Source: Cyanobacteriota bacterium
GTDB taxonomy: Bacteria; Cyanobacteriota; Cyanobacteriia; CACIAM-69d
Reading direction: 5' to 3'
Assembly: GCA_022402445.1 (NCBI GenBank)
Contig: JAKRSF010000003.1
Span: 186,001 to 250,000, forward strand
DNA length: 64,000 nt
Shown piece after piece: positions 1 through 64,000 of the stretch. How positions within the stretch are numbered: position 1 is the first letter of the stretch; every line of letters begins with the position of its first letter. The notes below the pieces were generated by a model. It had not been told where the DNA came from, did not search any database, and saw only the letters and a program-made list of their open reading frames with translations. Made by a program: the position numbers and the translations under genes.

Positions 1-845
1 TCCTCTTGCCCTAAACCAATCAGATTTTTAGTGAAGGCGCGGCGGAATTTGCACAGTTCGCAGTTCATCGCCACTTCCCCCGCGATCGCCTCGGCCTCCC
101 GTTCACCCATCAGGTCAAAGAGAACCGGATCGACGCCAATTTCCGCCAGGGTTTGAATTTCCACCTGCGGATACTGGTCCTGATGTTCAGCACTAATGCG
201 CTGAATTTTCTTCATCAACGCCCCCGTAAATAGGAAGTGGGGCAGAACAATAATCCGCTTCGGATTCCAGGACAAGGCCCGCTCAAACCCCTGTTCAAGG
301 CGAGGGTGGGTGATGCCCACAAAACAAATTTCTAATCCCTTGAAACCGCTGCCCTCCCACAGAACCCGAGCGAGTTTGTAGGCATCGCCATTGGCATCGG
401 GATCGGAGGCCCCGCGCCCCACAAAAAGGAGAACCGTTTCATCGCGGGGGATGGCGCTGGCTTCGTCCGCCTGGGCGAGGCGCTGCTGCCACAGGTCCAC
501 GAGTTTTTCGGCGACGCCAAAGTGACGGCCATAGTGGAATTTGAGGCCCAGGTGGCGGGCGCGGGCGCGATCGAGTTCGTTGGTGACGTCGAATTTATTG
601 TGGCGGGCGGCAAACAGCAGCACCGGCAGGACGGTCATTTCCCGGTAGCCCAGGGCGATCGCGTGATCAATGCCCTCCTGGATCGACGGTTCCGACAGTT
701 CCAAAAAGCAGGGGATGACCGGCCGCGACGGATCGCTGGCGGCAAAGGCTTCGACGAAATCAATGAAGGTTTGGCGGCCATCGCGATCGCGGGTGCCGTG
801 GCCCACCAGCAGCAGGGGAAACGGTTTGGGGGAATCGTCGGTCAT
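1..845 (-). CDS. cbiX: Sirohydrochlorin chelatase, CbiX/SirB type (3' end cut by window edge)
   Basis: Predicted cytoplasmic chelatase inserting a metal into sirohydrochlorin (iron for siroheme, or cobalt for cobalamin). About 281 codons are visible and the gene runs off the left edge. The product has two related lobes: the first opens with [10 protein letters not shown], carrying the metal-binding His, and the second has [13 protein letters not shown] followed by PHFLFTG with another conserved His. Close to the visible end is CELCK, a Cys-x-x-Cys pair as seen in long CbiX proteins. The ATG at 845 directly precedes the conserved N-terminal strand. Metal specificity cannot be decided; the vitamin B12-dependent reductase in this window shows that the cell uses cobalamin. 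Confidence 0.85.
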
Positions 846-1186
846 GGGGAGCAGGTCCAGTCCTAAAAGCCGGTGCAACGCCGGGGGTTTGCGCTAGAAC
901 ATTGCAGCGGTTGGCATTCCGACTCGCGATCGCGCCAGGGCCGTTAGCTCAACCGGCGGCTCGATGACGGCTGCGGCACAGTCCCGGACTCTTACCGGAG
1001 TTTCCCAACCGCCGCCGAATTACCTTAACATCCCTCAATGCTTCTGCCATTGCCCCCTGGGGCCATTGGCGTTAGGACGCAAATCTGCTGGGGGGCATCG
1101 AGCCGTGGCGGGGGGCGATCGCCAGCGAGATATGCTGGAAGCCGGAGGCCATCCCGGATCAGGGGCCACGGGGAGAGGAACTGGCG
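846..1186. other. Intergenic region between cbiX and the cysteine desulfurase gene
   Basis: Divergent promoter region of about 340 bp. It holds several GCGATCGC-like palindromes and, just before the desulfurase start, a purine-rich GAGAGGA stretch that can serve as its ribosome binding site. I see no RNA gene or credible small ORF. Confidence 0.5.
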
Positions 1187-2359
1187 ATGCAAATTTATCT
1201 CGATCACAGTGCGACGACGCCCCCGCGCCCCGAGGCGATCGCGGCGATGACCGAAGCCCTGACGCGGACCTGGGGCAATCCGTCGAGTTTGCATGAGTGG
1301 GGGGCGCGATCGGCCACGGTGCTGGAGCAGGCGCGATCGCGGGTGGCGGCGCTGATTAATGGGGATCCGGCGGGCTTGATTTTCACGTCCGGCGGCACGG
1401 AGGCCAATAACCTGGCGATTTTAGGGCTGGCCCACCGCTGTTCAAAATCCCAACATTTGATCATTTCGTCGGTGGAACATGCGGCGATCGCCCGTCCGGC
1501 GGCGTGGCTCGAAAGCCAGGGTTGGGCGGTGACGCGGCTGCCGGTGAACCGTCAGGGGCGGGTGAATCCGGCCCAGGTGGCGCGATCGCTGCGGCCCGAT
1601 ACGGCGCTGATTTCCGTGATCTACGGTCAAAGTGAGGTGGGTACCCTGCAACCGATCGAGGCGATCGGCGCGATCGCGCGGGCGGCGGGCGTGCTGTTCC
1701 ATACGGACGCGGTGCAGGCGGCGGGGCGCGTGGCGATCAACCTGCAAACCCTGCCGGTGGATCTGCTGTCTCTGTCGAGCCACAAACTTTATGGACCCCA
1801 GGGGGCCGGAGCCCTCTATGTGCGTCCGGGGGTGACCCTAGATCCCCACCTGCTCGGCGGCCCCCAGGAGGACAACCGGCGCGGCGGCACCCAGGCCCTC
1901 CCCGCGATCGCGGGCTTTGGCGTGGCGGCGGAACTGGCCCGAGAGGAACTGCCCCAGGAAAGTGAGCGGCTCACGGCCCTGCGCGATCGCCTCTTTGATC
2001 AATTGGTAGACCTGCCGGAGGTCATCCCCACGGGCGATCGCCTCCACCGCCTCTGTCACCATGTGAGCCTTTGTCTGCGATCGCACCCCGACTTTCCTAG
2101 CCCCAGCGGTCGAGACTTGGTGCGCCACTGCGATCGCGCCGGCATCGCCGTCAGTGCCGGATCCGCCTGCAACAGCGGCAAAATCGGCCCCAGCCCCATT
2201 CTGCAAGCCATGGGCCACAGCGACGCCGAAGCCCTCACCGGCCTGCGCCTCACCCTAGGCCGCAGCACCACCGCCGCCGACATCGACTGGACCGCCCTCA
2301 CCCTCCGCCAAATTCTCGCGCGATCGCGCCATCCCCACCCCCAACCCAGCCTGCCCTAG
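1187..2359 (+). CDS. Cysteine desulfurase (NifS/IscS family)
   Basis: PLP-dependent enzyme removing sulfur from cysteine for Fe-S cluster and thio-cofactor assembly. The 390-residue product starts MQIYLDHSATTPPRPEA, the classical family N-terminus. It has the PLP-pocket segment FTSGGTEANN, a Schiff-base lysine in SSHKLYGPQGAG, and the catalytic cysteine in SAGSACNSG near residue 325. Length is normal. The ATG follows a GAGAGGA-like ribosome site by about nine bases. Cyanobacteria carry several paralogues, so NifS versus IscS cannot be assigned. The next gene (nth, itself a 4Fe-4S enzyme) is convergent and ends 11 bp away. Confidence 0.93.
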   Translation: MQIYLDHSATTPPRPEAIAAMTEALTRTWGNPSSLHEWGARSATVLEQARSRVAALINGDPAGLIFTSGGTEANNLAILGLAHRCSKSQHLIISSVEHAAIARPAAWLESQGWAVTRLPVNRQGRVNPAQVARSLRPDTALISVIYGQSEVGTLQPIEAIGAIARAAGVLFHTDAVQAAGRVAINLQTLPVDLLSLSSHKLYGPQGAGALYVRPGVTLDPHLLGGPQEDNRRGGTQALPAIAGFGVAAELAREELPQESERLTALRDRLFDQLVDLPEVIPTGDRLHRLCHHVSLCLRSHPDFPSPSGRDLVRHCDRAGIAVSAGSACNSGKIGPSPILQAMGHSDAEALTGLRLTLGRSTTAADIDWTALTLRQILARSRHPHPQPSLP

Positions 2360-2370
2360 CGCCCAAAAGA

Positions 2371-3027
2371 CTAGGCCACCCCCCGCCGCGCACACAAATC
2401 CGCCAACTCACAGCGATCGCACAACGGCTTCCGGGCATTGCACACCGCCCGCCCATGGTAAATCAACCGAATCGACCAATTCTCCCAATCCGGCTGGGGA
2501 ATCAAACGCATCAAATCCCGCTCCACCCGCACCGGATCCGTCTGCCGCGTCAGCCCCAGGCGGAAACTCAGCCGCTTCACATGGGTATCCACCGTCACCC
2601 CCATATTCAAGCCAAAGGCATGGGCCAGCACCACATTCGCCGTCTTGCGCGCCACACCGGGCAGCGTCAGCAACTCCTCCATCCGGCGCGGCACCTCCCC
2701 CCCAAACCGCTCCATAATCGCCCCGCAGGCCCCCTGAATATGCTTCGCCTTATTGCGATAGAACCCCGTGGAGCGCACCAACTCCTCAATCGCCTCGCGC
2801 GGAGCCGCCGCCATTGACGCCGCATCCGGGTAGCGTTCAAACAGCCCCGGCGTCACCAAATTCACCCGTTCATCCGTACATTGGGCTGACAGAATCGTCG
2901 CCACCAACAACTGCACCGGCGTTTCATAGTTCAAACTGCAAGTCGCATCCGGATACATCAACTTCAGCCGTGCCAGCAACTCCGTCGCCACCTGCTTTTG
3001 GGATTGCCGCTTCCGCGTTACGGTCAT
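2371..3027 (-). CDS. nth: Endonuclease III
   Basis: Bifunctional DNA glycosylase/AP lyase removing oxidised pyrimidines in base-excision repair. The 218-residue product has the helix-hairpin-helix segment LPGVARKTANVVL with the catalytic Lys, the catalytic Asp in VTVDTHVKRL, and a C-terminal 4Fe-4S ligand set spaced Cys-x6-Cys-x2-Cys-x5-Cys (from CNARKPLC to the Cys of LADLC). Length and motif order are those of the family. It is convergent with the cysteine desulfurase gene and lies just downstream of the restriction-modification pair on the same strand. Confidence 0.95.
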   Translation of the reverse strand: MTVTRKRQSQKQVATELLARLKLMYPDATCSLNYETPVQLLVATILSAQCTDERVNLVTPGLFERYPDAASMAAAPREAIEELVRSTGFYRNKAKHIQGACGAIMERFGGEVPRRMEELLTLPGVARKTANVVLAHAFGLNMGVTVDTHVKRLSFRLGLTRQTDPVRVERDLMRLIPQPDWENWSIRLIYHGRAVCNARKPLCDRCELADLCARRGVA

Positions 3028-3050
3028 AGTTGCTTGCCAATTCTTGATGC

Positions 3051-3761
3051 TTAGGGGCTAGAGGAATCAGAAGATTGCAGATGGGCCACCGCGATCGCGC
3101 GGCCCAGCAGGGATGTAATAAACGTGCGGAAACTTAATTCAGCATTGGGCTCCGTATACAGGCCCGCCGCCCCCGATTCCCGAGGCGACAGGAGCAAACA
3201 ACCCGCATCATAAAGCCGCGATCGCACCAACTTCATCAGCATAAGCTCATAACGCCTAGCATAGGACGCATCCCTAAATTCCTCAAAAACCTTGAAATGG
3301 GGTTCCCTGACCCTCACGGCCTCCTTTGATCTCGGCGCATCTTCCAGCAACATAAAATATCCAAGCCAAGGCCGCTCCGATGGACTAAAAGCCCCTGCTT
3401 CATAGGCAGCCCACAAATCCGTCCCGTTACCCAGGGCCTCTTCAGCACGATTATTAAAATTATTCCCAAAGGAACCCACCTGGGATTTGAACTCAATAAT
3501 TGCAACAACCTTGCCGTCAGCCACAATCAGCAGATCCCAATTCTTTTCCGCCCGAAACCAACCGGGCAACTCCGTTTTCTGTTGCCAGTGAATCGTTGCC
3601 CGCTGCAATCCCGCCGCCATGAGAATTTCAGCCACCAATTCCCGAAATCCATCCAGATGCTTGCCCGCCCGCACCGACTGGGGATTACTTTCGCGCGTCC
3701 GCCAGAACAACTCCACTGCTTTTTGTAGGCGATCGCCCAGATGATCCAGCGGATTGCTCAT
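3051..3761 (-). CDS. Type II restriction endonuclease, XhoI/PaeR7I family
   Basis: Predicted restriction enzyme of the XhoI/PaeR7I group, whose known members cut CTCGAG. The 236-residue product shows a PD-(D/E)xK-like core: WDLLIVADGKVVAIIEFKSQVGS supplies the Asp, Glu and Lys arrangement when read as WDLLI followed by IIEFKSQ. The C-terminus has the family-typical SGAAGLYTEPNAELSFRTF. The ATG overlaps the stop of the upstream methyltransferase by four bases (ATGA), so the two are translated together. Base composition is less GC-rich than the flanking genes, suggesting transfer. The recognition site is inferred from family membership only. Confidence 0.85.
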   Translation of the reverse strand: MSNPLDHLGDRLQKAVELFWRTRESNPQSVRAGKHLDGFRELVAEILMAAGLQRATIHWQQKTELPGWFRAEKNWDLLIVADGKVVAIIEFKSQVGSFGNNFNNRAEEALGNGTDLWAAYEAGAFSPSERPWLGYFMLLEDAPRSKEAVRVREPHFKVFEEFRDASYARRYELMLMKLVRSRLYDAGCLLLSPRESGAAGLYTEPNAELSFRTFITSLLGRAIAVAHLQSSDSSSP

Positions 3762-4744
3762 GACGTTTTCCGATGGAGAGCAAGGGTCGATTGATTGAAT
3801 AAATTAGCCAGTTGCCCAGACAGCCGTTCATGGGCATAGGCTAAATAGTCCCCATCAATTTCATAGCCAATGCTATTGCGTCCACAGTTTGCCGCTGCCA
3901 AGGCCGTTGTACCCGTCCCCAGAAATGGATCAAGCACCGTATCGCCCACAAAGGAAAACATCCGAATTAATCGAGACGCAAGCTCCAAGGGATAGGGCGC
4001 AGGATGGTGGCGTGTGGATGCGCCGGTCACACCGCTCCAGATTTGCTGGAACCACTCACGATGGCACTTTTCGGGAATGATGCTGAGAATCTTGGTGGTC
4101 AGATCTGGCGATCGATAACCTCCGGGCTTTCGCTGCATCAGAATAAATTCAATATCGTTTTTGATAATGCCATTAGGCTCATAGGGCTTGCCCATGAAAC
4201 TTGAGCCGTTGCCTTCCACCTCAAGGGATGCATTGGCGATTTTGTGCCAAATAATGGGCGCGAGATTGTCAAATCCCAGCGCGCGACAGTGTTCTTGAAT
4301 CGAAGCATGGAGGGGAACCACCGTATGCCGTCCCCCATTCTTTTTTCGGGAAAGGCAAACATCTCCGACAACACAGATCAACCGACCACCGGGGACTAGG
4401 GCGGCAAAACACTGTTCCCAAACGCGATCTAGCTCCCGCAGAAAAAGCGCGTAATCGTCCAGATGGCCCAGTTGCCCCTCCCCTGGGTTATAGGTTTTAA
4501 GCTTCCAGTAGGGTGGGGAAGTCAAAACCAAATGAACACTGTCTGGATGGATCGCTGACATTTCGCGGGCATCACCCAGGTGGAGATCATGGTGGCTGGG
4601 CAAGGTCGGCAGGGTTTGCTCGATGAGGGCCGTTAAATGCTCGTCCTTGGCAATGCGCGGAATGGCCCTTTGAATGTTGCTTAAATCCCCTAGATCGTTC
4701 GGCAGAAAACTGGAGAGGGGGCGATCGCGAGTGGAAGTCGTCAT
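3758..4744 (-). CDS. DNA methyltransferase of the restriction-modification pair
   Basis: AdoMet-dependent amino-methyltransferase (N6-adenine or N4-cytosine) that should protect the sites cut by the downstream endonuclease. Within 328 residues it carries the catalytic motif TSPPYW near residue 94 and, later, the AdoMet-binding motif DPFLGTGTT near residue 270. Catalytic-before-binding order is that of beta-class enzymes. It is the first gene of the unit, followed by the endonuclease with an ATGA overlap; making the methylase first is the usual safe order. The promoter should lie in the 140 bp before 4744. The target base is not decidable from the motif. Confidence 0.9.
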   Translation of the reverse strand: MTTSTRDRPLSSFLPNDLGDLSNIQRAIPRIAKDEHLTALIEQTLPTLPSHHDLHLGDAREMSAIHPDSVHLVLTSPPYWKLKTYNPGEGQLGHLDDYALFLRELDRVWEQCFAALVPGGRLICVVGDVCLSRKKNGGRHTVVPLHASIQEHCRALGFDNLAPIIWHKIANASLEVEGNGSSFMGKPYEPNGIIKNDIEFILMQRKPGGYRSPDLTTKILSIIPEKCHREWFQQIWSGVTGASTRHHPAPYPLELASRLIRMFSFVGDTVLDPFLGTGTTALAAANCGRNSIGYEIDGDYLAYAHERLSGQLANLFNQSTLALHRKTS

Positions 4745-4886
4745 GACAAGGCTGGTCTGCTGCTTTCAGGCACTTTTAGGTATTTCCCTGGACCCTAGTT
4801 TCCGCTGCCGATGACTACCTTGATCGCCCCCTTGACCTTCCCCTTCGGACGGTGCTGCAAACCACCTAAGGTTTTTCCCTAGTTGT

Positions 4887-5984
4887 TTAGTTATTCAGCA
4901 ACTGCTGCACCCATTCCAACTGGGCCGTATCCCGAACGATCAGGAAAATTCCTAGGCCCAACAGCAGCACAATGCCCGTTTGCATCACGTTTTCCTGCAA
5001 TGCTTGCGGGAGGGGTTTGCCGCCCCGCAGCCATTCCACCAGCAGAAAGGCCAGTTGGCCACCGTCGAGGGCGGGCAGGGGCAGGATGTTGATCACGGCG
5101 AGGTTGATGCTGATCAAGGCCGTGAAGGGGAACAGGCGGCTGGCGTTGGACTGGGCGATGTTGGCTCCCCATTCGACGATTTTGACGGGGCCGGAAAGCT
5201 GGGGGGCGGTTTCCTGGAAGCGGGTCACGAGGGTCAGAAACCCCCCGGCGGTGTCGCGCACCATGGTTTCAAATTGGCGGGCGGCGAGGGTGAGGACTTC
5301 GCCGGGACCGGTGGGGCGACGGTAGACGGGATCGCCGTTGGGGGCCAATTGCACACCGATGCGGCCAATGCCGTCGTCTCCGGCTTCGGGGGTGACGGTG
5401 AGGGTGAGGGGCTGGTCGCGCCGGGTGACGGTGAGGGTGAGGGGGCGATCGGGGCTTTGGCGGATGGTGTCCATGAGGGTTTGGACGCTGGCGGGGTCGG
5501 GGCCGAGGGGCCGATCGCCCACTTGCAGCACAATATCTCCGGCCTTGAGACCGGCGCGACCGGCGGGGTTATCTACCGAGAGCACCTGGGGCACGACGAC
5601 GCCCGCTTGGTAGGCGATGCCGTTGGGGACGCCGAGGGCGGCGAACTGGAGGACGAGGACGGCGTAGGCAAAGATCAGGTTGGCGATGACCCCGGCGGAG
5701 ATGACGATCGCGCGATCACCCAGGGGCCGGTTGCGCAGGAGGTCCGGGTCATCCTTGGGGATGTCGCCATCGGGATCATCGTCCGGGAAGCCCACATAGC
5801 CGCCGAGGGGGATCGCCCGCAGGGCATATTCCGTCTCCGGCCCTTGGTATTTCCAGAGGACGGGGCCAAAGCCGATGGAAAACCGGTTGGCGCGGATGCC
5901 CTGGAGGCGGGCGGCGGCAAAGTGCCCCAGCTCGTGAACAAAGATCAGCAGGGCGATGATTCCAATGGCGGCGAAGACGGACAT
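4887..5984 (-). CDS. rseP: Site-2 intramembrane metalloprotease, RseP family
   Basis: M50-family zinc protease cutting transmembrane segments of regulators in regulated intramembrane proteolysis. The 365-residue product starts with a membrane segment holding the zinc-binding HExxH as VHELGHFAAARLQG (near residue 17). A single PDZ domain follows at about residues 125-200 (GLKAGDIVLQVGDRPL). The third zinc ligand lies in the LPLPALDGGQLAF membrane segment, and a final membrane helix is present. Length is normal for cyanobacterial S2P. Neighbours give no substrate. Confidence 0.92.
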   Translation of the reverse strand: MSVFAAIGIIALLIFVHELGHFAAARLQGIRANRFSIGFGPVLWKYQGPETEYALRAIPLGGYVGFPDDDPDGDIPKDDPDLLRNRPLGDRAIVISAGVIANLIFAYAVLVLQFAALGVPNGIAYQAGVVVPQVLSVDNPAGRAGLKAGDIVLQVGDRPLGPDPASVQTLMDTIRQSPDRPLTLTVTRRDQPLTLTVTPEAGDDGIGRIGVQLAPNGDPVYRRPTGPGEVLTLAARQFETMVRDTAGGFLTLVTRFQETAPQLSGPVKIVEWGANIAQSNASRLFPFTALISINLAVINILPLPALDGGQLAFLLVEWLRGGKPLPQALQENVMQTGIVLLLGLGIFLIVRDTAQLEWVQQLLNN

Positions 5985-6085
5985 GGGCGTGGGGGGAGGG
6001 ATCGTTAAAAACAGGGGAAGAACCGGGGGCGATCGCGCGATCGCGGCGGCACCAAGGGGCCATCAAGGGGCCATGAACCCTAACT

Positions 6086-7090
6086 CTAGCGGATTTCCCG
6101 AGGGGGCGGGGCCGCTGGGCCGGGGCGCTCACCGCTGGGGCGGACCACGGGCAGGGCGGCGGGCAGGACGCGGAAGTGGGCGGGGGTTTCGGTTGTGATT
6201 TCGCCGTCGGTGTTGACCGATCGCGTCCGGCGGGTGTGGACAATGATTTCCTCGGCCTCGAGGGTGCGGACGGTGGCGGCGCGGGATTGGCGACCGCTGC
6301 GCAGGGCGGGCAACAGGGGCAGCATTTGCCACCAATGGGAAATTTCGAGGCTGTAGAGATCTAAGCGGCGATCATCAATGGTGGCATCCCAGGCGATCGC
6401 GAGGCCGCCGCCGTAGTAGCGCCCATTGCCCACGGCGATCTGCACCGTTCGGACCTGGACAATCTCCCCATTGGCCTCAATCTGGGCATGGAAGGGGCGC
6501 GAATGGGTTAGGGCCTGGATGGCGGACCACAGATAGGCCAAGACGCCCCAGCGCTTTTTCTGGGCACCGCTGAGGTAGCGGGTGATTTTGACGCTGAGGC
6601 CCAGGCTGGCGACGTTGAAAAAGTAGCGATCGTTCACCTGGCCGATGTCGATGGGCTGGATGGGGCCGGTGGCGATCGCGCGGCAGGCCCCATCGAGGTC
6701 CAGGGGCAATTCCAGGGTGCGGGCCAGGTCGTTGGCGGTGCCCAGGGGCAAAATCCCCAGGGTCAGGCCCGTTTCCAGCAGGGCGGGCAATGCGCCATTG
6801 AGGGTGCCGTCGCCGCCGCCAATGACCACCACATCCACGCGATCGGCGTACTGGCGGATGGTGTGGCTGAGGTCTTCGGGCGATCGCGTCGAGCGGAAGG
6901 TCACCTCACAGCCGTGGCGCTCGAGCCCCTCGATCGCTTGGCCCGTCGCTTCGCGGCCCCGGCGGGAATGGCGATTGATCAGCAGCAGCACCCGGCGATG
7001 GGCGATCGCGGGGGGGGTATCAGTGGCCGCCGTCTCCGTCAGTGGGGCGGGCGAGGGCGGCGGTGGTGGCGGTGATTGGTTGAGGTCCAT
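6086..7090 (-). CDS. YegS/diacylglycerol-kinase-type lipid kinase
   Basis: Predicted lipid kinase of the YegS/DAGK catalytic family. From the chosen ATG the product is 334 residues: a proline-rich start, then VLLLINRHSRRG, the nucleotide-binding loop VVIGGGDGTLNGALPAL, and ILPLGTANDLART, all family hallmarks. An in-frame start at 7207 would add 39 residues (MALAIGAIGADLGRI and onward) that match nothing in the family and lie in the divergent promoter facing larE, so I prefer 7090. The lipid substrate is unknown. Confidence 0.85.
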   Translation of the reverse strand: MDLNQSPPPPPPSPAPLTETAATDTPPAIAHRRVLLLINRHSRRGREATGQAIEGLERHGCEVTFRSTRSPEDLSHTIRQYADRVDVVVIGGGDGTLNGALPALLETGLTLGILPLGTANDLARTLELPLDLDGACRAIATGPIQPIDIGQVNDRYFFNVASLGLSVKITRYLSGAQKKRWGVLAYLWSAIQALTHSRPFHAQIEANGEIVQVRTVQIAVGNGRYYGGGLAIAWDATIDDRRLDLYSLEISHWWQMLPLLPALRSGRQSRAATVRTLEAEEIIVHTRRTRSVNTDGEITTETPAHFRVLPAALPVVRPSGERPGPAAPPPREIR

Positions 7091-7268
7091 GAGAACAAAC
7101 CGGCGGTCCCCCAAAACGTTATCCCTAATTTTGCCCTGACCGGGGGCCGCGATCGCCCCATGGATCCGCCCCAAGTCCGCCCCAATCGCGCCGATCGCCA
7201 GGGCCATTCCTGAACAATTTCCCTACAATGGGAGCCCTGCCCCCTTGCCATTCCCCCTGCCCTGTGCC

Positions 7269-8147
7269 ATGACCGTCGCTGATCTCCCCGTGACCCTGGC
7301 TGGCCCCCTGGCGGCCAAGCTCGCGCAACTCCGTCGAATTTTTGCCCAGGCCGATCGCGCCCTGGTAGCCTACTCCGGCGGCATTGATAGCACCCTGGTG
7401 GCCAAGGTGGCCTGGGATGTGCTGGGCGATCGCGCGATCGCCATCACCGCCGAATCCCCCTCCCTGCTGCCGGAGGATCTCGACGATGCCAAGGCCCAGG
7501 CCGCCGCGATCGGCATTGCCCACGAAATCGTCCAAACCCACGAACTGGACAATCCGTCCTACGCCAGCAACCCCGCCAACCGCTGCTATTTCTGCAAGAG
7601 CGAACTCCACGACACCCTCAAACCCCTGGCGATCGCGCGGGGCTATCCCTACGTGGTCGATGGGGTCAATGCCGACGACCTCCAGGACTATCGACCGGGC
7701 ATCCAGGCGGCCCAGGAACGGGGGGCGCGATCGCCCCTGGCGGAGGTGGGCATCAGCAAAGCGGAGGTGCGGGAACTGGCGCGCCATCTGGGGCTCCCCT
7801 GGTGGGACAAGCCCGCCCAGCCCTGCCTCAGCTCCCGGTTCCCCTACGGCGAAGCGATCACCGCCGAAAAGCTCCAGCGGGTGGGCCGCGCCGAACGGCA
7901 TTTGCGGCTTCTGGGCTGGCGCGAAGTGCGGGTGCGCTCCGTCGGTGACACGGCCCGCATCGAAGTACCTGCCGATCGCCTGACGGAATTCGTCACCACC
8001 CTGGACCTGCCGGATTTGGTGGCCCGCTTCCAGGACTATGGCTTTTTATTCGTCACCCTGGATCTAGAAGGGTTCGCCAGCGGCAAGCTCAATCGGGTGC
8101 TGAACCGCGATCGCGCGATCGCCCCCGTCCCCTTAGCCCAGCCTTAA
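7269..8147 (+). CDS. larE: LarE-type ATP-dependent sacrificial sulfur transferase
   Basis: PP-loop ATP pyrophosphatase of the LarE family, which adenylates the carboxylates of a pyridinium precursor and donates sulfur in synthesis of the nickel-pincer cofactor. The 292-residue product has the PP-loop as VAYSGGIDSTLVAKVA, the family-typical NRCYFCKSELHD with two Cys residues, and CLSSRFPYG. An upstream in-frame ATG at 7245 would add eight residues; the ATG at 7269 gives a more typical N-terminus. LarB, LarC and a racemase are absent from the window, so the use of the cofactor here is open. Confidence 0.9.
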   Translation: MTVADLPVTLAGPLAAKLAQLRRIFAQADRALVAYSGGIDSTLVAKVAWDVLGDRAIAITAESPSLLPEDLDDAKAQAAAIGIAHEIVQTHELDNPSYASNPANRCYFCKSELHDTLKPLAIARGYPYVVDGVNADDLQDYRPGIQAAQERGARSPLAEVGISKAEVRELARHLGLPWWDKPAQPCLSSRFPYGEAITAEKLQRVGRAERHLRLLGWREVRVRSVGDTARIEVPADRLTEFVTTLDLPDLVARFQDYGFLFVTLDLEGFASGKLNRVLNRDRAIAPVPLAQP

Positions 8148-8528
8148 CCTTGATTTATCCCCCGACGCGCCCCAGGGTCCTCCCCGGCGGCCATTCCTGG
8201 GGCCATTTCAGCGGCCATTGATTGTAGAAAGTAGAGGGCCATCGGCCCAGAAATACAAAAGACTTATGGGCTTTCTAGGGGCGTAGCCTGTCGAAAAAGA
8301 GTCCCTCAGTCTAGAATCAGCACTGATGCCTGGGACATTAAGGCAACGTTAACCGTTCCGCCCGCGCGATTTCCCCTTGCCAAACCCAAGGCAGCGATCG
8401 CGCCCAACGCCCAGGATCATCCACAATCTAGTCCGGGCGATCGCACTGCCCCACACCAGAGGCCCACCGCGATCGCACCACACGGACCCCAAAGGCCAAC
8501 ACAACCCTTGATGAGGAGTGATCGTTCC
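8148..8528. other. Intergenic region between larE and the small lipoprotein gene
   Basis: About 380 bp. Around 8236-8248 there is a short GC hairpin (GGGCC-ATC-GGCCC) nested in a weaker inverted repeat (TAGAAAG near 8225, CTTTCTA near 8271), possibly the larE transcript end. A GAGGAG ribosome site sits at 8512-8517, before the lipoprotein start. Nothing else recognisable. Confidence 0.4.
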
Positions 8529-8780
8529 ATGAAACTGACCCAATCCCTGGTCCGGAATACCCTGGCAATCGCCCTGGTGGCTGGCCTCGCGACGGCCTGC
8601 GGCGGCGGCACCGAGCCCGCTGGCGAAACCCCGGCCCCCGAGGCTCCGGCGGCTGAATCCCCGGCCCCTGAGGCTCCGGCGGCTGAATCCCCCGCTCCTG
8701 AGGCTCCGGCGGCTGAATCTCCGGCCCCTGAGGCTCCGGCGGCTGAATCCCCCGCTCCGGCTGAGTCCCCGGCCCAGTAG
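8529..8780 (+). CDS. Small repeat-rich lipoprotein
   Basis: Unknown function. From the ATG at 8529 (GAGGAG ribosome site a dozen bases upstream) the product is 83 residues: a signal peptide with Lys near the start, a hydrophobic core, and the lipobox LATAC, so Cys near residue 24 is the probable lipidated residue. The rest is low-complexity Pro/Ala/Glu/Ser made of the decapeptide PAPEAPAAES repeated four times, then a partial copy. This looks like an extended acidic linker or spacer anchored in the membrane. The repeat is also visible in DNA. Confidence 0.75.
   Translation: MKLTQSLVRNTLAIALVAGLATACGGGTEPAGETPAPEAPAAESPAPEAPAAESPAPEAPAAESPAPEAPAAESPAPAESPAQ
8631..8750 (+). repeat. Four tandem 30-bp repeats inside the lipoprotein gene
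   Basis: Four back-to-back 30-bp units (8631-8660, 8661-8690, 8691-8720, 8721-8750) encode PAPEAPAAES. They differ by a few silent changes (CCC/CCT, GCC/GCT). Being a multiple of three, copy-number change would keep the frame. Confidence 0.9.
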
Positions 8781-8884
8781 GTCCCTCGCACCAGGGAGCG
8801 CGATCGCGGCCCGGTCTAGGGCCAATCAACCAAGCCCTCCAGCCGGATTGCGCCTCGCTTAAATTTGACCTCCGCAACCAAAAG

Positions 8885-8917
8885 CGGGTCGCCTGTGATG
8901 TTAGGCGGCCCGTTTTT
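8885..8917 (+). terminator. Rho-independent terminator, probably bidirectional
   Basis: A 9-bp stem (8885-8893 with 8904-8912, one G-U pair) and 10-base loop, followed by five T. On the opposite strand the hairpin is followed by four T. It lies between the convergent lipoprotein and pheT genes and could end both transcripts. Confidence 0.75.
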
Positions 8918-9001
8918 AGTGGACAGTTTCCGGCCATGATCCAGGGCAACGGCCAGGGAACGAGGGAACCCTGAGCGGCCCCCAGCGCCCCCAGCGGCCC
9001 A

Positions 9002-11497
9002 TCAACTGCGCAAACTCACCCCAAACTTCTCCGAGAGATCATCGCGCACCCGCTGATGCACCGGCTCCACATCCTCATCGGTCAAGGTCCGCTCCGGACT
9101 GCGGTAGGTGAGCCGGAAGGCCAAACTGCGCTGCCCCTCCGGCGCATGTTCGCCGCGATATTCATCAAACAGCTCCACCGACGCCAGCAGCGGTTTGCCC
9201 GCCTTGACGATGGTTTTTTCCAGATCCGCCACGGAGACCTTCAGGGGCGCAAAGAAGGCCAAATCGCGATTCGAGCTGGGCAAGGTCGAAAAGGGCTCAT
9301 AGAGCGGATGCTCCGGCGCATCGTCAATGGTGGCCTTGAAGATCGCCTCTAGGTCAAACTCGAAGCCATAGACCTCATCGGGCAAATCCCGCCCCCGGCA
9401 CAGTTCCGGATGCAGTTGCCCAAAGATGCCGAGCCGCTCGCCGCGAATCCACAGGGAGGCGGTCCGCCCCGGATGCAGGCTGGGGTTGCTGCGATCGCTT
9501 TGGAACTCCACCGCCACCCCGAGGGTTTGGAAGACGGATTCGAGGATGCCCTTGGCTTCGTACCAGGTGAGGGGTTCTTCCTTGCCACTGCGCCGCCACC
9601 GGCCCACGCTGGGATCGCCGCCGAGGATGCCCGCCAGGTGGTCGGCTTCCTGAAAACCCTCTTCATCGGACCAGAAGACGCGGCCAATTTCAAAGCCGTT
9701 GAGGGGGCCGTTGCCCTGTTCGCGGTTGAACTGGAACGCTTCGATGAGGCCCGCGAGGAGGTCCGTACGCAGGGCGGAATATTCGGCCAACAGGGGGTTG
9801 CTCAGGGCAATTTGGCGATCGCCCTCGGGCTTGCGGAGGGAGTAGTGCATCAGCTCCGTCAGGCCGGCCCCGCGCAGGGCATCGCGCAGTTGCCGCAGGA
9901 CGAGGAGATCGGCGGGCAGGAAGCCAAATTCCGTCTTGGGGGGCAAGGTGGCGCAGAAGTGGTTGTAGCCGAAGAGGCGGGCGATCTCTTCGATGAGATC
10001 AATTTCTCGCTCTAGATCCCGGTAGCGGTAGGGGGGGACGGTGACGGCCCATTCTCGCCCCACCTCTTCGGCGTCCCCCGGCTGGGTGAGGGTGAGCTGG
10101 CAGCCCAGGGCCATGAGGATCCGTTCGATGTCGGCTCCGGCAATGAACCCTTGGATCGGTTCGCGGGTTTTGGGATCTTCCCCCAGGATGGGGCCAAGGA
10201 CCTGATGGACGCGGTTGAGCCGCAGGGGGATCGTGGTGCTGAAGGTGCTCAGGTCGGGGCGGCCATCGGCGATCGCGGCATCGGCCACCTGGCCCCCAGC
10301 CACCTCCAGGATGAGTTCCACCGCCCGTCGCCACGCCGTTTCAAATTCCACCTGGTTGACGCCGCGCTCGTAGCGGGTCGAGGCTTCCGTGCGGATGCCA
10401 GCGCTGCGGGCCGATCGCCGCACCGCCGCCGGTTCAAACAGGGCCGCCTCCAGCAAAAGATTCGTGGTGCCGCCGTGGACTTCGCTACTTTCGCCCCCCA
10501 TCACCCCGGCCAGGGCCACCGGGCGATCGCCCGCCACAATCACCACATTTTGAGTCGAGAGGGTGCGGGTTTGGCCATCGAGGGTTTTGAGGGTCTCCTC
10601 GGGCCGCCCCTGGCGCACCCCCACCTCCAACGCGCCCCCCGCAGCAACTTCCGCCACGGCCAACAGGCGATCGCGGTCAAACCCATGGAGGGGCTGGCCC
10701 CACTCCAACATCACGTAATTGGTCACATCGACCACATTATTGATGGGCCGCACCCCCGCCGCCAGCAACCGCCGCTGCAACCACTGGGGCGACGGCGCGA
10801 TCGCCACCCCCTCAATCACCGTCGCCGCGTAGGCCGGACAAACCTTAGCGTCCTCCACCCGCACCGCCACCGTCTGGCCCTGGGCCGCCGTGGGACTCTC
10901 CAGGGGCGATCGCGCGATCGGCAGCGTCACCGCCCCCCCCGTCAGGGCCGCCACCTCCCGGGCAATCCCCACCATACTCAGCGCATCCGCCCGGTTCGCC
11001 GTCGAACTCAGATCCAGCACCACATCATCGAGCCCCAGCAGCGGCCGCACATCCGTCCCCGCCGCCAGCGCATCCCCCTGGGCAAACACATGGATCCCGT
11101 CCGCCTCCTTCTCCAGCCCCAGCTCCGCCAGGGAACAAATCATCCCCTCCGATCGCACCCCCCGCAGCTTCGTCGGCTTCATCTTCAGGTCAATCTTCGG
11201 CAGATAGGTCCCCAGCGTCGCCACCGCCACCGTCTGCCCCGCCGCCACATTGGCCGCCCCGCACACGATCGTCAACGGCTCCGCCGCCCCCACCTCCACC
11301 CGGCACACGCTCAGGCGATCGGCATTCGGGTGCTGCTCGCGCTCGACCACCTTCCCCACCACCACCCCATCGGCCCAGGTGCGGCGATCCTCAATCTCCT
11401 CCACCTCAAACCCCGCCAGGGTCAGCGTCTCCGCCAACGTCTCCGCATCGAGGTCGAACGCGACCAGTTCCCGCAACCAATTCAAAGAAATACGCAT
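9002..11497 (-). CDS. pheT: Phenylalanyl-tRNA synthetase beta subunit
   Basis: Large subunit of the (alpha-beta)2 synthetase charging tRNA-Phe in the cytoplasm. The 831-residue product begins [12 protein letters not shown], as is standard, followed by the EMAP-type tRNA-binding domain (about 40-155, [15 protein letters not shown]), the B3/B4 editing region (about 210-400), the B5 domain, a catalytic-like core ([12 protein letters not shown] region), and a C-terminal ferredoxin-fold anticodon-binding domain ([14 protein letters not shown] onward). pheS is not in the window; in cyanobacteria the subunits are often unlinked. Confidence 0.96.
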
Positions 11498-12042
11498 GGA
11501 CCTAGGCGACCGTCAATCAACCGATTAAAACTATTCAGAACTCTCGAACCCGTCAGCCCCACGAGTCAGGGCGGCGGCGCAGAACCGGCAGGGCACTCCT
11601 AACGCAAACCCAACCCCCGCACCGCCCCAGGCCAACCGCCCGCGCCAACAGCCCATCTTAGCGCCGATCGCGATCGCCCCCGCCCCCCTTCCTAAAATGG
11701 CCCCCGCAATTATCACCCCAATGAAAATGGCTTTGGTATGGTAGAGAAAACGCCGATTCGCCACCCCCCATGCGGGCCAAAAGCCCACGCCCTATCGCCC
11801 CTGGCAACCCCCCAGGTCCGATAGCGCCCCCCAGCCAATCGGCCCCGGTCCCTGATTCACCCCTTGGGTACATCGGTCCTATCCCCCCATCTTTCGCCAA
11901 CTAGGGTGTTCTGCGCTACTTCCAAACTCCACTACAGTACGGATATGACTGTGATGCCACACCCCCTCCAGGGTGGTCCGCGACAGTAGCGCAGTCCCGA
12001 CCATGCCGAATCGGACCACCCACCGCCACTTGGTGATGCTGA
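11498..12042. other. Intergenic region between pheT and the SpkB-like kinase gene
   Basis: A 545-bp divergent region. It is C-rich on the plus strand with a few AT-richer spots (around 11735-11755 and 11930-11950) that could hold promoters. An antisense 85-codon ORF with glycine-rich hydrophobic stretches (11531-11788, minus) is possible but lacks supporting signals. Confidence 0.4.
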
Positions 12043-13605
12043 ATGATCTACTGTCTCAATCCGGCCTGCCCGCACCCTGAAAACCCCGAAGACGCCACCA
12101 CCTGCCAAGCCTGTGGCTCGCAACTGCTCCTTCAGGATCGGTATCGGGTACTGCGCGCCCTGGGGCAGGGGGGATTTGGAGCGACCTTTTTGGCGGAGGA
12201 TGTGTCCCTGCCCGGTAGCCCCAAGTGTGTCATCAAGCAACTGCGTCCGGCGGCGACGGCCCCCCACGCCTTTGAGATGGCGCGCAATCTCTTCTGGCGC
12301 GAGGCTAAGACCCTGGGCAAAATTGGCAACCATCCCCAAATTCCCCAGTTGCTCAATTTCTTTGAACAGACCCAGGAATTTTATCTGGTGCAGGAGTTTG
12401 TCGATGGCTTGACCCTGAAGGGGGAGGTCAAGAAAAATGGTCCCTACAGTGAGGCAACCACGCGCCAGTTCCTGAGTGAGGTGCTGCCGATTATGCAGTA
12501 CGTCCACCAAAATAAGGTGATCCACCGGGATATCAAGCCGGATAATTTGATTCGGCGCGAGCAGGATAAGCGCCTGGTGCTGATTGATTTTGGGGCGGTG
12601 AAGGATCAGGTTTCGACGCCGGGGATGTCGGACCAGACGGCCCTGACGGCGGTGTCGGTGGGGACTCCGGGCTATGCGCCGCCGGAGCAGTTGTCCCTTC
12701 GGCCGGTCTATGCGAGCGATCTCTATGCCCTGGGGGCGACGTGCATTTATCTGCTGACGGGGCGATCGCCGAAGGATTTGGACTATCACCCGAATACGGG
12801 GGAGATGATGTGGCAGAAGTATGTTCACATCAGCGCTCACTTTGCTAATGTCCTTAAGAAGATGTTGGAAATTTCGGTGCGGAACCGCTACCAACATGCG
12901 GAAGATGTGCTGCGGGCGCTGGATCTGGAGCCCTATTTGGATGATCTGGCCCAGAGCATGTCTACGCCGGTGAGTACGGAGCCGACGCGGCCGACGGCGG
13001 GGAATTTTGGGGGCATGGGGGGCGGTGCCCAGACGTCACCGCGATCGTCCCGGCTGGGGGCGGCGATCCGGCGGCGCAGCGCCATGCGCAACGACATGAC
13101 GGCGGGGGGCATGACGGCGGGGGGCAGCAGCAACTCGGGCGGGGGGCGCGTCAGCGGCGGCAAGGCCAAGTCTGGGGGACTGCCCTGGCTCAAGACGAAG
13201 GATATTCAGCTTTATCGGGCGAAGGGGCGGACGGATTTTTCGGCCCATAACCTCAGCCGCAGTGAGTTGCAGGGGGGGGATTTTTCGGGCTGCATTTTCC
13301 GCGAGTCGAAGATTGATAAGAGCAATTTCCAGGGGGCGGATCTGTCGAGTGCGGATCTGGCGAAGGCGAGTTTGGTGGAGGTGAATTTCCGGGAGGCGAA
13401 CCTGAGTCGGGCCTATATGCCGGGGGCGAATTTGCAGCGGGCGGATCTGCGCAAGGCGGATCTGAGCTATGCGACGCTGACGAATGTGAATCTGGCGGGG
13501 GCGAACCTGTGTGGGGCGAATCTGACGGGGGCGAAGGTGACGGATGAGCAGCTCGCCCAGGCGAAGACGAATTGGTTTACGACGATGCCCCGGAAGCGGT
13601 CCTAG
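12043..13605 (+). CDS. spkB: Serine/threonine protein kinase with pentapeptide repeats, SpkB-like
   Basis: Eukaryotic-type protein kinase resembling SpkB. The 520-residue product starts with a four-Cys motif (Cys4, Cys9, Cys22, Cys25) like a zinc ribbon, also typical of SpkB. The kinase domain spans about 33-305: glycine loop LGQGGFGATF, catalytic loop HRDIKPDNLI, magnesium motif as DFGAVKD, and the APE-like PPEQ. After a Gly/Ser-rich linker, about 20 pentapeptide units of the A(D/N)LXX type fill the C-terminus (about 405-510). No transmembrane segment is seen, so it is likely soluble. In Synechocystis, SpkB is linked to oxidative stress; the role here is inferred. Its stop overlaps the convergent acetyltransferase gene by four bases. 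Confidence 0.88.
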   Translation: MIYCLNPACPHPENPEDATTCQACGSQLLLQDRYRVLRALGQGGFGATFLAEDVSLPGSPKCVIKQLRPAATAPHAFEMARNLFWREAKTLGKIGNHPQIPQLLNFFEQTQEFYLVQEFVDGLTLKGEVKKNGPYSEATTRQFLSEVLPIMQYVHQNKVIHRDIKPDNLIRREQDKRLVLIDFGAVKDQVSTPGMSDQTALTAVSVGTPGYAPPEQLSLRPVYASDLYALGATCIYLLTGRSPKDLDYHPNTGEMMWQKYVHISAHFANVLKKMLEISVRNRYQHAEDVLRALDLEPYLDDLAQSMSTPVSTEPTRPTAGNFGGMGGGAQTSPRSSRLGAAIRRRSAMRNDMTAGGMTAGGSSNSGGGRVSGGKAKSGGLPWLKTKDIQLYRAKGRTDFSAHNLSRSELQGGDFSGCIFRESKIDKSNFQGADLSSADLAKASLVEVNFREANLSRAYMPGANLQRADLRKADLSYATLTNVNLAGANLCGANLTGAKVTDEQLAQAKTNWFTTMPRKRS

Positions 13606-14192
13606 GGGATTGGTGGGGGTGGGATGGGGCCGTCCGTTGGGCTGGGGTGGCGGAGGCTGTAGATCCAGAGGGGTTGGCCGTAGTAGCGATCGCGGGTTCC
13701 CTGAAATTGCATGCCGAGGCGCTGGGCCACGCGGGCGGAGCGATCGTGGCCGGGGCGGATGACGGCGTAGATTTCCGGCAGATGGAGCGTGTTGAACCCA
13801 TGGGCGAGGGCGAGGCGGGCGGCTTCGGTGGCGTAGCCAAATCCCCAGGCGCTGCGCCGGAAGTGCCAGCCCAGTTCCCAGTCGGGGGTGGCTTGCCGGG
13901 TGCCGTCCACGAGGCGGGTTAGGAGCAGGGTGCCAAGGATTTGCGGATCTGCGTGCTGATCCCCCCGGCGTTCGACGGCCCAGATGGCCCCTTGGCCCAG
14001 ATGGCGTTCTTCGTCGGCGATCCACCCCTGGATGAGGGCGATCGCGGCGTCTGGGTGCTCGACGGGGGGGCGAATCTGGGCCATGACCTCGCGATCGCCG
14101 TAGATGGCCCAGGCGGCGTCGGCATCGGTGGGGAAGGCCCAGGGCCGCAGCCGCAGCCGTTCCCCGTCGAGGATGGGGGTTGCGATCGCCAT
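13602..14192 (-). CDS. GNAT-family N-acetyltransferase (RimJ/RimL type)
   Basis: Acetyl-CoA-dependent N-acetyltransferase of the RimJ/RimL group, acting on protein N-termini or small amines. In 196 residues it has the N-terminal strand ERLRLRPWAFPTDADA, the segment LGWHFRRSAWGFGYATEAARLALAHGF (acetyl-CoA-binding region, split here by description only), and the late HDRSARVAQRLGMQFQGT, all typical. Substrate unknown. It ends four bases into the convergent spkB gene and starts next to the gyrA stop, so it may be co-transcribed with gyrA. Confidence 0.85.
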   Translation of the reverse strand: MAIATPILDGERLRLRPWAFPTDADAAWAIYGDREVMAQIRPPVEHPDAAIALIQGWIADEERHLGQGAIWAVERRGDQHADPQILGTLLLTRLVDGTRQATPDWELGWHFRRSAWGFGYATEAARLALAHGFNTLHLPEIYAVIRPGHDRSARVAQRLGMQFQGTRDRYYGQPLWIYSLRHPSPTDGPIPPPPIP

Positions 14193-14195
14193 GGC

Positions 14196-16796
14196 CTAGG
14201 CGTCCGTGTCGTCCCCATCGGTGGCGAGGGCGTCTTCGCTCTCCGGCGGCACCACGGCCACGGCCACGAGGGCATCCTCTTCGTCCAGGCGCTGGAGCTT
14301 GACGCCGGTGGCCCCCCGGGACTGGACGGGGATGGCGTTGACGGACTGGCGGATGATGATGCCGCGCCCGGTGACGAGCATGATTTCATCGCTGTCGTTG
14401 ACCACCCGCAGGGCGGCCATGGCGTCGGCGACCTTGCCCGGTTTGAATTTGGTGGCGATTTTGCCCTTGGTGGCGCGGCGATAAAGTTTAAATTGCTCGA
14501 CGGGGACGCGCTTGCCGTAGCCGCGATCGGTGACGACGAGCATCCAGGGGCCGGCGGGGGCCTCCAGTTCCAGTTCCGCGTCGGGGCTGCCGTCGGTGTC
14601 GAGGGGATCGAGATCCAGATCATCCCCCTCTTCGCCGGAGCCAAGGCGATCGGCGATCGCGGCGGGAAGAATATCAATTCCCACCAACGCATCCCCCTTG
14701 CGGAGGTTCATGGACTTGACGCCGCGCGCCGTGCGACCCAGGGGCCGGAGCTGGTCGCGATCGGCCCGGAAGTGGATCGCCATGCCCGTGCGCGAGCCAA
14801 TCAAAATTGAATCGGTTTCGCGGGTCAGGCGCACCCAGCGCAGTTGATCCCCCTCCTCTAGGGAAATGGCAATGAGGCCGTTGGCGCGGATATTGGCGAA
14901 GGCGGACAGGGCGGTTTTTTTGATGTAGCCCTTCTCCGTCAGCATCACCAGATAAACATCATCGGCAAATTCCGCCACCGCATTGACGGACGTGATCCGC
15001 TCCTCGTGGGAGATGGGCAGCAGTTGCATCAGGGCGGTGCCCCTAGCCGATCGCGAACTGGCCGGAATTTGATAGGCGCGGATGGAGTAGGCGACGCCGC
15101 GATCGCTGAAAAACAGCACCGTATCGCGATCGCAGCAGGTGAGGAAATGCTGCACCTCATCGTCCTCCTTCATCTTCGCCCCCGCCTTGCCCCGGGTAGC
15201 CCGGTTCTGGGTCTCGAAGGTATTCACCGGCATCCGCTTGATGTAGCCCTGCTCGGTGATGACGATCGTCGATCGCTCATTGGCAATCAAATCAATGTCA
15301 TCAAGGGCCGCGCTGTCGTGGGAAATGGCCGTGCGGCGGGGCGTATCGTGGCGCGCCTTCATCTCCTGTAACTCAGATTCAATGATCGACAGCACCCGTT
15401 CCCGGCGGGCGAGGATGTCATTGAGATCAGTGATTTGCGCCTGGAGCGCCTCATGCTCCTGCTGGATCTTGTCCGCCTCCAGGGCCGTCAGCCGCCGCAG
15501 TTGCATCTGCAAAATCGCATCCGCCTGGGCCTCCGACAGGCGATAGCCATCCACCAACCCCTGGCGGGCCGCCGCCGTATCCGCCGCCCCCCGGATCAGG
15601 GCAATGATGCCGTCAATGCTCTCTAGGGCGATCAAATAACCCTGCAACAGGTGGTCGCGCTCCTGGGCCTTGCGGAGTTCGTAGCGGGTGCGGCGTTCGA
15701 GGGTTTCAATGCGAAATTCGATGAATACCTGCAAAAACTGCCGCAGGGTCAGGGTTTGGGGTTCCCCATCGACCAGGGCCAGCATATTCGCCCCGAAGTT
15801 CGATTGCAGGGGCGTTTGCTTATAGAGGTTATTGAGGACCACCTGGGGATAGGCGTCCCGCTTCAGTTCAATGACGATGCGCATCCCGTCGCGATCGCTC
15901 TCGTCGCGGATGTCGGAAATGCCGTCGAGCTTTTTGTCATTGACCAGTTCGGCGATGCGCTCAATCAGGGCCGCCTTATTGGTCTGGTAGGGCAGTTCAG
16001 TGATGATGATGGCGTCGCGATCGGGAGCCCCGCGCCGTTCCAGGGTTTCCATCGACGCCACCCCGCGCATGGTGATGGAGCCGCGCCCGGTGGTGTAGGC
16101 TTCGCGGATGCCCGCCACCCCAAAAATCTGCGCCCCGGTGGGAAAGTCCGGGCCAGGGATGTAGCGCATCAGTTCCAGATCCGTCAGGTCCGGATTGGCG
16201 ATGAGGGCGCAGGTGCCATCCACCAACTCCCCGAGGTTGTGGGGGGGAATATTGGTGGCCATGCCCACGGCAATGCCCGACGAACCATTGAGCAGCAGTT
16301 GGGGCACCCGGGCCGGGAGGACCACCGGTTCCTGCTGGGAGCCGTCGAAGTTGTCAATGAAATCAACGGTTTCCGCTTCGATGTCCAGCAGCAGGGCATC
16401 CCGGGCCAGGGGCTGAAGCCGCGACTCGGTGTATCGCATGGCCGCCGGGGGATCGTTGTCCACGGAGCCGAAGTTGCCGTGGCCGTCGATCAGGGGCAGG
16501 CGCATGGAGAAGTCCTGGGCCATGCGCACGAGGGCGTCATAGACGGCGGTGTCGCCGTGGGGGTGATATTTCCCCAGCACTTCGCCGACGACGCGGGCGC
16601 ATTTCCGGAAGGGGCGCTCGGGCATCAGGCCCAGTTCGTGCATGGCGAAGAGGATGCGCCGGTGGACTGGCTTGAGGCCGTCCCGGGCGTCGGGGAGCGC
16701 CCGCCCGACGATGACGCTCATGGCGTACTCCAGGTACGATCGCGACATCTCGTGACGCAATTCCGTGGCAACAATCCGGTCTTCGGCGGTACTCAT
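14196..16796 (-). CDS. gyrA: DNA gyrase subunit A
   Basis: Breakage-reunion subunit of gyrase (type II topoisomerase). The product is about 866 residues from the ATG at 16796; an in-frame ATG at 16814 would add MHSPPR. It has the quinolone-resistance-determining region ([19 protein letters not shown]), the catalytic Tyr in AMRYTESRL, and a C-terminal beta-pinwheel with a GyrA-box-like [10 protein letters not shown]. An acidic insert ([15 protein letters not shown]) interrupts the last third. Gyrase is preferred over topoisomerase IV because of the GyrA-like box. The acetyltransferase gene follows directly on the same strand. Confidence 0.92.
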
Positions 16797-16979
16797 GCGC
16801 GGCGGTGAATGCAATTAATGCAATACGTCAAAACGGCTGGAGGGCGATCGCGGGGGGGCGATCGGGGGAGGCGGCGCACCGAGTGGGGCGGGCCACCGTC
16901 GCTCTATTATCCTCGATCGCGGCGATCGCCCCCGCCCTCGCCCTGGGGCGGCCCTGATCCGATCGCGCGGGGCCGCGCC

Positions 16980-19814
16980 CTAGTCCCAGGAGGCGGTGGT
17001 GGCGGGGGTGCCGCTGGATCCGTGGATCGAACCGGGGCCGCTGGGTAGGGGGACGGCGGACGGCGAAGGGGGGGGCGGCACGGGCGATCGCCGCTGGAGG
17101 CCATTGAGTTCATGCCACCGCTCCATCAGCACCGGCCCCGGCAGGGGGCGACTGAACCAAAATCCCTGGATCGCATCGCAGTGCAGCCGCTCAAGGAATT
17201 GCAGTTGCTCCTCCGTTTCCACCCCCTCGGCGACGGTTTTGAGGCCCATGCCCCGGGCCATTTCCACCGTGGCCTGGACGATCGCCACATCCTTCGGGGT
17301 GCGCAGGCCATCGAGGATGAAGGAGCGATCAATTTTGAGGGTATCGAGGGGCAAACATTTCAGCGCCCACAGGGACGAGTAGCCCGTACCAAAGTCGTCC
17401 ATGGCCACCCGAATCCCCATGGCCCGCAGGGCGTGCAGCACCGCGATCGTACTGGTCATGTCCTGCATGGCGGTGCTTTCGGTGATTTCGATGCCCAAAC
17501 AGGTGGGGGATAGGTCGTAGCGATCGAGGGTGTCGGCGATCTGGTTGGCCAGGTCCGTCTGCTGCACCTCCAGGGGCGACAGGTTGATGGAAATGCGCAT
17601 GGGGGGATAGCCCGCCATGATCCACTGGCGGCTGTAGCGACAGGCGGCGTCGAGGATCCAGCGCCCCAGCTCGACGCTCAGGCCCGCATCCGTGGCGATC
17701 GGCACGAACTGGGCGGGGGAGATCCAGCCCCGGCTGTCGTGGTGCCACCGCAGGAGGGCTTCAACGCCGCAGACGCCGCCGCGCATCAGGTCCAGTTGGG
17801 GCTGGAAATAGAGCTCTAGCTCGTCCTGGGCGATCGCCCGGTGCAGATCATGCTCTAGGGTGAGGCGATTTTGCACCTGGAGGCCGATGTCGGGGGTGTA
17901 GATCTGGTAGCGGCTGCGGCCATCGTGCTTGGCGCGGTAGAGGGCGGCGTCGGCATTTTTGAGCAGGGTGTCCGCATCGTCCCCATCCCTCGGGGCGATC
18001 GCCACGCCAATACTGGCCTTGACGTACAGGGGTCGCCCGCCAATGGGGAAAGGCACCTGCAAACTCGCCAGCACCTCCTGGGCTAGGGCCGCCGCCTCTT
18101 CGACCCCCGCGATCGGCCCCTGGAGCAGGGTGAATTCGTCGCCCCCCCACCGGGCCAGGACCGCCCGCCGCTGCAAGGTTGCCTTCAGTCGCCGCGCCAC
18201 CTGCTGCAAGAGGCGATCGCCCAGGGCATGGCCAAGGGTGTCGTTGACATGCTTAAAGCCATCAATATCTAAAAACAGCACCGCCAGGGAACTGCCCTGC
18301 TGACGGCAGCTCGCCAAAGCCAACAGCAGCTCCTCCTGGAACAGCAGCCGATTGCCCAGCCCCGTCAGGGCATCGTGGCACGCCTGATGGCGCAGGAGCC
18401 GTTCAATGCGCCGCTGGGCGATCGCCAGGTACAGGTGAACCGCCAAATTGCGCATGAGTTTTAAGTCCTCCGCCTGCCAGGGTTGCGATCGCCCCCGGTG
18501 GGTCTTGCGCCAGATGGCAAAGGACAGGCCCGGTAAATTATTGCGCGGGTCCGCGAGGCTCTGGTGGGCGGCGTAGTGCCCCTTCCCCAGGGCATCGCCC
18601 CAGCAGGTTTCCACCGCAAATTCCTTGCGGAACAGGGTCAAATAGCCAATGCAGCGCCGCCGGTAGCTCAGGGGCACCACCGCCATGCCGCAGATGGACG
18701 TGCCCGTGAAAAAGTTCAGCAGGGGCCGCAGGCGCATTTCCCTAAAAATGCAGTCCGTGGCAAAAATCGCGTCGCTGAGGCCGTCCCCCGTGCGATCGCG
18801 CCCCTCGATCCCCACCGCCGGAGCCAGCGCTGAACCGCCATTCCTAGGGCGATCGCCCCCCTCCCCCTCCTCCCCCACGGACATCCCCGCCGCCCGATGG
18901 GTCCGCACCGGCACCGTCAAGGCCTGCCAATGGGCATTGCTCTCCAGGTGGCCCAGGGTGTCCTGCAGGGGGAGCCCCACGCTGTAGACCCGCTCATCGA
19001 GCCCCGCCAACTCCCCCACCACAAACAGCCGCCCCCCATCGCAGCCCAGGGCCTCCACAATGGTGCTCAAAATCTCCGGGCAGGCCCCATCGAGGGACTC
19101 CGCCTGGTGGAGCAGGGTGCCGATCTGTTGCGTAATGGCTTCGCTGTGGGCCTGGATCCGCGATCGCTCGATCAACCGCGCCTGGGCCACCGCCAGGGAA
19201 AGCTGATCCACCGCCAGTTGCACAATCCCCAAATCGCTCTCCGTCGGGCGGTAGGGCTGGCTATGGTGGGCCACCAGCAACCCCCACAGGAGCCCGTCCC
19301 CGAGGATGGGGATCGTAATCGACGCCGCCACCCCCATGCCGCTGAGGTAGGCCGCATGGCAAGGATCCACCGGCTGATAGCGCGCATCCGCCGAGTCCAC
19401 CAGCCGCGCCGCCGGATCCCCCTCCGGGGGCGATGCCTGCACCACCGTCAGCCGATTAGCCACATCCACCACCACCCGCTGGCGATCGCGCACAAAAGCC
19501 GTCCTGGAACTCGCGGGCACATCCTCCGCCGGGAACCACACCCCCAACAGCGACGGCAGCGGTCCATGTTCAAGGCGCGCCTCCGCCAGCACCTGGCCGC
19601 AGCCATCCTCAGAAAAGCGATAAATCTTGACGCGATCAACCCCCAGGAACTGGCGCACCTCCTGGGCCACCAGATCCAAAATGGTCGGCAGTTCGATCGC
19701 CTGACGGATGGAGCCGACTAGCCGATCAAGGATGCGTGCGCGCTCATGATCGGGCTCCCCTTGGGGACGGAAATGGCGATCGCGGTTGCCGTTGGGGTCG
19801 GTCATGCTAGCCAT
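16980..19814 (-). CDS. Cph2-like GAF-GAF-GGDEF-EAL photoreceptor
   Basis: Predicted soluble light sensor controlling cyclic-di-GMP. In 944 residues: GAF1 (about 30-215) with the bilin-binding pair Cys152-His153 in DPCHAAYLSGMG; a second GAF (about 225-465) with a PHY-tongue-like GLSFAIWRK segment; a GGDEF domain with the intact RWGGDEF (residues 555-559), so cyclase activity is likely; and an EAL domain with EALLRW (683-685), ITESTAMQD, DDFGTGYSSL and AEGVETEEQ, so phosphodiesterase activity is likely. The order matches the N-terminal half of Synechocystis Cph2. Which of the two activities dominates, and the colour sensed, are unknown. Confidence 0.9.
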   Translation of the reverse strand: MASMTDPNGNRDRHFRPQGEPDHERARILDRLVGSIRQAIELPTILDLVAQEVRQFLGVDRVKIYRFSEDGCGQVLAEARLEHGPLPSLLGVWFPAEDVPASSRTAFVRDRQRVVVDVANRLTVVQASPPEGDPAARLVDSADARYQPVDPCHAAYLSGMGVAASITIPILGDGLLWGLLVAHHSQPYRPTESDLGIVQLAVDQLSLAVAQARLIERSRIQAHSEAITQQIGTLLHQAESLDGACPEILSTIVEALGCDGGRLFVVGELAGLDERVYSVGLPLQDTLGHLESNAHWQALTVPVRTHRAAGMSVGEEGEGGDRPRNGGSALAPAVGIEGRDRTGDGLSDAIFATDCIFREMRLRPLLNFFTGTSICGMAVVPLSYRRRCIGYLTLFRKEFAVETCWGDALGKGHYAAHQSLADPRNNLPGLSFAIWRKTHRGRSQPWQAEDLKLMRNLAVHLYLAIAQRRIERLLRHQACHDALTGLGNRLLFQEELLLALASCRQQGSSLAVLFLDIDGFKHVNDTLGHALGDRLLQQVARRLKATLQRRAVLARWGGDEFTLLQGPIAGVEEAAALAQEVLASLQVPFPIGGRPLYVKASIGVAIAPRDGDDADTLLKNADAALYRAKHDGRSRYQIYTPDIGLQVQNRLTLEHDLHRAIAQDELELYFQPQLDLMRGGVCGVEALLRWHHDSRGWISPAQFVPIATDAGLSVELGRWILDAACRYSRQWIMAGYPPMRISINLSPLEVQQTDLANQIADTLDRYDLSPTCLGIEITESTAMQDMTSTIAVLHALRAMGIRVAMDDFGTGYSSLWALKCLPLDTLKIDRSFILDGLRTPKDVAIVQATVEMARGMGLKTVAEGVETEEQLQFLERLHCDAIQGFWFSRPLPGPVLMERWHELNGLQRRSPVPPPPSPSAVPLPSGPGSIHGSSGTPATTASWD

Positions 19815-20316
19815 GGGGCTGGGGACAAGATAAAGAATTCAAGTGAGAGGGAGGAGGCATCCCAGGTCCGGTGATTACCCCTAGGACGATGGGCTTGCGG
19901 CGGACCTAGCCACCTTGGCCCGAATTCAAGGTGGCCCCTGGGGGGGTAGCGTCTGATCCCAATTGTAGACCGATGCCGTGGCCCCCCTGCGGTGATCCCC
20001 GTCCCCCACGCCCCCAGCGGCGGCCGTTCCCTACGGCCAACACCCCCAATGGATCCACCCTGGGGATCGCTGCGATCGCAGCATCATCCCTTTCCACCGG
20101 GGGCATCGCGAAAAATAAGAATTCCGCAACAAAACTTTGCAGATTCCCCCCAAGGGCAGCCGTCCGCCCCCCTCCCCAAGGTCTGGATTGGTTCCCCGGC
20201 TGGGCCGCCCCAGTCGCCAGAATTCCGGCGGGGATCATCGGGGGCGTTCCCCAAGGCAATTCCCTTGCCATAATGGGAGCTTTGGCATCCTGAGCAAGAC
20301 GCTGAGCAGACTTCCC
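19815..20316. other. Intergenic region upstream of the ribonucleotide reductase gene
   Basis: A 500-bp divergent region. I looked for a cobalamin riboswitch, since the next gene needs adenosylcobalamin, but found no B12-box-like sequence. A small hairpin (GGCAA-TTCCC-TTGCC, about 20253-20267) precedes a CATAAT promoter-like hexamer near 20270. A TTG-started extension of the reductase frame from 20137 is not credible. Confidence 0.4.
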
Positions 20317-23300
20317 ATGGTTCAAGAGTTGAATCGCCCCCAGGCTTCGCAAGCTTTTCCCGACAATGCCCCCACGGCCTATCCCGTGTTCTACCGGACC
20401 TACAGCCGCCGGACTCCCCAGGGCGATCGCGAAACCTGGCCCCAGGTCTGTGCGCGATCGCTCGCGGGCCTCGTGAAACTGGGCAAGCTAACGGATCCCG
20501 AAGCGGATCTGATCCGGCGGATGCAGGACAAGCTCTGGGCCTTGCCGTCCGGGCGCTGGCTGTGGGTGGGGGGCACCCCCTGGCTCGAAAATTCCGCCAA
20601 CTTCTCAGGGGCCTACAACTGCACCAGCACCAATGTCACCGACTGGCGCGCCTTTGGTCTGATGATGGATCTGGCGATGATGGGCTGCGGCACCGGAGCG
20701 GTCCTGGAGCCGAAATATATCGAACAGCTCCCCGCCATCCGTAATCCCCTCACGGTCGAGGCGCGCGGCGTCCAGGGGGAAGTGCCCGCCGGTCAGCGTC
20801 AGGAGAACACCACGGTTGCGATCGCGGGCGATCGCGTAGAAATCATCGTGGGGGACAGCCGCCAGGGGTGGGTGTACTCCTACCAAACCCTCCTGGAACT
20901 GTCGAGCGATGAACGCTTCGGCGGTCGCCCCGTCCATGTCACCGTCGATGTGAGCAATATTCGCCCCACCGGCGAACCCCTCAAGGGCTTTGGGGGCGTC
21001 GCCAACCCGGTCAAGGTGCCGGAAATGTACCACAAACTGACCAAGGTGCTCAATGGGGCTGTGGGCCGCAAACTGACCTCCGTTGAGTGCTGCCTTTTGA
21101 TCGACGAAGCGGCGGTAGTGGTCGTTGCCGGCAACGTCCGCCGCTGTCTGCCGGAAGACGCCCTGGTTCATACCGATCGCGGCCTCGTCCCCATTCAGCA
21201 GGTCCAGGTGGGCGATCGCGTGCAAACGCCCCTCGGCTTCCGGCGCGTGGTCGATAAATTCGATCAGGGCATCCAAGACGTGTACGACGTGGAAACCAAC
21301 GCCACCGCACCGCGCGCCACGCTCAACCACCGTATGGCCGTTCTCACCGACGCCAAGGGTGGCCTGACCTGGAAACGCATCGGAGACCTGCAACCGGGCG
21401 ATCGCCTGCTCCACAGCACCCAAATTCTCCCCGGCTCCGTCACCACCCTGCCCCAGGACTTCACGGACCAACGCCCGCCCCAAAGCCGCACCGCCAAACC
21501 CCTAACCATTCCTAGCCTGAGCGCAGACGTGGCCTGGTTAATCGGCTTCACCCATGGGGATGGAAACGTGACCGTCGGTCGCAACAAGCACGACAAACCC
21601 TACGGCTACGTGATGTGGGCCACCAATGCTCGCCAGCCTGAACTGGCCCAACGGCTTCAGGACAAGCTGGATCGCGCCCTAGCCCTCTTTGGTCAAACGG
21701 TTCGCCACAGCAAAGTTCGCGGCGAAAATACCCTTCGTTCCATCTGCTGCTCCATCCGCCTAGCGGAATACTTCCACCGCCACATCAAACAACCCCAGCA
21801 ACCGATCACGATTCCCCCCTTCATCCTTCAGGGATCGGCAGAGGTGCGAGCTGCCTATCTGGCGGGCGTCATGGACAGTGACGGTGCAGCCCACAATCGT
21901 CCGCCCCACCTGGTGACCACGGTTTACCCAAATTTCGCTCGCCAGGTGGCAGCGGTCCTCTCCAGCCTGGGATTGGCGGGCCGCATGTCTCTCACGCGCC
22001 CTGAAGTCAGCCATTGGCGAGTCAAATACAATGTCCTGCTGCCCGCCTTCAAGCGGGAATACAACGCCCTAATCGCGCCCCATTCCGTCAAGGGAGCCCT
22101 GCGGGAGGGCCTAAAATCCCATGGCTTTACCCTACCGGGCGAGATGATGCGGGAAACCTATACCTACAGCGAGATGCGGGGTATGGGATTTGAGGGAAGT
22201 CGCCAGGTGGCCTCGAACTATGAGCGCTATCGGGCCGAGTCCGAGGTGAACCTAGACATTCCCGTGACAGTCAAAGGGCTAGGAAGCTATGACTCGGTGC
22301 AGACCTACGACATCGAGGTAGAAGAAGCCCACTGTTTCTATTGCGATGGCTACCTAACCCACAATTCGGCGGGGATGCGTCAGGGCACTTCGGAGGATGC
22401 AGCCTTTGCGATGGCGAAGGAAAACCTTTGGCAGCAGGACGATCAGGGCAATTGGCGCATTGATCCGGATCGCGACTCACTTAGGATGGCGAACCATACG
22501 CGGGTCTTCCATCACAAACCCACCGAAGAGGAGTGTGTCGCCGCCGTTCGCAAGCAGTTCTATTCGGGCGAGGGGGCGATTCAGTGGGCTGGGGAGGCGA
22601 TCGCGCGGTCCAATGCCGATATCGTGCCGCCGGAGCGCAAGGCGGAATTCATTGCGGCCTATGGGGCGGGGCAGGGGCGAGCGTGGCTCAAGGCAGCGGA
22701 TCCATCCCAGGGCGATCGCGAGTTGGATCATCGCCTCGGTCGCTATGGCCTGAATCCATGCGGTGAAATCTTAGGTGAGGATTTTCACTGTGTTTCAGGT
22801 GAGACGATGATGATAACACGTTCAGGGATGGCCCCAATTGCATCCCTGATCGGTCAAGTGGTGGAAGTTTGGAACGGTCGGCGCTGGAGTGCGGTCACGC
22901 CCATCCAAACGGGCCGCGATCGCGCCCTCTTCCGGGTTCGTTTTGGCGATGGAACCTACCTTGACGTCACCGAAGGCCATCGATTCTTTGTCAAAGATCG
23001 CTTTGGCAAAGCCTATGGGGAACGGACCACCGCCGAATTGATCGAACAGTTGCCCAGCTTGAAATATGCGTTGCACACTGAGCCATTCCAAATTGACTAT
23101 CAGGATGGAAAGGCCATCGATCCCATTTGGGCCTATACCCTTGGGCAATTGGTGGGAGACGGCTCCCTTTGCCAGTCCCATGGCAAACCTCAACTCCAAC
23201 TGCGGCTGTATGGTGCTGAAACCTACCGGAAAGAACTCGCCATTGCGGGCCGCACCTCTGGCAAGCCCAAGTTCTACGCGGAAAATCCCGAGACCCCATG

Positions 23301-24840
23301 CTTGCTCTATACCGGGTTTCAGAATGAATTTGATCCCGACCAGGTGCGGGCTTTAAAGCAAACGGCGGAACCTTTTGAGGCGATCGCCACCTGGAATCGC
23401 GAGGCTATTCTGCATTTTATTGCGGGCTTGATTGATTCCGATGGTTCATCCGTGGCTTCCGGTGGAGTCCGTCTTTACCTATCAGACTACGATCGCGCCT
23501 ACCGCGTTTATCTGCTGCTGCTGAAATGTGGAATTCGCAGTTCCGTCAATTTGCTGGCAACGGCGGGAACGCGGACAAATTTGGGTGTTCGTCGCAAGGA
23601 TCTGTGGTACCTCCAGATTACGGATGCTCGAGCTATCCCCTGTCAACGGGTGGATACCAGCAATGGCCATGCGCCAAAGTCCAAAGGGAAATGGCAAGTG
23701 ATTCGGGCGATCGAACCCATCGAGGGGCGCTACGACACCTTCTGTTTCAATGAACCGGAATTCCACAAGGGCGTCTTTGGCGGTACCCTAACCGGTCAGT
23801 GCAACTTAGGTGAGATTCATCTCAATCAAATCAATCCCACGGACCGGACTGCCCAGCGGGATGCGTTCATGGCGGGGGGGCTGGCGGTGGCGAGCCTGCT
23901 CAATCACCGGTTCGAGGAGGAGCGCTATCGCTTCAGTCGTGAGGTGGATCCGATTGTGGGGGTATCCTTCACGGGGCTGTTTGACTTTTTTGTCCAAGCC
24001 TTTGGGGTGGAGTGGCTGAAATGGTGGGAGGCGGGCCGTCCGGAAACGCCGGAGGGCCTTGGGTTCAAGGCGCAGGAGCGGGACTATCTCACCTTCTGGC
24101 GCGATACGGTCCATGAAACGGTCTGGGAATATTGCGATCGCCACGGCCTGCGCCGCCCCAACCGCTGTACGACGGTGCAGCCGAGTGGCACTAAATCCTT
24201 GCTGACGGGGGCATCGCCCGGTTGGCACCCGCCCAAGGCGGCGCGGTTCATTCGGCGGATTACGTTTCGCAAGAATGATCCGGTGGCCCTGGCCTGTATG
24301 GACTATGGCTACAGCATTGTGCCGTCCCAGTCCGATAAGGATGAGGCCGGTAATTTGCTGACGGATCCGTTTGATGCGCGCTGTACGGAATGGCTGGTGG
24401 AAATTCCGGTGGCGGTGTCCTGGGCGGATCTGCCCGGTGCGGATACGATCGCGATCGAGCATTTTTCAGCCCTGGCGCAGTTTGATTTCTACATGCAGGT
24501 GCAGCGGCATTACACGACCCACAACACCAGCGCGACCATTGAACTGCGGGAGGATGAAATCGAGGCGCTGGGTCAGGCAATCCATGGGGCGATCGCCAAT
24601 GACGACGGCTACATCAGTGCGGCGCTGCTGGCGCGGTTTGATGCGCCGTTCCCGCGGCTGCCGTTCGAGAAGATCGATCGCGGCACCTATGATCGCCTGC
24701 ACCGGGAGATGCTGGAGCGGCGGCGGGTGGAGGATTTCACCAGCGCCCTGAAGCGCTACGATCGCGGTGAAATGGAGGAGGCCGGTCCGGCGGGCTGCGA
24801 TTCGGACAAGTGCCTGCTGCCGGAGGTGCCCCCGGCCTAA
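20317..24840 (+). CDS. nrdJ: Adenosylcobalamin-dependent (class II) ribonucleotide reductase with two inteins
   Basis: Makes deoxyribonucleotides using adenosylcobalamin as radical source. The precursor is 1507 residues; removing inteins of 407 and 337 residues leaves 763, the normal size of monomeric class II enzymes. Exteins are 20317-21144, 22366-22788 and 23800-24840. Visible marks: the YNCTSTNV cysteine, the active-site NPCGE cysteine, TTVQPSGTKSLLTGASPG, and a C-terminal Cys pair (GCDSDKCLLPE) that should re-reduce the site. The ATG at 20317 starts the recognisable N-terminus. No obvious cobalamin riboswitch is seen. Splicing is required for activity. Confidence 0.93.
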   Translation: MVQELNRPQASQAFPDNAPTAYPVFYRTYSRRTPQGDRETWPQVCARSLAGLVKLGKLTDPEADLIRRMQDKLWALPSGRWLWVGGTPWLENSANFSGAYNCTSTNVTDWRAFGLMMDLAMMGCGTGAVLEPKYIEQLPAIRNPLTVEARGVQGEVPAGQRQENTTVAIAGDRVEIIVGDSRQGWVYSYQTLLELSSDERFGGRPVHVTVDVSNIRPTGEPLKGFGGVANPVKVPEMYHKLTKVLNGAVGRKLTSVECCLLIDEAAVVVVAGNVRRCLPEDALVHTDRGLVPIQQVQVGDRVQTPLGFRRVVDKFDQGIQDVYDVETNATAPRATLNHRMAVLTDAKGGLTWKRIGDLQPGDRLLHSTQILPGSVTTLPQDFTDQRPPQSRTAKPLTIPSLSADVAWLIGFTHGDGNVTVGRNKHDKPYGYVMWATNARQPELAQRLQDKLDRALALFGQTVRHSKVRGENTLRSICCSIRLAEYFHRHIKQPQQPITIPPFILQGSAEVRAAYLAGVMDSDGAAHNRPPHLVTTVYPNFARQVAAVLSSLGLAGRMSLTRPEVSHWRVKYNVLLPAFKREYNALIAPHSVKGALREGLKSHGFTLPGEMMRETYTYSEMRGMGFEGSRQVASNYERYRAESEVNLDIPVTVKGLGSYDSVQTYDIEVEEAHCFYCDGYLTHNSAGMRQGTSEDAAFAMAKENLWQQDDQGNWRIDPDRDSLRMANHTRVFHHKPTEEECVAAVRKQFYSGEGAIQWAGEAIARSNADIVPPERKAEFIAAYGAGQGRAWLKAADPSQGDRELDHRLGRYGLNPCGEILGEDFHCVSGETMMITRSGMAPIASLIGQVVEVWNGRRWSAVTPIQTGRDRALFRVRFGDGTYLDVTEGHRFFVKDRFGKAYGERTTAELIEQLPSLKYALHTEPFQIDYQDGKAIDPIWAYTLGQLVGDGSLCQSHGKPQLQLRLYGAETYRKELAIAGRTSGKPKFYAENPETPCLLYTGFQNEFDPDQVRALKQTAEPFEAIATWNREAILHFIAGLIDSDGSSVASGGVRLYLSDYDRAYRVYLLLLKCGIRSSVNLLATAGTRTNLGVRRKDLWYLQITDARAIPCQRVDTSNGHAPKSKGKWQVIRAIEPIEGRYDTFCFNEPEFHKGVFGGTLTGQCNLGEIHLNQINPTDRTAQRDAFMAGGLAVASLLNHRFEEERYRFSREVDPIVGVSFTGLFDFFVQAFGVEWLKWWEAGRPETPEGLGFKAQERDYLTFWRDTVHETVWEYCDRHGLRRPNRCTTVQPSGTKSLLTGASPGWHPPKAARFIRRITFRKNDPVALACMDYGYSIVPSQSDKDEAGNLLTDPFDARCTEWLVEIPVAVSWADLPGADTIAIEHFSALAQFDFYMQVQRHYTTHNTSATIELREDEIEALGQAIHGAIANDDGYISAALLARFDAPFPRLPFEKIDRGTYDRLHREMLERRRVEDFTSALKRYDRGEMEEAGPAGCDSDKCLLPEVPPA
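21145..22365 (+). mobile_element. Intein 1 in nrdJ, with LAGLIDADG homing endonuclease
   Basis: In-frame insertion of 407 codons between GNVRR and SAGMRQ of the reductase. It starts with Cys (CLPEDALVHTDRG, splicing block A), has a TxxH-like TLNH block B, and ends in His-Asn (GYLTHN) with Ser as the first downstream residue: a canonical splice junction. Two LAGLIDADG-type helices (LIGFTHGDG and LAGVMDSDG) show a complete homing endonuclease. No stop or frameshift, so it looks active. Confidence 0.93.
22789..23799 (+). mobile_element. Intein 2 in nrdJ, ending in Gly-Gln, with LAGLIDADG endonuclease
   Basis: In-frame insertion of 337 codons between GEDFH and CNLGE. It begins CVSGETMMITRSG (block A), has TEGH as block B, and carries two LAGLIDADG-type helices (LGQLVGDGS and IAGLIDSDG). 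The end is GGTLTGQ followed by Cys, so the terminal residue is Gln rather than Asn and the penultimate is Gly rather than His. Gln-ending inteins are known in reductase genes and can splice. The downstream Cys is also a conserved residue of the enzyme. Confidence 0.9.
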
Positions 24841-24858
24841 TGATCTGAACCTGTCCTC

Positions 24859-24892
24859 AACCCTGGCGATCACGCCGTTGATCGTCAGGGTT
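24859..24892 (+). terminator. Strong hairpin after nrdJ
   Basis: A 14-bp stem (24859-24872 with 24879-24892, one G-U pair) around a 6-base loop, 19 bases after the nrdJ stop. No T-run follows, so it may be a transcript-stabilising hairpin or weak terminator. Confidence 0.55.
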
Positions 24893-24939
24893 GCGCCCAT
24901 TTCCGTTCCTGTTCCCACGTCCGAGGAGGTGCGATCGCC

Positions 24940-26157
24940 ATGGCCCGTCCCCAATCCCGCCAGCGGCGATCGGTGCCCCCGTGGTGGTCTCGTCTGGGTC
25001 GCCAGGGACGCCGCCATTGGCGACGGGTGGCGATCGCGGTGATCCTGTTTGGGGTGGGGGGGGCGATCGCCTTTTTTGATACGGGCTTGGCGGAGCGATC
25101 GCGATCGCAATTTTCCGTCGATGGCCTTTGGCCCCCCGTGGCCCCGAGCCTCTCGGAGACGGACTTTTTTAAGCGCAATCACCTGGCCGCCGCCGCCCGC
25201 CGCATTCAGCCCCAGGTGCTGGTGTTGGGGGTCGGGGAACCGCGCCCCATCGACAACGGCACCACGGTCTACCCCGAGGTGGGCACGGGCCTGCTGCTGG
25301 ACGGCCAGGGCACCTATGGCGTCACGGCGGCCAGCGTTGTGGGGCGGGGCGATCAGCCGATCGCGGCCCTGTTGGCGGATGGGCGACGGGTGGCGGCGAC
25401 GGTGCGCGGCATTGATCCGGTCCTGGGGATTGCCGTCATTGTCCTGGGGACCGGACGCCGCCCCGATGCTGCCCTGGATCTGGGGAAACCGCCCAAACCG
25501 GGGGACTGGACCGTGGCGATCGGCAGTCCGGCGGGCCTCACGCGCACCGTGGCGATCGGCACCGTCAGCGCCACCGATCGCGGCCTAGAACTGGCGGGCA
25601 TTTCCGATCGCCAGGGGGAATTTATTCAAATTGATGCGGCCATCACCCAGGGGCTCGAAGGGGGGCCTTTAGTCAATGGCAGCGGGGCCGCGATCGCCCT
25701 GATGGTGCGTCCCACCACAACGACGGATGCGCCCCCCTACGGCATTCCCCTCACGGCGGTTTTGCGCAGCGCGGAACAGTTGATGGCCACGGGCCGCGCC
25801 CGCCATGGGCATTTGGGCCTGGTGCTGACTCCCCTGACGCGCGATCGCCGCGATACCCTCAATGGCTTTTTGGAACCGGCGGAACTGATTACGGCCTCCC
25901 AGGGGCTGGCGGTGGTAGCGGTGGATCCCGATGGACCGGCGGCCCAGCGGCTGCGGGAGGGGGATGTGATCGTAGCGATGGATGGGCAGCCCGTGGATAG
26001 TTTGGCGGCCTATCGGATGGCCCTGCACCGGGCGGCGATCGCGGATCCCACCCAACCTGCACTGCCACCGATGTCGATCACGCTCCGGCGGGGCGATCGC
26101 ACCTTGACCCTGGCGATCGCCCCCGCCCTCACCCGCACACTGCTGCCGCCCCCATAA
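24940..26157 (+). CDS. HtrA/Deg-fold protein lacking the catalytic triad, with PDZ domain
   Basis: A membrane-anchored trypsin-fold protein related to HtrA/DegP. In 405 residues: a basic N-terminus, one membrane segment (about 29-47), a trypsin-like domain (about 80-285) and one PDZ domain (about 295-395, GLAVVAVDPDGPAAQ). The fold is recognisable, but all three catalytic positions look replaced: the usual NAHVV histidine block reads TAASVV, the Asp block (DVAV) reads GIAV, and GNSGGPL reads GLEGGPL. I infer a pseudoprotease, perhaps a periplasmic scaffold or sensor. The frame is long and intact, so it is not a decayed gene. Confidence 0.75.
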   Translation: MARPQSRQRRSVPPWWSRLGRQGRRHWRRVAIAVILFGVGGAIAFFDTGLAERSRSQFSVDGLWPPVAPSLSETDFFKRNHLAAAARRIQPQVLVLGVGEPRPIDNGTTVYPEVGTGLLLDGQGTYGVTAASVVGRGDQPIAALLADGRRVAATVRGIDPVLGIAVIVLGTGRRPDAALDLGKPPKPGDWTVAIGSPAGLTRTVAIGTVSATDRGLELAGISDRQGEFIQIDAAITQGLEGGPLVNGSGAAIALMVRPTTTTDAPPYGIPLTAVLRSAEQLMATGRARHGHLGLVLTPLTRDRRDTLNGFLEPAELITASQGLAVVAVDPDGPAAQRLREGDVIVAMDGQPVDSLAAYRMALHRAAIADPTQPALPPMSITLRRGDRTLTLAIAPALTRTLLPPP

Positions 26158-26221
26158 TCATTTCAGGGGGTTTAGTCAAAAACAAACTCACTTATCAATC
26201 TACAGGCCCTAGCCCAGGGTG

Positions 26222-26569
26222 CTAGGCGCGACCGGGCAGGAAACGGCCCGCCCCTTCCACGGACGCCCGGAACGGGGCCACCGCCTCATTAAATTCAATG
26301 GGCAGGACCGCCACCACGTTTTCATGGGGCCGGGGGATGATCACCCAGGATTCCACCGCGCCGCCGGATGTGGCATTGGCCGCTTCGATGCCCGCCTCGA
26401 CGGAGCGTTTTACCTCGGACACATCGCCGCGCACGTTCACCGTGAAGCGGGCGCTACCCACGCGGATGTAGCCCACCAGGGTGACCCGGCCTGCTTTCAC
26501 CATGGCGTCGGCGGCGGCCAAAACCGCCGGAAAACCTTTTGTTTCGATTGAGCCAACCGCCTGCGGCAT
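26222..26569 (-). CDS. ccmK4: Carboxysome shell hexamer protein, CcmK4-like
   Basis: BMC-domain shell protein forming hexameric tiles of the carboxysome. The ATG at 26569 gives 115 residues starting [14 protein letters not shown]; the core [15 protein letters not shown] and the C-terminal [16 protein letters not shown] are diagnostic, and the pore-loop region is [10 protein letters not shown]. The C-terminal tail ([12 protein letters not shown]) is slightly long for CcmK2, more like CcmK3/K4. The main ccm operon is not here; cyanobacterial ccmK3/K4 are often separate, but no partner copy is adjacent. K4 rather than K3 is a judgement. An in-frame start at 26632 is unlikely. Confidence 0.85.
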
Positions 26570-26832
26570 GGATGCTCTCCTTTTAGAAAAAGCTGCTTGT
26601 GTTGTTGTTGTGGGGGGAGTACCGGTCTGCATCCGGCGTCCGAGCGCCCTCTATTCTACGACGGCTCGGGTCTCCCGCCGCAGGGGACCGCGATCGCGGT
26701 TTTGGCCATGGATTTCAGTGGCTTTGGATTTTTCGGGGCGAGCCTGGTGCCGCCCTATACCAAGGCCGCCTTGGGGTGATGGATACTAGGGGATGTGAAG
26801 TGCTGTTGCTGACGGATCGGAGTTTGTGAGCC

Positions 26833-27165
26833 ATGGGCCTCGCTGAATTTGCGCTAGACGATGGGACAACGATCCTGATGGAAGTGGCGGAGAGTGGCAA
26901 CAGCCGTGGATTTGAGCGGGCGTCCAAAGGGGGCGATCTCGCCATCAAGGCCAAAAAGTCTTTTGCTGAGGCGATGGATCAAGTGAAGCCCGTGGCCGAA
27001 ACGGTGATGATGAAATTGCGGGGTATGAACCAACCGGCGGATGAGGTGGAGGTGAAATTTAACCTCAAGCTATCGGCGGATGCGGGGGCGATTATTACGT
27101 CGGTGGGGGGGGAGGCGAGTTTTGAGGTCACGCTGAAGTGGAAGTCCGGTAATAACGCTAGTTGA
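26833..27165 (+). CDS. Trypsin-co-occurring (Trypco1/CU044_2847-type) protein
   Basis: Small globular protein of the family found next to trypsin-like proteases in predicted conflict systems. The 110 residues show the family pattern: DDGTTILMEVAE near the start, a central helix (FAEAMDQVKPVAETVM), then EVEVKFNLKLSADAGAIIT and a final strand EVTLKW. No enzyme motif is visible; a role as adaptor, inhibitor or substrate of the next gene's protease is inferred. It begins the island and lies 16 bp before the protease gene, so co-transcription is likely. Confidence 0.75.
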   Translation: MGLAEFALDDGTTILMEVAESGNSRGFERASKGGDLAIKAKKSFAEAMDQVKPVAETVMMKLRGMNQPADEVEVKFNLKLSADAGAIITSVGGEASFEVTLKWKSGNNAS

Positions 27166-27181
27166 GCGTTCGATCAAGTCG

Positions 27182-28972
27182 ATGCCTGTGAGTTCTAGGT
27201 CGTCTTCGCAGTTATTTCAGCACTTTGATCGCGCGATTGTTCGCTTCTTTAAGGCTAATGGCAAGGAGGAGGCGGGCGCGGGATTTTTGATTGACCATAA
27301 CTATGTGGTGACCTGTGCCCATGTGGTGAATGCGGTGCTTGGGCTGTCGGATCGGTCACCCGATCGCCCGACGGAGCCTATTGCTTTGGAATTTGTCCCG
27401 GCTCGGGAGATGCGATCGGCGCGGGTGGTTGGTTGGCATCCTGTGTTGGAAACGGGTGAAATTTCCCTGACCACGTTGGAGGATTTGGCGGTTTTGCAAT
27501 TGACCGCTCCGCCACCGGATGCCGCGATCGCGGCGGGGCCATTTTTGTCCATGGATTATTCCGTGGGGGGTTCCTTTAAGGCATTCGGGTTTGCGGATGA
27601 GGCAGGGCGTTGGGCCTATGGGACATTGCGCGATCGCTGGCCCACCACCGGTTGGATTCAGCTAGAGGCGGAAAAAACTGAAGGAAAACGCATTGAAGGG
27701 GGCTTTAGTGGGACGCCTGTTTGGGATGAACAACAAAAAATCATAGGAATTGTGGTAGCAGCAGACAAGACTGTCGATGATCGCGTGGCGATGGCAATTC
27801 CGGCGGAAAAAATACGATTAGCGCTCCGAGGAATTGATATTGAGAGCTTGGGTTTAATTCTCCAAGCCCCCGCTAATATTCCCAACAACTGGATTCGTTT
27901 ATACAACCTAATTAAGCCAGCGGGTTATTTAGTTCATTGCCCGATCGCGCCCCACGATTTTTTGACGGCGTTGCAGGATATGAGTTGGCCGCCGGATGCG
28001 CCCGGTGATGCCCTGCTACTGTTTGTGGCGGGGTTGGTGTTGGATTTAGCTGTTCAGAAAGAAGTGCGCGATCGCCTCATGGAGTGGCTAGGGACTCGCG
28101 CCTCTAATCCAATTGACCTAGAGCACTATATTCGACAGCTTGATCGAGAGGAGGAAGAGATTCAAGCTAAAAATGACAACACTGATCCTTGCGTTTTAGT
28201 CGTATTAGAGAAAAGCGCCCAGTCCCCTGGATTCTATCGAGTGCAGGCTTGGGCCATGGGCGATCGCCATCAGCCGCGCCATGAGCTATTGCACGATAGC
28301 GAAGCGCCATTGATGACCTTCGCAGATTTGCCCCAGTGGCTAGGAATGCTCAAGGCGCGCATGGCCCCCTATGCCTGGACTGAACGCACCATCGAGATTT
28401 TTTTGCCGCTGGAATTGCTCAATGAAGCGATTGATCAAATTGCCCCAGAGGAGGATGATTTTGATGCATTATTTTCCCTGCCGTTGGGGTGTGAATATCG
28501 CGTGGTGGTGCGCTTCAGTGAACGCTTGCAGGAAACCTATAAATATCGCGGGGAATGGCAACAGAAATGGCGACAACTGCAAAATCATCAACAGGATTGC
28601 GCAAGACAACGGCTGCGCTTGGGTGATTGCGCGTCTGAAAATGATCTGAAAATGTTGGTTCGTGATCTGATGCGGCCCGATGCGATCGGCATTCGTCGCA
28701 GTCAGCCGCCCGAGTCGGACCTGCGCCGCAGTATTCTGGCGGCATCGTTGCGGACGGGGTTGCCGGTGGCCGCTTGGGTGCGCTGCGATCGCCCCGGCCT
28801 CAACTGCTCGGAGGAGCTTGATCGCGTGATTATTGGCCCCCTCGCCACCCTGCCTGATCGCGTCCATGAAGCCCGCCGTCAGGATACGGAAATCGGTCAA
28901 CACCTTTCATTGATGTGGGACGATCCCACCTGTTTACCGCCCGGTTATCTCGATAGTCCATTGATCTCCTAG
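27182..28972 (+). CDS. Trypsin-like protease with VMAP-type C-terminal region
   Basis: Predicted effector of a vWA/MoxR-associated system. The N-terminal about 220 residues are a trypsin-fold protease with an intact triad: His47 in VVTCAHVVN, Asp101 in LEDLAVLQL and Ser176 in GGFSGTPVW. The remaining 375 residues have no enzyme motif but fit the vWA-MoxR-associated protein (VMAP) middle and C-terminal regions: PCVLVVLE, a central FLPLELLNEAIDQ, EYRVVVRFSERLQETY, and a WVRCDRPG segment. No signal peptide or membrane segment, so it is cytoplasmic. The second half is AT-richer than the chromosome around it. The MoxR gene follows after 50 bp. Confidence 0.8.
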   Translation: MPVSSRSSSQLFQHFDRAIVRFFKANGKEEAGAGFLIDHNYVVTCAHVVNAVLGLSDRSPDRPTEPIALEFVPAREMRSARVVGWHPVLETGEISLTTLEDLAVLQLTAPPPDAAIAAGPFLSMDYSVGGSFKAFGFADEAGRWAYGTLRDRWPTTGWIQLEAEKTEGKRIEGGFSGTPVWDEQQKIIGIVVAADKTVDDRVAMAIPAEKIRLALRGIDIESLGLILQAPANIPNNWIRLYNLIKPAGYLVHCPIAPHDFLTALQDMSWPPDAPGDALLLFVAGLVLDLAVQKEVRDRLMEWLGTRASNPIDLEHYIRQLDREEEEIQAKNDNTDPCVLVVLEKSAQSPGFYRVQAWAMGDRHQPRHELLHDSEAPLMTFADLPQWLGMLKARMAPYAWTERTIEIFLPLELLNEAIDQIAPEEDDFDALFSLPLGCEYRVVVRFSERLQETYKYRGEWQQKWRQLQNHQQDCARQRLRLGDCASENDLKMLVRDLMRPDAIGIRRSQPPESDLRRSILAASLRTGLPVAAWVRCDRPGLNCSEELDRVIIGPLATLPDRVHEARRQDTEIGQHLSLMWDDPTCLPPGYLDSPLIS

Positions 28973-29022
28973 CGATCGCGCCCCATTCACCTCCGCCGCC
29001 CTATCATCCCTCTGAGCATTCC

Positions 29023-30024
29023 ATGAGTAATTGGCATCTGTTTCGCGGCAACCTTGACGGCCATCCAACGGAACCCCACGATCGCATTGAAGAGTTGCCC
29101 AATCCCCCCAGGTGGCGACCGGCGGGCGAGGCAAAAATTGATCGACAAGCTCGGCGGGCCAAGGCTTTTCAAGCGACGGCAGAACAGGTGGAAATGGTCA
29201 ATGCGGCGCTCTATCTGCGGCGGCCATTGTTGGTGACAGGAAAACCGGGGACGGGGAAAACCTCCTTGGCCTATGCGGTGGCGGAGGAATTGAAGCTGGG
29301 GGAGGTGCTCTATTGGCCGATCACGACGCGAACGACGTTGAAAGATGGCCTCTATGGTTACGATGCGATCGCGCGGCTCCAGGACACTAAATTAGATCAG
29401 CCCGTCACCGATGGGGAGGGAAAGAATAACGGCGATCGCGGCAATCTATCCCAAATTGGCCGCTACATTACCCTGGGGCCTTTGGGAACGGCGTTGTTAC
29501 CCCATAAACGTCCACGGCTGCTGTTAATTGATGAAATTGATAAGAGTGATCTGGATTTGCCCAATGATTTGCTCCATGCTTTTGAGGAGGGGGCATTTCA
29601 AATTCCTGAGCTGAAGCGCATTAGTCAACAACAGTCGAAGGTAATCGTTCAAACTGCCGACGGACAAACGGCCCTAATCAAACATGGGGAGGTATGTTGC
29701 CGTCAGTTTCCGTTGGTGATCTTGACGAGCAATGGGGAACGGGATTTTCCGGCTCCATTTTTGCGGCGCTGCTTGCGGCTAGAAATTCCAGAACCGGGCA
29801 AGGATGAATTGCGGCGGATTGCGATCGCGCATTTGGGCGAAGAATCCGCAGAAATTGCCGAGGAGATCATTAATCAATTCCTTGACAAACGGAACAGCGC
29901 AGAGTTGGCAACGGATCAATTGCTGAATGCGATCTATTTGGTGATGCGCTCGAATCCATCGGAGGGCGATCGCGACGGGCTCATTGATCGCCTGTTGCAA
30001 CCCCTGGGCGGGCCGGGGCAATGA
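29023..30024 (+). CDS. MoxR-type AAA+ ATPase
   Basis: ATP-driven remodeller of the MoxR class, normally paired with vWA proteins. In 333 residues: Walker A GKPGTGKT (73-80), Walker B LLLIDEIDKSD (about 167-177), a sensor segment VILTSNGERDFPAPFLRRC, and arginine-finger candidates in FLRRCLRLEIP. It precedes the vWA-like gene with an ATGA overlap, so the two are translated together, as expected for a MoxR-vWA pair. In this setting it probably transduces the signal of the sensor to the protease; that role is inferred. Confidence 0.9.
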   Translation: MSNWHLFRGNLDGHPTEPHDRIEELPNPPRWRPAGEAKIDRQARRAKAFQATAEQVEMVNAALYLRRPLLVTGKPGTGKTSLAYAVAEELKLGEVLYWPITTRTTLKDGLYGYDAIARLQDTKLDQPVTDGEGKNNGDRGNLSQIGRYITLGPLGTALLPHKRPRLLLIDEIDKSDLDLPNDLLHAFEEGAFQIPELKRISQQQSKVIVQTADGQTALIKHGEVCCRQFPLVILTSNGERDFPAPFLRRCLRLEIPEPGKDELRRIAIAHLGEESAEIAEEIINQFLDKRNSAELATDQLLNAIYLVMRSNPSEGDRDGLIDRLLQPLGGPGQ

Positions 30025-32786
30025 GCGATCTGGGGCCATGGGCACAGTTGATGGAGCGCCTTCAACGGGCGGGCCTGGATTTTGATGGCGAAGATCTGGC
30101 CGATGCGGTTTGGCTGGCGCAGCAGATCGATGCGATTGACGCGAAAACCGATCGCGTGCCGGAGGCGATCGCCCCGAACAGGCCAGACGTTTGGCCGGAA
30201 TTGCCGCTGGAAGGTGCGCCGGAATTGACGCCGGAGCCGGAGCCATCACCACCGCCAGCGATCGCGCCGATCGCGCCGGAACCTTCAGCCTCCGCAGTCC
30301 TGCCCCCAACGGCCCCAACGGCCCCCCACCAACCCGAGCCTCAGTCCCTCCCCGATCGCGCGGATGGCTTACCCTTCAAGGCTCCGGCGGCTCCGGCCCT
30401 GCGTCAGGTGCGCCAACTGGAAAAGGCCCTGCGGCCCCTGATGCGGAAGGTGCCTTCCACCACGCGGTTTGAGCTAGACGAAACGGCGACGGTGGAACAG
30501 GTGGCCGATCGCGACTGGTGGCTGCCGGTGGTGCGGCCTGCCCTGGAACGGTGGCTGGATGTGGCGCTGGTGGTGGAAGAGTCCCCCGCGATCGCCCTCT
30601 GGGACCGGGTGATTGACGATTGGCAAGGGCTCCTCGGCCGGGTGGGGGCCTTTCGGGATGTGCGGGTGTGGTCGTTGCGGGGCACCGAGACCGGTTCCAT
30701 TACCCTCGCGCCGCGCACCCACAATCCCAGCGGCCAGGGGCGATCGGCCAATCCCCGCCAACTCCTAGATCCGAGCGGGCGGCGGCTGATCCTCCTCATG
30801 AGCGACTGCACGTCGGGCCTGTGGCGGGATGAATCCCTGGCCCTGCGATCGGTGCTAGAAACCTGGGGGGCCGCCGGTCCTTTGGCCCTGGTGCAGCTTT
30901 TGCCGGAGCGGCTGTGGCGGCGCACGGCGTTGGTGGTGGCCCATGGGGTACAACTGTCGGCGACTTTGCCGGGAATAGCGAGCGATCGCCTGGAGATTTC
31001 TGGCTTGCCGGAGTGGGATGAGGTGGAAACGGCGGGTTCCCTGCGGTTGCCGGTGGTGACCCTCGCGCCGGAACCGTTGGCCCGGTGGGCGCGGCTGGTG
31101 GCGGGGGCGGGCGATTCCCTGTCGGCGGGGGTGCTGTTCGAGGCGGGGATTGTTTGGCGGCCCCGCGTGGTGGATTCGACCGATGCCCCGGATGCGGAAA
31201 CGATCGCGCGGCAGTTTTGGGCGGTGGCGTCCCCCCTGGCGAGCCAGTTGGCGGGCTATCTGGCGGCGGTGCCGGTGAGTTTGCCGGTGCTGCATCTGAT
31301 CCAGGCGGCCCTGTTGCCGGAGTCAAACCAGGTCCACGCGGCGGAGGTGTTCCTGGGGGGCCTGATGGAGCGCCGGGGTACCGATGGGGATGGGGTGCCG
31401 ATCTATGACTTTCGAGAGGGGGTGCGATCGTGGTTGGTGGGGTCGATGCCGCGATCGAGTACAGAAAAAGTCTTGAATGCGGTTTCGGATCAGATTGCGA
31501 AACGTTGGGGCCTGTCAAGCCGGGGGTTTCGGGCGCTGTTGCTCAATCCCCATGGCCCCCTGCCGGAGGATGCCACTGATGAACTGCGGGCGTTTGCCAG
31601 GATTGCGCAATCAACGCTCCGGCGGATGGGGGGTGAGTTTGCGGCCCTGGGCGATCGCTTGGAACCCGAAACGGTTGGGTCTGTTGCTCTTGAGATCGGA
31701 TCTATTGGCCCACCTCCTGACAATAAGAGGCTTGAGTCCCTTGAAACAACCCAGCAAGAATCACAAAAAGAACTCATCAACTTCCCGCCGCTGACTGAAA
31801 TTACGTTTGAAGAAGGCTATCTCGCAGTTGAAGGGGAATTTGAACCGCCACTGATTGAAAGCCTAAACCTGGAGTGGTTTGTGTTTGAAGCCGCGATCAC
31901 CACCCTTGATCGCACTGTGTCACCACCCCAACTGCACATCGAGCGCTTTTCTCAGGAAGCACAACAGTTAGTAGAACTCTTACCCCATGGCGTGACTTTG
32001 GAGATGGTACTGATCCCCGGCGGCACATTTCTAATGGGTGCGCCCGAGGAGGAACCTGACTCCAGTGATAATGAGCGTCCACAGCATTGGGTCACCGTAC
32101 CAGAGTTTTTGATGGGGAAATATCCCATCACTCAGGCCCAGTGGCGCGCGATCGCGGCCCTGCCCAGAGTCAACATTGAGCTGAATCCCAATCCATCGAG
32201 ATTTACCGAAGATGCAGAGGGCGACCTAGCAGATAACCGTCCCGTTGAGCAAATCAGTTGGTATGAAGCTTCTGAAGCATGTGATCGCCTAGCCCAAGCC
32301 ACCAGTCGCCTCTATGGCCTGCCCAGTGAAGCCCAGTGGGAATATGCCTGCCGCGCTGGTACCACTACCGCCTTCTACTTTGGCGAAACTCTCTCCCCCG
32401 ATCTTGCTAACTATGACGGCAACTTTACGTATGCTGATGGGCCAAAAGGAATCTACAGAGAGCGAACCACCTCCGTTGGCGTTTTTTATGCCAACGCCTG
32501 GGGTCTATATGACATGCATGGCAACGTTTGGGAATGGTGTGCCGACACTTGGCACTCCAATTATGAAAATGCACCCACCGACGGCAGCGCATGGATTACG
32601 ATGTCTACAAAAGATAAACGGCTTTTGCGAAGCGGTTCATGGTACTACTATCCCAAATTCTGCCGCTCCGCAGCTCGCAGTTATGATGTACCAAGCGATC
32701 AAAATCTCACCTTTGGGCTCAGGCTATGTTGCAGCATAGCGAGTACATCTCAGGCACCCCTGCTTGACAAATCGACAGAGGAGTGA
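30021..32786 (+). CDS. SAV_2336/vWA-like protein fused to an FGE (formylglycine-generating-enzyme-like) domain
   Basis: A 921-residue mosaic. Residues about 125-550 resemble the SAV_2336 N-terminal family, a vWA-like fold partnering MoxR: WLDVALVVEESPAIALW stands where a vWA metal site would read DxSxS, so the site looks degenerate. After a linker, residues about 650-905 form an FGE/SUMF1 domain of C-type-lectin fold: MVLIPGGTFLMGAPEEE, LPSEAQWEYACRAG, DMHGNVWEWCAD, LLRSGSW, ending LRLCC. Composition changes near 31680 from GC-rich to clearly AT-richer, exactly between the two parts. The Pro/Glu/Ala-rich stretch at residues 55-105 is a disordered linker. I infer a sensor (FGE) on a signalling module. 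Confidence 0.82.
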   Translation: MSDLGPWAQLMERLQRAGLDFDGEDLADAVWLAQQIDAIDAKTDRVPEAIAPNRPDVWPELPLEGAPELTPEPEPSPPPAIAPIAPEPSASAVLPPTAPTAPHQPEPQSLPDRADGLPFKAPAAPALRQVRQLEKALRPLMRKVPSTTRFELDETATVEQVADRDWWLPVVRPALERWLDVALVVEESPAIALWDRVIDDWQGLLGRVGAFRDVRVWSLRGTETGSITLAPRTHNPSGQGRSANPRQLLDPSGRRLILLMSDCTSGLWRDESLALRSVLETWGAAGPLALVQLLPERLWRRTALVVAHGVQLSATLPGIASDRLEISGLPEWDEVETAGSLRLPVVTLAPEPLARWARLVAGAGDSLSAGVLFEAGIVWRPRVVDSTDAPDAETIARQFWAVASPLASQLAGYLAAVPVSLPVLHLIQAALLPESNQVHAAEVFLGGLMERRGTDGDGVPIYDFREGVRSWLVGSMPRSSTEKVLNAVSDQIAKRWGLSSRGFRALLLNPHGPLPEDATDELRAFARIAQSTLRRMGGEFAALGDRLEPETVGSVALEIGSIGPPPDNKRLESLETTQQESQKELINFPPLTEITFEEGYLAVEGEFEPPLIESLNLEWFVFEAAITTLDRTVSPPQLHIERFSQEAQQLVELLPHGVTLEMVLIPGGTFLMGAPEEEPDSSDNERPQHWVTVPEFLMGKYPITQAQWRAIAALPRVNIELNPNPSRFTEDAEGDLADNRPVEQISWYEASEACDRLAQATSRLYGLPSEAQWEYACRAGTTTAFYFGETLSPDLANYDGNFTYADGPKGIYRERTTSVGVFYANAWGLYDMHGNVWEWCADTWHSNYENAPTDGSAWITMSTKDKRLLRSGSWYYYPKFCRSAARSYDVPSDQNLTFGLRLCCSIASTSQAPLLDKSTEE
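32634..32732 (+). other. Candidate DGR-type variable region 1 (3' end of the vWA-FGE gene)
   Basis: Last 33 codons of the FGE domain, GSW to CC. Eleven positions that align with those of the neighbouring FGE gene use NNY codons (TAC, TAC, TAT, TTC, GCT, AGT, GAT, GAT, AAT, CTC, ACC), as expected if derived from AAY codons by adenine mutagenesis. Confidence 0.55.
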
Positions 32787-32796
32787 CGTGCGGTCC

Positions 32797-33678
32797 ATGC
32801 AATTACCCGATGCTCCAAGATTTATTTTGCGCTATCGCTCTCGCACTGCTCAGCAGTACCTCGAAGATCTGGGCAACGGCACTATTCTGGAAATGCTAAA
32901 AATCCCAGGCGGCATTTTCCGCATGGGCTCGCCTATCAGCGAACTTGATCATCAAGACGATGAGAGCCCTCAGCACATCGTCACCGTACCAGATTTTTTT
33001 CTAGGGAAATATCCCGTCACCCAAGCCCAATGGCGAGCCATTTGTGGTCTACCCCCAGTCAACCCCGAACTTGTGCTCAATTCTGAACCCTCTCGTTTCC
33101 CTGCTGACTTCCGAGATGGGGAAACGTTTACTAGTGCTGACCAACGTCCCGTAGAACAAGTCAACTGGTATGAATCAACCGAAGCCTGCGCTCGCCTCGC
33201 CCAAGCGACAAGGCGCCCCTACAGCTTGCCCAGCGAAGCTCAGTGGGAATATGCCTGTCGTGCTGGGAGCATAACCTCTTTCCACTTTGGCGAAACCCTT
33301 AGCAGCGAAGTCGCTAACTACAGGGCATCGGTCAAGTATGGACGTGGCACTGAAGGGCTATATCGCCAGGAAACCACACCTGTCGGTTACTTCCCGCCGA
33401 ATGCTTGGGGTCTACACGACATGCATGGCAACATTCGGGAATGGTGTGTTGATCATTGGCACCCAAACTATAGGGGGGCACCAACTGATGGCAGTGCTTG
33501 GGTTACAAGCTTAGCAAGGAATAATACACAGTTGCAGAGGGGACGGTTGCTGAGGGGAGGCTCATGGATTAGCAGTCCGAGATATTGTCGCTCCGCAGTT
33601 CGTTATAGGGCTACGCCAGACTACCGTTTCAACCCTGTTGGTTTTCGGGTTTGCTGTGCCGTCGCGTGGACTTCCTAG
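32797..33678 (+). CDS. Stand-alone FGE/SUMF1-like (C-type-lectin fold) protein
   Basis: A free-standing relative of the FGE domain in the previous gene; by eye the two are more than half identical. The ATG at 32797 gives 293 residues; GTG at 32788 (just after an AGAGGAG ribosome site) and TTG at 32764 are in frame and possible. Motifs: LKIPGGIFRMGSP, LPSEAQWEYACRAG, DMHGNIREWCVD, LLRGGSW, ending GFRVCC. Catalytic function is not claimed; many such domains bind ligands instead of making formylglycine. Likely the end of the island operon and a duplicate of the fused domain. A hairpin follows at 33694. Confidence 0.85.
   Translation: MQLPDAPRFILRYRSRTAQQYLEDLGNGTILEMLKIPGGIFRMGSPISELDHQDDESPQHIVTVPDFFLGKYPVTQAQWRAICGLPPVNPELVLNSEPSRFPADFRDGETFTSADQRPVEQVNWYESTEACARLAQATRRPYSLPSEAQWEYACRAGSITSFHFGETLSSEVANYRASVKYGRGTEGLYRQETTPVGYFPPNAWGLHDMHGNIREWCVDHWHPNYRGAPTDGSAWVTSLARNNTQLQRGRLLRGGSWISSPRYCRSAVRYRATPDYRFNPVGFRVCCAVAWTS
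33559..33657 (+). other. Candidate DGR-type variable region 2 (3' end of the FGE gene)
   Basis: Last 33 codons, GSW to CC. Eleven variable positions are ATT, AGC, AGT, TAT, GTT, TAT, GCT, TAC, TTC, AAC and CCT, all ending in T or C, while the frame around them (CRSA, TPD, VGFRVCC) is conserved. It ends in a GGTTTTCGGGTTTGC stretch resembling the homing-initiation end of known elements. No template repeat is in the window. Confidence 0.6.
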
Positions 33679-33693
33679 TCCTGTTTCCATCAC

Positions 33694-33719
33694 CGCGATC
33701 AAAAAATCCAATGATCGCG
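33694..33719 (+). terminator. Hairpin after the FGE gene
   Basis: An 8-bp stem (33694-33701 with 33712-33719) around a 10-base A-rich loop, 16 bp past the stop codon. It probably ends or stabilises the island transcript. In diversity-generating retroelements a hairpin also follows the variable region, so that reading is possible. Confidence 0.45.
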
Positions 33720-33759
33720 CGCCCGGACCCCCAACACCTATCCTAAGATTGATGCGATC
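33713..33759 (+). repeat. Direct repeat copy 1 (47 bp)
   Basis: Identical at 46 of 47 bases to 34511-34557 (one G/A difference). It lies just upstream of the 121-codon gene; its partner lies just upstream of the SLH/glycosidase gene. Similarity continues upstream with indels (from about 33691; an A-run and GCGATC are shared). It includes CCTAAGAT, promoter-like. Confidence 0.95.
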
Positions 33760-33780
33760 ATATGATCCCTAGACTCATTC

Positions 33781-34146
33781 ATGTCATCAAATCAAGATTT
33801 TCTAAATCAGCCTCGCACCCTTTACAAAGCCCCTCAAAAAGGAAAAGGCAAAAAGCTGCTGGAGCAAGGCTTTCAAATCGACGACTTTCCCTATAATCCT
33901 CCTTACCTTGACGGCAACTGCTACTTTGCTGGCCCCGACGACAGAAGCATTGCCGAAGAATTTAATCAAAGCTACCAAGAAGGAATCCTTGAGATAACCA
34001 TTGACTCAGAAAGTTATGCACAAGACTTTAAACCCCTGGAATGTCGCTATGATGAAAAAAATGATCGCGAACGGATAGAGGTTGTCGTTCCTCAACGTCT
34101 CTTTCCCACCCTCAATCAATTCCCACGAACCCTAAAGCCCCAGTAA
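33781..34146 (+). CDS. Unknown protein, possible ADP-ribosyltransferase-like fold
   Basis: Not firmly recognised. The 121 residues begin with RTLYKAPQKGKGKKLLEQGF, then GNCYFAGPDDRSIAEEFNQ, ILEITIDSESYAQ, and end ERIEVVVPQRLFPTLN. This order (strand with LY-A, a YFA-D-IA segment, a late Glu in an EVVVP strand) resembles small ADP-ribosyltransferase-fold toxin domains; no Arg in the expected first position is certain. No signal peptide, no delivery domain. AT-rich composition unlike the chromosome. It pairs with the next gene, 5 bp away, inside a repeat-flanked cassette. A toxin role is speculation. Confidence 0.45.
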   Translation: MSSNQDFLNQPRTLYKAPQKGKGKKLLEQGFQIDDFPYNPPYLDGNCYFAGPDDRSIAEEFNQSYQEGILEITIDSESYAQDFKPLECRYDEKNDRERIEVVVPQRLFPTLNQFPRTLKPQ

Positions 34147-34151
34147 ACACC

Positions 34152-34469
34152 ATGGATGACGCCAGTTGGGAACAGATCAAATCTCAATATAAGCTAGGTC
34201 AATTTATCCAGGGCAACGTTGAATTTCATGCACCCTTCGGCATCTTCCTTACCCTAGAAGCCCCTCATATCAAAGGCTTAATCAAGCTCCCCGACTTTTT
34301 GGATGAGGGCACCATGGACCCCAGCCTATATCCCGAACTGGGTGCAATGGTTGGCGCGGTGGTGGTGGGCTACAACGAAAGCAACCGCCGAGAAATCTAC
34401 CTCAGTGCCAAGCCCAGCGTTCTACACAAGGCCCTCGTTCCCCTCAAGCTGCCCGCCCTGATGATCTAG
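34152..34469 (+). CDS. Small S1-like (OB-fold) domain protein
   Basis: A 105-residue protein that is essentially one S1-like RNA-binding domain: YKLGQFIQGNVEFHAPFGIFLTL, then HIKGLIKLPDFLD, and GAMVGAVVVGYNESNRREIYLS matches the late S1 strands. RNA binding is inferred from the fold only. It follows the 121-codon gene by five bases, so the two are likely one transcript, and could be its antidote or partner. Short C-terminal tail of unknown role. Confidence 0.6.
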   Translation: MDDASWEQIKSQYKLGQFIQGNVEFHAPFGIFLTLEAPHIKGLIKLPDFLDEGTMDPSLYPELGAMVGAVVVGYNESNRREIYLSAKPSVLHKALVPLKLPALMI

Positions 34470-34510
34470 CCAGATCCACCGCGATCGCGCCCTGGCCCGA
34501 AAAAACAGGC

Positions 34511-34557
34511 GATCGCGCGCCCGAACCCCCAACACCTATCCTAAGATTGATGCGATC
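34511..34557 (+). repeat. Direct repeat copy 2 (47 bp)
   Basis: Second copy of the repeat at 33713-33759, 798 bp apart. Both copies precede a coding start, so the repeat may carry a promoter. The segment between them holds exactly two genes. Confidence 0.95.
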
Positions 34558-34606
34558 GCGCCCATGACACGATCCGCAGCAGTGAACACGGGGAAACAGG
34601 AAAACT

Positions 34607-36604
34607 ATGGCAGGGCAACTCTGGGACATCGGCGGACATTGGGCGCGCGCCTTCATCGAAGCCCTCGCCAGCCGTAACATCATCAGCGGCTTCCCCGACG
34701 GATCCTTCCGCCCCGACGGCCTCCTCACCCGCGCCCAATTCGCCGCCCTCCTGCGGGCCGCCTTCACCCGGCCCAAAATCCGCGACGCCATCGCCTTCAA
34801 GGACGTCCCCGCCCGCCACTGGGCCGCCGAAGCCATCCGCATCGCCTATGAAACCGGCTTCCTGAGCGGCTACCCCAACCAGCAATTCCAGCCGGACTTT
34901 AATATTCCCCGCGTCCAGGTCCTCGTGGCCCTGATCAACGGCCTCGGGCGCAACAGCACCACCCTCAGCGCCACCGACCTCGATCGCCTCTACAGCGACG
35001 CCAGCGCCATCCCCAACTACGGCGTCACCCAAGTGGCGGCGGCGACGCAACTGGGGGCCGTGGTCAACCATCCCGACCTGCGGCGGCTCGACCCCAACCG
35101 CCCCGCCACCCGCGCCGAAGTGGCGGTGATGATCTATCAAATGATGCGGACCGTGGACCCGAGCCTCCCCGCGATCGCCACCCCGTACCTCGTCACCCCC
35201 CCAGCGGCCACCACCCCACCGGGCACCGTCAGCGTCAGCCACCAGCGGGAATTCCGCGCCGCCTGGATCGCCTCCGTCTGGAATATCAACTGGCCGTCGC
35301 GCCCCGCCCTCTCGTCCGATCAGCAAAAAACCGAACTGATCGCCATCCTTGATCGCCTCGCCTCCCTCAACTTCAACGCCGTCATCCTCCAGGTACGGCC
35401 CGAAGGGGACGCCCTCTACGCCTCCAACTTTGAACCCTGGAGCCGCTGGCTGACGGGCACCCAGGGCCGCGCCCCCTCCCCCTACTACGACCCGCTGGAA
35501 TTCGCGATCGCGGAATGCCGCAAACGCAACCTGGAACTGCACGCCTGGTTTAATCCCTACCGGGCGCGATCGTCCACCAGCGCCCCCGTCGGCGTCGCCC
35601 CCCACGTGGAAGCGGTTTTTCCCAATGCCGTCTACACCTACGGCACCCAGCGGTGGATGGATCCCGGCCTCAAGGAAGTGCAAAACCGCACCTACGACGT
35701 GATCATGGACGTGGCCCGCCGCTACGACATCGACGGCATCCACCTGGACGACTATTTTTATCCCTACCCCATCCCCGATCTGGATTTCCCCGATCGCCAG
35801 ACCTACTACAGTTGGGGCGGTGGCCGCAGTATTGCCGATTGGCGGCGGCACAATGTCAACACCATGGTGCAGCGGCTGGCGACGGGCCTGCGATCGCTCA
35901 AACCCCACCTGAAATTTGGCATCAGCCCCTTTGGCATCTACCGCCCCGGTCAACCGGCGGGCATCGTCGGCCTCGATCAATACAATGCCCTGTTCGCCGA
36001 TCCAAAATATTGGCTCCAGGAGGGCTGGCTCGACTACGTGGCCCCGCAGCTCTACTGGCGCACGGACCAAACCGCCCAAAGCTACAGCGCCCTGCTGCAA
36101 TGGTGGCTCACCACCGCCGCCCCCAAACAAACGCAAGTCTATGTGGGCAACAACCTGGTGCAACTGGGCAGCAGCACCGCCTGGAGCACGGCGGAATTCG
36201 AGCGGCAGATCCAGCTCGTGCGCGATCGCGCTGGCCAGGGGGGCCTCGGCAACATTTTTTATAACGCCGCCCCCCTGATGGAAAACCGCGCGGGCATCAA
36301 CGATCGCCTCCGCAACGGCCCCTACGCCCGCCCCGCCCTGCCCCCCGTCCTCAAGGCGATCGGCAACGGCCCCAGCGCCCCCGCCAGCCTCACGGTGGAC
36401 GGGCGCACCCTCCGCTGGAGCGCCGGGGGCAGCGATCTGCGCCAATGGACCCTCTATCGCCAAAGCGGCGGCACCTGGACCCTTGATCGCATCCTCGGGG
36501 CCGCCAGCACCGCCGCCACCGTCACCCAAGGGGGCACCTACGCCCTCTGCGCCGTCGATCGCACCGGCCGCGAAAGTCCGGGCCGCACCGCGATCGTGGC
36601 CTAG
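34607..36604 (+). CDS. SLH-domain protein with GH10-like (GHL10/DUF187) glycosidase domain
   Basis: Predicted cell-surface glycoside-hydrolase-like protein of 665 residues. Three S-layer-homology repeats occupy about 1-185 (DIGGHWARAFIEALASRNII then GFPDGSFRP; FKDVPARHWAAEAIRIAYE). The catalytic-type (beta/alpha)8 domain spans about 215-560: FRAAWIASVWNINWPS, NFNAVILQVRPEGDALY, HAWFNPYRARSS, DGIHLDDYFYPYP. A C-terminal beta domain follows (about 590-660). SLH domains bind the peptidoglycan layer. No signal peptide is visible from the ATG at 34607, and the ATG at 34564 is out of frame. Confidence 0.82.
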   Translation: MAGQLWDIGGHWARAFIEALASRNIISGFPDGSFRPDGLLTRAQFAALLRAAFTRPKIRDAIAFKDVPARHWAAEAIRIAYETGFLSGYPNQQFQPDFNIPRVQVLVALINGLGRNSTTLSATDLDRLYSDASAIPNYGVTQVAAATQLGAVVNHPDLRRLDPNRPATRAEVAVMIYQMMRTVDPSLPAIATPYLVTPPAATTPPGTVSVSHQREFRAAWIASVWNINWPSRPALSSDQQKTELIAILDRLASLNFNAVILQVRPEGDALYASNFEPWSRWLTGTQGRAPSPYYDPLEFAIAECRKRNLELHAWFNPYRARSSTSAPVGVAPHVEAVFPNAVYTYGTQRWMDPGLKEVQNRTYDVIMDVARRYDIDGIHLDDYFYPYPIPDLDFPDRQTYYSWGGGRSIADWRRHNVNTMVQRLATGLRSLKPHLKFGISPFGIYRPGQPAGIVGLDQYNALFADPKYWLQEGWLDYVAPQLYWRTDQTAQSYSALLQWWLTTAAPKQTQVYVGNNLVQLGSSTAWSTAEFERQIQLVRDRAGQGGLGNIFYNAAPLMENRAGINDRLRNGPYARPALPPVLKAIGNGPSAPASLTVDGRTLRWSAGGSDLRQWTLYRQSGGTWTLDRILGAASTAATVTQGGTYALCAVDRTGRESPGRTAIVA

Positions 36605-36923
36605 AATTCCCCTGACAACCCCCTGTAAATTTGGGTAACCGGACCCAGCGCCCCCTAAACCCATGGCCCACAATGGAACCAGGGGGCCGCATCTACCCGC
36701 GCAGGCCCACCCCCCAAGCCCCTAGGCCGCGATCGCACCCCTAGAACCGGGCCATAGCCGCCACCATTAAGCAAATCAACGGGAACTCGTCAGACTCTGT
36801 AAAGTTCTGCCTCAAATTATTGCCCCACGCGATCGCACGTTGCCTTATGGCCGCAATTCGGGCAGGCTTTACTCGGAACCGCTATCTTATGAAAATAAAG
36901 AAATGCTTAAGGAGGTCATGACC

Positions 36924-37142
36924 GTGACTCCTACCATGATGCGTCAGGTCTGGTCGATTGTGGAATCGATGCAGGCGGCGACGTTACTGACCCTTGATGA
37001 CGACAGTCTCGTGGCCTGCCTGACCGATCAGGTGGCCTGCACGGGGCCTCTCCCCCTCGAAGAGCGCCATGCCCTGGGGGGTTATCTCCAGTCGCGCATT
37101 GGGCTCATTCGCGATCTGGCCCTGGGTCGCTGCGTGGCCTGA
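36924..37142 (+). CDS. Small protein of unknown function
   Basis: Unrecognised; alpha-helical by composition. A near-perfect AAGGAGGT ribosome site (36909-36916) lies 7 bases before an in-frame GTG at 36924, giving 72 residues (MTPTMMRQVWSIVESMQ), so I prefer it to the ATG at 36918 (1 base away) or longer starts back to 36840. Two Cys residues (ACLTDQVAC) and a C-terminal RCVA are visible; TLLTLDDDSLVACLTDQ and LEERHALGGYLQSRI suggest a regulatory helix bundle, as in many small cyanobacterial proteins. The hybrid kinase gene downstream is convergent. Confidence 0.65.
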   Translation: MTPTMMRQVWSIVESMQAATLLTLDDDSLVACLTDQVACTGPLPLEERHALGGYLQSRIGLIRDLALGRCVA

Positions 37143-37215
37143 GGCGATCGCGCGTTCTGCTCCAATCAATCCCCTTCCCTGTCCCGGCCCCTGGCCCGGA
37201 TCGTTTGCCTTGCCC

Positions 37216-40200
37216 CTAATCGCCCAGCTTCACGGTGAAGGTCAGCACCGTTTCATCAACCCCCTTGAGTTCGAGCAAATCCTCCCGGATGATCTCGTCC
37301 TCGTCTAAATAATCCGCCACCGCCGCCGAGATCAGGACCGTCCCCGGTTTGGCCGCCGCCTGCATCCGCGACGCAATATTCACGCAAGGGCCAATGGCCG
37401 TGTAGTCCGAGCGATCGGGGCTGCCGAACATGCCCACCACCGCCGTTCCCTGGTGGATGCCGCAGCGGAACTGCACCCCCGTGGCCAGCCCCTGCTCCCG
37501 CCATTTGCCGTTCAATTCCTTCAGTTTGATGTGCATCTGTCGGGCGGTGGTGACGGCCCGCTGCACCTGCTGGTTGGGGGTGGCGTCCTCGGGCGCGCCG
37601 AACAGGGCCAAGATCGCATCCCCCATGAATTTGTCCACGGTGCCCAGGTTGGTAAAGACAATCTCACTCATGGCGGACAGGTATTCATTGAGCAGTTCCG
37701 CCACCCGCCGCGATCGCAACGTATTAGACAGTTGCGTAAAGCCAACCAGATCCGTAAAGAGCACGGTCACCAGGCGCGGCTCCGGCTGCAAATCGAGGCG
37801 CAACTGCCCCAGGGCCGCCTTCTGGGCCAGGGGTTTGGGCAAAAAGCGACTCAGCACCGATTCCGTCAGGTAGGTATTGAGTTCGAGCACCTTCCGTTCG
37901 TTGGCCTTGAGGGCGATCAAATTGCGCACCTCCGCCACCAGTTCCCGCGAGTCAAAGGGTTTAGATAAGTAGGCATCGGCCCCCTGCTCCGCCCCTTCAA
38001 TGCGGGTTTCCTCGTCCGCCTTGGCCGTCAGCAGAATAATCGGCGTGCCCTGGAGGAGGGGATCCTGGCGCACCTGGCGAATCAGTTCAATGCCCGACAT
38101 TTTGGGCATCATCAGATCCGTCACGATCGCATCGGGGTGATACTGCCGCGCCCGTTCGACCCCCTCCGAGCCGTTGCGGGCGGGAATGACCCGGTAGCCG
38201 CGATCGCGCAGAATGCTCAGAACGTAATGGCGCAGGTCCGGGTTGTCATCCACCACCAGCACCGTGGAATCCTGGGGAGCCTCGGTACCGGTGATGGGCA
38301 CGGTGGCCGCCGCCCGGAGACTGGTGGGCAGATCCCCCTCATCCTCGATCGCGTCCTCCGCCTGCTGAAGATCCATCTCCAGATCCGCCAGTTCAATGGT
38401 GGCGCGGCTGGGCTCGTGGGCAATGGGCTGCTCGATCACGCGATCGGGCGGCAGGTGGGTTGACCCCTGCTTGAGCCAGATCGAAAAGGTGGTGCCGTGG
38501 CCATACTCCGACTGCACATCGATGGTGCCCCCATGGAGGTCCACCAACTCTTTGACCAGGGCCAGCCCCAGGCCGGTGCCCTCATAGGAGCGGCTGACGG
38601 ACCCTTCCGCCTGCCGGAATCGCTCAAATAGGTGAGGAATCTGATCCGCGCGGATGCCGATGCCCGTGTCGCTCACCTGGAGCAGGCAGCGATCGCCCGC
38701 TGGCTGGATGGTCATTTGGATGCGGCCCCCGGCGGGGGTGAACTTCATGGCGTTCGACAGGAGGTTATAGAGCACCTTGTCGAACCGCTCCACGTCTAGG
38801 TACACGCCGGGACAGGGGGTGGTGTCGGCGACGAGGGTGATGCCCTTGCGTTCGCAGTAGGGCCGGAAGCCGTCGAGGAGTTGTTCCGCAAAATCCGCCA
38901 ACTGGCAGGGGTGGAACCGGGGCTGCATCCGCCCCGCGTCGATCCGTTGCAGATCCAGCAGTTGGTTCACCAGCCGCAGCAGCCGCCGGGAGTTGCGCAG
39001 CACCAGTTCCGCGCGATCGGGTGGCAGGCCCTGGCCTTCGGCAACGGCGGCTTCGAGGGGGCCAATGGTGAGGGTGAGGGGGGTGCGGAACTCGTGGGAG
39101 ATGTTTTGGAAAAATTCGGTCTTTTGCCGATCCAGTTCTAATAATTTTTCCGCCTGCTGACGGGTGGTTTGGTACAGGCGCGACTGCTGCACCGCGATCG
39201 CGGCCTGGATCGCCACCGCCTGGGCCAGGTCAATTTCCGCCACGGTCCAATGGCGGGCGCGGTCTTGGCGCAGGGAAATGCTGCCAATGATCTGCCCCTC
39301 CGACACCAGGGGCACCACCAACAGCGACCTGGCCCGGTGCCGCAGGGGCAACTCACTCCCTTGGGCATCGGCCACCGCCGCCAAATCCGCCACCGCTACG
39401 GGCTGCTGGGTGGCGGCCAACTGTTGCAGGATGGGATTGCTGGCAATGGGCGCAATGGAGCGGGGCATGGCGGCGCTGCCGTTGCCGTGGGACAGGTCCG
39501 CCGCCACCACCGGATCCACCTGGAGGGCCGCGCGATCGCCACTGGGCTGATCCACCAGCAGGGTCCGTTCATGGAACCCCACACACTGCACATATTCATC
39601 GTCCGCGCTCCAGAGGGACAGGGCGCAACCGTCCGCCTTGAGGGCTTCGCCGAGCTGCTGGACGATCGCGGCAAAAATCTGGTTCGGGTCCAAACTGGAG
39701 CGGATGGCCGTCGAAATGGTATTGACTAGGGCCTCCCGTTCCGCCAGGGCTCTCATGCGATCGTAGGTGCGCGCCTGGGCCACCGCCAACGCGGCCTGAT
39801 CCGCCACCAGCATCACCAACTGGATTTCATCCTCGCCCCAGGGCAACGGCTCGCCGCAGCGGTGCAGGGCCAGCATCGCCAGCGGTTCACTGCGATCGAA
39901 CAGGGGCACGATCGCGCTAGAGGTCACCTCCGCCGCCGCCAGGGCCGTCCGGTGGGCCACCGTCGCCGGATCGGAGCCCTGCAAACTCGGGTGGGCCAGG
40001 GGATGGTCCAGCACCGTCACCCGGTCCACCATCCACACCAAATCCCCCAGATCATTGACCCCATGGCCGAAGGGATGGCCCCCCGCGATCGCGATCGCCC
40101 CATCCGCCGCCCCCTCCCCCAGGGGTTCCACCAGCGATCGCCGATAGATATAGGTCTCCCGCTGGAGCATCCCCTCCGCCACCGATCGCACCACACAGCC

Positions 40201-40737
40201 GTGGACATCCAGCGCCCGCCCCAGGGCATCCACCAACACCTGCAAAATACTGGCTGGGTCCAGGCTCGCCCGCACCGTCGCCATCACCTCATTGAGCAGG
40301 GACTCCCGCCGCAGGGCACGGCGCAACTCCCCCGTGCGCGATCGCAGCACATTATGGGTTTCCACCGCCTTGCGGACCGATCGCTTGAGATCCTCATCAT
40401 CCCAAGGCTTCGTGACATATTTGAAGACCTTACCGGAGTTGATGGCCTCCACCAGGTCATCCACATCCGTATAGCCCGTCACAATGATGCGGATAATGTC
40501 CGGGTAGCGCTCCGCCGTCAGGCTCAAAAACTCCGTCCCGCTCATCAGCGGCATCCGCTGGTCGGAGATAATCACCGCCACGTCCTGTTCCTGCTCTAGG
40601 ATCTCCAGGGCCTCGGGGCCATTATTGGCCCGCAGGACGCGAAATTCGCGATGCAGCGTGCGATAAAGCAGATCAAGAATGTCCGCTTCATCGTCAATCA
40701 CTAATACTTTCGGCTTCATCGGGCGGTCGCCACTCAT
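37216..40737 (-). CDS. Hybrid REC-GAF-GAF-histidine kinase-REC-adenylate/guanylate cyclase
   Basis: A 1173-residue signalling protein. Order: receiver (8-125, phospho-Asp59 in ISDQRMP); GAF (about 150-325); GAF (about 345-520); HisKA with His548 in NISHEFRTP; HATPase (about 645-755, NLLSNAMKFTP, VSDTGIGI, EGTGLGLALVKEL); second receiver (825-940, Asp874 in VTDLMMP); and a class III nucleotide cyclase domain (985-1170) with metal-binding Asp996 (LFTDLVGF) and Asp1040 (DKFMGDAI). No membrane segment, so cytoplasmic. All phospho-acceptors are present. I infer phosphorelay control of cyclic-nucleotide synthesis; input unknown. An alternative start is Met7. Confidence 0.9.
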   Translation of the reverse strand: MSGDRPMKPKVLVIDDEADILDLLYRTLHREFRVLRANNGPEALEILEQEQDVAVIISDQRMPLMSGTEFLSLTAERYPDIIRIIVTGYTDVDDLVEAINSGKVFKYVTKPWDDEDLKRSVRKAVETHNVLRSRTGELRRALRRESLLNEVMATVRASLDPASILQVLVDALGRALDVHGCVVRSVAEGMLQRETYIYRRSLVEPLGEGAADGAIAIAGGHPFGHGVNDLGDLVWMVDRVTVLDHPLAHPSLQGSDPATVAHRTALAAAEVTSSAIVPLFDRSEPLAMLALHRCGEPLPWGEDEIQLVMLVADQAALAVAQARTYDRMRALAEREALVNTISTAIRSSLDPNQIFAAIVQQLGEALKADGCALSLWSADDEYVQCVGFHERTLLVDQPSGDRAALQVDPVVAADLSHGNGSAAMPRSIAPIASNPILQQLAATQQPVAVADLAAVADAQGSELPLRHRARSLLVVPLVSEGQIIGSISLRQDRARHWTVAEIDLAQAVAIQAAIAVQQSRLYQTTRQQAEKLLELDRQKTEFFQNISHEFRTPLTLTIGPLEAAVAEGQGLPPDRAELVLRNSRRLLRLVNQLLDLQRIDAGRMQPRFHPCQLADFAEQLLDGFRPYCERKGITLVADTTPCPGVYLDVERFDKVLYNLLSNAMKFTPAGGRIQMTIQPAGDRCLLQVSDTGIGIRADQIPHLFERFRQAEGSVSRSYEGTGLGLALVKELVDLHGGTIDVQSEYGHGTTFSIWLKQGSTHLPPDRVIEQPIAHEPSRATIELADLEMDLQQAEDAIEDEGDLPTSLRAAATVPITGTEAPQDSTVLVVDDNPDLRHYVLSILRDRGYRVIPARNGSEGVERARQYHPDAIVTDLMMPKMSGIELIRQVRQDPLLQGTPIILLTAKADEETRIEGAEQGADAYLSKPFDSRELVAEVRNLIALKANERKVLELNTYLTESVLSRFLPKPLAQKAALGQLRLDLQPEPRLVTVLFTDLVGFTQLSNTLRSRRVAELLNEYLSAMSEIVFTNLGTVDKFMGDAILALFGAPEDATPNQQVQRAVTTARQMHIKLKELNGKWREQGLATGVQFRCGIHQGTAVVGMFGSPDRSDYTAIGPCVNIASRMQAAAKPGTVLISAAVADYLDEDEIIREDLLELKGVDETVLTFTVKLGD

Positions 40738-41286
40738 GAACGCGCTCTCCTCGGTGCCGCATCCCCCTCAAGTCTGCCATTGCTTGGGGCGAAAGCGAAC
40801 GGCGGTTGGGCGAGAAGGCATCCTTTTCCCTGGCCCACCGCGTTAAGTCCCTCTGCGTTGGCGGTCGATCCGGCGGATCGTTCGCTTCCCATGCTCGAAT
40901 GCCACCCGTTTACCAATTCTAATCGGCTCCATGGGGAATCTTTGGGGCGATCGCAAAATTGACCCCACCGCCCCCCCACAGGACCGGGCCGATGGCTCAG
41001 GTTTACGCTGGGGTGGTCCACGGATCCGGACGGGGCTAGCCCTGGGGGGGCTGGGGCGATCGCCACGGAAACCTCGCCACAGCCCAGGCCACCCGATCGC
41101 CGGTTCATGATCGGTTGAGGGGCAAAACGCAACGCAATCCTGAGAAATTCTACGTTTCTTCTACAAACTCCCCCGACGGCCCCACGTCCCGGCTCGGGGG
41201 TGCTACACCGGTCCAGAGGGCCGCGATCGCGCCATGGCCCCCGTTTTGTCCGCTTCTGTCCGCCCGCCCTATCGGAACCCATGCCC
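40738..41286. other. Intergenic region between the hybrid kinase and sucrose synthase genes
   Basis: About 550 bp, divergent. AT-richer stretches around 40905-40945 and 41130-41170 may hold the two promoters. Antisense ORFs here lack any protein-like sequence. No RNA gene seen. Confidence 0.4.
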
Positions 41287-43716
41287 ATGTCTGCCTTGAT
41301 CGATGCCGTCCTGAAAGGAGATGAGCGCACCGCCCTGCGCCAATTTGTCAGTCAACTGCGGGGCCAGGACAAGCGCTACCTGCTGCGCAACGACATCCTC
41401 TCGGAGTTTGAACAATTTTGCGCGGTGGGGGATCCGGCGGGCTGCGATCTCAAGGGCTCTCCCCTGGGGCGGCTGGTCTTTTTCACCCAGGAAATCATCC
41501 TAGAGGGGGGCACCAGTGGCGCAAGCTGCTGGGTGTTGCGGCCCCAAATCGCCAATCAAGAGGCGGTGCGCCTGTTTGAGGACATGACGGCGGAGGATCT
41601 GACGGTCCAGGAGTTGCTGGATCTGCGCGATCGCTTCGTCGGCCATTTCCACCCCCAGGAGGGCGATGTCTTTGAAATCGACTTCCAGCCCTTCTATGAC
41701 TATTCCCCGGTCATGCGGGATCCGAAAAATATCGGCAAGGGGGTGCAATTCCTCAACCGCTACCTGTCGAGCAAACTCTTCCAAGCGCCGGAGCAGTGGC
41801 TCGAAACCCTCTACAGCTTTTTGCAACTGCATTCCTACAACGGCGCGAAGCTGATGCTCAATGAGCGGGTGCGGGGGGCGCAGGATCTGTCCGATCGCGT
41901 GAAGCGGGCCTTGGATTTGCTCGCCCAGCGGCCGGCGGATCAGCCCTATGGGGAATTCCGCTTTGATTTGCAGGATCTTGGCTTCGAGCCCGGTTGGGGC
42001 AACACGGCGGCGCGGGTGCGCGAAACCCTGGAAATCCTCGATGCCCTGCTGGACTCGCCGGACGATCGCGCCTTGGAGTCGTTCCTGTCGCGGGTGCCGA
42101 TGGTCTTTCGCATTGTGCTGGTGTCGGTCCATGGCTGGTTTGCCCAGGAGGAGGTGCTGGGGCGGCCCGACACGGGGGGCCAGGTGGTTTATGTGCTAGA
42201 CCAGGCCCGCAGCTTGGAGATGCAGCTCCAGCAGGAGGTGCGCCTCGCGGGGTTGGAGACCCTCAATGTGCATCCGAAGGTGGTGGTGCTGTCGCGGTTG
42301 ATTCCCCAGGCGGATGGGACGACGTGCGATCGCCGCCTCGAAAAAATCCACGGGACGGAAAATGCCTGGATTTTGCGGGTGCCGCTACGGGACTTTAATA
42401 GTAAGGTGACCCAGCATTGGATTTCGCGCTTTGAAATCTGGCCCTATCTGGAGACCTACGCGATCGATGCGGAAAAGGAACTGCTGGCGGAATTCCAGGG
42501 GTTGCCGGATCTGATCGTGGGCAACTACACCGACGGGAATTTGGTGGCCTTTTTGCTGGCCCGCCGCCTCAAGGTGACCCAGTGCAATATTGCCCACGCC
42601 CTCGAAAAATCCAAGTATCTATTCAGTAATCTCTACTGGCAGGATTTGGAGTCCCAATATCATTTTTCGCTCCAGTTCACGGCGGATTTGATTGCCATGA
42701 ATGCGGCGAATTTTATTGTGAGCAGCACCTACCAAGAAATTGTGGGTACGCCGGACAGTGTGGGGCAATATGAATCCTATGGTTGCTTCACGATGCCGGA
42801 TTTGTACCATGTGGTGTCGGGCATTGAGCTCTTTAGCCCGAAGTTCAATGTGGTGCCGCCCGGAGTCAATGAAACGTTCTATTTCCCCTATTCCCGCACG
42901 GAGGAGCGTTCCAAGCGCGATCGCGATCGCCTCGATGCCCTGCTGTTTACGGACGAAGATCCGGCCCATATCTATGGCACCTTGGATGATCCGACCAAGC
43001 GGCCCCTGTTTTCCATGGCGCGCCTTGATCGCATCAAAAATATCACCGGCCTAGCGGAATGCTTCGGCCAGTCGCCGGAATTGCAGGATCGCTATAACTT
43101 GATTTTGGTGGCGGGCAAATTGCGGACAGAGGAATCGAGCGATCGCGAAGAAATCGAAGAAATTGAGCGGCTGTACCGCGCGATCAACACCTATGATCTC
43201 CACGGCAAAATCCGCTGGCTCGGGGTGCGGCTGCCCAAGGGCGATTCCGCCGAAATCTATCGCATCATCGCCGACCATCAGGGGGTTTTTGTACAGCCCG
43301 CCCTCTTTGAAGCCTTTGGTTTGACGATCCTAGAGGCCATGATCTCCGGTTTGCCCACCTTTGGCACCCGCTTCGGTGGGCCGCTGGAAATCATTCAAGA
43401 TGGGGAAAACGGGTTTTATATTAATCCCACCAACGGCGAAGAAATGGCGGCAAAATTGGTAGCTTTTCACGATCGCTGCCTCGCGGAACCGGACTACTGG
43501 CAACGCATCGCCGAGGCGGGCATCGAGCGGGTCTACAGCACCTACACCTGGAATATCCACACCAGCAAACTGCTATCGCTGGCGAAGATCTACGGCTTTT
43601 GGAACTATGCCTCCCGCGAAAAACGGGAGGATTTGCTGCGCTACCTGGAGTCCCTGTTCTATCTGATCTATCGGCCCCGCGCCCAGGCCATCCTCGCCGA
43701 CCACGCCAACCGCTAG
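41287..43716 (+). CDS. susA: Sucrose synthase
   Basis: Reversible cleavage of sucrose by a nucleoside diphosphate, giving NDP-glucose and fructose; in filamentous cyanobacteria it mainly breaks down sucrose. The 809-residue product matches the family length. It has the N-terminal regulatory part, FRIVLVSVHGWFAQEEVLGRP leading to DTGGQVVYVLDQ, and a GT-B glycosyltransferase domain with MARLDRIKN and QPALFEAFGLTILEAM (the E-x7-E motif). ATGs at 41281 and 41287 are both possible; translation from further upstream is not credible. Usually ADP-preferring in cyanobacteria (family knowledge). Confidence 0.93.
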   Translation: MSALIDAVLKGDERTALRQFVSQLRGQDKRYLLRNDILSEFEQFCAVGDPAGCDLKGSPLGRLVFFTQEIILEGGTSGASCWVLRPQIANQEAVRLFEDMTAEDLTVQELLDLRDRFVGHFHPQEGDVFEIDFQPFYDYSPVMRDPKNIGKGVQFLNRYLSSKLFQAPEQWLETLYSFLQLHSYNGAKLMLNERVRGAQDLSDRVKRALDLLAQRPADQPYGEFRFDLQDLGFEPGWGNTAARVRETLEILDALLDSPDDRALESFLSRVPMVFRIVLVSVHGWFAQEEVLGRPDTGGQVVYVLDQARSLEMQLQQEVRLAGLETLNVHPKVVVLSRLIPQADGTTCDRRLEKIHGTENAWILRVPLRDFNSKVTQHWISRFEIWPYLETYAIDAEKELLAEFQGLPDLIVGNYTDGNLVAFLLARRLKVTQCNIAHALEKSKYLFSNLYWQDLESQYHFSLQFTADLIAMNAANFIVSSTYQEIVGTPDSVGQYESYGCFTMPDLYHVVSGIELFSPKFNVVPPGVNETFYFPYSRTEERSKRDRDRLDALLFTDEDPAHIYGTLDDPTKRPLFSMARLDRIKNITGLAECFGQSPELQDRYNLILVAGKLRTEESSDREEIEEIERLYRAINTYDLHGKIRWLGVRLPKGDSAEIYRIIADHQGVFVQPALFEAFGLTILEAMISGLPTFGTRFGGPLEIIQDGENGFYINPTNGEEMAAKLVAFHDRCLAEPDYWQRIAEAGIERVYSTYTWNIHTSKLLSLAKIYGFWNYASREKREDLLRYLESLFYLIYRPRAQAILADHANR

Positions 43717-43872
43717 CGATCGATTCGCGCCCAATTCTGGCCCCGGTCCAGTGTCGGCCCCGGGCCAGTGCGATAGGATATGGAGCATTTGCGGGGTGCC
43801 TGCTGCGGCCCAGTCGCCGGGGCCGTCGCAGCGCCATCCCATCCATTCGCACACATTTAAGGATCGACCATC

Positions 43873-44385
43873 ATGGCGTACCAGTGGCAAACCGCGACCG
43901 TCGCGATCGTCGGTTTCATCATGGCCTTTGTCCTCGCGAGTCTCGTGGAATATTGGATGCACCGGTTCATGCATCGGCCCAATCCGGGCAAGCTGGGCAC
44001 CCGCCACCTGGACCACCACCGCCGCAATGAGGGCCAGGGGGTGCTGTGGGAGTTTTTGGATTATGTGAAGGGCAGCGCGATCGCGATGGCATTGCCCCTG
44101 TTGGTGTCGCGGCCCTTCGGGACTGGGTGGCTGCTGGGGGCGATCGCCTTTGCGGCCTTTTCCGCCTATGCCCACCAACTGCAACACGAAAATCCGGCCC
44201 GCTGCTTCTGGATGAAAATGCCGGTCCACTATGTTCACCACAAATACGGCATGTGGCACCACAACTTTGGCCTCGCCGTGGACTGGTGGGATCACGCCTT
44301 TGGCACCTACAAGGCCGTGGATTGGGTGGACGAAACGGAACGCCAGCGCCCGGTCCTCGGCCCGCTGCAACTGCGGTGGCGCTAA
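43873..44385 (+). CDS. Fatty acid hydroxylase/sterol desaturase superfamily membrane protein
   Basis: Predicted di-iron membrane oxygenase of 170 residues. Histidine boxes are clear: HRFMH, HLDHH, HQLQHE, HYVHH and HHNFG, in the family order, between three or four membrane segments (about 9-28, 65-80, 88-105). The compact size matches the small cyanobacterial branch; carotenoid or fatty-acid substrates are both possible. It follows susA but with 156 bp between. The substrate cannot be told. Confidence 0.85.
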   Translation: MAYQWQTATVAIVGFIMAFVLASLVEYWMHRFMHRPNPGKLGTRHLDHHRRNEGQGVLWEFLDYVKGSAIAMALPLLVSRPFGTGWLLGAIAFAAFSAYAHQLQHENPARCFWMKMPVHYVHHKYGMWHHNFGLAVDWWDHAFGTYKAVDWVDETERQRPVLGPLQLRWR

Positions 44386-44452
44386 GACCCCAGGGGTTTT
44401 AGGAGCTAGGGTGGGGGTAATTCCAGGGGGCTAGCGCTGAGGTGAAGTCACA

Positions 44453-44725
44453 ATGCAACCGCCGTCCGGCAGCAAAATCCAATCCCTGATCCTGGCGATC
44501 GCGATCGCCCTGGGCACCTACACCTTGGCCTATGGGTTCATCCGCGCGATCGCCCTCCATCGGGTCGAGCACTATCCCCAGGGCAAGGGCGGCGATCGCC
44601 AGGACTACATCACCAAGCGCGATCAGCCCCCCGGCACCGGCTGGGAATATCAAGTCTTCCGACCCGCGATCGCGATCGAAGAAGCCCTCATCCGCACCTT
44701 TGACCCCTCACACCGCCGCCCCTGA
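44453..44725 (+). CDS. Small membrane protein of unknown function
   Basis: Unrecognised. 90 residues with one N-terminal membrane helix (about 10-32, LILAIAIALGTYTLAYGFI), then a soluble tail with HYPQGKGGDRQDYI and GWEYQVFRPAIAIEEALI. The protein-like composition and the position between two real genes support coding. It is convergent with the polysaccharide export gene, ending 22 bp from it. Confidence 0.6.
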   Translation: MQPPSGSKIQSLILAIAIALGTYTLAYGFIRAIALHRVEHYPQGKGGDRQDYITKRDQPPGTGWEYQVFRPAIAIEEALIRTFDPSHRRP

Positions 44726-44747
44726 CCCAACCGCGTCAGCCTCCCCC

Positions 44748-46202
44748 CTAATTGTCATTGCCATTGTCACTGTCACTGTCATTACTGCTTTCCCCGTCCT
44801 CACCGGTGCCAAACACCCCCTGGGGACCAAACAGGGACTCCGCCGCCGAATCAATCTGCCGGAAAAAGAGCAAAAAGCCCAGAATGTCGCGGAACGGCTG
44901 GGTAAACCGGTTCAGAGTGTAGGAAATGCGCGCAATCAAATCCCGGTTGAGCACCACCACATCGTTATGGCGCAGCAGGGGATTTTGGGACGGATCCCCC
45001 ATGAACGCCGCCCGCCCATCTAGGATTCGCGTCACCGGCCGCCCCACCTGGGGATCGAAGCGGATCAGGGCAATGCGCCGCAGCCGCACCTCATCAATGG
45101 GGGCATTCGACATCACATCCACAAAGGTGCTCCCACTGGGCAAGTTCAGCACCCTCATGCCCCCCCGTCCCGCATAGGACAGCAGCCGCACCTGAATGGT
45201 GGCCCGGGCCAGGTTAGAGCGGGCCGCCAGGGCAGCGTCATATTCCAGCTCATGGCCCGGTTCCAGGCGAGGCACCTCCAGCACATCCCCATCCTGGAGG
45301 AAAATGCGCGGCTCGGGGCGGCCATCCACCAGCAACGACAGCAGATTAATGGTTTGTTCGAGGGTGCTGCCGTCCGGCAAGGGGCGACGCAGCTTAATGG
45401 CCCGCAGATCCGCCTGATCCGTGGCACCCCCGGCGTTGAGTAGGGCCGCGATCGCGGTTTCATAAGGCCCCACGCGATAGAAACCGGGCTTGACCACCTC
45501 CCCGGTCACCACCACATCGGGATTCACCTGATTTTGCAGGACCACGATGGGCTCCGGATCCACCACAAAGCGATTAAACGCCCGCTGGAGATACCCCTGC
45601 AATTCCTGGAGCGTCAGCCCCTCCACATTCATGAACCCCACCAGCGGCACCAGGATGCGCCCGTCCGGGTCAATGCGCGCCGAAAACGATAATTCCCCAT
45701 ATCCCGGCACCTGGACTGTGATTTGATCCAGGGGCGCGAGGCGATAGATCCGCCACGCATCCGGCTCCGCAAACAGTTCCGGCGGCAGGTCATCAAAGGT
45801 GGGGCCACTGGTGCGGGGGAGGCCATTGTCCAGCGGCTCCGGTGGCTCGCTGGGAAACGGGGGGTCGATCGCCTCAACCCCATCCGGCGGCCGTTCGGGG
45901 GTGGGCATGGGGGGCCGGGGCGGCGGATCCATGGGCCGCTCCATCGGCTGCGGGGCCGGACGGGGGGCCGAATCAGCGGGCGGCGGCGCGGCGGGGGCTG
46001 GGTTGCCGTTGGGATTTCCCTGGCGCGGCACCTCTGGAAAGATCCAATCCTCGCGATCGCTGTGGGGGCCGCCTGAATTGGCCTGTCCGAGGGGCAGCCG
46101 CCCCCGACCGAGGGCCAGGGCCGGATCCATCGCGAGCAGTCCCAGGGCGATCGCCGCCGCGAGGGGTCCCAAGGGGGAACTGGCCCATCGATTTAGACGC
46201 AT
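44748..46202 (-). CDS. Outer-membrane polysaccharide export protein (OPX/Wza family)
   Basis: Predicted outer-membrane channel for exopolysaccharide. From the ATG at 46202, 484 residues: a signal peptide (MRLNRWASSPLG then a hydrophobic core ending ALA), a Pro-rich linker, the polysaccharide export domain (about 185-270; APLDQITVQVPGYGELSFSA), SLBB-type repeats (VVTGEVVKPGFYRVGPYETA), and an acidic Ser/Asp/Asn tail. Another in-frame ATG at 46310 overlaps the stop of the upstream gene (ATGGTGA) and would couple translation, but leaves the signal peptide internal. Third gene of the cyanoexosortase operon. Confidence 0.87.
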   Translation of the reverse strand: MRLNRWASSPLGPLAAAIALGLLAMDPALALGRGRLPLGQANSGGPHSDREDWIFPEVPRQGNPNGNPAPAAPPPADSAPRPAPQPMERPMDPPPRPPMPTPERPPDGVEAIDPPFPSEPPEPLDNGLPRTSGPTFDDLPPELFAEPDAWRIYRLAPLDQITVQVPGYGELSFSARIDPDGRILVPLVGFMNVEGLTLQELQGYLQRAFNRFVVDPEPIVVLQNQVNPDVVVTGEVVKPGFYRVGPYETAIAALLNAGGATDQADLRAIKLRRPLPDGSTLEQTINLLSLLVDGRPEPRIFLQDGDVLEVPRLEPGHELEYDAALAARSNLARATIQVRLLSYAGRGGMRVLNLPSGSTFVDVMSNAPIDEVRLRRIALIRFDPQVGRPVTRILDGRAAFMGDPSQNPLLRHNDVVVLNRDLIARISYTLNRFTQPFRDILGFLLFFRQIDSAAESLFGPQGVFGTGEDGESSNDSDSDNGNDN

Positions 46203-46303
46203 ATGCCGGGGCAAGGGGAAATTCCGCCAGGGGCCAGACGCGATCGCGCCGCGCCATTGTCCAGGTTTAGGGTTCCTAGGGCTCGGGTCCACGGGGCTCA
46301 GGT

Positions 46304-47236
46304 TCACCATGACATCGGCCCCCCAAGCGCCCCCGCCTCCGACTCCAGCGCCGTCATCCAGACCGCTCCAGATCCCGACCCCCCCGGCCCCATGGACGAA
46401 TCCTGGGCAGCCGCCCCCCGGCGAAAGGGTCCCGCCTCTAGGGCCGCCTGCACCGCCGCCGCCGCGTCCTTGAGCAACGGCACATATTCGTCCAGGGGAT
46501 CTAGGGGCTTTCGGGTCTGCACCAGCAGCACCACCGCCACCCAGGGCAACCGCTGCGATCGCAACTGTGCCTGCCGATCGGCCCAGAACCACTGACCGGG
46601 CGATGGATTGCCGCCACCGGGCCATGCGTACCACTGGGCCATGGCATAGGTGTTTTGGCGCTTATCCCAACCGCGCAGGGCGCGCACCGCGATCGCCCCC
46701 TTCCCATTCGCCAGGGGCACCGACAGCCGCGTCTGGGAATCCGTCTGCAAACGCGCCACCCCTTCCCAGTCACTCCATTCCACCTGGGGCTGATCCGTCA
46801 CCGTCTTCATAGGCAGCAGGGAAATGGTCACCAGTTCTAGATCCTCAGCATCCCCAGACGCGGCACCGGAGGACGGATCCGTCGGCAACGGTCGGGCCGC
46901 CCCCCCCAAGGGACCGGCGGGTTCAGGGATGCTAGGTGCCGTGGCCCCCGTCCGCGATCGCACCATCCCCATCACCGTCCACTTACCGGAGCCAATCTGC
47001 TGCTCCTGGGGCGGCTGGGTTTGCCAGCGCTCATCTAGGGCTAACCCCGTCTTTGGCAATTGCCGCAGGGCCGTCAGGGCGGGCACCGTGCGATCGCGTA
47101 GCCAGGGCCACGCCCCCCCCAAATAGCCAGGCAGGGTCGATCGCGCGATCGCCACCAGCAACAGCACCACCAGCGCCCCCAACGAGATCGCCTTCGCAGA
47201 AACCCAACGCCGCCGGGAAGTTTGCTGGCCGGTCAT
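46304..47236 (-). CDS. Cyanoexosortase A system-associated protein
   Basis: Partner protein of cyanoexosortase A. The 310-residue product has a basic N-terminus, one membrane helix (AISLGALVVLLLVAIARS, about 15-33) and a large extracytoplasmic domain with conserved-looking PGYLGGAWPW and VEWSDWEGVARLQTD segments. Its ATG overlaps the exosortase stop (ATGA at 47233-47236). Function is not established beyond the genetic link. Similar companions follow exosortase A in other cyanobacteria (family knowledge). Confidence 0.8.
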   Translation of the reverse strand: MTGQQTSRRRWVSAKAISLGALVVLLLVAIARSTLPGYLGGAWPWLRDRTVPALTALRQLPKTGLALDERWQTQPPQEQQIGSGKWTVMGMVRSRTGATAPSIPEPAGPLGGAARPLPTDPSSGAASGDAEDLELVTISLLPMKTVTDQPQVEWSDWEGVARLQTDSQTRLSVPLANGKGAIAVRALRGWDKRQNTYAMAQWYAWPGGGNPSPGQWFWADRQAQLRSQRLPWVAVVLLVQTRKPLDPLDEYVPLLKDAAAAVQAALEAGPFRRGAAAQDSSMGPGGSGSGAVWMTALESEAGALGGPMSW

Positions 47237-48108
47237 GGTGATTTAGTATCCTCAAAGAGCCAAGGGACAAGCCTTTCAATGCCGACGTACCACAGGATGA
47301 TCATGCCGAGCATCCCCGCCGAGTAGATGTCTCCCCCAACCCCCTCATGGAACAGGTCAAACAGGCTATCTTGCCCCGTCCCATGGAAAAACGTTAGCAG
47401 CGTGTTGCGGAGGATGTTCATCAGCACGCTAATGAAAATCGCTCCACCGAACAGTAGCCCAGTCTTCAGCCGCGAGGCCAGACAATCCGTCCAATAGGCC
47501 AAAATTAAACTGACATACAGGCTCGTCAGCAGCATTTTTAGCCCCGAACAGTGGGGGGCTACTTCCACCATGCGATCGCGCACGTAGAGATAAATACCCT
47601 CGACGGTCACCCCCAAATCAAATTGATTGAGGATGAAGCCCGCCGTCCCGGCAATGAATTGCTGCAACCCCAAGGTGTAGGGCGAAATCAGGTACGGCAA
47701 CTCGTTCGGCGTCGCCAGCAGGGCAAACACAAAGGGAAAGGCCAGCAGCTTCACGCCCGATCGCCCCTTCCACCACCAGGCGATCGCCAACAGCCACAGG
47801 GGCAGCGACAGGTTCACCAAATCCGTGACGCCACTGCCATAAAACACAACGGCCACCGCCGCGATCGCCAACCCCACGGGCGAGGCCACCGTCGGCAGCG
47901 CCAGCAGTCGGTGACGCTTGAGCCACACCAGATAGGCCGCAAAGGGCCAGCCAATCAGACCGTAGCTGAAATATTCATGCTCCAGGCTAATGCTCTTATT
48001 GAGCCAGCCATCCACCCAATGCCAAACCAACGGGCCGTAGGCGATCGCCATCAACAGCGCGATCGCCCCCCCAACTCCCCAGCGTGGCGAAACCCAGCGT
48101 GCAGCCAT
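47233..48108 (-). CDS. Cyanoexosortase A
   Basis: Membrane transpeptidase-like protease thought to sort PEP-CTERM-type surface proteins, associated with exopolysaccharide export. From the ATG at 48108, 291 residues with about eight membrane segments. The exosortase catalytic set is visible: Cys in HCSGLKM, Arg in MNILRNTLL, His in FHEGVGGD. It is the first gene of a three-gene unit with the associated protein and the polysaccharide export protein. No PEP-CTERM substrate lies in the window. An upstream start at 48192 would add a basic region unlike the family. Confidence 0.88.
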   Translation of the reverse strand: MAARWVSPRWGVGGAIALLMAIAYGPLVWHWVDGWLNKSISLEHEYFSYGLIGWPFAAYLVWLKRHRLLALPTVASPVGLAIAAVAVVFYGSGVTDLVNLSLPLWLLAIAWWWKGRSGVKLLAFPFVFALLATPNELPYLISPYTLGLQQFIAGTAGFILNQFDLGVTVEGIYLYVRDRMVEVAPHCSGLKMLLTSLYVSLILAYWTDCLASRLKTGLLFGGAIFISVLMNILRNTLLTFFHGTGQDSLFDLFHEGVGGDIYSAGMLGMIILWYVGIERLVPWLFEDTKSP

Positions 48109-48276
48109 GGCATCGTGCAACCGTTTCCTAACAGGGCAACCATCACCGAATCTCGGCGACTTGGCCCCATTATGGCGCGCGACCCACCGCAACCGACAGG
48201 GGCACCCCGCCGCCGCCTAAGGCACGCCGTCAATCGTCCTATGTATACCAGTAGGCCAATAGGCCCAGCCTCAGCC

Positions 48277-49023
48277 CTAGGCTCCAGGAGCCTCCTCCGT
48301 AGCCCCTGCGCTGGCCGTGGCCGTGGCGGTGGCCGCCTCCCGTTCCGCCTCCCGTTGGGCGCGGCGCTTGCGTTCCGCCTCTAGGGTATCCGCCAGGGCT
48401 TCCCGGGCCTGGGACAGCTTTTCGAGGTTGCTGCGATATAGCTCCAAATCCTTCTCCAGCTTCTCCGTCGGCAGGTGCAGGGCTTCCCCCACCTGGGCCA
48501 GGATGTCCTTCTGGCGCGCCTCATCACTGGCCACCTCGGGGGCGGCGGCCTCCAGCAGGGTATACAGGCCAATGGCAAAAAGGCGGCTGTATTTGAAGGT
48601 GGGATTATCCCGCACCGGGGCGCTCACCTCCCGCAGGATGGCCTCCGCTTCGCCGCCGCAGTCCCCCGTGCCCTTGAGGCTGTCGCACAGTTGATCCGCC
48701 GACAGGGACGCCGCTGCCCCCCGCAGGCGATCGGCGTCGCCGCGATAGTGCTCGGGGGTGCTGCCCACGGACGTACACAAGGCCCGGAAGATGGATTCTA
48801 GATCCCGCTCGGGGCTGTAGCCCGCCATGAAGCGATCGTAGGCGGTCACCACCCCGAGGGCATAGATGGGGCTATAGGCAAAGTGGGCGTTCACCGAAAG
48901 CAGGTGCATTTCCACCATCAGTTCCTCTACCACGCGCCGGTAGATGGAGTTGATGGGCCGCGTATGGACGCTGTAAAACGCGCGTTTGGTGTCTGAAACG
49001 GTGCGAACGTTGGGGGTAGTCAC
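48277..49023 (-). CDS. thf1: Thylakoid formation/photosystem II biogenesis protein THF1 (Psb29)
   Basis: Needed for photosystem II stability/repair and thylakoid organisation. The 248-residue product has the diagnostic start NVRTVSDTKRAFYS, then PINSIYRRVVEELMVEMHLL, and AYDRFMAGY. The C-terminal third is a coiled coil (LELYRSNLEKLSQAREAL) ending in an Ala/Thr tail. Translation starts at GTG (49023), as no in-frame ATG precedes the conserved start. Confidence 0.93.
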   Translation of the reverse strand: MTTPNVRTVSDTKRAFYSVHTRPINSIYRRVVEELMVEMHLLSVNAHFAYSPIYALGVVTAYDRFMAGYSPERDLESIFRALCTSVGSTPEHYRGDADRLRGAAASLSADQLCDSLKGTGDCGGEAEAILREVSAPVRDNPTFKYSRLFAIGLYTLLEAAAPEVASDEARQKDILAQVGEALHLPTEKLEKDLELYRSNLEKLSQAREALADTLEAERKRRAQREAEREAATATATASAGATEEAPGA

Positions 49024-49214
49024 GGCGAGCGCTATCGGGGGTAGGACGATGTTTTGATTCTTATGGGTTCATTGTGTCTGGCGGTGGGATCTTTGCCAAG
49101 CAGGGAAAACCGCCCTTTCCCTGGCCTGGGTTCTCCGTTAGGGGATCGGAGGAAATGGGGGAAAGGTAGAGAGATGGCTTTGGTTGGGGGCGGGGCTAGT
49201 TTTTTTGGCGGGGG

Positions 49215-49799
49215 CTATTGCAGGCGATCGGTGAGCCAGCGGCGATCGCGGGGGCTGTCGCTGCGGTCGGGGCCGTCGGGGTTGTTTGGGTGGGGATCGG
49301 GATAGGCGAGCCGCCAGGTTTTGCCTTCGCTTTGGAGCTGGAGATAGATTTCAAAGGCGTTCTCGAGGGGGGCGCTGGGGTCTTCGGTGGCGCGATCGGA
49401 TTGGAGGCGGTAGGTGCCGCGAATGCGATAGCCCGGTCGCTGATCGATGAGCAGGGAACGACGATCGCGCGATCGCACGGCACTCAGATGGACGCCCAGT
49501 TGATCCGCCGCCGCCGCCAAATCCTCCGGTTCCAGGGGGCCGCTCCAGCGATCGCCCTCCCCGAACCCCGCCTCCAGGGCCACCCGCGCCCGCAGGGCCG
49601 ACAGCTTCACCGCCCGTTCCACAATCGACTGGGGGGGTGGCGTCGCGCCGACGGGGCCGCAACCGGTCAGGCCGATCAATAAGCCCACCGCCAGCCCCAA
49701 GCTGAGAATCAGCAACCCCATGGCCCGCCACCGCCGCTGCCACCGTTGCTGGAGTCGCCCTAGCTGGAGGGGGGCGATCGCCCCAGGAATCTCGAACAC
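49215..49799 (-). CDS. Putative lipoprotein of unknown function
   Basis: Unrecognised. The N-terminus contains a long Arg-rich stretch (RLQQRWQRRWRAM), a hydrophobic core (LLILSLGLAVGLLIGL) and a lipobox-like LTGC, so lipidation at Cys47 is likely. The soluble part has SIVERAVKLSALRARVALE and RSLLIDQRPGYRIRG, then an anionic tail. Starts: GTG at 49799 keeps the basic region, ATG at 49721 gives only a short n-region; I show the former. Confidence 0.6.
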   Translation of the reverse strand: MFEIPGAIAPLQLGRLQQRWQRRWRAMGLLILSLGLAVGLLIGLTGCGPVGATPPPQSIVERAVKLSALRARVALEAGFGEGDRWSGPLEPEDLAAAADQLGVHLSAVRSRDRRSLLIDQRPGYRIRGTYRLQSDRATEDPSAPLENAFEIYLQLQSEGKTWRLAYPDPHPNNPDGPDRSDSPRDRRWLTDRLQ

Positions 49800-49881
49800 C
49801 GCCGCGCCCCCCCGAAAAAATGAGGTGTGTTAGTATCCAGATTGAAATTTTATAAACTTTTACCTTCAGCGAGTTGTCCCC

Positions 49882-50379
49882 ATGGGCAGGGTTCTCGTGC
49901 TGAATGCGTCCTACGAGCCGCTGAATATTACCAGTTGGCGACGGGCGGTCATCCTACTAATCAAGGGCAAGGCGGAACAGGTCGAACACAATGGCCGGTT
50001 TATCTATCCCGATATGCCGCTGCCGACGGTGATTCGCCTGCGTCACTACATCCGCATTCCTTACAAGGAAATTGCCCTGACGCGGAGAAACATATTCCAC
50101 CGGGATGGCCACAGTTGTCAATACTGTCGCTACACGGGGGATGAGTTGACGCTGGATCACGTCATCCCGCGATCGCGCGGCGGTGGAGATAGCTGGGAAA
50201 ATATTGTGACCGCCTGCGTGCGCTGCAATATCCGCAAGGGCAACCGCACGCCCCGGGAGGCGGAGATGCCCCTGGAGCGGCCCCCCCGTCGCCCCCACAG
50301 CAGCCTCTATTTTGAGGTGACGAAGCATGTCAACAGCGGCCACCATCGGGAATGGGGCAAATACATCATTGGCCTGTAG
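49882..50379 (+). CDS. HNH endonuclease family protein
   Basis: Conserved cyanobacterial HNH protein of 165 residues. It has a zinc-ribbon-like HSCQYCRYTG, then the HNH core LTLDHVIPRSRGGGDSWENIVTACVRCN (split across the motif LDHVIPRSRGG, W/N, and CVRCN), with the second Cys pair. The N-terminal half is MGRVLVLNASYEPLNITSW, typical of this family. Physiological role unknown (DNA repair or defence). The SGNH gene is convergent and overlaps its end by 14 bp. Upstream there is a short intergenic gap with no clear ribosome site. Confidence 0.88.
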   Translation: MGRVLVLNASYEPLNITSWRRAVILLIKGKAEQVEHNGRFIYPDMPLPTVIRLRHYIRIPYKEIALTRRNIFHRDGHSCQYCRYTGDELTLDHVIPRSRGGGDSWENIVTACVRCNIRKGNRTPREAEMPLERPPRRPHSSLYFEVTKHVNSGHHREWGKYIIGL

Positions 50380-51340
50380 CGCCTGTGGTGGAGCCTAGGA
50401 GATTTTCGGGGTCATCCGTTTGGCTGAGGCCCTGCATGAAGGCCGCGATCGCGCCGCGCCAGACGTCATAGCCCGCCACACTCAGATGTAAGCCATCGGT
50501 GGTGAGCCGTTCATCGAGGCGGCCCTGGCCATCGACCAATAGCCCATAAAGATCGAGGTATTGGGCACCCTGGGCGATCGCCAGTTGTTGCAGTTGCCCA
50601 TTGAGCCGCCGCAGCCGCGCCGCCGGAGCCCGTTTGAGGCGATCGCGCCCCTCCCAGGTGGCCAACTCCCCCCGATGGGGCAGCAGCGATTGCACCACCA
50701 AGCGCGATCGCGGATGTTGCCGCCTCACCCGCTCGGCAATGGCCCGGTGATTGTCGAGGATGCGGCGATCGTCAATGCCCCGCAGCAGATCATTAATCCC
50801 AATGGCCAAAAAAATCACCTGGGGCTCCAACCCCGCCAAATCCGGCACCCGCCGCAGCACCCCCGCCGTCGTTTCCCCGGAAATCGCCTGATTGAGCCAC
50901 CGCCACCGCTGGGGCAAATGGGCCGCCGGAAAGGCAGAACTCAGGGAATCCCCCAGCAGCACCCCGAGGGGCCGCCGGTCGGCCAGGGCCATCTGGACCG
51001 TTGATGGGGCCGACTGCGGGGCTGAGCCCTGGGCCAGGGCCTTGGCCTCCTGCCGCCGGAGCGCCACCCAATCTTCATAGTGCAGGGGCCGTTGGGGAGT
51101 CGATCGCGCGATCGCCCCGGTCGCCACCTCCGCCGTTGGTCGAGCCTCGGAAGCCACCTCCTCCGGCGATCGCACCGCCGCCTGCACCGCCGCCGTCATC
51201 TCCAGCCCCCGGCGATCGCCCCGCAACCCCCACCAGGCCAGCGTCAACAGCGTCAGGCCATTCATCACCAACGACCCATAAATCCACCAGGCCAACCGCC
51301 GCCGCGATCGCATCAGCCGTCCCACCCCACCCGGTCCCAT
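50366..51340 (-). CDS. SGNH/GDSL-family hydrolase with N-terminal membrane anchor
   Basis: Predicted esterase/lipase-type hydrolase outside the cytoplasm. From the ATG at 51340: a basic start (RSRRRLAWWIYGS), a membrane segment, a linker, then the catalytic domain with the four blocks: GVLLGDSLSSAFP (Ser), the Gly in AISGETT, GINDLL (Asn), and TTDGLHLSVAGY (Asp/His). A GTG start at 51355 is also possible. Substrate unknown; the 3' end overlaps the HNH gene by 14 bp in the convergent direction. Confidence 0.85.
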   Translation of the reverse strand: MGPGGVGRLMRSRRRLAWWIYGSLVMNGLTLLTLAWWGLRGDRRGLEMTAAVQAAVRSPEEVASEARPTAEVATGAIARSTPQRPLHYEDWVALRRQEAKALAQGSAPQSAPSTVQMALADRRPLGVLLGDSLSSAFPAAHLPQRWRWLNQAISGETTAGVLRRVPDLAGLEPQVIFLAIGINDLLRGIDDRRILDNHRAIAERVRRQHPRSRLVVQSLLPHRGELATWEGRDRLKRAPAARLRRLNGQLQQLAIAQGAQYLDLYGLLVDGQGRLDERLTTDGLHLSVAGYDVWRGAIAAFMQGLSQTDDPENLLGSTTGATGQ

Positions 51341-51463
51341 ACCCTCAATCGCCACACCACATCCACCAGGGCACTACCCCCGCACCATACCAAAAAAAAC
51401 AGACCCCCTCAGGGGCCTGCGCATCACACGGAAAAACGGTCAGGGCAAAATTTGCAAAACGCC

Positions 51464-52876
51464 CTAGAGCATTCCCTGCTCACCGGGCGAACCGATGGCC
51501 GTGCTGTCCTTCACAAAGCCGCTGTAGGCTTCCATGCCGTGCTCGCCGACATCGAGACCCACCTGCTCCTCGTGGGACGACACCCGAATCCCCATGGTCG
51601 CCTTGAGGACGTACCAATAGATCGTCGCCGTCAGCACCGTAAAGCCGCCAACGGTCAGAACGCCGATCGCCTGGTACAGCAACTGCTGAATGCTGCCGCT
51701 GTAGAACAGACCCGTCTCGGTATTGAACAGACCCACGGCCAACGTGCCCCAGATCCCGCACACCAGGTGGACCGACGTGGCCCCCACCGGGTCGTCAATC
51801 TTCAGCACCGTATCAAAGATGCCCACCGAGAACACAACGATGACCCCCGCGATCGCGCCGATGATCACCGCCCCCAGGTAGCTCACCCCATCGCAACCCG
51901 CCGTGATGCCCACCAAACCGGCCAGAACACCGTTGATGATCATCGACAGGTCCGGCTTGCCATTGAGCGCCCAAGCCGTGAACGTCGCCGTCATACAGCC
52001 CGCCGCCCCAGCCAGGTTCGTCGTCAGGGCAATGTACGGCACCGCCTCATCCGCCGCCAGTTGGGAACCGGGGTTAAAGCCAAACCAGCCAATCCACAGA
52101 ATCAAGCAACCCAGGGTTGCAATGCTCATGTTGTGGCCAGGAATCGCCCGGGCTTGGCCGTTTTCGTACTTCCCTTGGCGAGGCCCCAGGATTGCCGCCC
52201 CCATCAGGGCCGCCCAGCCACCAACGGAGTGGACCACCGTCGAGCCTGCAAAATCCCGGAAACCACCCGAATCGCCGCCCAGGTTGAACAGCCAAGCGGT
52301 GCCACCACTCCAAACCCAGTGGCCGGTAATCGGATAGGAAATCCCCACCAGCAACAGGCTAAAGACCAGGAACGCATCAAAGCGAATCCGCTCCGCCACC
52401 GCCCCTGAAACAATCGTCGCCGCCGTCGCCGCAAAGGCCACCTGGAACAGGAAGAACACCGGCACCGGCAGCCCCTCAGGGAACTCCGACAGCCCGTAGG
52501 TGGACGCTTCACCCGTCAGGAAAAAGCCCGACAGACCAATGAAGCTACTCTCTTGACCGAACATGAACGAGTAGCCCACGGCCCAGTACACGATCGTGGC
52601 CAGGGCGAATACAATCAGGTTCTTTGAAAGGATGTTGACGGCGTTTTTCTGACGGCAGAAGCCCGCCTCCAACATGGCGAAACCCGCGTTCATGAAGATC
52701 ACGAGAATCGCGGCGATTGTAATCCAGATGGTGTTGAGCAGCGCCTGGACCTTTTCGGGGGTGAGGGGCTCCTCTTGGGCGGAGGCCGCCATGCCCCACA
52801 GGCCGACGATCGCGATCGCGAGGGGAATACAAGCCAGCCAACCGGGGGCCATGCGACCGAAGAATAATTTCTTCAT
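51464..52876 (-). CDS. amt: Ammonium transporter
   Basis: Channel-like ammonium uptake protein of the plasma membrane. From ATG 52876, 470 residues: a signal-peptide-like start ending AASAQEEP, then about 11 membrane helices. Both pore histidines are present ([10 protein letters not shown] and [10 protein letters not shown]), with the Phe-gate region [26 protein letters not shown] (described by its ends only) and the conserved C-terminal regulatory motif VGLDVGEHG. An upstream ATG at 52957 is in frame but adds 27 residues of no known match. A GTA-N8-TAC NtcA-type box lies 300 bp upstream, suggesting nitrogen control and a long leader. Confidence 0.92.
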
Positions 52877-53714
52877 GTCTTGGAGCAGTTGAGCCGGCTC
52901 TGGAAAGTTGCCGGAACGGGCGCTTTCACGCCCCATGCGGAACTTTCGCTTAGACATTAGCCTAGTCATAATGATATTTCGGACGATCCTCAAACTGATT
53001 CCAAAGTCGTTTGTCCGCCTTACATTAACGACCAAGTTGTGGGGTCGTGATGCTCGACGGGAACAGTTTCCTGCCCTCAACCGAGATCACGCTAGATGCG
53101 CCCACACAGCTTTCCTTGGGGAAATCTCGGTCGGAACGAAACATCAAGATTGCAGCAATTTTGTCTGCTATAATTCTGTATCAAGAAATACATTTGACCC
53201 GCCCTAGATGGGCCGCGAGGGCGATCGCGATCGCGTTATGGCCCCATTAAGGCAAAGTAAACACCTTACTCCATGGGGATCATAGGTCTTTCGGGGCCAG
53301 CCATTCCAGCGCTGGGGCTAGCGCAGCCCCAGGGGGGCCATTAGGCTGAAGGGGAGCCCAGGACCGGCCACCACCGCGATCGCGATCGCCATTGGCCTGC
53401 GCGTGCCCCCAAGGGTGCCGTAGAATCACACCGTGGAACTCCGCCCAGGGCATTCGTCAGCGGACGGGGGAGGTCATCCCCCCAGGCGGGAGCCTGGGCA
53501 TTGGCCCTTATCCCCTAGGAAACTGGCCCTAGGAAATTGGGCGGTCCGGCGACCCGTGCCCCAGGCCGAAACCATCGGCCCAGCGGCCCACCCAACCGCC
53601 ATCGGGCATCCCCAGAAGGGCGCAATTGTAGACCCCGTTTTCCGATCAATCCGATCAACAAAGCCCCCATCCGTTCTTGCCATCACCCTGCCGTCGCTCG
53701 GAGCTTGAAGGTCC
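52877..53714. other. Intergenic region between amt and the pentapeptide gene
   Basis: About 840 bp, divergent. AT-rich around 52960-53200, containing the NtcA-type box; also a hairpin (53312-53332, stem CTGGGGCT/AGCCCCAG, 5-base loop). A TATAAT hexamer faces the plus strand at 53169-53174. No coding signal seen. Confidence 0.5.
53178..53191 (-). promoter_or_regulatory. NtcA-type binding site upstream of amt
   Basis: GTA-N8-TAC, exact match to the NtcA consensus. On the minus strand a TGCAAT hexamer (53149-53154) follows after 23 bases, near the usual TAN3T at about 22 bases, so a transcription start about 250 bp upstream of the ATG is plausible. Confidence 0.55.
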
Positions 53715-54614
53715 ATGGAAGTCAGCGAACTGCTTGATCGCTATGCCAGCGGGGAACGGGATTTTGGCCAGATTGATTTGCGCGACGCCGACCTGAGCGG
53801 CGCAGAACTCAGCCAGATTTCCCTGCTGCGATCGGACCTCAATGGGGTCAATTTAGATGGGGTCAACCTGGAGGGGGCAGACCTGCGGGAGGTGACCATG
53901 CGGGGCTGCTCCGGGCGTCAGGCGCGCCTGCGGGGGGTCAACCTGCGGGAAAGTAACCTGGAGTCCGTGACCTTTTCCGGCGCAAACCTTCGGGAGGTGA
54001 ACTGCATCGCCGCCAGCCTCAATGGGGCCATTCTCGATGGGGCGGTTTTGGCGGGCTCGGCCCTGCGGGGGGCGCGGCTGGAGCGGGCGAATTTGGCGGG
54101 GGCGAACCTGACGGAGGCGAACCTGAGCGAGGTGGATTTGCACCAGGCGAATCTTCAGGGGGCGCTGCTGCGGGAGGCGACGCTCCACCAGGCGCGGATC
54201 ACGGAGGCGGATTTGACGGGGGCGAACCTGACGCGGGCCAACTTGACGAAGGCGAATTTGGCGGGGGCAAACCTGACGCGGGTGAACCTGACGGAGGCGT
54301 TTTTGAGCGGGGCGTCGCTCCTGGGGACGATCCTCAATGATGGGGATTTGCGGCGATCGAAGCTGGTGGGGGTGGATCTGACGGATGCGGTCCTGTGCAA
54401 GGCGAACCTGCGGGAGGCGAATTTGAGTTGGTCTACCCTGCGGCAGGCGGATTTTAGTGGGGCGAATTTATTTCAGGCGAAGTTGCAGTGGTCGAATTTG
54501 ATGGGGGCGCAGATGGTGGGGGCGGTGCTGATTAATGCGGAGCTGTTGCAGGCGAAGCTGCGGGATGTGAATTGGGCGGGGGCGATTTTGCCGGATGGGA
54601 AGCAGGTGGGCTAG
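53715..54614 (+). CDS. Pentapeptide-repeat protein
   Basis: Right-handed quadrilateral beta-helix protein. Nearly the whole 299-residue chain is made of A(D/N)LXX repeats, about 45-50 five-residue units (LRDADLSGAEL, LRGVNLRESNL, LTGANLTRANL). No signal peptide or catalytic domain. Pentapeptide proteins are very common in cyanobacteria and their roles mostly unknown; some mimic DNA to protect gyrase, but nothing specific points to that here. The GC-rich repeats create many spurious antisense ORFs. Confidence 0.9.
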   Translation: MEVSELLDRYASGERDFGQIDLRDADLSGAELSQISLLRSDLNGVNLDGVNLEGADLREVTMRGCSGRQARLRGVNLRESNLESVTFSGANLREVNCIAASLNGAILDGAVLAGSALRGARLERANLAGANLTEANLSEVDLHQANLQGALLREATLHQARITEADLTGANLTRANLTKANLAGANLTRVNLTEAFLSGASLLGTILNDGDLRRSKLVGVDLTDAVLCKANLREANLSWSTLRQADFSGANLFQAKLQWSNLMGAQMVGAVLINAELLQAKLRDVNWAGAILPDGKQVG

Positions 54615-54632
54615 GGGCCGCTAGAAACGGCG

Positions 54633-55517
54633 CTAAAGGTAGCGATTGAGGAGGGCGGCGAGGCGATCGCGGGTGGCGGCGGGGATGCGATCGCGCGGGG
54701 TCAAGATGGCGTTGGCGAGGGCGTCGTGGGCGATGGAGGCGGGGGGCTGGTCCTGGAGGCGCTGGACGACGCGCTGGATGATGGTGCGGGCGTGGTCCGC
54801 ATTGCGGTGCAGGTTTTGGATGACCATTTCGACGGTGACGCTTTCGCGATCGCTGTGCCAGCAGTCGTAGTCCGTGACGAGGGCCATGGTGGCGTAGGCG
54901 ATTTCCGCTTCCCGGGCGAGTTTGGCCTCCGGCAGGTTGGTCATGCCGATGATGCTGGCTCCCCACTGGCGATAGAGGTGCGATTCCGCCTGGGTGGAAA
55001 AGGCTGGCCCTTCCATGCACAGGTAGGTGCCGCCCCGGTGGAGGTTCACGTCCGACAGGTTTAACTCGGCGATCGCGTCGCCCACCACCGCCGAGAGGGC
55101 CGCACAGATGGGATCGGCAAAGGCAATGTGGGCCACGATGCCATCACCAAAGAAGGTGGACGGGCGGTTTTTGGTGCGATCGATAAACTGATCCGGCAGG
55201 ACGATATCGAGCGGCGCGATCGCCTCCTGGAGCGACCCCACCGCCGACACGGACAGGAGATAGCGCACCCCTAGAGTTTTGAGGGCATAGACATTGGCGC
55301 GGTAGGGCACCTCCGACGGCAGCAGGTGATGGTGGCGGCCATGGCGGGCCAAAAAGGCCACGGGTACCCCAGCCAAGGTGCCGCAAATGACGGCATCGGA
55401 CGGCGATCCAAAGGGGGTCTCGATCTGGCGCTCTTCAATGTTTTCGAGGGCATCGATTTGATAGAGGCCGCTGCCGCCGAGGATGCCGATCGCGATCGCG
55501 TTTTGGGGAGAAGTCAT
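54633..55517 (-). CDS. mtnP: S-methyl-5'-thioadenosine phosphorylase
   Basis: Phosphorolysis of methylthioadenosine, the by-product of polyamine synthesis, in methionine salvage and adenine recovery. The 294-residue product has [17 protein letters not shown], the phosphate-site [18 protein letters not shown], and the catalytic/substrate segment [13 protein letters not shown] and the Asp/Asn-containing TDYDCWH. Length is normal. A purine-nucleoside phosphorylase is the alternative, but the DYDCW motif fits MtnP. The gene is convergent with the pentapeptide gene. Confidence 0.92.
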
Positions 55518-55660
55518 GGCAAAAGGTTATTAGACAGGTCCAGGAAGCTTGAGGGGAAACGGCCCCGCGCGGCTACGTTCCAAAAGTAACCAAAAGAAAA
55601 CCATGGGTTTTTGGAAACGCCATGGTCGTCGCGGTCAAGAGCGCAAAGGGCTCATGGAAA

Positions 55661-56010
55661 TGGGGGCAGAGGGGCTCGAACCCTCACGACCTTTTCGGGT
55701 CAACGGATTTTCATTCCCCTACGGTTTTCACCGCTGCGCGCCGTTGGGCGGCTTTAGGAATTGGACTCTCCCTTCACCCTCGGCTTGGGTCCGTTAGGGT
55801 GGCTCCCGTCGAGTCTCTGCACCTTCCAGCGGCTGGCCCTGGGGCGATCGCGGCTGGCTTGGCTCAGGATTGCCCTAGTGCAATGGCACCGATCGCGCGG
55901 GGCCGTTGAACCGTAGGTTTCCCTGAATTTGAGAGCGGTCACTCGTCGGATTTCTCCCACGAGGCTCAATTAACTTAAGTCCGTAGCGTCTACCATTCCG
56001 CCATGCCCCC
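55661..56010 (-). tRNA. trnL(UAA): tRNA-Leu(UAA) interrupted by a group I intron
   Basis: Exon 1 is 55977-56010 (GGGGGCATGGCGG... to the anticodon U34), exon 2 is 55661-55711 starting AAAATCCG, spliced length 85 bases with a long variable arm. The acceptor stem GGGGGCA pairs with TGCCCCC; discriminator A; CCA is not encoded. Anticodon loop reads CUUAAAA after splicing, so UAA. Confidence 0.93.
55712..55976 (-). mobile_element. Group I intron in tRNA-Leu(UAA)
   Basis: 265-bp intron between U34 and A35, the classical cyanobacterial position. It starts AAGTTAATTGAGCC, carries the conserved GCAGAGACTCGACGGGAG core and CACCCTAACG, and ends in G. No open reading frame for a homing endonuclease is seen. 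Confidence 0.9.
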
Positions 56011-56395
56011 AGATGTGGCTTGCGGCTGGTTTTCGCGCGATCGCGCGGGCGACGGCGAAAAACTACGCAGCCCGTATTGTAAACCAATCGGTCCCCCCCT
56101 CAACCGCCCCCGTCCGCAGGGACTCTGGCCACCTTCTGGGCCACCCGTCGGCTGGCCGGTCAGATCAATGGGTTAATGATCGGTAAGGATTAGGGCAGGG
56201 GGGCTCCCCCCTTCCCCACCGCCCCCACCAGCGGCCCATGGCGGTTCCACCCAGGAGCCGGACACCCGACTCAGGAGCCGCGATTCAGCCGTCCCGCGAT
56301 CGCGCCGCCCCCCTCCCCGGCCCCGTCCGTCAGGCCCGCCCCCCTACCCCGCTTGATTTCAAAGACCACGCACTCCTCCTCTCCACTCCCCCGTC
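56011..56395. other. Intergenic region upstream of the Amt-kinase fusion
   Basis: 385 bp, promoter of tRNA-Leu (minus) and of the fusion gene (plus). CG-rich; no NtcA-like GTA-N8-TAC found. Nothing else recognised. Confidence 0.4.
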
Positions 56396-59300
56396 ATGAA
56401 GGACATCGCTTGGCTGCTCGGCTGTGCGGGACTCGTGTTCCTGATGCAGCCCGGTTTTCTCTGTTTGGAATCGGGCCTGACGCGCTCAAAAAATAGCATC
56501 AACGTCGCCGTCAAAAACCTCAGCGACTTCGGCATCGCCGTCTTCCTCTTCTGGGTGATGGGCTTTGGGCTCATGTTCGGCGCAACGGCGATCGGCTGGA
56601 TCGGCACCGATCAATTTGTGGTGGAACTGGAGCGATCGCCCCAACTGGCCGCATTCTTCCTCTTCCAGGCCATGTTTTGCGGCACCGCCACCACCATCGT
56701 CTCCGGGGCCGTGGCGGAGCGGCTGCGCTTCAGTAGCTATGTAGGCATTTCCATCCTGGTGTCAGGGCCGATCTATCCCGTCTTTGGCCACTGGGTTTGG
56801 AATGGGGTGAACCAGGGGGAGCAGCTCGGGTGGCTGGCGCGGTTGGGGTTTGTGGACTTTGCGGGGGGGACGGTGGTCCATGGCATTGGGGCGTGGGTGG
56901 CCCTGGCGGCGCTGCTGGTGGTGGGGCCACGGCTGGGGCGGTTTGATGCCCAGGGGCGATCGCGCAAAATCGGCGGCTCGGACCTGCCCTTTTCCATGCT
57001 CGGGGCCATGCTGCTCTGGCTGGGATGGTTTGGGTTCAACGGCGGCAGTACCCTGGCCCTCAATGAAACGGTGCCGGCCATCATTGCCCATACGGTCATT
57101 GCGGGGGTGTCGGGGCTCATTGCGGGGGGTGTGGTGGGGTGGCAGCGCCATCGCCGTCCGGATGTGGAAACCCTGATCAATGGATCCCTGGCGGGGCTGG
57201 TGGCGATTACGGCGGGCTGCCATGCGGTGACGACTCCCCAGGCGTCAATGATTGGGGCGATGGGGGCGGTGGTGATGCTCTGGGGCGATCGCGCCCTCGA
57301 ACGGTGGCGCATTGATGACGCGGTGGGGGCCGTGGCGCTCCATGGGATGACGGGGGCCTGGGGCACGCTGGCGGTGGGCATCTTTGGCAATCTACAAATT
57401 CTGGGCACGGGCCTCGGGCGTCTCCAACAGATAGCCGCCCAGGTTTTGGGGGTTGGTGTTGGGTTTGGGTGGGCCTTTGGGCTGGCGTGGCTGGTGCTCA
57501 GTGGCCTCAACCGGCGCTGGCGGCTGCGGGTGTCGGAGGAGGAGGAAATCCAGGGGCTGAATGTGTCGGAACACCAGGCCCGGACGGAGCTCTACGATTT
57601 GTTTCAGGTGATGGATCGCCATGCCCGCGCCCAGGATCTGAGCCTGCGGGTGCCGGTGGAGCCTGCGACGGAGGTGGGCTATATCGCCAAGCGCTACAAC
57701 CAGGTGATGGATGCGCTCCAGGATAAGTCGGAGGAGCTGGAGCGGTTCAATCAGCAGTTGGAGCAGACGGTGCGCGATCGCACGGCGGACCTGGAGGCGG
57801 CCAATGGGGAGTTGCAGCGGCTCGATCGCGTGAAGGATGAATTTTTGGCGAATACGTCCCACGAGTTGCGGACTCCGTTGACGGGCATGATCGGTCTGGC
57901 GGAGGCGATCGCGGAGGAGGTGGCGGGGCCGGTGACGCCCCAGCAGCGGAGCTATCTGACGGCCATTGTGGATAGCGGTCGGCGGCTGGCCAAGCTGGTG
58001 GGGGATGTGCTGGATGTGGCGAAATTTCGGGAACAGGGGCTCGATTTGCGCCTAGGGCCGGTGGATCTGGCAACGACGATCGCGGGGGTGCTCAAAATCC
58101 ACGGGACAACGGCCCAAAAGCGAGGGTTGACCCTGGCCCACGACCTGGCCCCGGACCTACCGCCGGTGCTGGCCGATCGCGATCGCCTGGAGCAAATTCT
58201 GCACAACCTGGTGAATAATGCCCTGAAATTTTGCGAGGCGGGGTCCGTGGAGGTCCGGGCGGAGTTGGTCACCACCGACCCTCAGGCGGTCAAGGTCACC
58301 GTCCAGGACACGGGCATTGGCATTCCGCGCGATCGCCTCGGGGCCATTTTTGAACCCTTTGAGCAGGCGGACGGCTCGACGGAACGGCGCTACGGCGGCA
58401 CGGGGCTGGGGTTGGCGATCGTTAAATTGCTCGTCGAGCGCCATGGGGGGGCCATGGAGGTGGTCTCGGAACTGGGGCGGGGCACCACCTTTTCGTTCAC
58501 GCTGCCCCTGGCGGATCCTGAAATGGCGATCGCGGCTCCCCCGGCGATCGCCCCGGCCCCAGACGATCCCCGCAAGACCCTGCGGTTCACCCTAGATGCC
58601 CGCGCGATCGCCCCGCCCAGCGATCGCCCCGCCACCGCCGACCTCGCCACCGCCGACCTCGCCACCGCCACCAGTAACGGACTCGATCTATCGGCCGAGC
58701 GACGGTTCAAACGGCAGCTAGAGCAGCCCAAGCCCACCCCCCAAGCCCCCGAGGCGGAGTTGCGCTTTCGCATCCTGATCGTCGATGACGAACCGATTAA
58801 TCAAACGGTCCTCCAGGCCCACCTCAATCCCCAAATCTACGAAACCATCGTCGCCAGCAGCGGCCCCGAGGCGATCGCGATCGTCGAAGGGGGCTTCAAA
58901 CCCGATCTCGTGCTCATGGACGTGATGATGCCCACCATGAGCGGCTATGAAGCCACCGCCAAACTGCGGGATCTCTACCCCGCCAATGAGCTACCGATCG
59001 TCATGCTCACGGCCAAAAACCAAATCGAAGACATCGTGCAGGGGCTCGACGCCGGGGCCAATGACTACCTCAGCAAGCCCATTTCCCGCCAGGAATTGCT
59101 CGCCCGGTTGGGCACCCACATCAAACTGTCGAGCATCACCCTGGCCTACAGCCGCTTTGTGCCCCATGAGTTCCTAGAACTGCTGGAAAAGGACAGCATT
59201 CTGGAGGTGCGCCTCGGGGATCAGGTGGAGCGGACCATGGCGGTGCTCTTTGCCGATATTCGCGCCTTTACGGCCCTGTCGGAGCAGATGACCCCTTCGG

Positions 59301-59989
59301 AAAATTTTCGCTTCATCAATGCCTACCTCTCCCGCATGGAACCGGCGATCGCCCAGCATCGGGGGTTTATTGATAAGTTCATTGGCGATGCGATCATGGC
59401 CCTGTTTCCCCACGGCCCCGATGATGCGGTCAAGGCCGCGATCGCCATGCTCGATCAACTGGAGGGCTATAACCGCGATCGCGCTCGCCACAACCGCATC
59501 CCCATCGAAATCGGCGTCGGCATCAACGCAGGCCCCATGCGGCTGGGCACCGTCGGCGGCAGTCGGCGCATGAACGGCACCGCCATCAGCGACGCGGTGA
59601 ACCTGGCTTCACGCATTGAAGCCCTGACCAAACACTACGCCACGCCGATTCTGGTGTCCCACCACGCCTTTTCCCTGATGGACAATCCGGCGCAATTTGA
59701 CCTGCGGTTTATCGATCGCGAGGCGGTGCGGGGGCGCAAACAACCGGTGGCGGTTTTTGAGGTGCTCAATGGCCTCCCCCCGGACCAGCGGCAGCTTAAG
59801 CTGGCGGGGCGGGCCACCTTCGAGGCGGCGGTGTGGCTCTACCACCGGCAGCGGTATGGGGATGCCGCCGAAGCCCTCGCCAACTACCTGAGTGTTCATC
59901 CCGACGATCGCGCCGCCCAGTTCTACCTCAAGCGCGCCACCGCCCGCCTCAGCAGCTTTCCCGCCTTCCCGAGCAGCCCGCCCCCCTAG
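56396..59989 (+). CDS. Ammonium-transporter/histidine kinase/receiver/cyclase fusion sensor
   Basis: A 1197-residue predicted ammonium sensor. Residues 1-375 form an Amt/Rh-type channel with about 11 membrane segments; both pore histidines are retained (His162 in GGTVVHGIGA, His316 in VALHGMTG), as are the Phe-gate region (FQAMFCGTATT) and the cytosolic motif IQGLNVSEHQ. Then a HAMP-like helix (about 400-445), a coiled coil, HisKA with His489 (NTSHELRTP), HATPase (about 595-705), receiver with Asp842 (LLMDVMMP-type LVLMDVMMP), and a class III cyclase (945-1150) with metal Asp954 (FADIRAF) and Asp998 (DKFIGDAI). The C-terminus resembles a TPR unit. No obvious output DNA-binding domain. Confidence 0.9.
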   Translation: MKDIAWLLGCAGLVFLMQPGFLCLESGLTRSKNSINVAVKNLSDFGIAVFLFWVMGFGLMFGATAIGWIGTDQFVVELERSPQLAAFFLFQAMFCGTATTIVSGAVAERLRFSSYVGISILVSGPIYPVFGHWVWNGVNQGEQLGWLARLGFVDFAGGTVVHGIGAWVALAALLVVGPRLGRFDAQGRSRKIGGSDLPFSMLGAMLLWLGWFGFNGGSTLALNETVPAIIAHTVIAGVSGLIAGGVVGWQRHRRPDVETLINGSLAGLVAITAGCHAVTTPQASMIGAMGAVVMLWGDRALERWRIDDAVGAVALHGMTGAWGTLAVGIFGNLQILGTGLGRLQQIAAQVLGVGVGFGWAFGLAWLVLSGLNRRWRLRVSEEEEIQGLNVSEHQARTELYDLFQVMDRHARAQDLSLRVPVEPATEVGYIAKRYNQVMDALQDKSEELERFNQQLEQTVRDRTADLEAANGELQRLDRVKDEFLANTSHELRTPLTGMIGLAEAIAEEVAGPVTPQQRSYLTAIVDSGRRLAKLVGDVLDVAKFREQGLDLRLGPVDLATTIAGVLKIHGTTAQKRGLTLAHDLAPDLPPVLADRDRLEQILHNLVNNALKFCEAGSVEVRAELVTTDPQAVKVTVQDTGIGIPRDRLGAIFEPFEQADGSTERRYGGTGLGLAIVKLLVERHGGAMEVVSELGRGTTFSFTLPLADPEMAIAAPPAIAPAPDDPRKTLRFTLDARAIAPPSDRPATADLATADLATATSNGLDLSAERRFKRQLEQPKPTPQAPEAELRFRILIVDDEPINQTVLQAHLNPQIYETIVASSGPEAIAIVEGGFKPDLVLMDVMMPTMSGYEATAKLRDLYPANELPIVMLTAKNQIEDIVQGLDAGANDYLSKPISRQELLARLGTHIKLSSITLAYSRFVPHEFLELLEKDSILEVRLGDQVERTMAVLFADIRAFTALSEQMTPSENFRFINAYLSRMEPAIAQHRGFIDKFIGDAIMALFPHGPDDAVKAAIAMLDQLEGYNRDRARHNRIPIEIGVGINAGPMRLGTVGGSRRMNGTAISDAVNLASRIEALTKHYATPILVSHHAFSLMDNPAQFDLRFIDREAVRGRKQPVAVFEVLNGLPPDQRQLKLAGRATFEAAVWLYHRQRYGDAAEALANYLSVHPDDRAAQFYLKRATARLSSFPAFPSSPPP

Positions 59990-60087
59990 CTCCCCCGCTG
60001 CACGACCGCGATCGCGCGATACACTAAGAGGCGCATAAATCCCTGCCATAGACCCCACGCCCAAAACGCTCAAGGGAGGAAACCACC

Positions 60088-60312
60088 GTGTTAGAAGGGC
60101 AAACCCTGATCGCCGCGATCGTCTACCTCGCCTTAGCCGGTGCCTATCTGCTCGTGATCCCCGCCGGCCTCTACCTGTATCTACAAAAGCGCTGGTACGT
60201 CATGGGCTCCATCGAGCGGCTGCTGGCCTACTTCTTCGTCTTCGCCTTCTTCCCTGGAATGCTGGTCCTGTCGCCCATCCTGAACCTGCGCCCGGAAAAA
60301 CGCGCCCTCTAG
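60088..60312 (+). CDS. ndhL: NDH-1 subunit L
   Basis: Small membrane subunit of the cyanobacterial NDH-1 complex for cyclic electron flow and respiration. The 74-residue product has two membrane helices ([20 protein letters not shown] and the [19 protein letters not shown] segment). It starts at GTG, 8 bases after a GGGAGGA ribosome site (60073-60079). The DUF3007 gene and trpA follow on the same strand, a gene order seen in other cyanobacteria. Confidence 0.92.
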
Positions 60313-60345
60313 GACATGTCATCCAATCAACTCCGGCGACGGAAA

Positions 60346-60365
60346 CAAGGGGCTTAAGCCCCTTG
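60346..60365. repeat. 20-bp perfect palindrome between ndhL and the DUF3007 gene
   Basis: An exact palindrome able to fold as an 8-bp stem (CAAGGGGC with GCCCCTTG) and TTAA loop. It lies 34 bp after the ndhL stop and could be a transcript-end hairpin or a mobile palindrome remnant. No T-run follows. Confidence 0.8.
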
Positions 60366-60458
60366 CCCCACCGGATCAGTAACGATGGCATCAGGTTTTG
60401 AGACCATTGGCTGACAAACCCTAGCTCCCAAATACCCTTCGCCCCTCCCGCCCCGCCC

Positions 60459-60809
60459 ATGCGCCGCATTGATGCCCTGCTGCTCACCCTGGCCGTTTTC
60501 ATTGCCGGTGGGTTGCTCTATAGCCTGCTGCAAACCGTTGGGCTTGATGATCAGCAGGCGGGCATTTGGGCCGAGGCGATCCTGGTCGTTGGGGTGGTGG
60601 CGTGGCTGGGGAGCTACCTGTTTCGGGTCTTCACGAAAAATATGACCTACTTCCAACAGGTGCGGGACTACCGGGAGGCGGTGCTGCAAAAGCGCCTAGA
60701 GTCCCTGTCGCCGGAGGAGCTGGCCCAACTCCAGGCGGAAATCGAGGCGGAGCGATCGCCCCAGCCCGCCCCAGGGGAAGCCTCGCCCTCGGATCCGTCT
60801 TCGCTGTAG
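60459..60809 (+). CDS. DUF3007 family small membrane protein
   Basis: A 116-residue protein with two membrane segments (about 5-25 and 38-56), a short link (YLFRVFTKNMTYFQQVRDYREAVLQ) and a C-terminal coiled coil (LESLSPEELAQLQAEIEAE). It is the conserved neighbour of ndhL and trpA in cyanobacteria and plant plastid relatives exist; function is unknown, with a link to NDH-1 assembly inferred from gene order only. Confidence 0.8.
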   Translation: MRRIDALLLTLAVFIAGGLLYSLLQTVGLDDQQAGIWAEAILVVGVVAWLGSYLFRVFTKNMTYFQQVRDYREAVLQKRLESLSPEELAQLQAEIEAERSPQPAPGEASPSDPSSL

Positions 60810-60862
60810 GGTAATTCCTCGAACTCATCCATACTCCAAGTCATTTAATTCCGTTGCTAAGC

Positions 60863-61672
60863 ATGTCCACCTCCACCGCTTCGTCCGTGTCTGCCCGCTT
60901 TGCTGCCCTGCGATCGCGGGGGGAATGCGCCCTGATTCCGTTCCTGACGGCGGGGGATCCGGACCTGGCAACGACGGCGGAGGCCCTGCGGGTGCTCGAT
61001 CGCAGCGGGGCGGATTTCATTGAACTGGGGGTGCCCTACTCCGATCCCCTGGCGGACGGGCCAACGATCCAGGCGGCGGCCACGCGATCGCTCCAGCGGG
61101 GCACGAAGCTCGATGATGTGCTGGCCCTGGTGAAGGAGGTGTCGCCGGAGTTGACCGCGCCGATTGTCCTGTTCACCTACTACAACCCGATTCTGCACCG
61201 GGGCATTGAAACCTTTTTGAAGGACATCAAGGCGGCGGGGGTGGCGGGCCTGGTGGTGCCGGATCTGCCCCTGGAGGAGGCGGAGGGTCTGCTGGTGCCA
61301 GCGGCGGCCATTGGCATCGAGGTGACGCTGCTGGTGGCCCCCACGAGTCCGATGGAGCGGATCGAGGCGATCGCGGCCCAGTCCCAGGGGTTTATCTACC
61401 TCGTGAGTGTGACCGGGGTGACGGGGGTGCGATCGCAGCTCCAGGATCGCGTCGGGGATCTGCTCACCCGGATCCGCACGGTCACTGATAAGCCCATTGG
61501 CATTGGTTTTGGCATCGCCGATGCGGATCAGGCGCGGCAGGTGCGCCAGTGGGGGGCCGATGCGGCGATCGTGGGCAGTGCGATCGTCAAACGCCTCGCC
61601 GAGGGCACCCCCACCGAAGGACTCGCCGCGATCGCGGACTTCTGCCAAACCCTCAAGGCGGCCCTGAAGTAA
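60863..61672 (+). CDS. trpA: Tryptophan synthase alpha subunit
   Basis: Cleaves indole-3-glycerol phosphate to indole, which is channelled to TrpB. From the ATG at 60863, 269 residues: [10 protein letters not shown], catalytic Glu in [16 protein letters not shown] (also the second acid, Asp), the phosphate-binding [12 protein letters not shown] and the final [14 protein letters not shown] at 60854 would add three residues; ATG is preferred. trpB is not in the window. Confidence 0.95.
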
Positions 61673-61803
61673 GGCTCGGGGACAACCCTGGGCGATTAAT
61701 AAAACTTAAACCCTCAGCGATCCTCGCTCCCGCTGGGAGATAGTAGGCTGTAGAGCAAGCCTGACGGCAAACGAGTCGTTCGACAAGAGAGGAAGATAAA
61801 ACC

Positions 61804-61998
61804 ATGTCAATTAAACGTGGCGACAAGGTGCGGGTGATGCGCCCGGAATCCTACTGGTATCGGGATGTGGGCACGGTGGCGACGGTGGACACCAGCGGCA
61901 TCAAGTATTCCGTGATCGTGCGTTTTGAAAAGGTGAATTATTCCAACATCAACACCAACAACTTCGCGCCGGAAGAGCTGCAAGTGGTTCCCGCCTAG
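61804..61998 (+). CDS. psaE: Photosystem I reaction centre subunit IV
   Basis: Stromal-side peripheral PsaE subunit that docks ferredoxin and helps cyclic electron flow. The 64-residue product ([19 protein letters not shown] start, [16 protein letters not shown] near the end) is full length and has the SH3-like fold of the family. A GAGAGGAAGAT ribosome site precedes the ATG by about a dozen bases. The gene sits alone, likely light-regulated; an AT-rich stretch follows it. Confidence 0.95.
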
Positions 61999-62186
61999 GG
62001 CACTTTTTGGTGGCCTAGTGTTGGTTCGATTCAGTTGATAAACGACGATCAGACCCTATTTCCATAGCTCGCGATCGCGGATCTGCTTTTCCTAATCCTG
62101 GTTGGACCTGGGGGGCGAGATGCGATCGCTTTTTGATGGCTATTTTTTGATTATTTTTTTGATGGTCCAGGAGTGTACGGGTAACG

Positions 62187-63047
62187 ATGCCGGAGCTGCC
62201 GGAGGTGGAAACGGTGCGGCGGGGGTTGGCGGACACCACCGTCGGTTGGTCCCTTGAGGGGGGCGAGGTGTTGCTCGATCGCGCGATCGCGGCCCCCGCG
62301 CCAGACCGTTTTCTCAAACATCTAACCGGTTGCCAAATCCATCAATGGCACCGGCGGGGCAAATATTTGCTGGGGGAACTGCGGCGGCAGGGCGGGCCGG
62401 GGGGCTGGTTGGGGGTTCACCTGCGCATGACGGGGCAACTGCGCTGGCTCGATCGCACGGCCCCCCTCGGTCCCCACGATCGCGTGCGCCTCTGGACGGT
62501 TCAGGGAAGCGCGGCGCGGGAACTGCGTTTTAGCGACATTCGCACCTTTGGGCGGCTGTGGTGGGTGCCGCCGGGAGTCGAGCCCGCCACGGTGATCACT
62601 GGGCTGGCGAAGCTGGGGCCGGAGCCGTTTGATGGGGCATTCACGGGGGCTTATCTGAAAAAGTCCCTGGCGGGGCGATCGCGATCGCTCAAGGCGGCCC
62701 TGCTGGATCAGGCATTGGTGGCGGGGCTGGGCAACATTTATGTGGATGAGGCGCTGTTTTTGAGCGGCCTGCACCCGGAAACCCCCGGCGCGGCCCTGAC
62801 GGCGGCCCAGGGCGATCGCCTGCGGGACACCATCCGCAAAGTATTGACCGACAGCATCGCCGCCGGGGGCACCACCTTTAGCGATTTCATTTCCCTGACG
62901 GGCGTCAATGGCAACTACGGCGGCGTCGCCTGGGTCTATCGGCGCACGGGCCAGCCCTGCCGGGTCTGCGGCACCGCGATCGCGCGGATCAAGATCGCCG
63001 GTCGCTCCAGCCACTTTTGCCCCCGCTGCCAACTGGCCCCAACCTGA
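62187..63047 (+). CDS. mutM: Formamidopyrimidine-DNA glycosylase
   Basis: Removes 8-oxoguanine and ring-opened purines in base-excision repair. The 286-residue product starts MPELPEVETVRRGL, the catalytic N-terminal Pro2/Glu3, with the Lys in HRRGKYLL, the Asn/Arg-rich helix-two-turn-helix around GLGNIYVDEALF, and a C-terminal zinc finger CRVCGTAI ... FCPRCQ. It follows psaE with an AT-rich gap of 188 bp that may hold its promoter. Confidence 0.95.
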   Translation: MPELPEVETVRRGLADTTVGWSLEGGEVLLDRAIAAPAPDRFLKHLTGCQIHQWHRRGKYLLGELRRQGGPGGWLGVHLRMTGQLRWLDRTAPLGPHDRVRLWTVQGSAARELRFSDIRTFGRLWWVPPGVEPATVITGLAKLGPEPFDGAFTGAYLKKSLAGRSRSLKAALLDQALVAGLGNIYVDEALFLSGLHPETPGAALTAAQGDRLRDTIRKVLTDSIAAGGTTFSDFISLTGVNGNYGGVAWVYRRTGQPCRVCGTAIARIKIAGRSSHFCPRCQLAPT

Positions 63048-63170
63048 GCGATCGCCTAGCCCATGACCTCGCCAACGGTCGAAACAAACTCTGTACAATA
63101 GCGGGACAGGTCGGTCGCCGCATCGCCGCGATCGCCGCACCTGCCACCCATTCACCTACCCACCGGATCG

Positions 63171-63386
63171 ATGTCAGTCAAAAAAGGGGCCGCCGTCCGC
63201 GCCATCCGCAGCCAACTCGAAAACAGCGTCGAAGCCCAGGCCAGCGACACCCGCTTTCCGCCGTACCTCTTTGAAACGCCGGGGGAAGTGCTCGAAGTCC
63301 GCGATGACTATGCCCTGGTGAAGTGGGGCCGCGTGCCCACGCCGAACATTTGGCTGCGGGTCGATCAGCTCGAAGTGTTTAGCTAG
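63171..63386 (+). CDS. ndhO: NDH-1 subunit O
   Basis: Small hydrophilic subunit of the cyanobacterial NDH-1 complex. The 71-residue product has VKKGAAVRAIRSQLEN, an LFETPGEVLEV strand, and ends VPTPNIWLRVDQLEVF, the family pattern. Close to mutM but with 120 bp between; the ATG follows a purine-poor leader. Confidence 0.93.
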   Translation: MSVKKGAAVRAIRSQLENSVEAQASDTRFPPYLFETPGEVLEVRDDYALVKWGRVPTPNIWLRVDQLEVFS

Positions 63387-63448
63387 CCCTCCGCCCCTTC
63401 CCCGCGCGATCGCGCCCTTCCCCCATGGCCCCTCCCCCCGTTTCGCCC

Positions 63449-64000
63449 ATGCCCCGCGTCACCATCATCGGAGCCGGTCGGGTGGGCAGCACCCTCGCCC
63501 AGCGGCTGTTGGAACAGTACAACGTTGACGTGGTGCTGCTGGACATTGCCCCGGATCTGCCCAGGGCGATCGCGCTGGACCTGATGCAGGCGCGGGCCTT
63601 AGGAGGGCACGATCGCCAGATCATCGGCACCAACGACTATTGGGACACCGCCGGATCCGATGTGATCGTCATCGCCGCCGGTCTGCCGCGTAAACCGGGC
63701 ATGACCCGAGAGGATTTGATTAGCGTCAATGCCCGCATCGTCATCGACGCCACCCGCCAAGCCCTGGCGCGATCGCCCGAAGCCGCCCTCCTCGTCATCA
63801 CCAACCCCCTCGATGTGATGACCTACCTGGCATGGCGGGCCAGCGGTCTGCCGCCCCACCGGGTCATGGGCATGGCCGGGGTGCTCGACACGGCCCGGTT
63901 CCGCCACTTCATCGCCGAGGCCCTGGCCGTATCCTGGCACGATGTGAGCGCCCTAGTGATCGGCACCCACGGGGATACGATGGTGCCCCTGCCGCGCTAC
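63449..64000 (+). CDS. mdh: Malate dehydrogenase (cut by right window edge)
   Basis: NAD-dependent malate/lactate dehydrogenase-family enzyme. About 184 residues are visible: the Rossmann GAGRVGSTLAQRL, NAD-binding Asp in VLLDIAP, substrate Arg in GLPRKPGMTRED, the NPLDV segment, and the catalytic His in GTHGDTMVPLPRY. R-K at the substrate loop (GLPRKPGM) favours malate over lactate. ATG 63449 is chosen; 63425 would add MAPPPVSP. The 3' part is beyond the window. Confidence 0.9.
   Translation, partial: MPRVTIIGAGRVGSTLAQRLLEQYNVDVVLLDIAPDLPRAIALDLMQARALGGHDRQIIGTNDYWDTAGSDVIVIAAGLPRKPGMTREDLISVNARIVIDATRQALARSPEAALLVITNPLDVMTYLAWRASGLPPHRVMGMAGVLDTARFRHFIAEALAVSWHDVSALVIGTHGDTMVPLPRY

Follow-up and report, generated by a model that had tools for sequence, protein, structure and literature searches.

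Host gene and its cysteines

We analysed a stretch of 64,000 nucleotides (the window) from a Cyanobacteriota bacterium (assembly GCA_022402445.1, contig JAKRSF010000003.1, positions 186,001 to 250,000). Its + strand, on which all features given below are located, carries nrdJ (20317..24840) with two inteins inside. The open reading frame had 1507 codons, from the ATG at 20317 to 24840, and stayed open through three NrdJ pieces and two inserts; the longest mechanical frame around it was 20137-24840. The product matched the NCBIfam RTPR model (TIGR02505, adenosylcobalamin-dependent ribonucleoside-triphosphate reductase) with 712.7 bits, in three stretches. The joined exteins, 763 aa after splicing provided that the start is the ATG at 20317, matched the L. 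leichmannii enzyme (PDB 1L1L) with E=5e-35 (phmmer). Sequence features of the monomeric class II reductases (NrdJm) were recognized, namely the RTPR match, the Cys408/E410 and Cys419 equivalents and the C-terminal cysteine pair. By its sequence, nrdJ encodes a monomeric class II reductase, predicted to be cobalamin-dependent like its family.

For the L. leichmannii reductase, we take Cys408 to be the thiyl radical carrier, and Cys119 and Cys419 to form the active-site disulfide. In the phmmer alignment, GLNPCGEI-LGEDFHCNLGEI was aligned on GTNPCGEISLANGEPCNLFEV of the 1L1L chain, from residue 404, so that the cysteine of NPC corresponds to residue 408 and the cysteine following intein 2 (+1) to residue 419. 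The putative thiyl-radical cysteine (in NPCGE) is encoded at 22759..22761 and the +1 cysteine, the nucleophile at the start of the C-extein and a member of the redox pair, at 23800..23802. An earlier note on this DNA had proposed that the cysteine after GEDFH probably belongs to the redox pair, and had named a contrary alignment as what would refute it; the one run against 1L1L bears the proposal out. The probable partner in the pair is Cys102 (20620..20622, Cys119 equivalent), part of an N-C motif invariant in 18 NrdJ. Its assignment is weaker than that of the +1 cysteine: the distance of the motif from PSGR is similar to that in 1L1L, and HMMER left the residue itself unaligned. A C-terminal CDSDKC cysteine pair (24796..24813) would re-reduce the active site. 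A radical cysteine and a disulfide-forming cysteine pair are found in reductases in general (PMC4390871).

Two inteins in nrdJ

Intein 1 (21145..22365, 407 aa) lies between AGNVRR and SAGMRQG. It has the features of class 1 inteins: Cys1, a His-Asn end and Ser+1, in frame and at a site uninterrupted in relatives. Pfam Intein_splicing matched it under the model cut-off. Relatives with 65-72% identity across residues 1-407 were found in 20 other sampled cyanobacteria, and the end HN/SAGMRQ was present in all 12 loci read.

Intein 2 (22789..23799, 337 aa) lies between GEDFH and CNLGEI. It begins with Cys1 and ends with Gly-Gln (GGT and CAG codons, 23794..23799), followed by Cys+1. The site was unbroken in relatives, with NPCGEI-x-G-xx-F[HF]-CNL, including the +1 Cys, in 30 of 30 fetched uninterrupted genes.

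Both inteins had a LAGLIDADG_3 domain (Pfam) and two dodecapeptide motifs with catalytic acidic residues, as in LAGLIDADG homing endonucleases. The motifs were LIGFTHGDGN (21538..21567) and YLAGVMDSDG (21856..21885) in intein 1, recognized by sequence and Pfam. In intein 2 they were TLGQLVGDG (23137..23163), its Asp kept in 70 of 72 alleles, and FIAGLIDSDG (23416..23445), recognized by sequence, Pfam and the 72-allele alignment. The earlier note had described two inteins with full LAGLIDADG motifs at conserved enzyme sites, spanning 21145-23799, the second with a Gly-Gln end and a downstream Cys. This description holds: the inserts are in frame, their boundaries are exact, with the span running from the first base of intein 1 to the last base of intein 2, each has two motifs, and Gln337 is followed by Cys. 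Chance does not account for such an arrangement.

Every one of the 72 intein 2 alleles was inserted before CNL, with a His preceding the intein in 71. Cys1, Thr61, His64 (block B), Cys319 (block F position 4) and Gly336 were invariant, and block F His326 was a His in 66/72. All alleles ended with N or Q followed by C, the C-terminal feature of class 1 inteins, and all had Gly in place of the usual penultimate His. This His is not obligatory, working inteins with another residue at this position being known (PMC4031507).

Intein 2 was not listed by the Pfam Intein_splicing model, and is assigned from its motifs, homologues and predicted fold. A sequence search of solved structures gave nothing for it; a fold search gave a match instead. 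The AlphaFold2 model (24-sequence alignment, mean pLDDT 84) superposed end to end on full-length inteins that include endonuclease domains and gave the Hint fold; TliVMA was the best of these matches (Z 22.7, rmsd 3.6, 299 residues). We claim no geometry for the last stretch, because the last block, which holds the Gln, had a low confidence (mean pLDDT 49). Between the window and a Limnothrix allele (L031), dN/dS was ~0.08-0.12 in both the Hint and the endonuclease parts, values that are approximate because dS was >1 and that agree with those of closer allele pairs (0.03-0.20). Both the splicing and the endonuclease function of intein 2 thus look maintained by purifying selection.

The genome assembly is nearly complete (99.93%), and NrdJ was the sole reductase found in it, the NrdJ protein query matching this one gene only. 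The PF02867 (barrel) model gave zero matches in the assembly, a result of little weight since the model is nearly blind to this NrdJ. Because PF02867 missed a known reductase, other reductases were also sought with the NrdJ protein itself and with the class I small subunit and class III families (PF00268, PF13597), the latter two with zero matches in the assembly. With NrdJ as the sole reductase found, DNA synthesis would depend on the splicing of both inteins, which is presumably essential. The earlier note had considered the enzyme inactive until splicing. We infer the same: in the precursor, intein 2 comes between Cys419 on one side and E410 with the radical cysteine on the other, in a genome where a second reductase was not found.

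Other inserts near the intein 2 site

Of the 67 cellular alleles counted, 27 had a further intein, ending with ...HN/CGEI, at the radical cysteine, which lies 10 residues before the intein 2 site. In L002, L003, L006, L036 and others, this third intein (...VAHN/CGEI) leaves a 10-residue extein between two inteins. Other loci (L084, L086, L041 and others) had a short intron-like insert, ~250-350 nt in most of them and longer in L032. Its exon ends were TGTGGT / GAAAT, splitting the NPCG/E codons ~24-27 nt upstream of the intein 2 site. An Rfam search of this insert gave no match; its junctions alone suggest that it is group I-like. Elsewhere in the genome of the window, a DnaB helicase gene (L154:341-4135; contig 7, 483340-487134) had two more inteins, both with His-Asn ends. 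That inteins favour conserved sites is long established (PMC2814812), and the Aquifex NrdB intein sits between two metal ligands (PMC8772380).

The terminal glutamine

Among the 72 alleles at the FH/CNL site, 22 ended with Gln (CAA/CAG) and 50 with Asn (AAC/AAT), always preceded by Gly. In a quick intein tree, built without the last residue and without bootstrap, all Gln alleles except the viral L101 were in one group (SH-aLRT 97), with L041 as the single Asn member. On the host C-extein tree, which had long branches and poor support, the Gln state was scattered (6 changes versus 2); this is only suggestive of transfer. The Gln end has thus persisted in many cyanobacterial families. A dependence of Gln on Gly at position 332 was ruled out, L041 having Gly332 with Asn and L101 having Asn332 with Gln.

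In class I reductase intein relatives from viral contigs, 41 Gln and 28 Asn ends were counted among 69 parsed (11 were unparsed), a ratio that is not a frequency estimate, because the sample consists of the best 80 matches to a query alignment headed by an intein with a Gln end and includes near-duplicates. The earlier note had stated that Gln-ended inteins exist but are a minority. The first part stands; the second, perhaps true of inteins as a whole, does not describe this reductase family (22/72 and 41/69).

The Gln could mark a decayed intein that splices poorly and is in the course of being lost, and that the cell can afford since it needs little reductase. The Gln-ended PolII inteins of P. 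abyssi and M. marisnigri fit such decay, since they splice slowly, and faster with Asn (PMC4031507). The Gln clade, however, is broad, diverse and under strong purifying selection, Gln is common in the related viral inteins, and the Chilo iridescent virus (CIV) reductase intein, which natively ends with Gln, splices less well when Asn takes its place (PMC4031507). As NrdJ is also the only reductase found in the genome, we consider decay very unlikely.

L041, from a Microcoleus MAG contig (JAICRN010000511.1, intein at L041:1529-2536), had the intein body of the Gln clade and an Asn end. The 12 bases of this end (CTAACTGGAAAC) were identical to the Asn allele resident in relatives, and the host extein was like that of Microcoleus L071. 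The simplest reading has a Gln-clade intein entering and displacing the Asn-ended one already present, the crossover falling within the last four codons. With so short a tract, chimeric assembly of the MAG contig would give an identical picture.

Redox state and splicing

The earlier note had suggested that splicing may be tied to the redox state. In such redox-gated maturation, oxidation of Cys1, Cys+1 or Cys408 would pause intein 2 splicing and hold the reductase back under oxidative stress. Residues 1 and +1 of intein 2 are both Cys, NrdJ is the sole reductase found, and disulfide switches are known in other inteins, e.g. mycobacterial DnaBi1 (PMC6195587); judging from a title cited in PMC4031507, one was also reported for a Gln-ended PolII intein.

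The distribution of cysteines gives this suggestion no support. Cys1 and Cys+1 are generic, being common to all 72 alleles, whether ending with Gln or Asn. Within the intein, Cys1, Cys285 and Cys319 (block F) were present in all 72 alleles, and Cys247 and a cysteine at position 280 with one or two exceptions; the window's intein 2 has Ala at position 280. No extra conserved splicing-domain cysteine specific to the Gln alleles was found among the 72, the conserved cysteines of the splicing domain being just the usual ones of catalysis and block F. The cysteines specific to the Gln clade, C128 and C171, are both in the endonuclease part, while host catalysis accounts for the conserved extein cysteines. 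The sequence is compatible with a C1/C+1 or C1/Cys408 disulfide, but nothing singles out redox gating of intein 2, which we consider highly improbable. We give as little credit to the broader idea that inteins on the catalytic cysteines of a sole reductase, with a rate-tuned terminal Gln, form a redox-sensitive checkpoint in its maturation and so in the supply of DNA precursors.

As an observation on the Gln clade, C128 and C171 were kept in 21 of the 22 Gln-ended and in one of the 50 Asn-ended alleles.

Distribution and mobility

Relatives of intein 2 were found in 30 of 386 sampled cyanobacterial genomes, with alleles at this site in 24, and further in 67 named genome loci and six viral contigs. 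NrdJ matches were present in 144 genomes, at least 72 of them uninterrupted in the region searched (counted from the list). Even within the window's own family, one member (L104) had no intein in the region, and another (L002) had intein 2 together with the one at the radical cysteine, and lacked intein 1. Such sporadic presence is the pattern of mobile elements.

Transfer was also supported by sequence comparison. Some allele pairs were much more similar at fourfold sites in the intein than in the adjoining C-extein; for L075/L085, identity was 0.87 versus 0.46 (P=2e-12 before correction for many pairs), supporting horizontal transfer within the intein 2 family. In four viral contigs (L098, L099, L100 and L102), a NrdJ-like gene had an Asn-ended intein at this same site. 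These inteins grouped within the Nostocales alleles, which makes phages a possible route of intein transfer. In another viral contig (L103:4001-4964), the intein copy was broken by an in-frame stop and its end was altered; it is probably a decayed allele or the product of a sequencing error.

Domestication is a different possibility, in which splicing would help NrdJ to fold or to take up its cofactor, a role proposed for the intein of Aquifex NrdB. There, R2 contained more iron and was twice as active when its gene carried the intein (PMC8772380). The sporadic presence of the intein, with an intein-free member (L104) in the same family, speaks against such a role, and the intact endonuclease under selection points to a mobile element instead, leaving domestication with next to no probability. 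The low GC3 of intein 2 (0.585 vs 0.68-0.78) would fit a recent gain by the window's lineage, but the divergence of intein 2 from its nearest allele was no smaller than that of the exteins.

Proposed mechanism and meaning

We are highly confident that nrdJ contains two independent mobile class 1 inteins, predicted to splice themselves out and yield an uninterrupted class II reductase. In intein 2, Cys1 would form the N-terminal thioester, and the chain would then pass to Cys+1, which serves in the redox pair once the enzyme is mature. Gln337 would cyclise instead of an Asn, without a penultimate His, and free the intein, after which an S-to-N shift would give a normal peptide bond. The spliced junction would read ...GEDFHCNLGE..., within the predicted junction peptide ...GEILGEDFHCNLGEIHLNQ... 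Copies of nrdJ that lack the intein would be cut by the LAGLIDADG domain and would receive the intein by copying, the predicted empty target site for intein 2 homing being ...GATTTTCAC TGCAACTTA... The choice of a catalytic site may follow from its invariance in the host gene: such a site would offer a stable DNA target and a ready Cys nucleophile, and would make imprecise loss lethal.

The inteins of the window are well-formed and belong to a known kind of mobile element. They illustrate how such elements come to occupy catalytic positions in an essential enzyme: the redox cysteine in this gene and, in relatives, the radical cysteine 10 residues off. The alleles also form a natural series, in which homologous inteins share one identical splice junction and end with Gln (22) or Asn (50). 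With this series, it becomes testable in the native context whether the Gln end is a remnant that splices slowly or has been tuned, and L041 looks like a natural Gln-to-Asn swap.

Comparison with known systems

A cyanobacterial reductase gene with several inteins was reportedly first described for Trichodesmium. The Trichodesmium loci L078, L087 and L089 had a homologous intein in the same host gene, at the same FH/CNL site. Their alleles end with Gly-Asn, whereas that of the window ends with Gly-Gln and belongs to a separate clade. Cyanobacterial nrdJ type II inteins are known, e.g. from Trichodesmium and Thermosynechococcus (PMC9403480).

The inteins of class I NrdA/NrdE, found in phages and some cyanobacteria (site SNL/C, end GILTGQ/N), had 27-30% BLAST identity to intein 2 over the full length. 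They share with it the penultimate Gly, the Gln or Asn end and a +1 residue that is a catalytic reductase cysteine. Their site (SNL/C.EI) is the radical cysteine (E. coli Cys439 context), while that of intein 2 is the class II redox cysteine. The CIV RNR intein is similar in its reductase host and native terminal Gln (PMC4031507); it differs in having a viral host, and is likened here by its published description.

The split intein NrdJ-1 (PDB 8UBS) occupies the same active-site stretch, with native exteins NPC/SEI (PMC13123727), and has the same Hint fold as the intein 2 model (Z 13.1). It differs in being split, in its Ser+1, in having no endonuclease (judged from its use as a split intein) and in its position, about ten residues upstream. 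PI-TliVMA, PI-PfuI and PI-SceI have other host proteins and only ~12-18% sequence identity to intein 2, and share with its predicted model the same fold of a splicing domain with a LAGLIDADG endonuclease (Z 18.6-22.7).

What the first reader, a model, noticed from the sequence alone, without database searches (positions are those of the whole stretch)
32634..33657. Both FGE domains end in what look like DGR variable regions
Aligning the last 33 codons of the two FGE domains (32634-32732 and 33559-33657), 11 codon positions differ in every case and all 22 codons end in C or T, consistent with AAY codons mutated at their A positions. The frame around them (CRSA, conserved P, G, R, CC) is kept. 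This is the known signature of diversity-generating retroelement targets with C-type-lectin/FGE fold. No reverse transcriptase, Avd or template repeat is in the window, so diversification would be in trans or is old. Positions were chosen from copy 2; copy 1 then agreed at 11 of 11.
Basis: partly seen in the sequence, partly recalled or inferred. Interest (0 to 1): 0.92.

Follow-up and report, generated by a model that had tools for sequence, protein, structure and literature searches.

The report
Orphaned, frozen DGR-made sensor ends
Two neighbouring genes of a cyanobacterial defence-like operon end in stretches that were evidently once rewritten by a targeted-mutation machine (a diversity-generating retroelement), but the machine and its template are no longer found anywhere in this genome, so the variable ends look like a frozen repertoire rather than an active one.

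Summary
The last 33 codons of the two FGE domains differ at all 11 named codons, and all 22 of those codons end in C/T. The 11 positions are the AAY codons of real template repeats (TRs) found in homologous loci (L077 exactly; L011 at 10 of 11), so they are not merely post hoc. The genes form a VMAP ternary conflict system: trypsin-VMAP, MoxR, SAV_2336/vWA-FGE, FGE. In Trichodesmium the same gene order carries RT and TR between the two FGE genes. Both ends carry the codon signature of DGR variable regions. But this 99.93%-complete genome has no reverse transcriptase of any kind, no remnant of a DGR RT, and no TR was found. Silent sites of the two variable-region frames have diverged as far as the rest of the domains (8/13 vs 65/124), so no shared template has rewritten them recently. 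One of six genomes of the family keeps RT and TR (Limnothrix, G002). A third FGE gene in the window's genome (contig C9) differs from that TR mostly at template adenines (20/26 A vs 15/73 non-A, p=5e-7). Best reading: orphaned, frozen DGR targets in a known kind of conflict system.

The parts
27182..28972 (+). Trypsin-like peptidase + VMAP-M1 + VMAP-C protein (596 aa), VMAP component of the ternary conflict system
   Evidence: Pfam PF20028 VMAP-C E=1e-37, PF13365 Trypsin_2 6.5e-12, PF19963 VMAP-M1 1.1e-5
29023..30024 (+). MoxR-like AAA+ ATPase (333 aa)
   Evidence: PF07728 AAA_5 3.5e-9; weak PF20030 bpMoxR below its cut-off; 74% identical to the MoxR beside the fused SAV_2336-FGE gene of G003
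30021..32786 (+). SAV_2336 (vWA-type) N-terminal region fused to a C-terminal FGE / C-type-lectin-fold domain (921 aa), first target
   Evidence: NCBIfam NF041121 SAV_2336_NTERM 427.6 bits, residues 23-497; PF03781 FGE-sulfatase residues 661-902 E=7.5e-53
32634..32732 (+). Variable region 1, orphaned DGR-type VR; frame partly decayed
   Evidence: 11/11 template-defined N positions are NNY; no TR in the window
32797..33678 (+). FGE-only protein (293 aa from ATG; a TTG start at 32764 is possible), second target
   Evidence: PF03781 E=6.2e-50; TvpA 2y3c E=8e-22; closest relative 69-71% identical in Limnothrix
33559..33657 (+). Variable region 2, orphaned DGR-type VR; frame GGSW...P..CRSA.R...PD.R...GFRVCC intact
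   Evidence: 11/11 NNY; the only TR-compatible match to the whole VR in the genome is the VR itself
33666..33675 (+). Possible remnant of the IMH-like 3' motif (GTGGACTTCC; Limnothrix C5 and Trichodesmium VRs have CCAGGACTC, their TRs CCAGCACTC)
   Evidence: eye comparison of 3' ends; weak

Best explanation
The two FGE domains are orphaned, now frozen targets of a diversity-generating retroelement inside a VMAP (trypsin / MoxR / SAV_2336-vWA) ternary conflict system. In an ancestor, a DGR reverse transcriptase copied a template repeat with errors at adenines and rewrote the last ~100 bases of these genes, varying 11 AAY-derived codons on the ligand-binding face of a C-type-lectin fold (inferred from homology). 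The RT and TR were later lost from this lineage. What remains is a pair of fixed binding variants fused to, or encoded beside, the vWA component; they presumably still act as sensor or effector modules that signal through MoxR to the trypsin-type VMAP protein (function inferred from Kaur 2020 and Dore 2024, untested). Shown here: the codon signature, homology, operon, absence of RT and of a detectable TR, silent-site divergence, and an RT+TR+target DGR in a sister genus. Inferred: loss rather than never having had the cassette nearby, ligand binding, and defence function.
For: Positions are template-defined and 22/22 NNY. Homologous loci with RT nearby average 10.7/11 NNY against 5.4 expected from their bodies. 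Trichodesmium L021 has VMAP-MoxR-SAV2336-FGE-RT-TR-FGE, the window's order plus RT and TR between the two FGE genes; Microcystis L049 has MoxR-SAV2336-FGE-RT-FGE (TR in L021 seen). The window genome's orthologue of that gene on C9 has no RT or TR beside it, yet differs from the Limnothrix TR at 20/26 A and only 15/73 non-A positions (p=5e-7), and keeps the CCAGGAC 3' motif. In G003 the fused SAV2336-FGE relative of the window protein (SAV2336 60%, MoxR 74%) carries a VR that differs from that same TR at 15/26 A and 6/73 non-A (p=9e-7). In Limnothrix three FGE genes with divergent bodies have near-identical VR frames at silent sites (3/17, 4/18, 2/17 against 51/128, 53/96, 54/100), and the C73 body is sister to the C5 target although its VR frame is of the C27 kind: a footprint of retrohoming. 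No RT in the window genome, no TR, no homing footprint between its two VRs (8/13 vs 65/124, p=0.57).
Against: No TR that fits these two VRs was found in any of the six family genomes, so the template itself is not seen. Codon 14 is GTT in four of the five related VRs and may not be a variable site in this lineage. FGE domains without a nearby RT also score high (mean 10.0/11), because many may be trans targets and because this surface favours residues with NNY codons. The amino-acid-conditioned evidence for the window alone is moderate (p about 0.003).
Confidence: 0.8

Rival explanations
1. The DGR is still active in trans: an RT and TR on a plasmid, a phage or an unassembled stretch rewrites these VRs.
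For: Remote DGR targets are common in cyanobacteria (PMC7517822); the reading frames are intact; the assembly has 13 contigs.
Against: 99.93% complete genome with no RT and no TR found. The frames of the two VRs differ at 8/13 silent codons, as much as the bodies, unlike VRs homed from one TR. VR1 has lost frame residues.
Confidence: 0.05
2. Ordinary divergence of a paralogous ligand-binding loop under positive selection, never touched by a DGR; the C/T endings reflect amino-acid preference for Y, N, D, S, F.
For: 12 of 22 codons at the 11 positions encode residues that have only NNY codons; other FGE domains without a nearby RT score high too.
Against: Unforced codons are 10/10 NNY (expected 6) in the window and 13/13 in Limnothrix, p=0.003 and 9e-5; frame codons show no such bias, 15/30. 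Positions coincide with AAY codons of true TRs. The same operon carries RT and TR elsewhere. Adenine-directed mismatches of C9 and G003 to the Limnothrix TR.
Confidence: 0.08
3. The FGE genes were acquired already diversified, by horizontal transfer, and this lineage itself never hosted a DGR.
For: No RT in the only genome held of the window's genus; RT is patchy, 1 of 6 in the family.
Against: Orthologous tandem FGE pair in Limnothrix (97/99 and 95/75 support) and a separate DGR-type VR on C9 of the window genome suggest vertical inheritance in a family that hosts a DGR.
Confidence: 0.07

Closest known systems
DGR-linked VMAP ternary conflict systems of cyanobacteria (Kaur et al. 2020, PMC7159879; Dore et al. 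2024 RT clade 5E, PMC10907252)
   Same: Same three components, vWA component fused to an FGS/FGE C-type-lectin-fold domain with a C-terminal VR, extra FGE gene beside it
   Different: No RT or TR found at the locus or anywhere in the genome; VRs frozen. Kaur et al. [quoted passage not shown]
Trichodesmium VMAP-DGR locus (L021)
   Same: Same gene order VMAP-MoxR-SAV2336-FGE ... FGE
   Different: A small ORF (possibly Avd, by position only), RT and TR sit between the two FGE genes; in the window only 10 bp separate them
Limnothrix CACIAM 69d C27 tandem FGE pair (L110) and C5 DGR (L108)
   Same: C27 genes are orthologues of the two window domains; C5 caspase-FGE target is the orthologue of the window genome's C9 gene
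   Different: Limnothrix retains RT and TR at C5 and a homing footprint in the C27/C73 VRs; its C27a lacks the SAV2336 region
TvpA of Treponema denticola (2y3c)
   Same: FGE-type C-type-lectin fold with DGR VR at the C terminus, E=8e-22
   Different: Different N-terminal context; TvpA belongs to an RT-bearing DGR (established knowledge)
Degenerate DGR loci of Thiohalocapsa PB-PSB1 (Dore 2024)
   Same: Targets whose own RT or template is missing or broken
   Different: There a complete DGR of the same class persists elsewhere in the genome; here none does

Membership tests
Active diversity-generating retroelement | Reverse transcriptase of the DGR clade in the genome | tested here: not met
   PF00078 0 matches and a Limnothrix DGR RT finds nothing at E<=10 in G000
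Active diversity-generating retroelement | Template repeat identical to the VR except at adenines | tested here: not met
   VR2: genome-wide TR-compatible pattern with up to 3 mismatches hits only the VR itself; pseudo-TR BLAST finds only VR2 and one 16-base chance match. VR1: local scan of the window only, plus the shared pseudo-TR search
Active diversity-generating retroelement | Avd accessory protein | not tested
   No Avd model was searched genome-wide; none of the locus proteins scanned is Avd
Active diversity-generating retroelement | VR variation within the population | not testable with these tools
   Only one genome of the genus is held
DGR target (VR), past or present | Variable codons all derivable from AAY (NNY) at TR-defined positions near the 3' end | tested here: met
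   22/22; positions as in L077 and, at 10 of 11, L011 TRs; the VRs end close to the stop codons
DGR target (VR), past or present | C-type-lectin (FGE) fold with C-terminal VR | tested here: met
   PF03781, TvpA 2y3c; by sequence, no model was built
DGR target (VR), past or present | Frame homogenised by homing from a common template (expected only if homing was recent) | tested here: not met
   8/13 silent changes in frame vs 65/124 in body for the window pair; met in Limnothrix
VMAP ternary conflict system | VMAP protein + MoxR ATPase + vWA component adjacent | tested here: met
   VMAP-C 1e-37, MoxR-like AAA_5; SAV_2336_NTERM 427.6 bits, taken as the vWA component on established knowledge and gene order
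VMAP ternary conflict system | Anti-invader function | not testable with these tools
   Prediction in PMC7159879 and PMC10907252; no experiment

The most novel reading that the evidence does not exclude
A DGR-built, anticipatory binding repertoire was converted into fixed, inherited ('germline') sensors: in this family the RT was lost repeatedly (1 of 6 genomes keeps one) while the diversified FGE sensors and their conflict operon were retained by selection, an adaptive-to-innate transition of a bacterial recognition system.
Probability: 0.3. Interest if true: 0.65.

Novelty: new member of a known kind. Interest (0 to 1): 0.42.

Why it matters
It suggests that DGR targets can outlive their mutator, and gives a small clade (six genomes, three genera) where an RT-bearing relative, its template and RT-less relatives with frozen VRs can be compared directly. 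That makes it possible to ask what fixed ligand a VMAP FGE sensor has settled on, which is hard while the VR keeps changing.

Tried and rejected
A short CRSANR codon pattern gave one hit in the genome against two for the reversed control, so it was treated as chance and not read further. The local TR/VR finder recovers real TRs in L008, L011, L021, L023, L052, L066, L077, L082 and L108 (positive controls) and none in the FGE loci fetched from G001, G003 and G004, in Limnothrix C27 and C73, or around the window genome's C9 gene, nor in the window; hits in L049 and L074 were ordinary paralogue repeats. The Limnothrix C5 TR was considered as the template of the window VRs and rejected: 28-33 of 73 non-adenine positions differ and the 3' ends are unrelated. 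No class-2 TR (GFRVCC end) was found in Limnothrix either. PADLOC gave only weak partial matches. Literature searches for orphan or inactive DGRs gave nothing specific. Structure prediction was not run because the TvpA homology is already strong and coordinates could not be used further.

Full report
What is there. The window lies in a 4.08 Mb genome (13 contigs, 99.93% complete) of a cyanobacterium in the same family as Limnothrix: G002 carries the 86917-base contig listed for Limnothrix sp. CACIAM 69d. Four genes form one operon-like run: trypsin-VMAP (27182-28972), MoxR-like ATPase (29023-30024), a 921-aa SAV_2336-type protein with a C-terminal FGE domain (30021-32786), and an FGE-only protein (32797-33678). 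SAV_2336 is taken here as the vWA component. This is the composition of the VMAP ternary conflict system described by Kaur et al. 2020 (PMC7159879; [quoted passage not shown]

Five related VRs (two here, three in Limnothrix) are 55/55 NNY. Controlling for amino acid, unforced codons are 10/10 NNY in the window (p=0.003) and 13/13 in Limnothrix (p=9e-5), while frame codons show no bias. Across 14 VRs with an RT in the locus the mean is 10.7/11 against 5.4 expected.

DGR ancestry. In Trichodesmium (L021) the same operon reads VMAP, MoxR, SAV2336-FGE, RT, TR, FGE. In a Limnothrix genome (G002) a DGR with RT and TR sits beside a caspase-FGE gene on C5; target and template differ at 14 positions, all template adenines. 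The window genome carries the orthologue of that target on contig C9 (about 70% DNA identity), without RT or TR next to it, and its VR differs from the Limnothrix template at 20 of 26 adenines but only 15 of 73 other positions (p=5e-7); it even keeps the CCAGGAC 3' motif that distinguishes VRs from TRs (CCAGCAC) in Limnothrix and Trichodesmium. In G003 a fused SAV2336-FGE relative of the window's 921-aa protein also carries a VR of that template's kind (15/26 A, 6/73 non-A).

Why frozen. The window's genome has no RT domain at all and no trace of the Limnothrix DGR RT at E<=10. For VR2 a pattern that any true template must fit (each base as in the VR or A, up to 3 mismatches) hits only the VR itself; a pseudo-template probe finds nothing but VR2 and a 16-base chance match. 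VR1 was scanned this way only within the window. If both VRs had recently been rewritten from one template their frames should agree at silent sites. They do not: 8 of 13 identical-residue codons differ, as in the bodies (65 of 124). In Limnothrix the test comes out the other way: three VRs with bodies 50-65% identical have frames differing at only 2-4 of 17-18 silent codons (one pair p=0.001, one 0.009, one 0.06), and the C73 gene groups by body with the C5 target (100/94) while its VR frame is that of C27. So the method detects homing where it happened, and finds none here. Silent divergence is near saturation, so the date cannot be fixed more finely than 'about as old as the split from Limnothrix or older'.

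Mechanism. Past: adenine-directed rewriting of the C-terminal loop of a C-type-lectin fold, inferred from signature and relatives. Present: two fixed binding variants. Dore et al. 2024 (PMC10907252) propose that such targets are antigen sensors that signal through MoxR to the VMAP effector; Kaur et al. place them as effectors. Neither is tested, and nothing here decides between them.

Limits. One genome of the genus is held, so no population test was possible. The template of these two VRs was not found in any of the six family genomes. A clean DGR-free FGE null set was not assembled. Reverse transcriptases on unassembled plasmids cannot be excluded.

Noticed in passing
window 33702-33759 and 34500-34557: A 58-bp direct repeat (90% identical, 798 bp apart) flanks a two-gene block (33781-34146 unknown, 34152-34469 S1-like) just downstream of the second FGE gene; could mark an insertion or duplication.
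   Followed up: partly
window genome contig C9 274416-275210 (L116 6405-8447): Caspase-like/FGE protein with a DGR-type VR and an IMH-like motif but no RT or TR beside it; orthologue of a Limnothrix DGR target that still has RT and TR.
   Followed up: yes
L109 (G002 C73) 6337-8280: FGE gene whose body is sister to the Limnothrix C5 DGR target but whose VR frame is of the C27 kind: a VR swap.
   Followed up: yes
L021 6534-7565: The Trichodesmium RT gene seems to contain an in-frame TAA near 6649 (gaatttaactaa), so this copy may be broken.
   Followed up: no
family genomes G000-G005: RT found in only 1 of 6 genomes while all six keep FGE genes, most with VR-like ends (for example L088, L089, L099).
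   Followed up: partly
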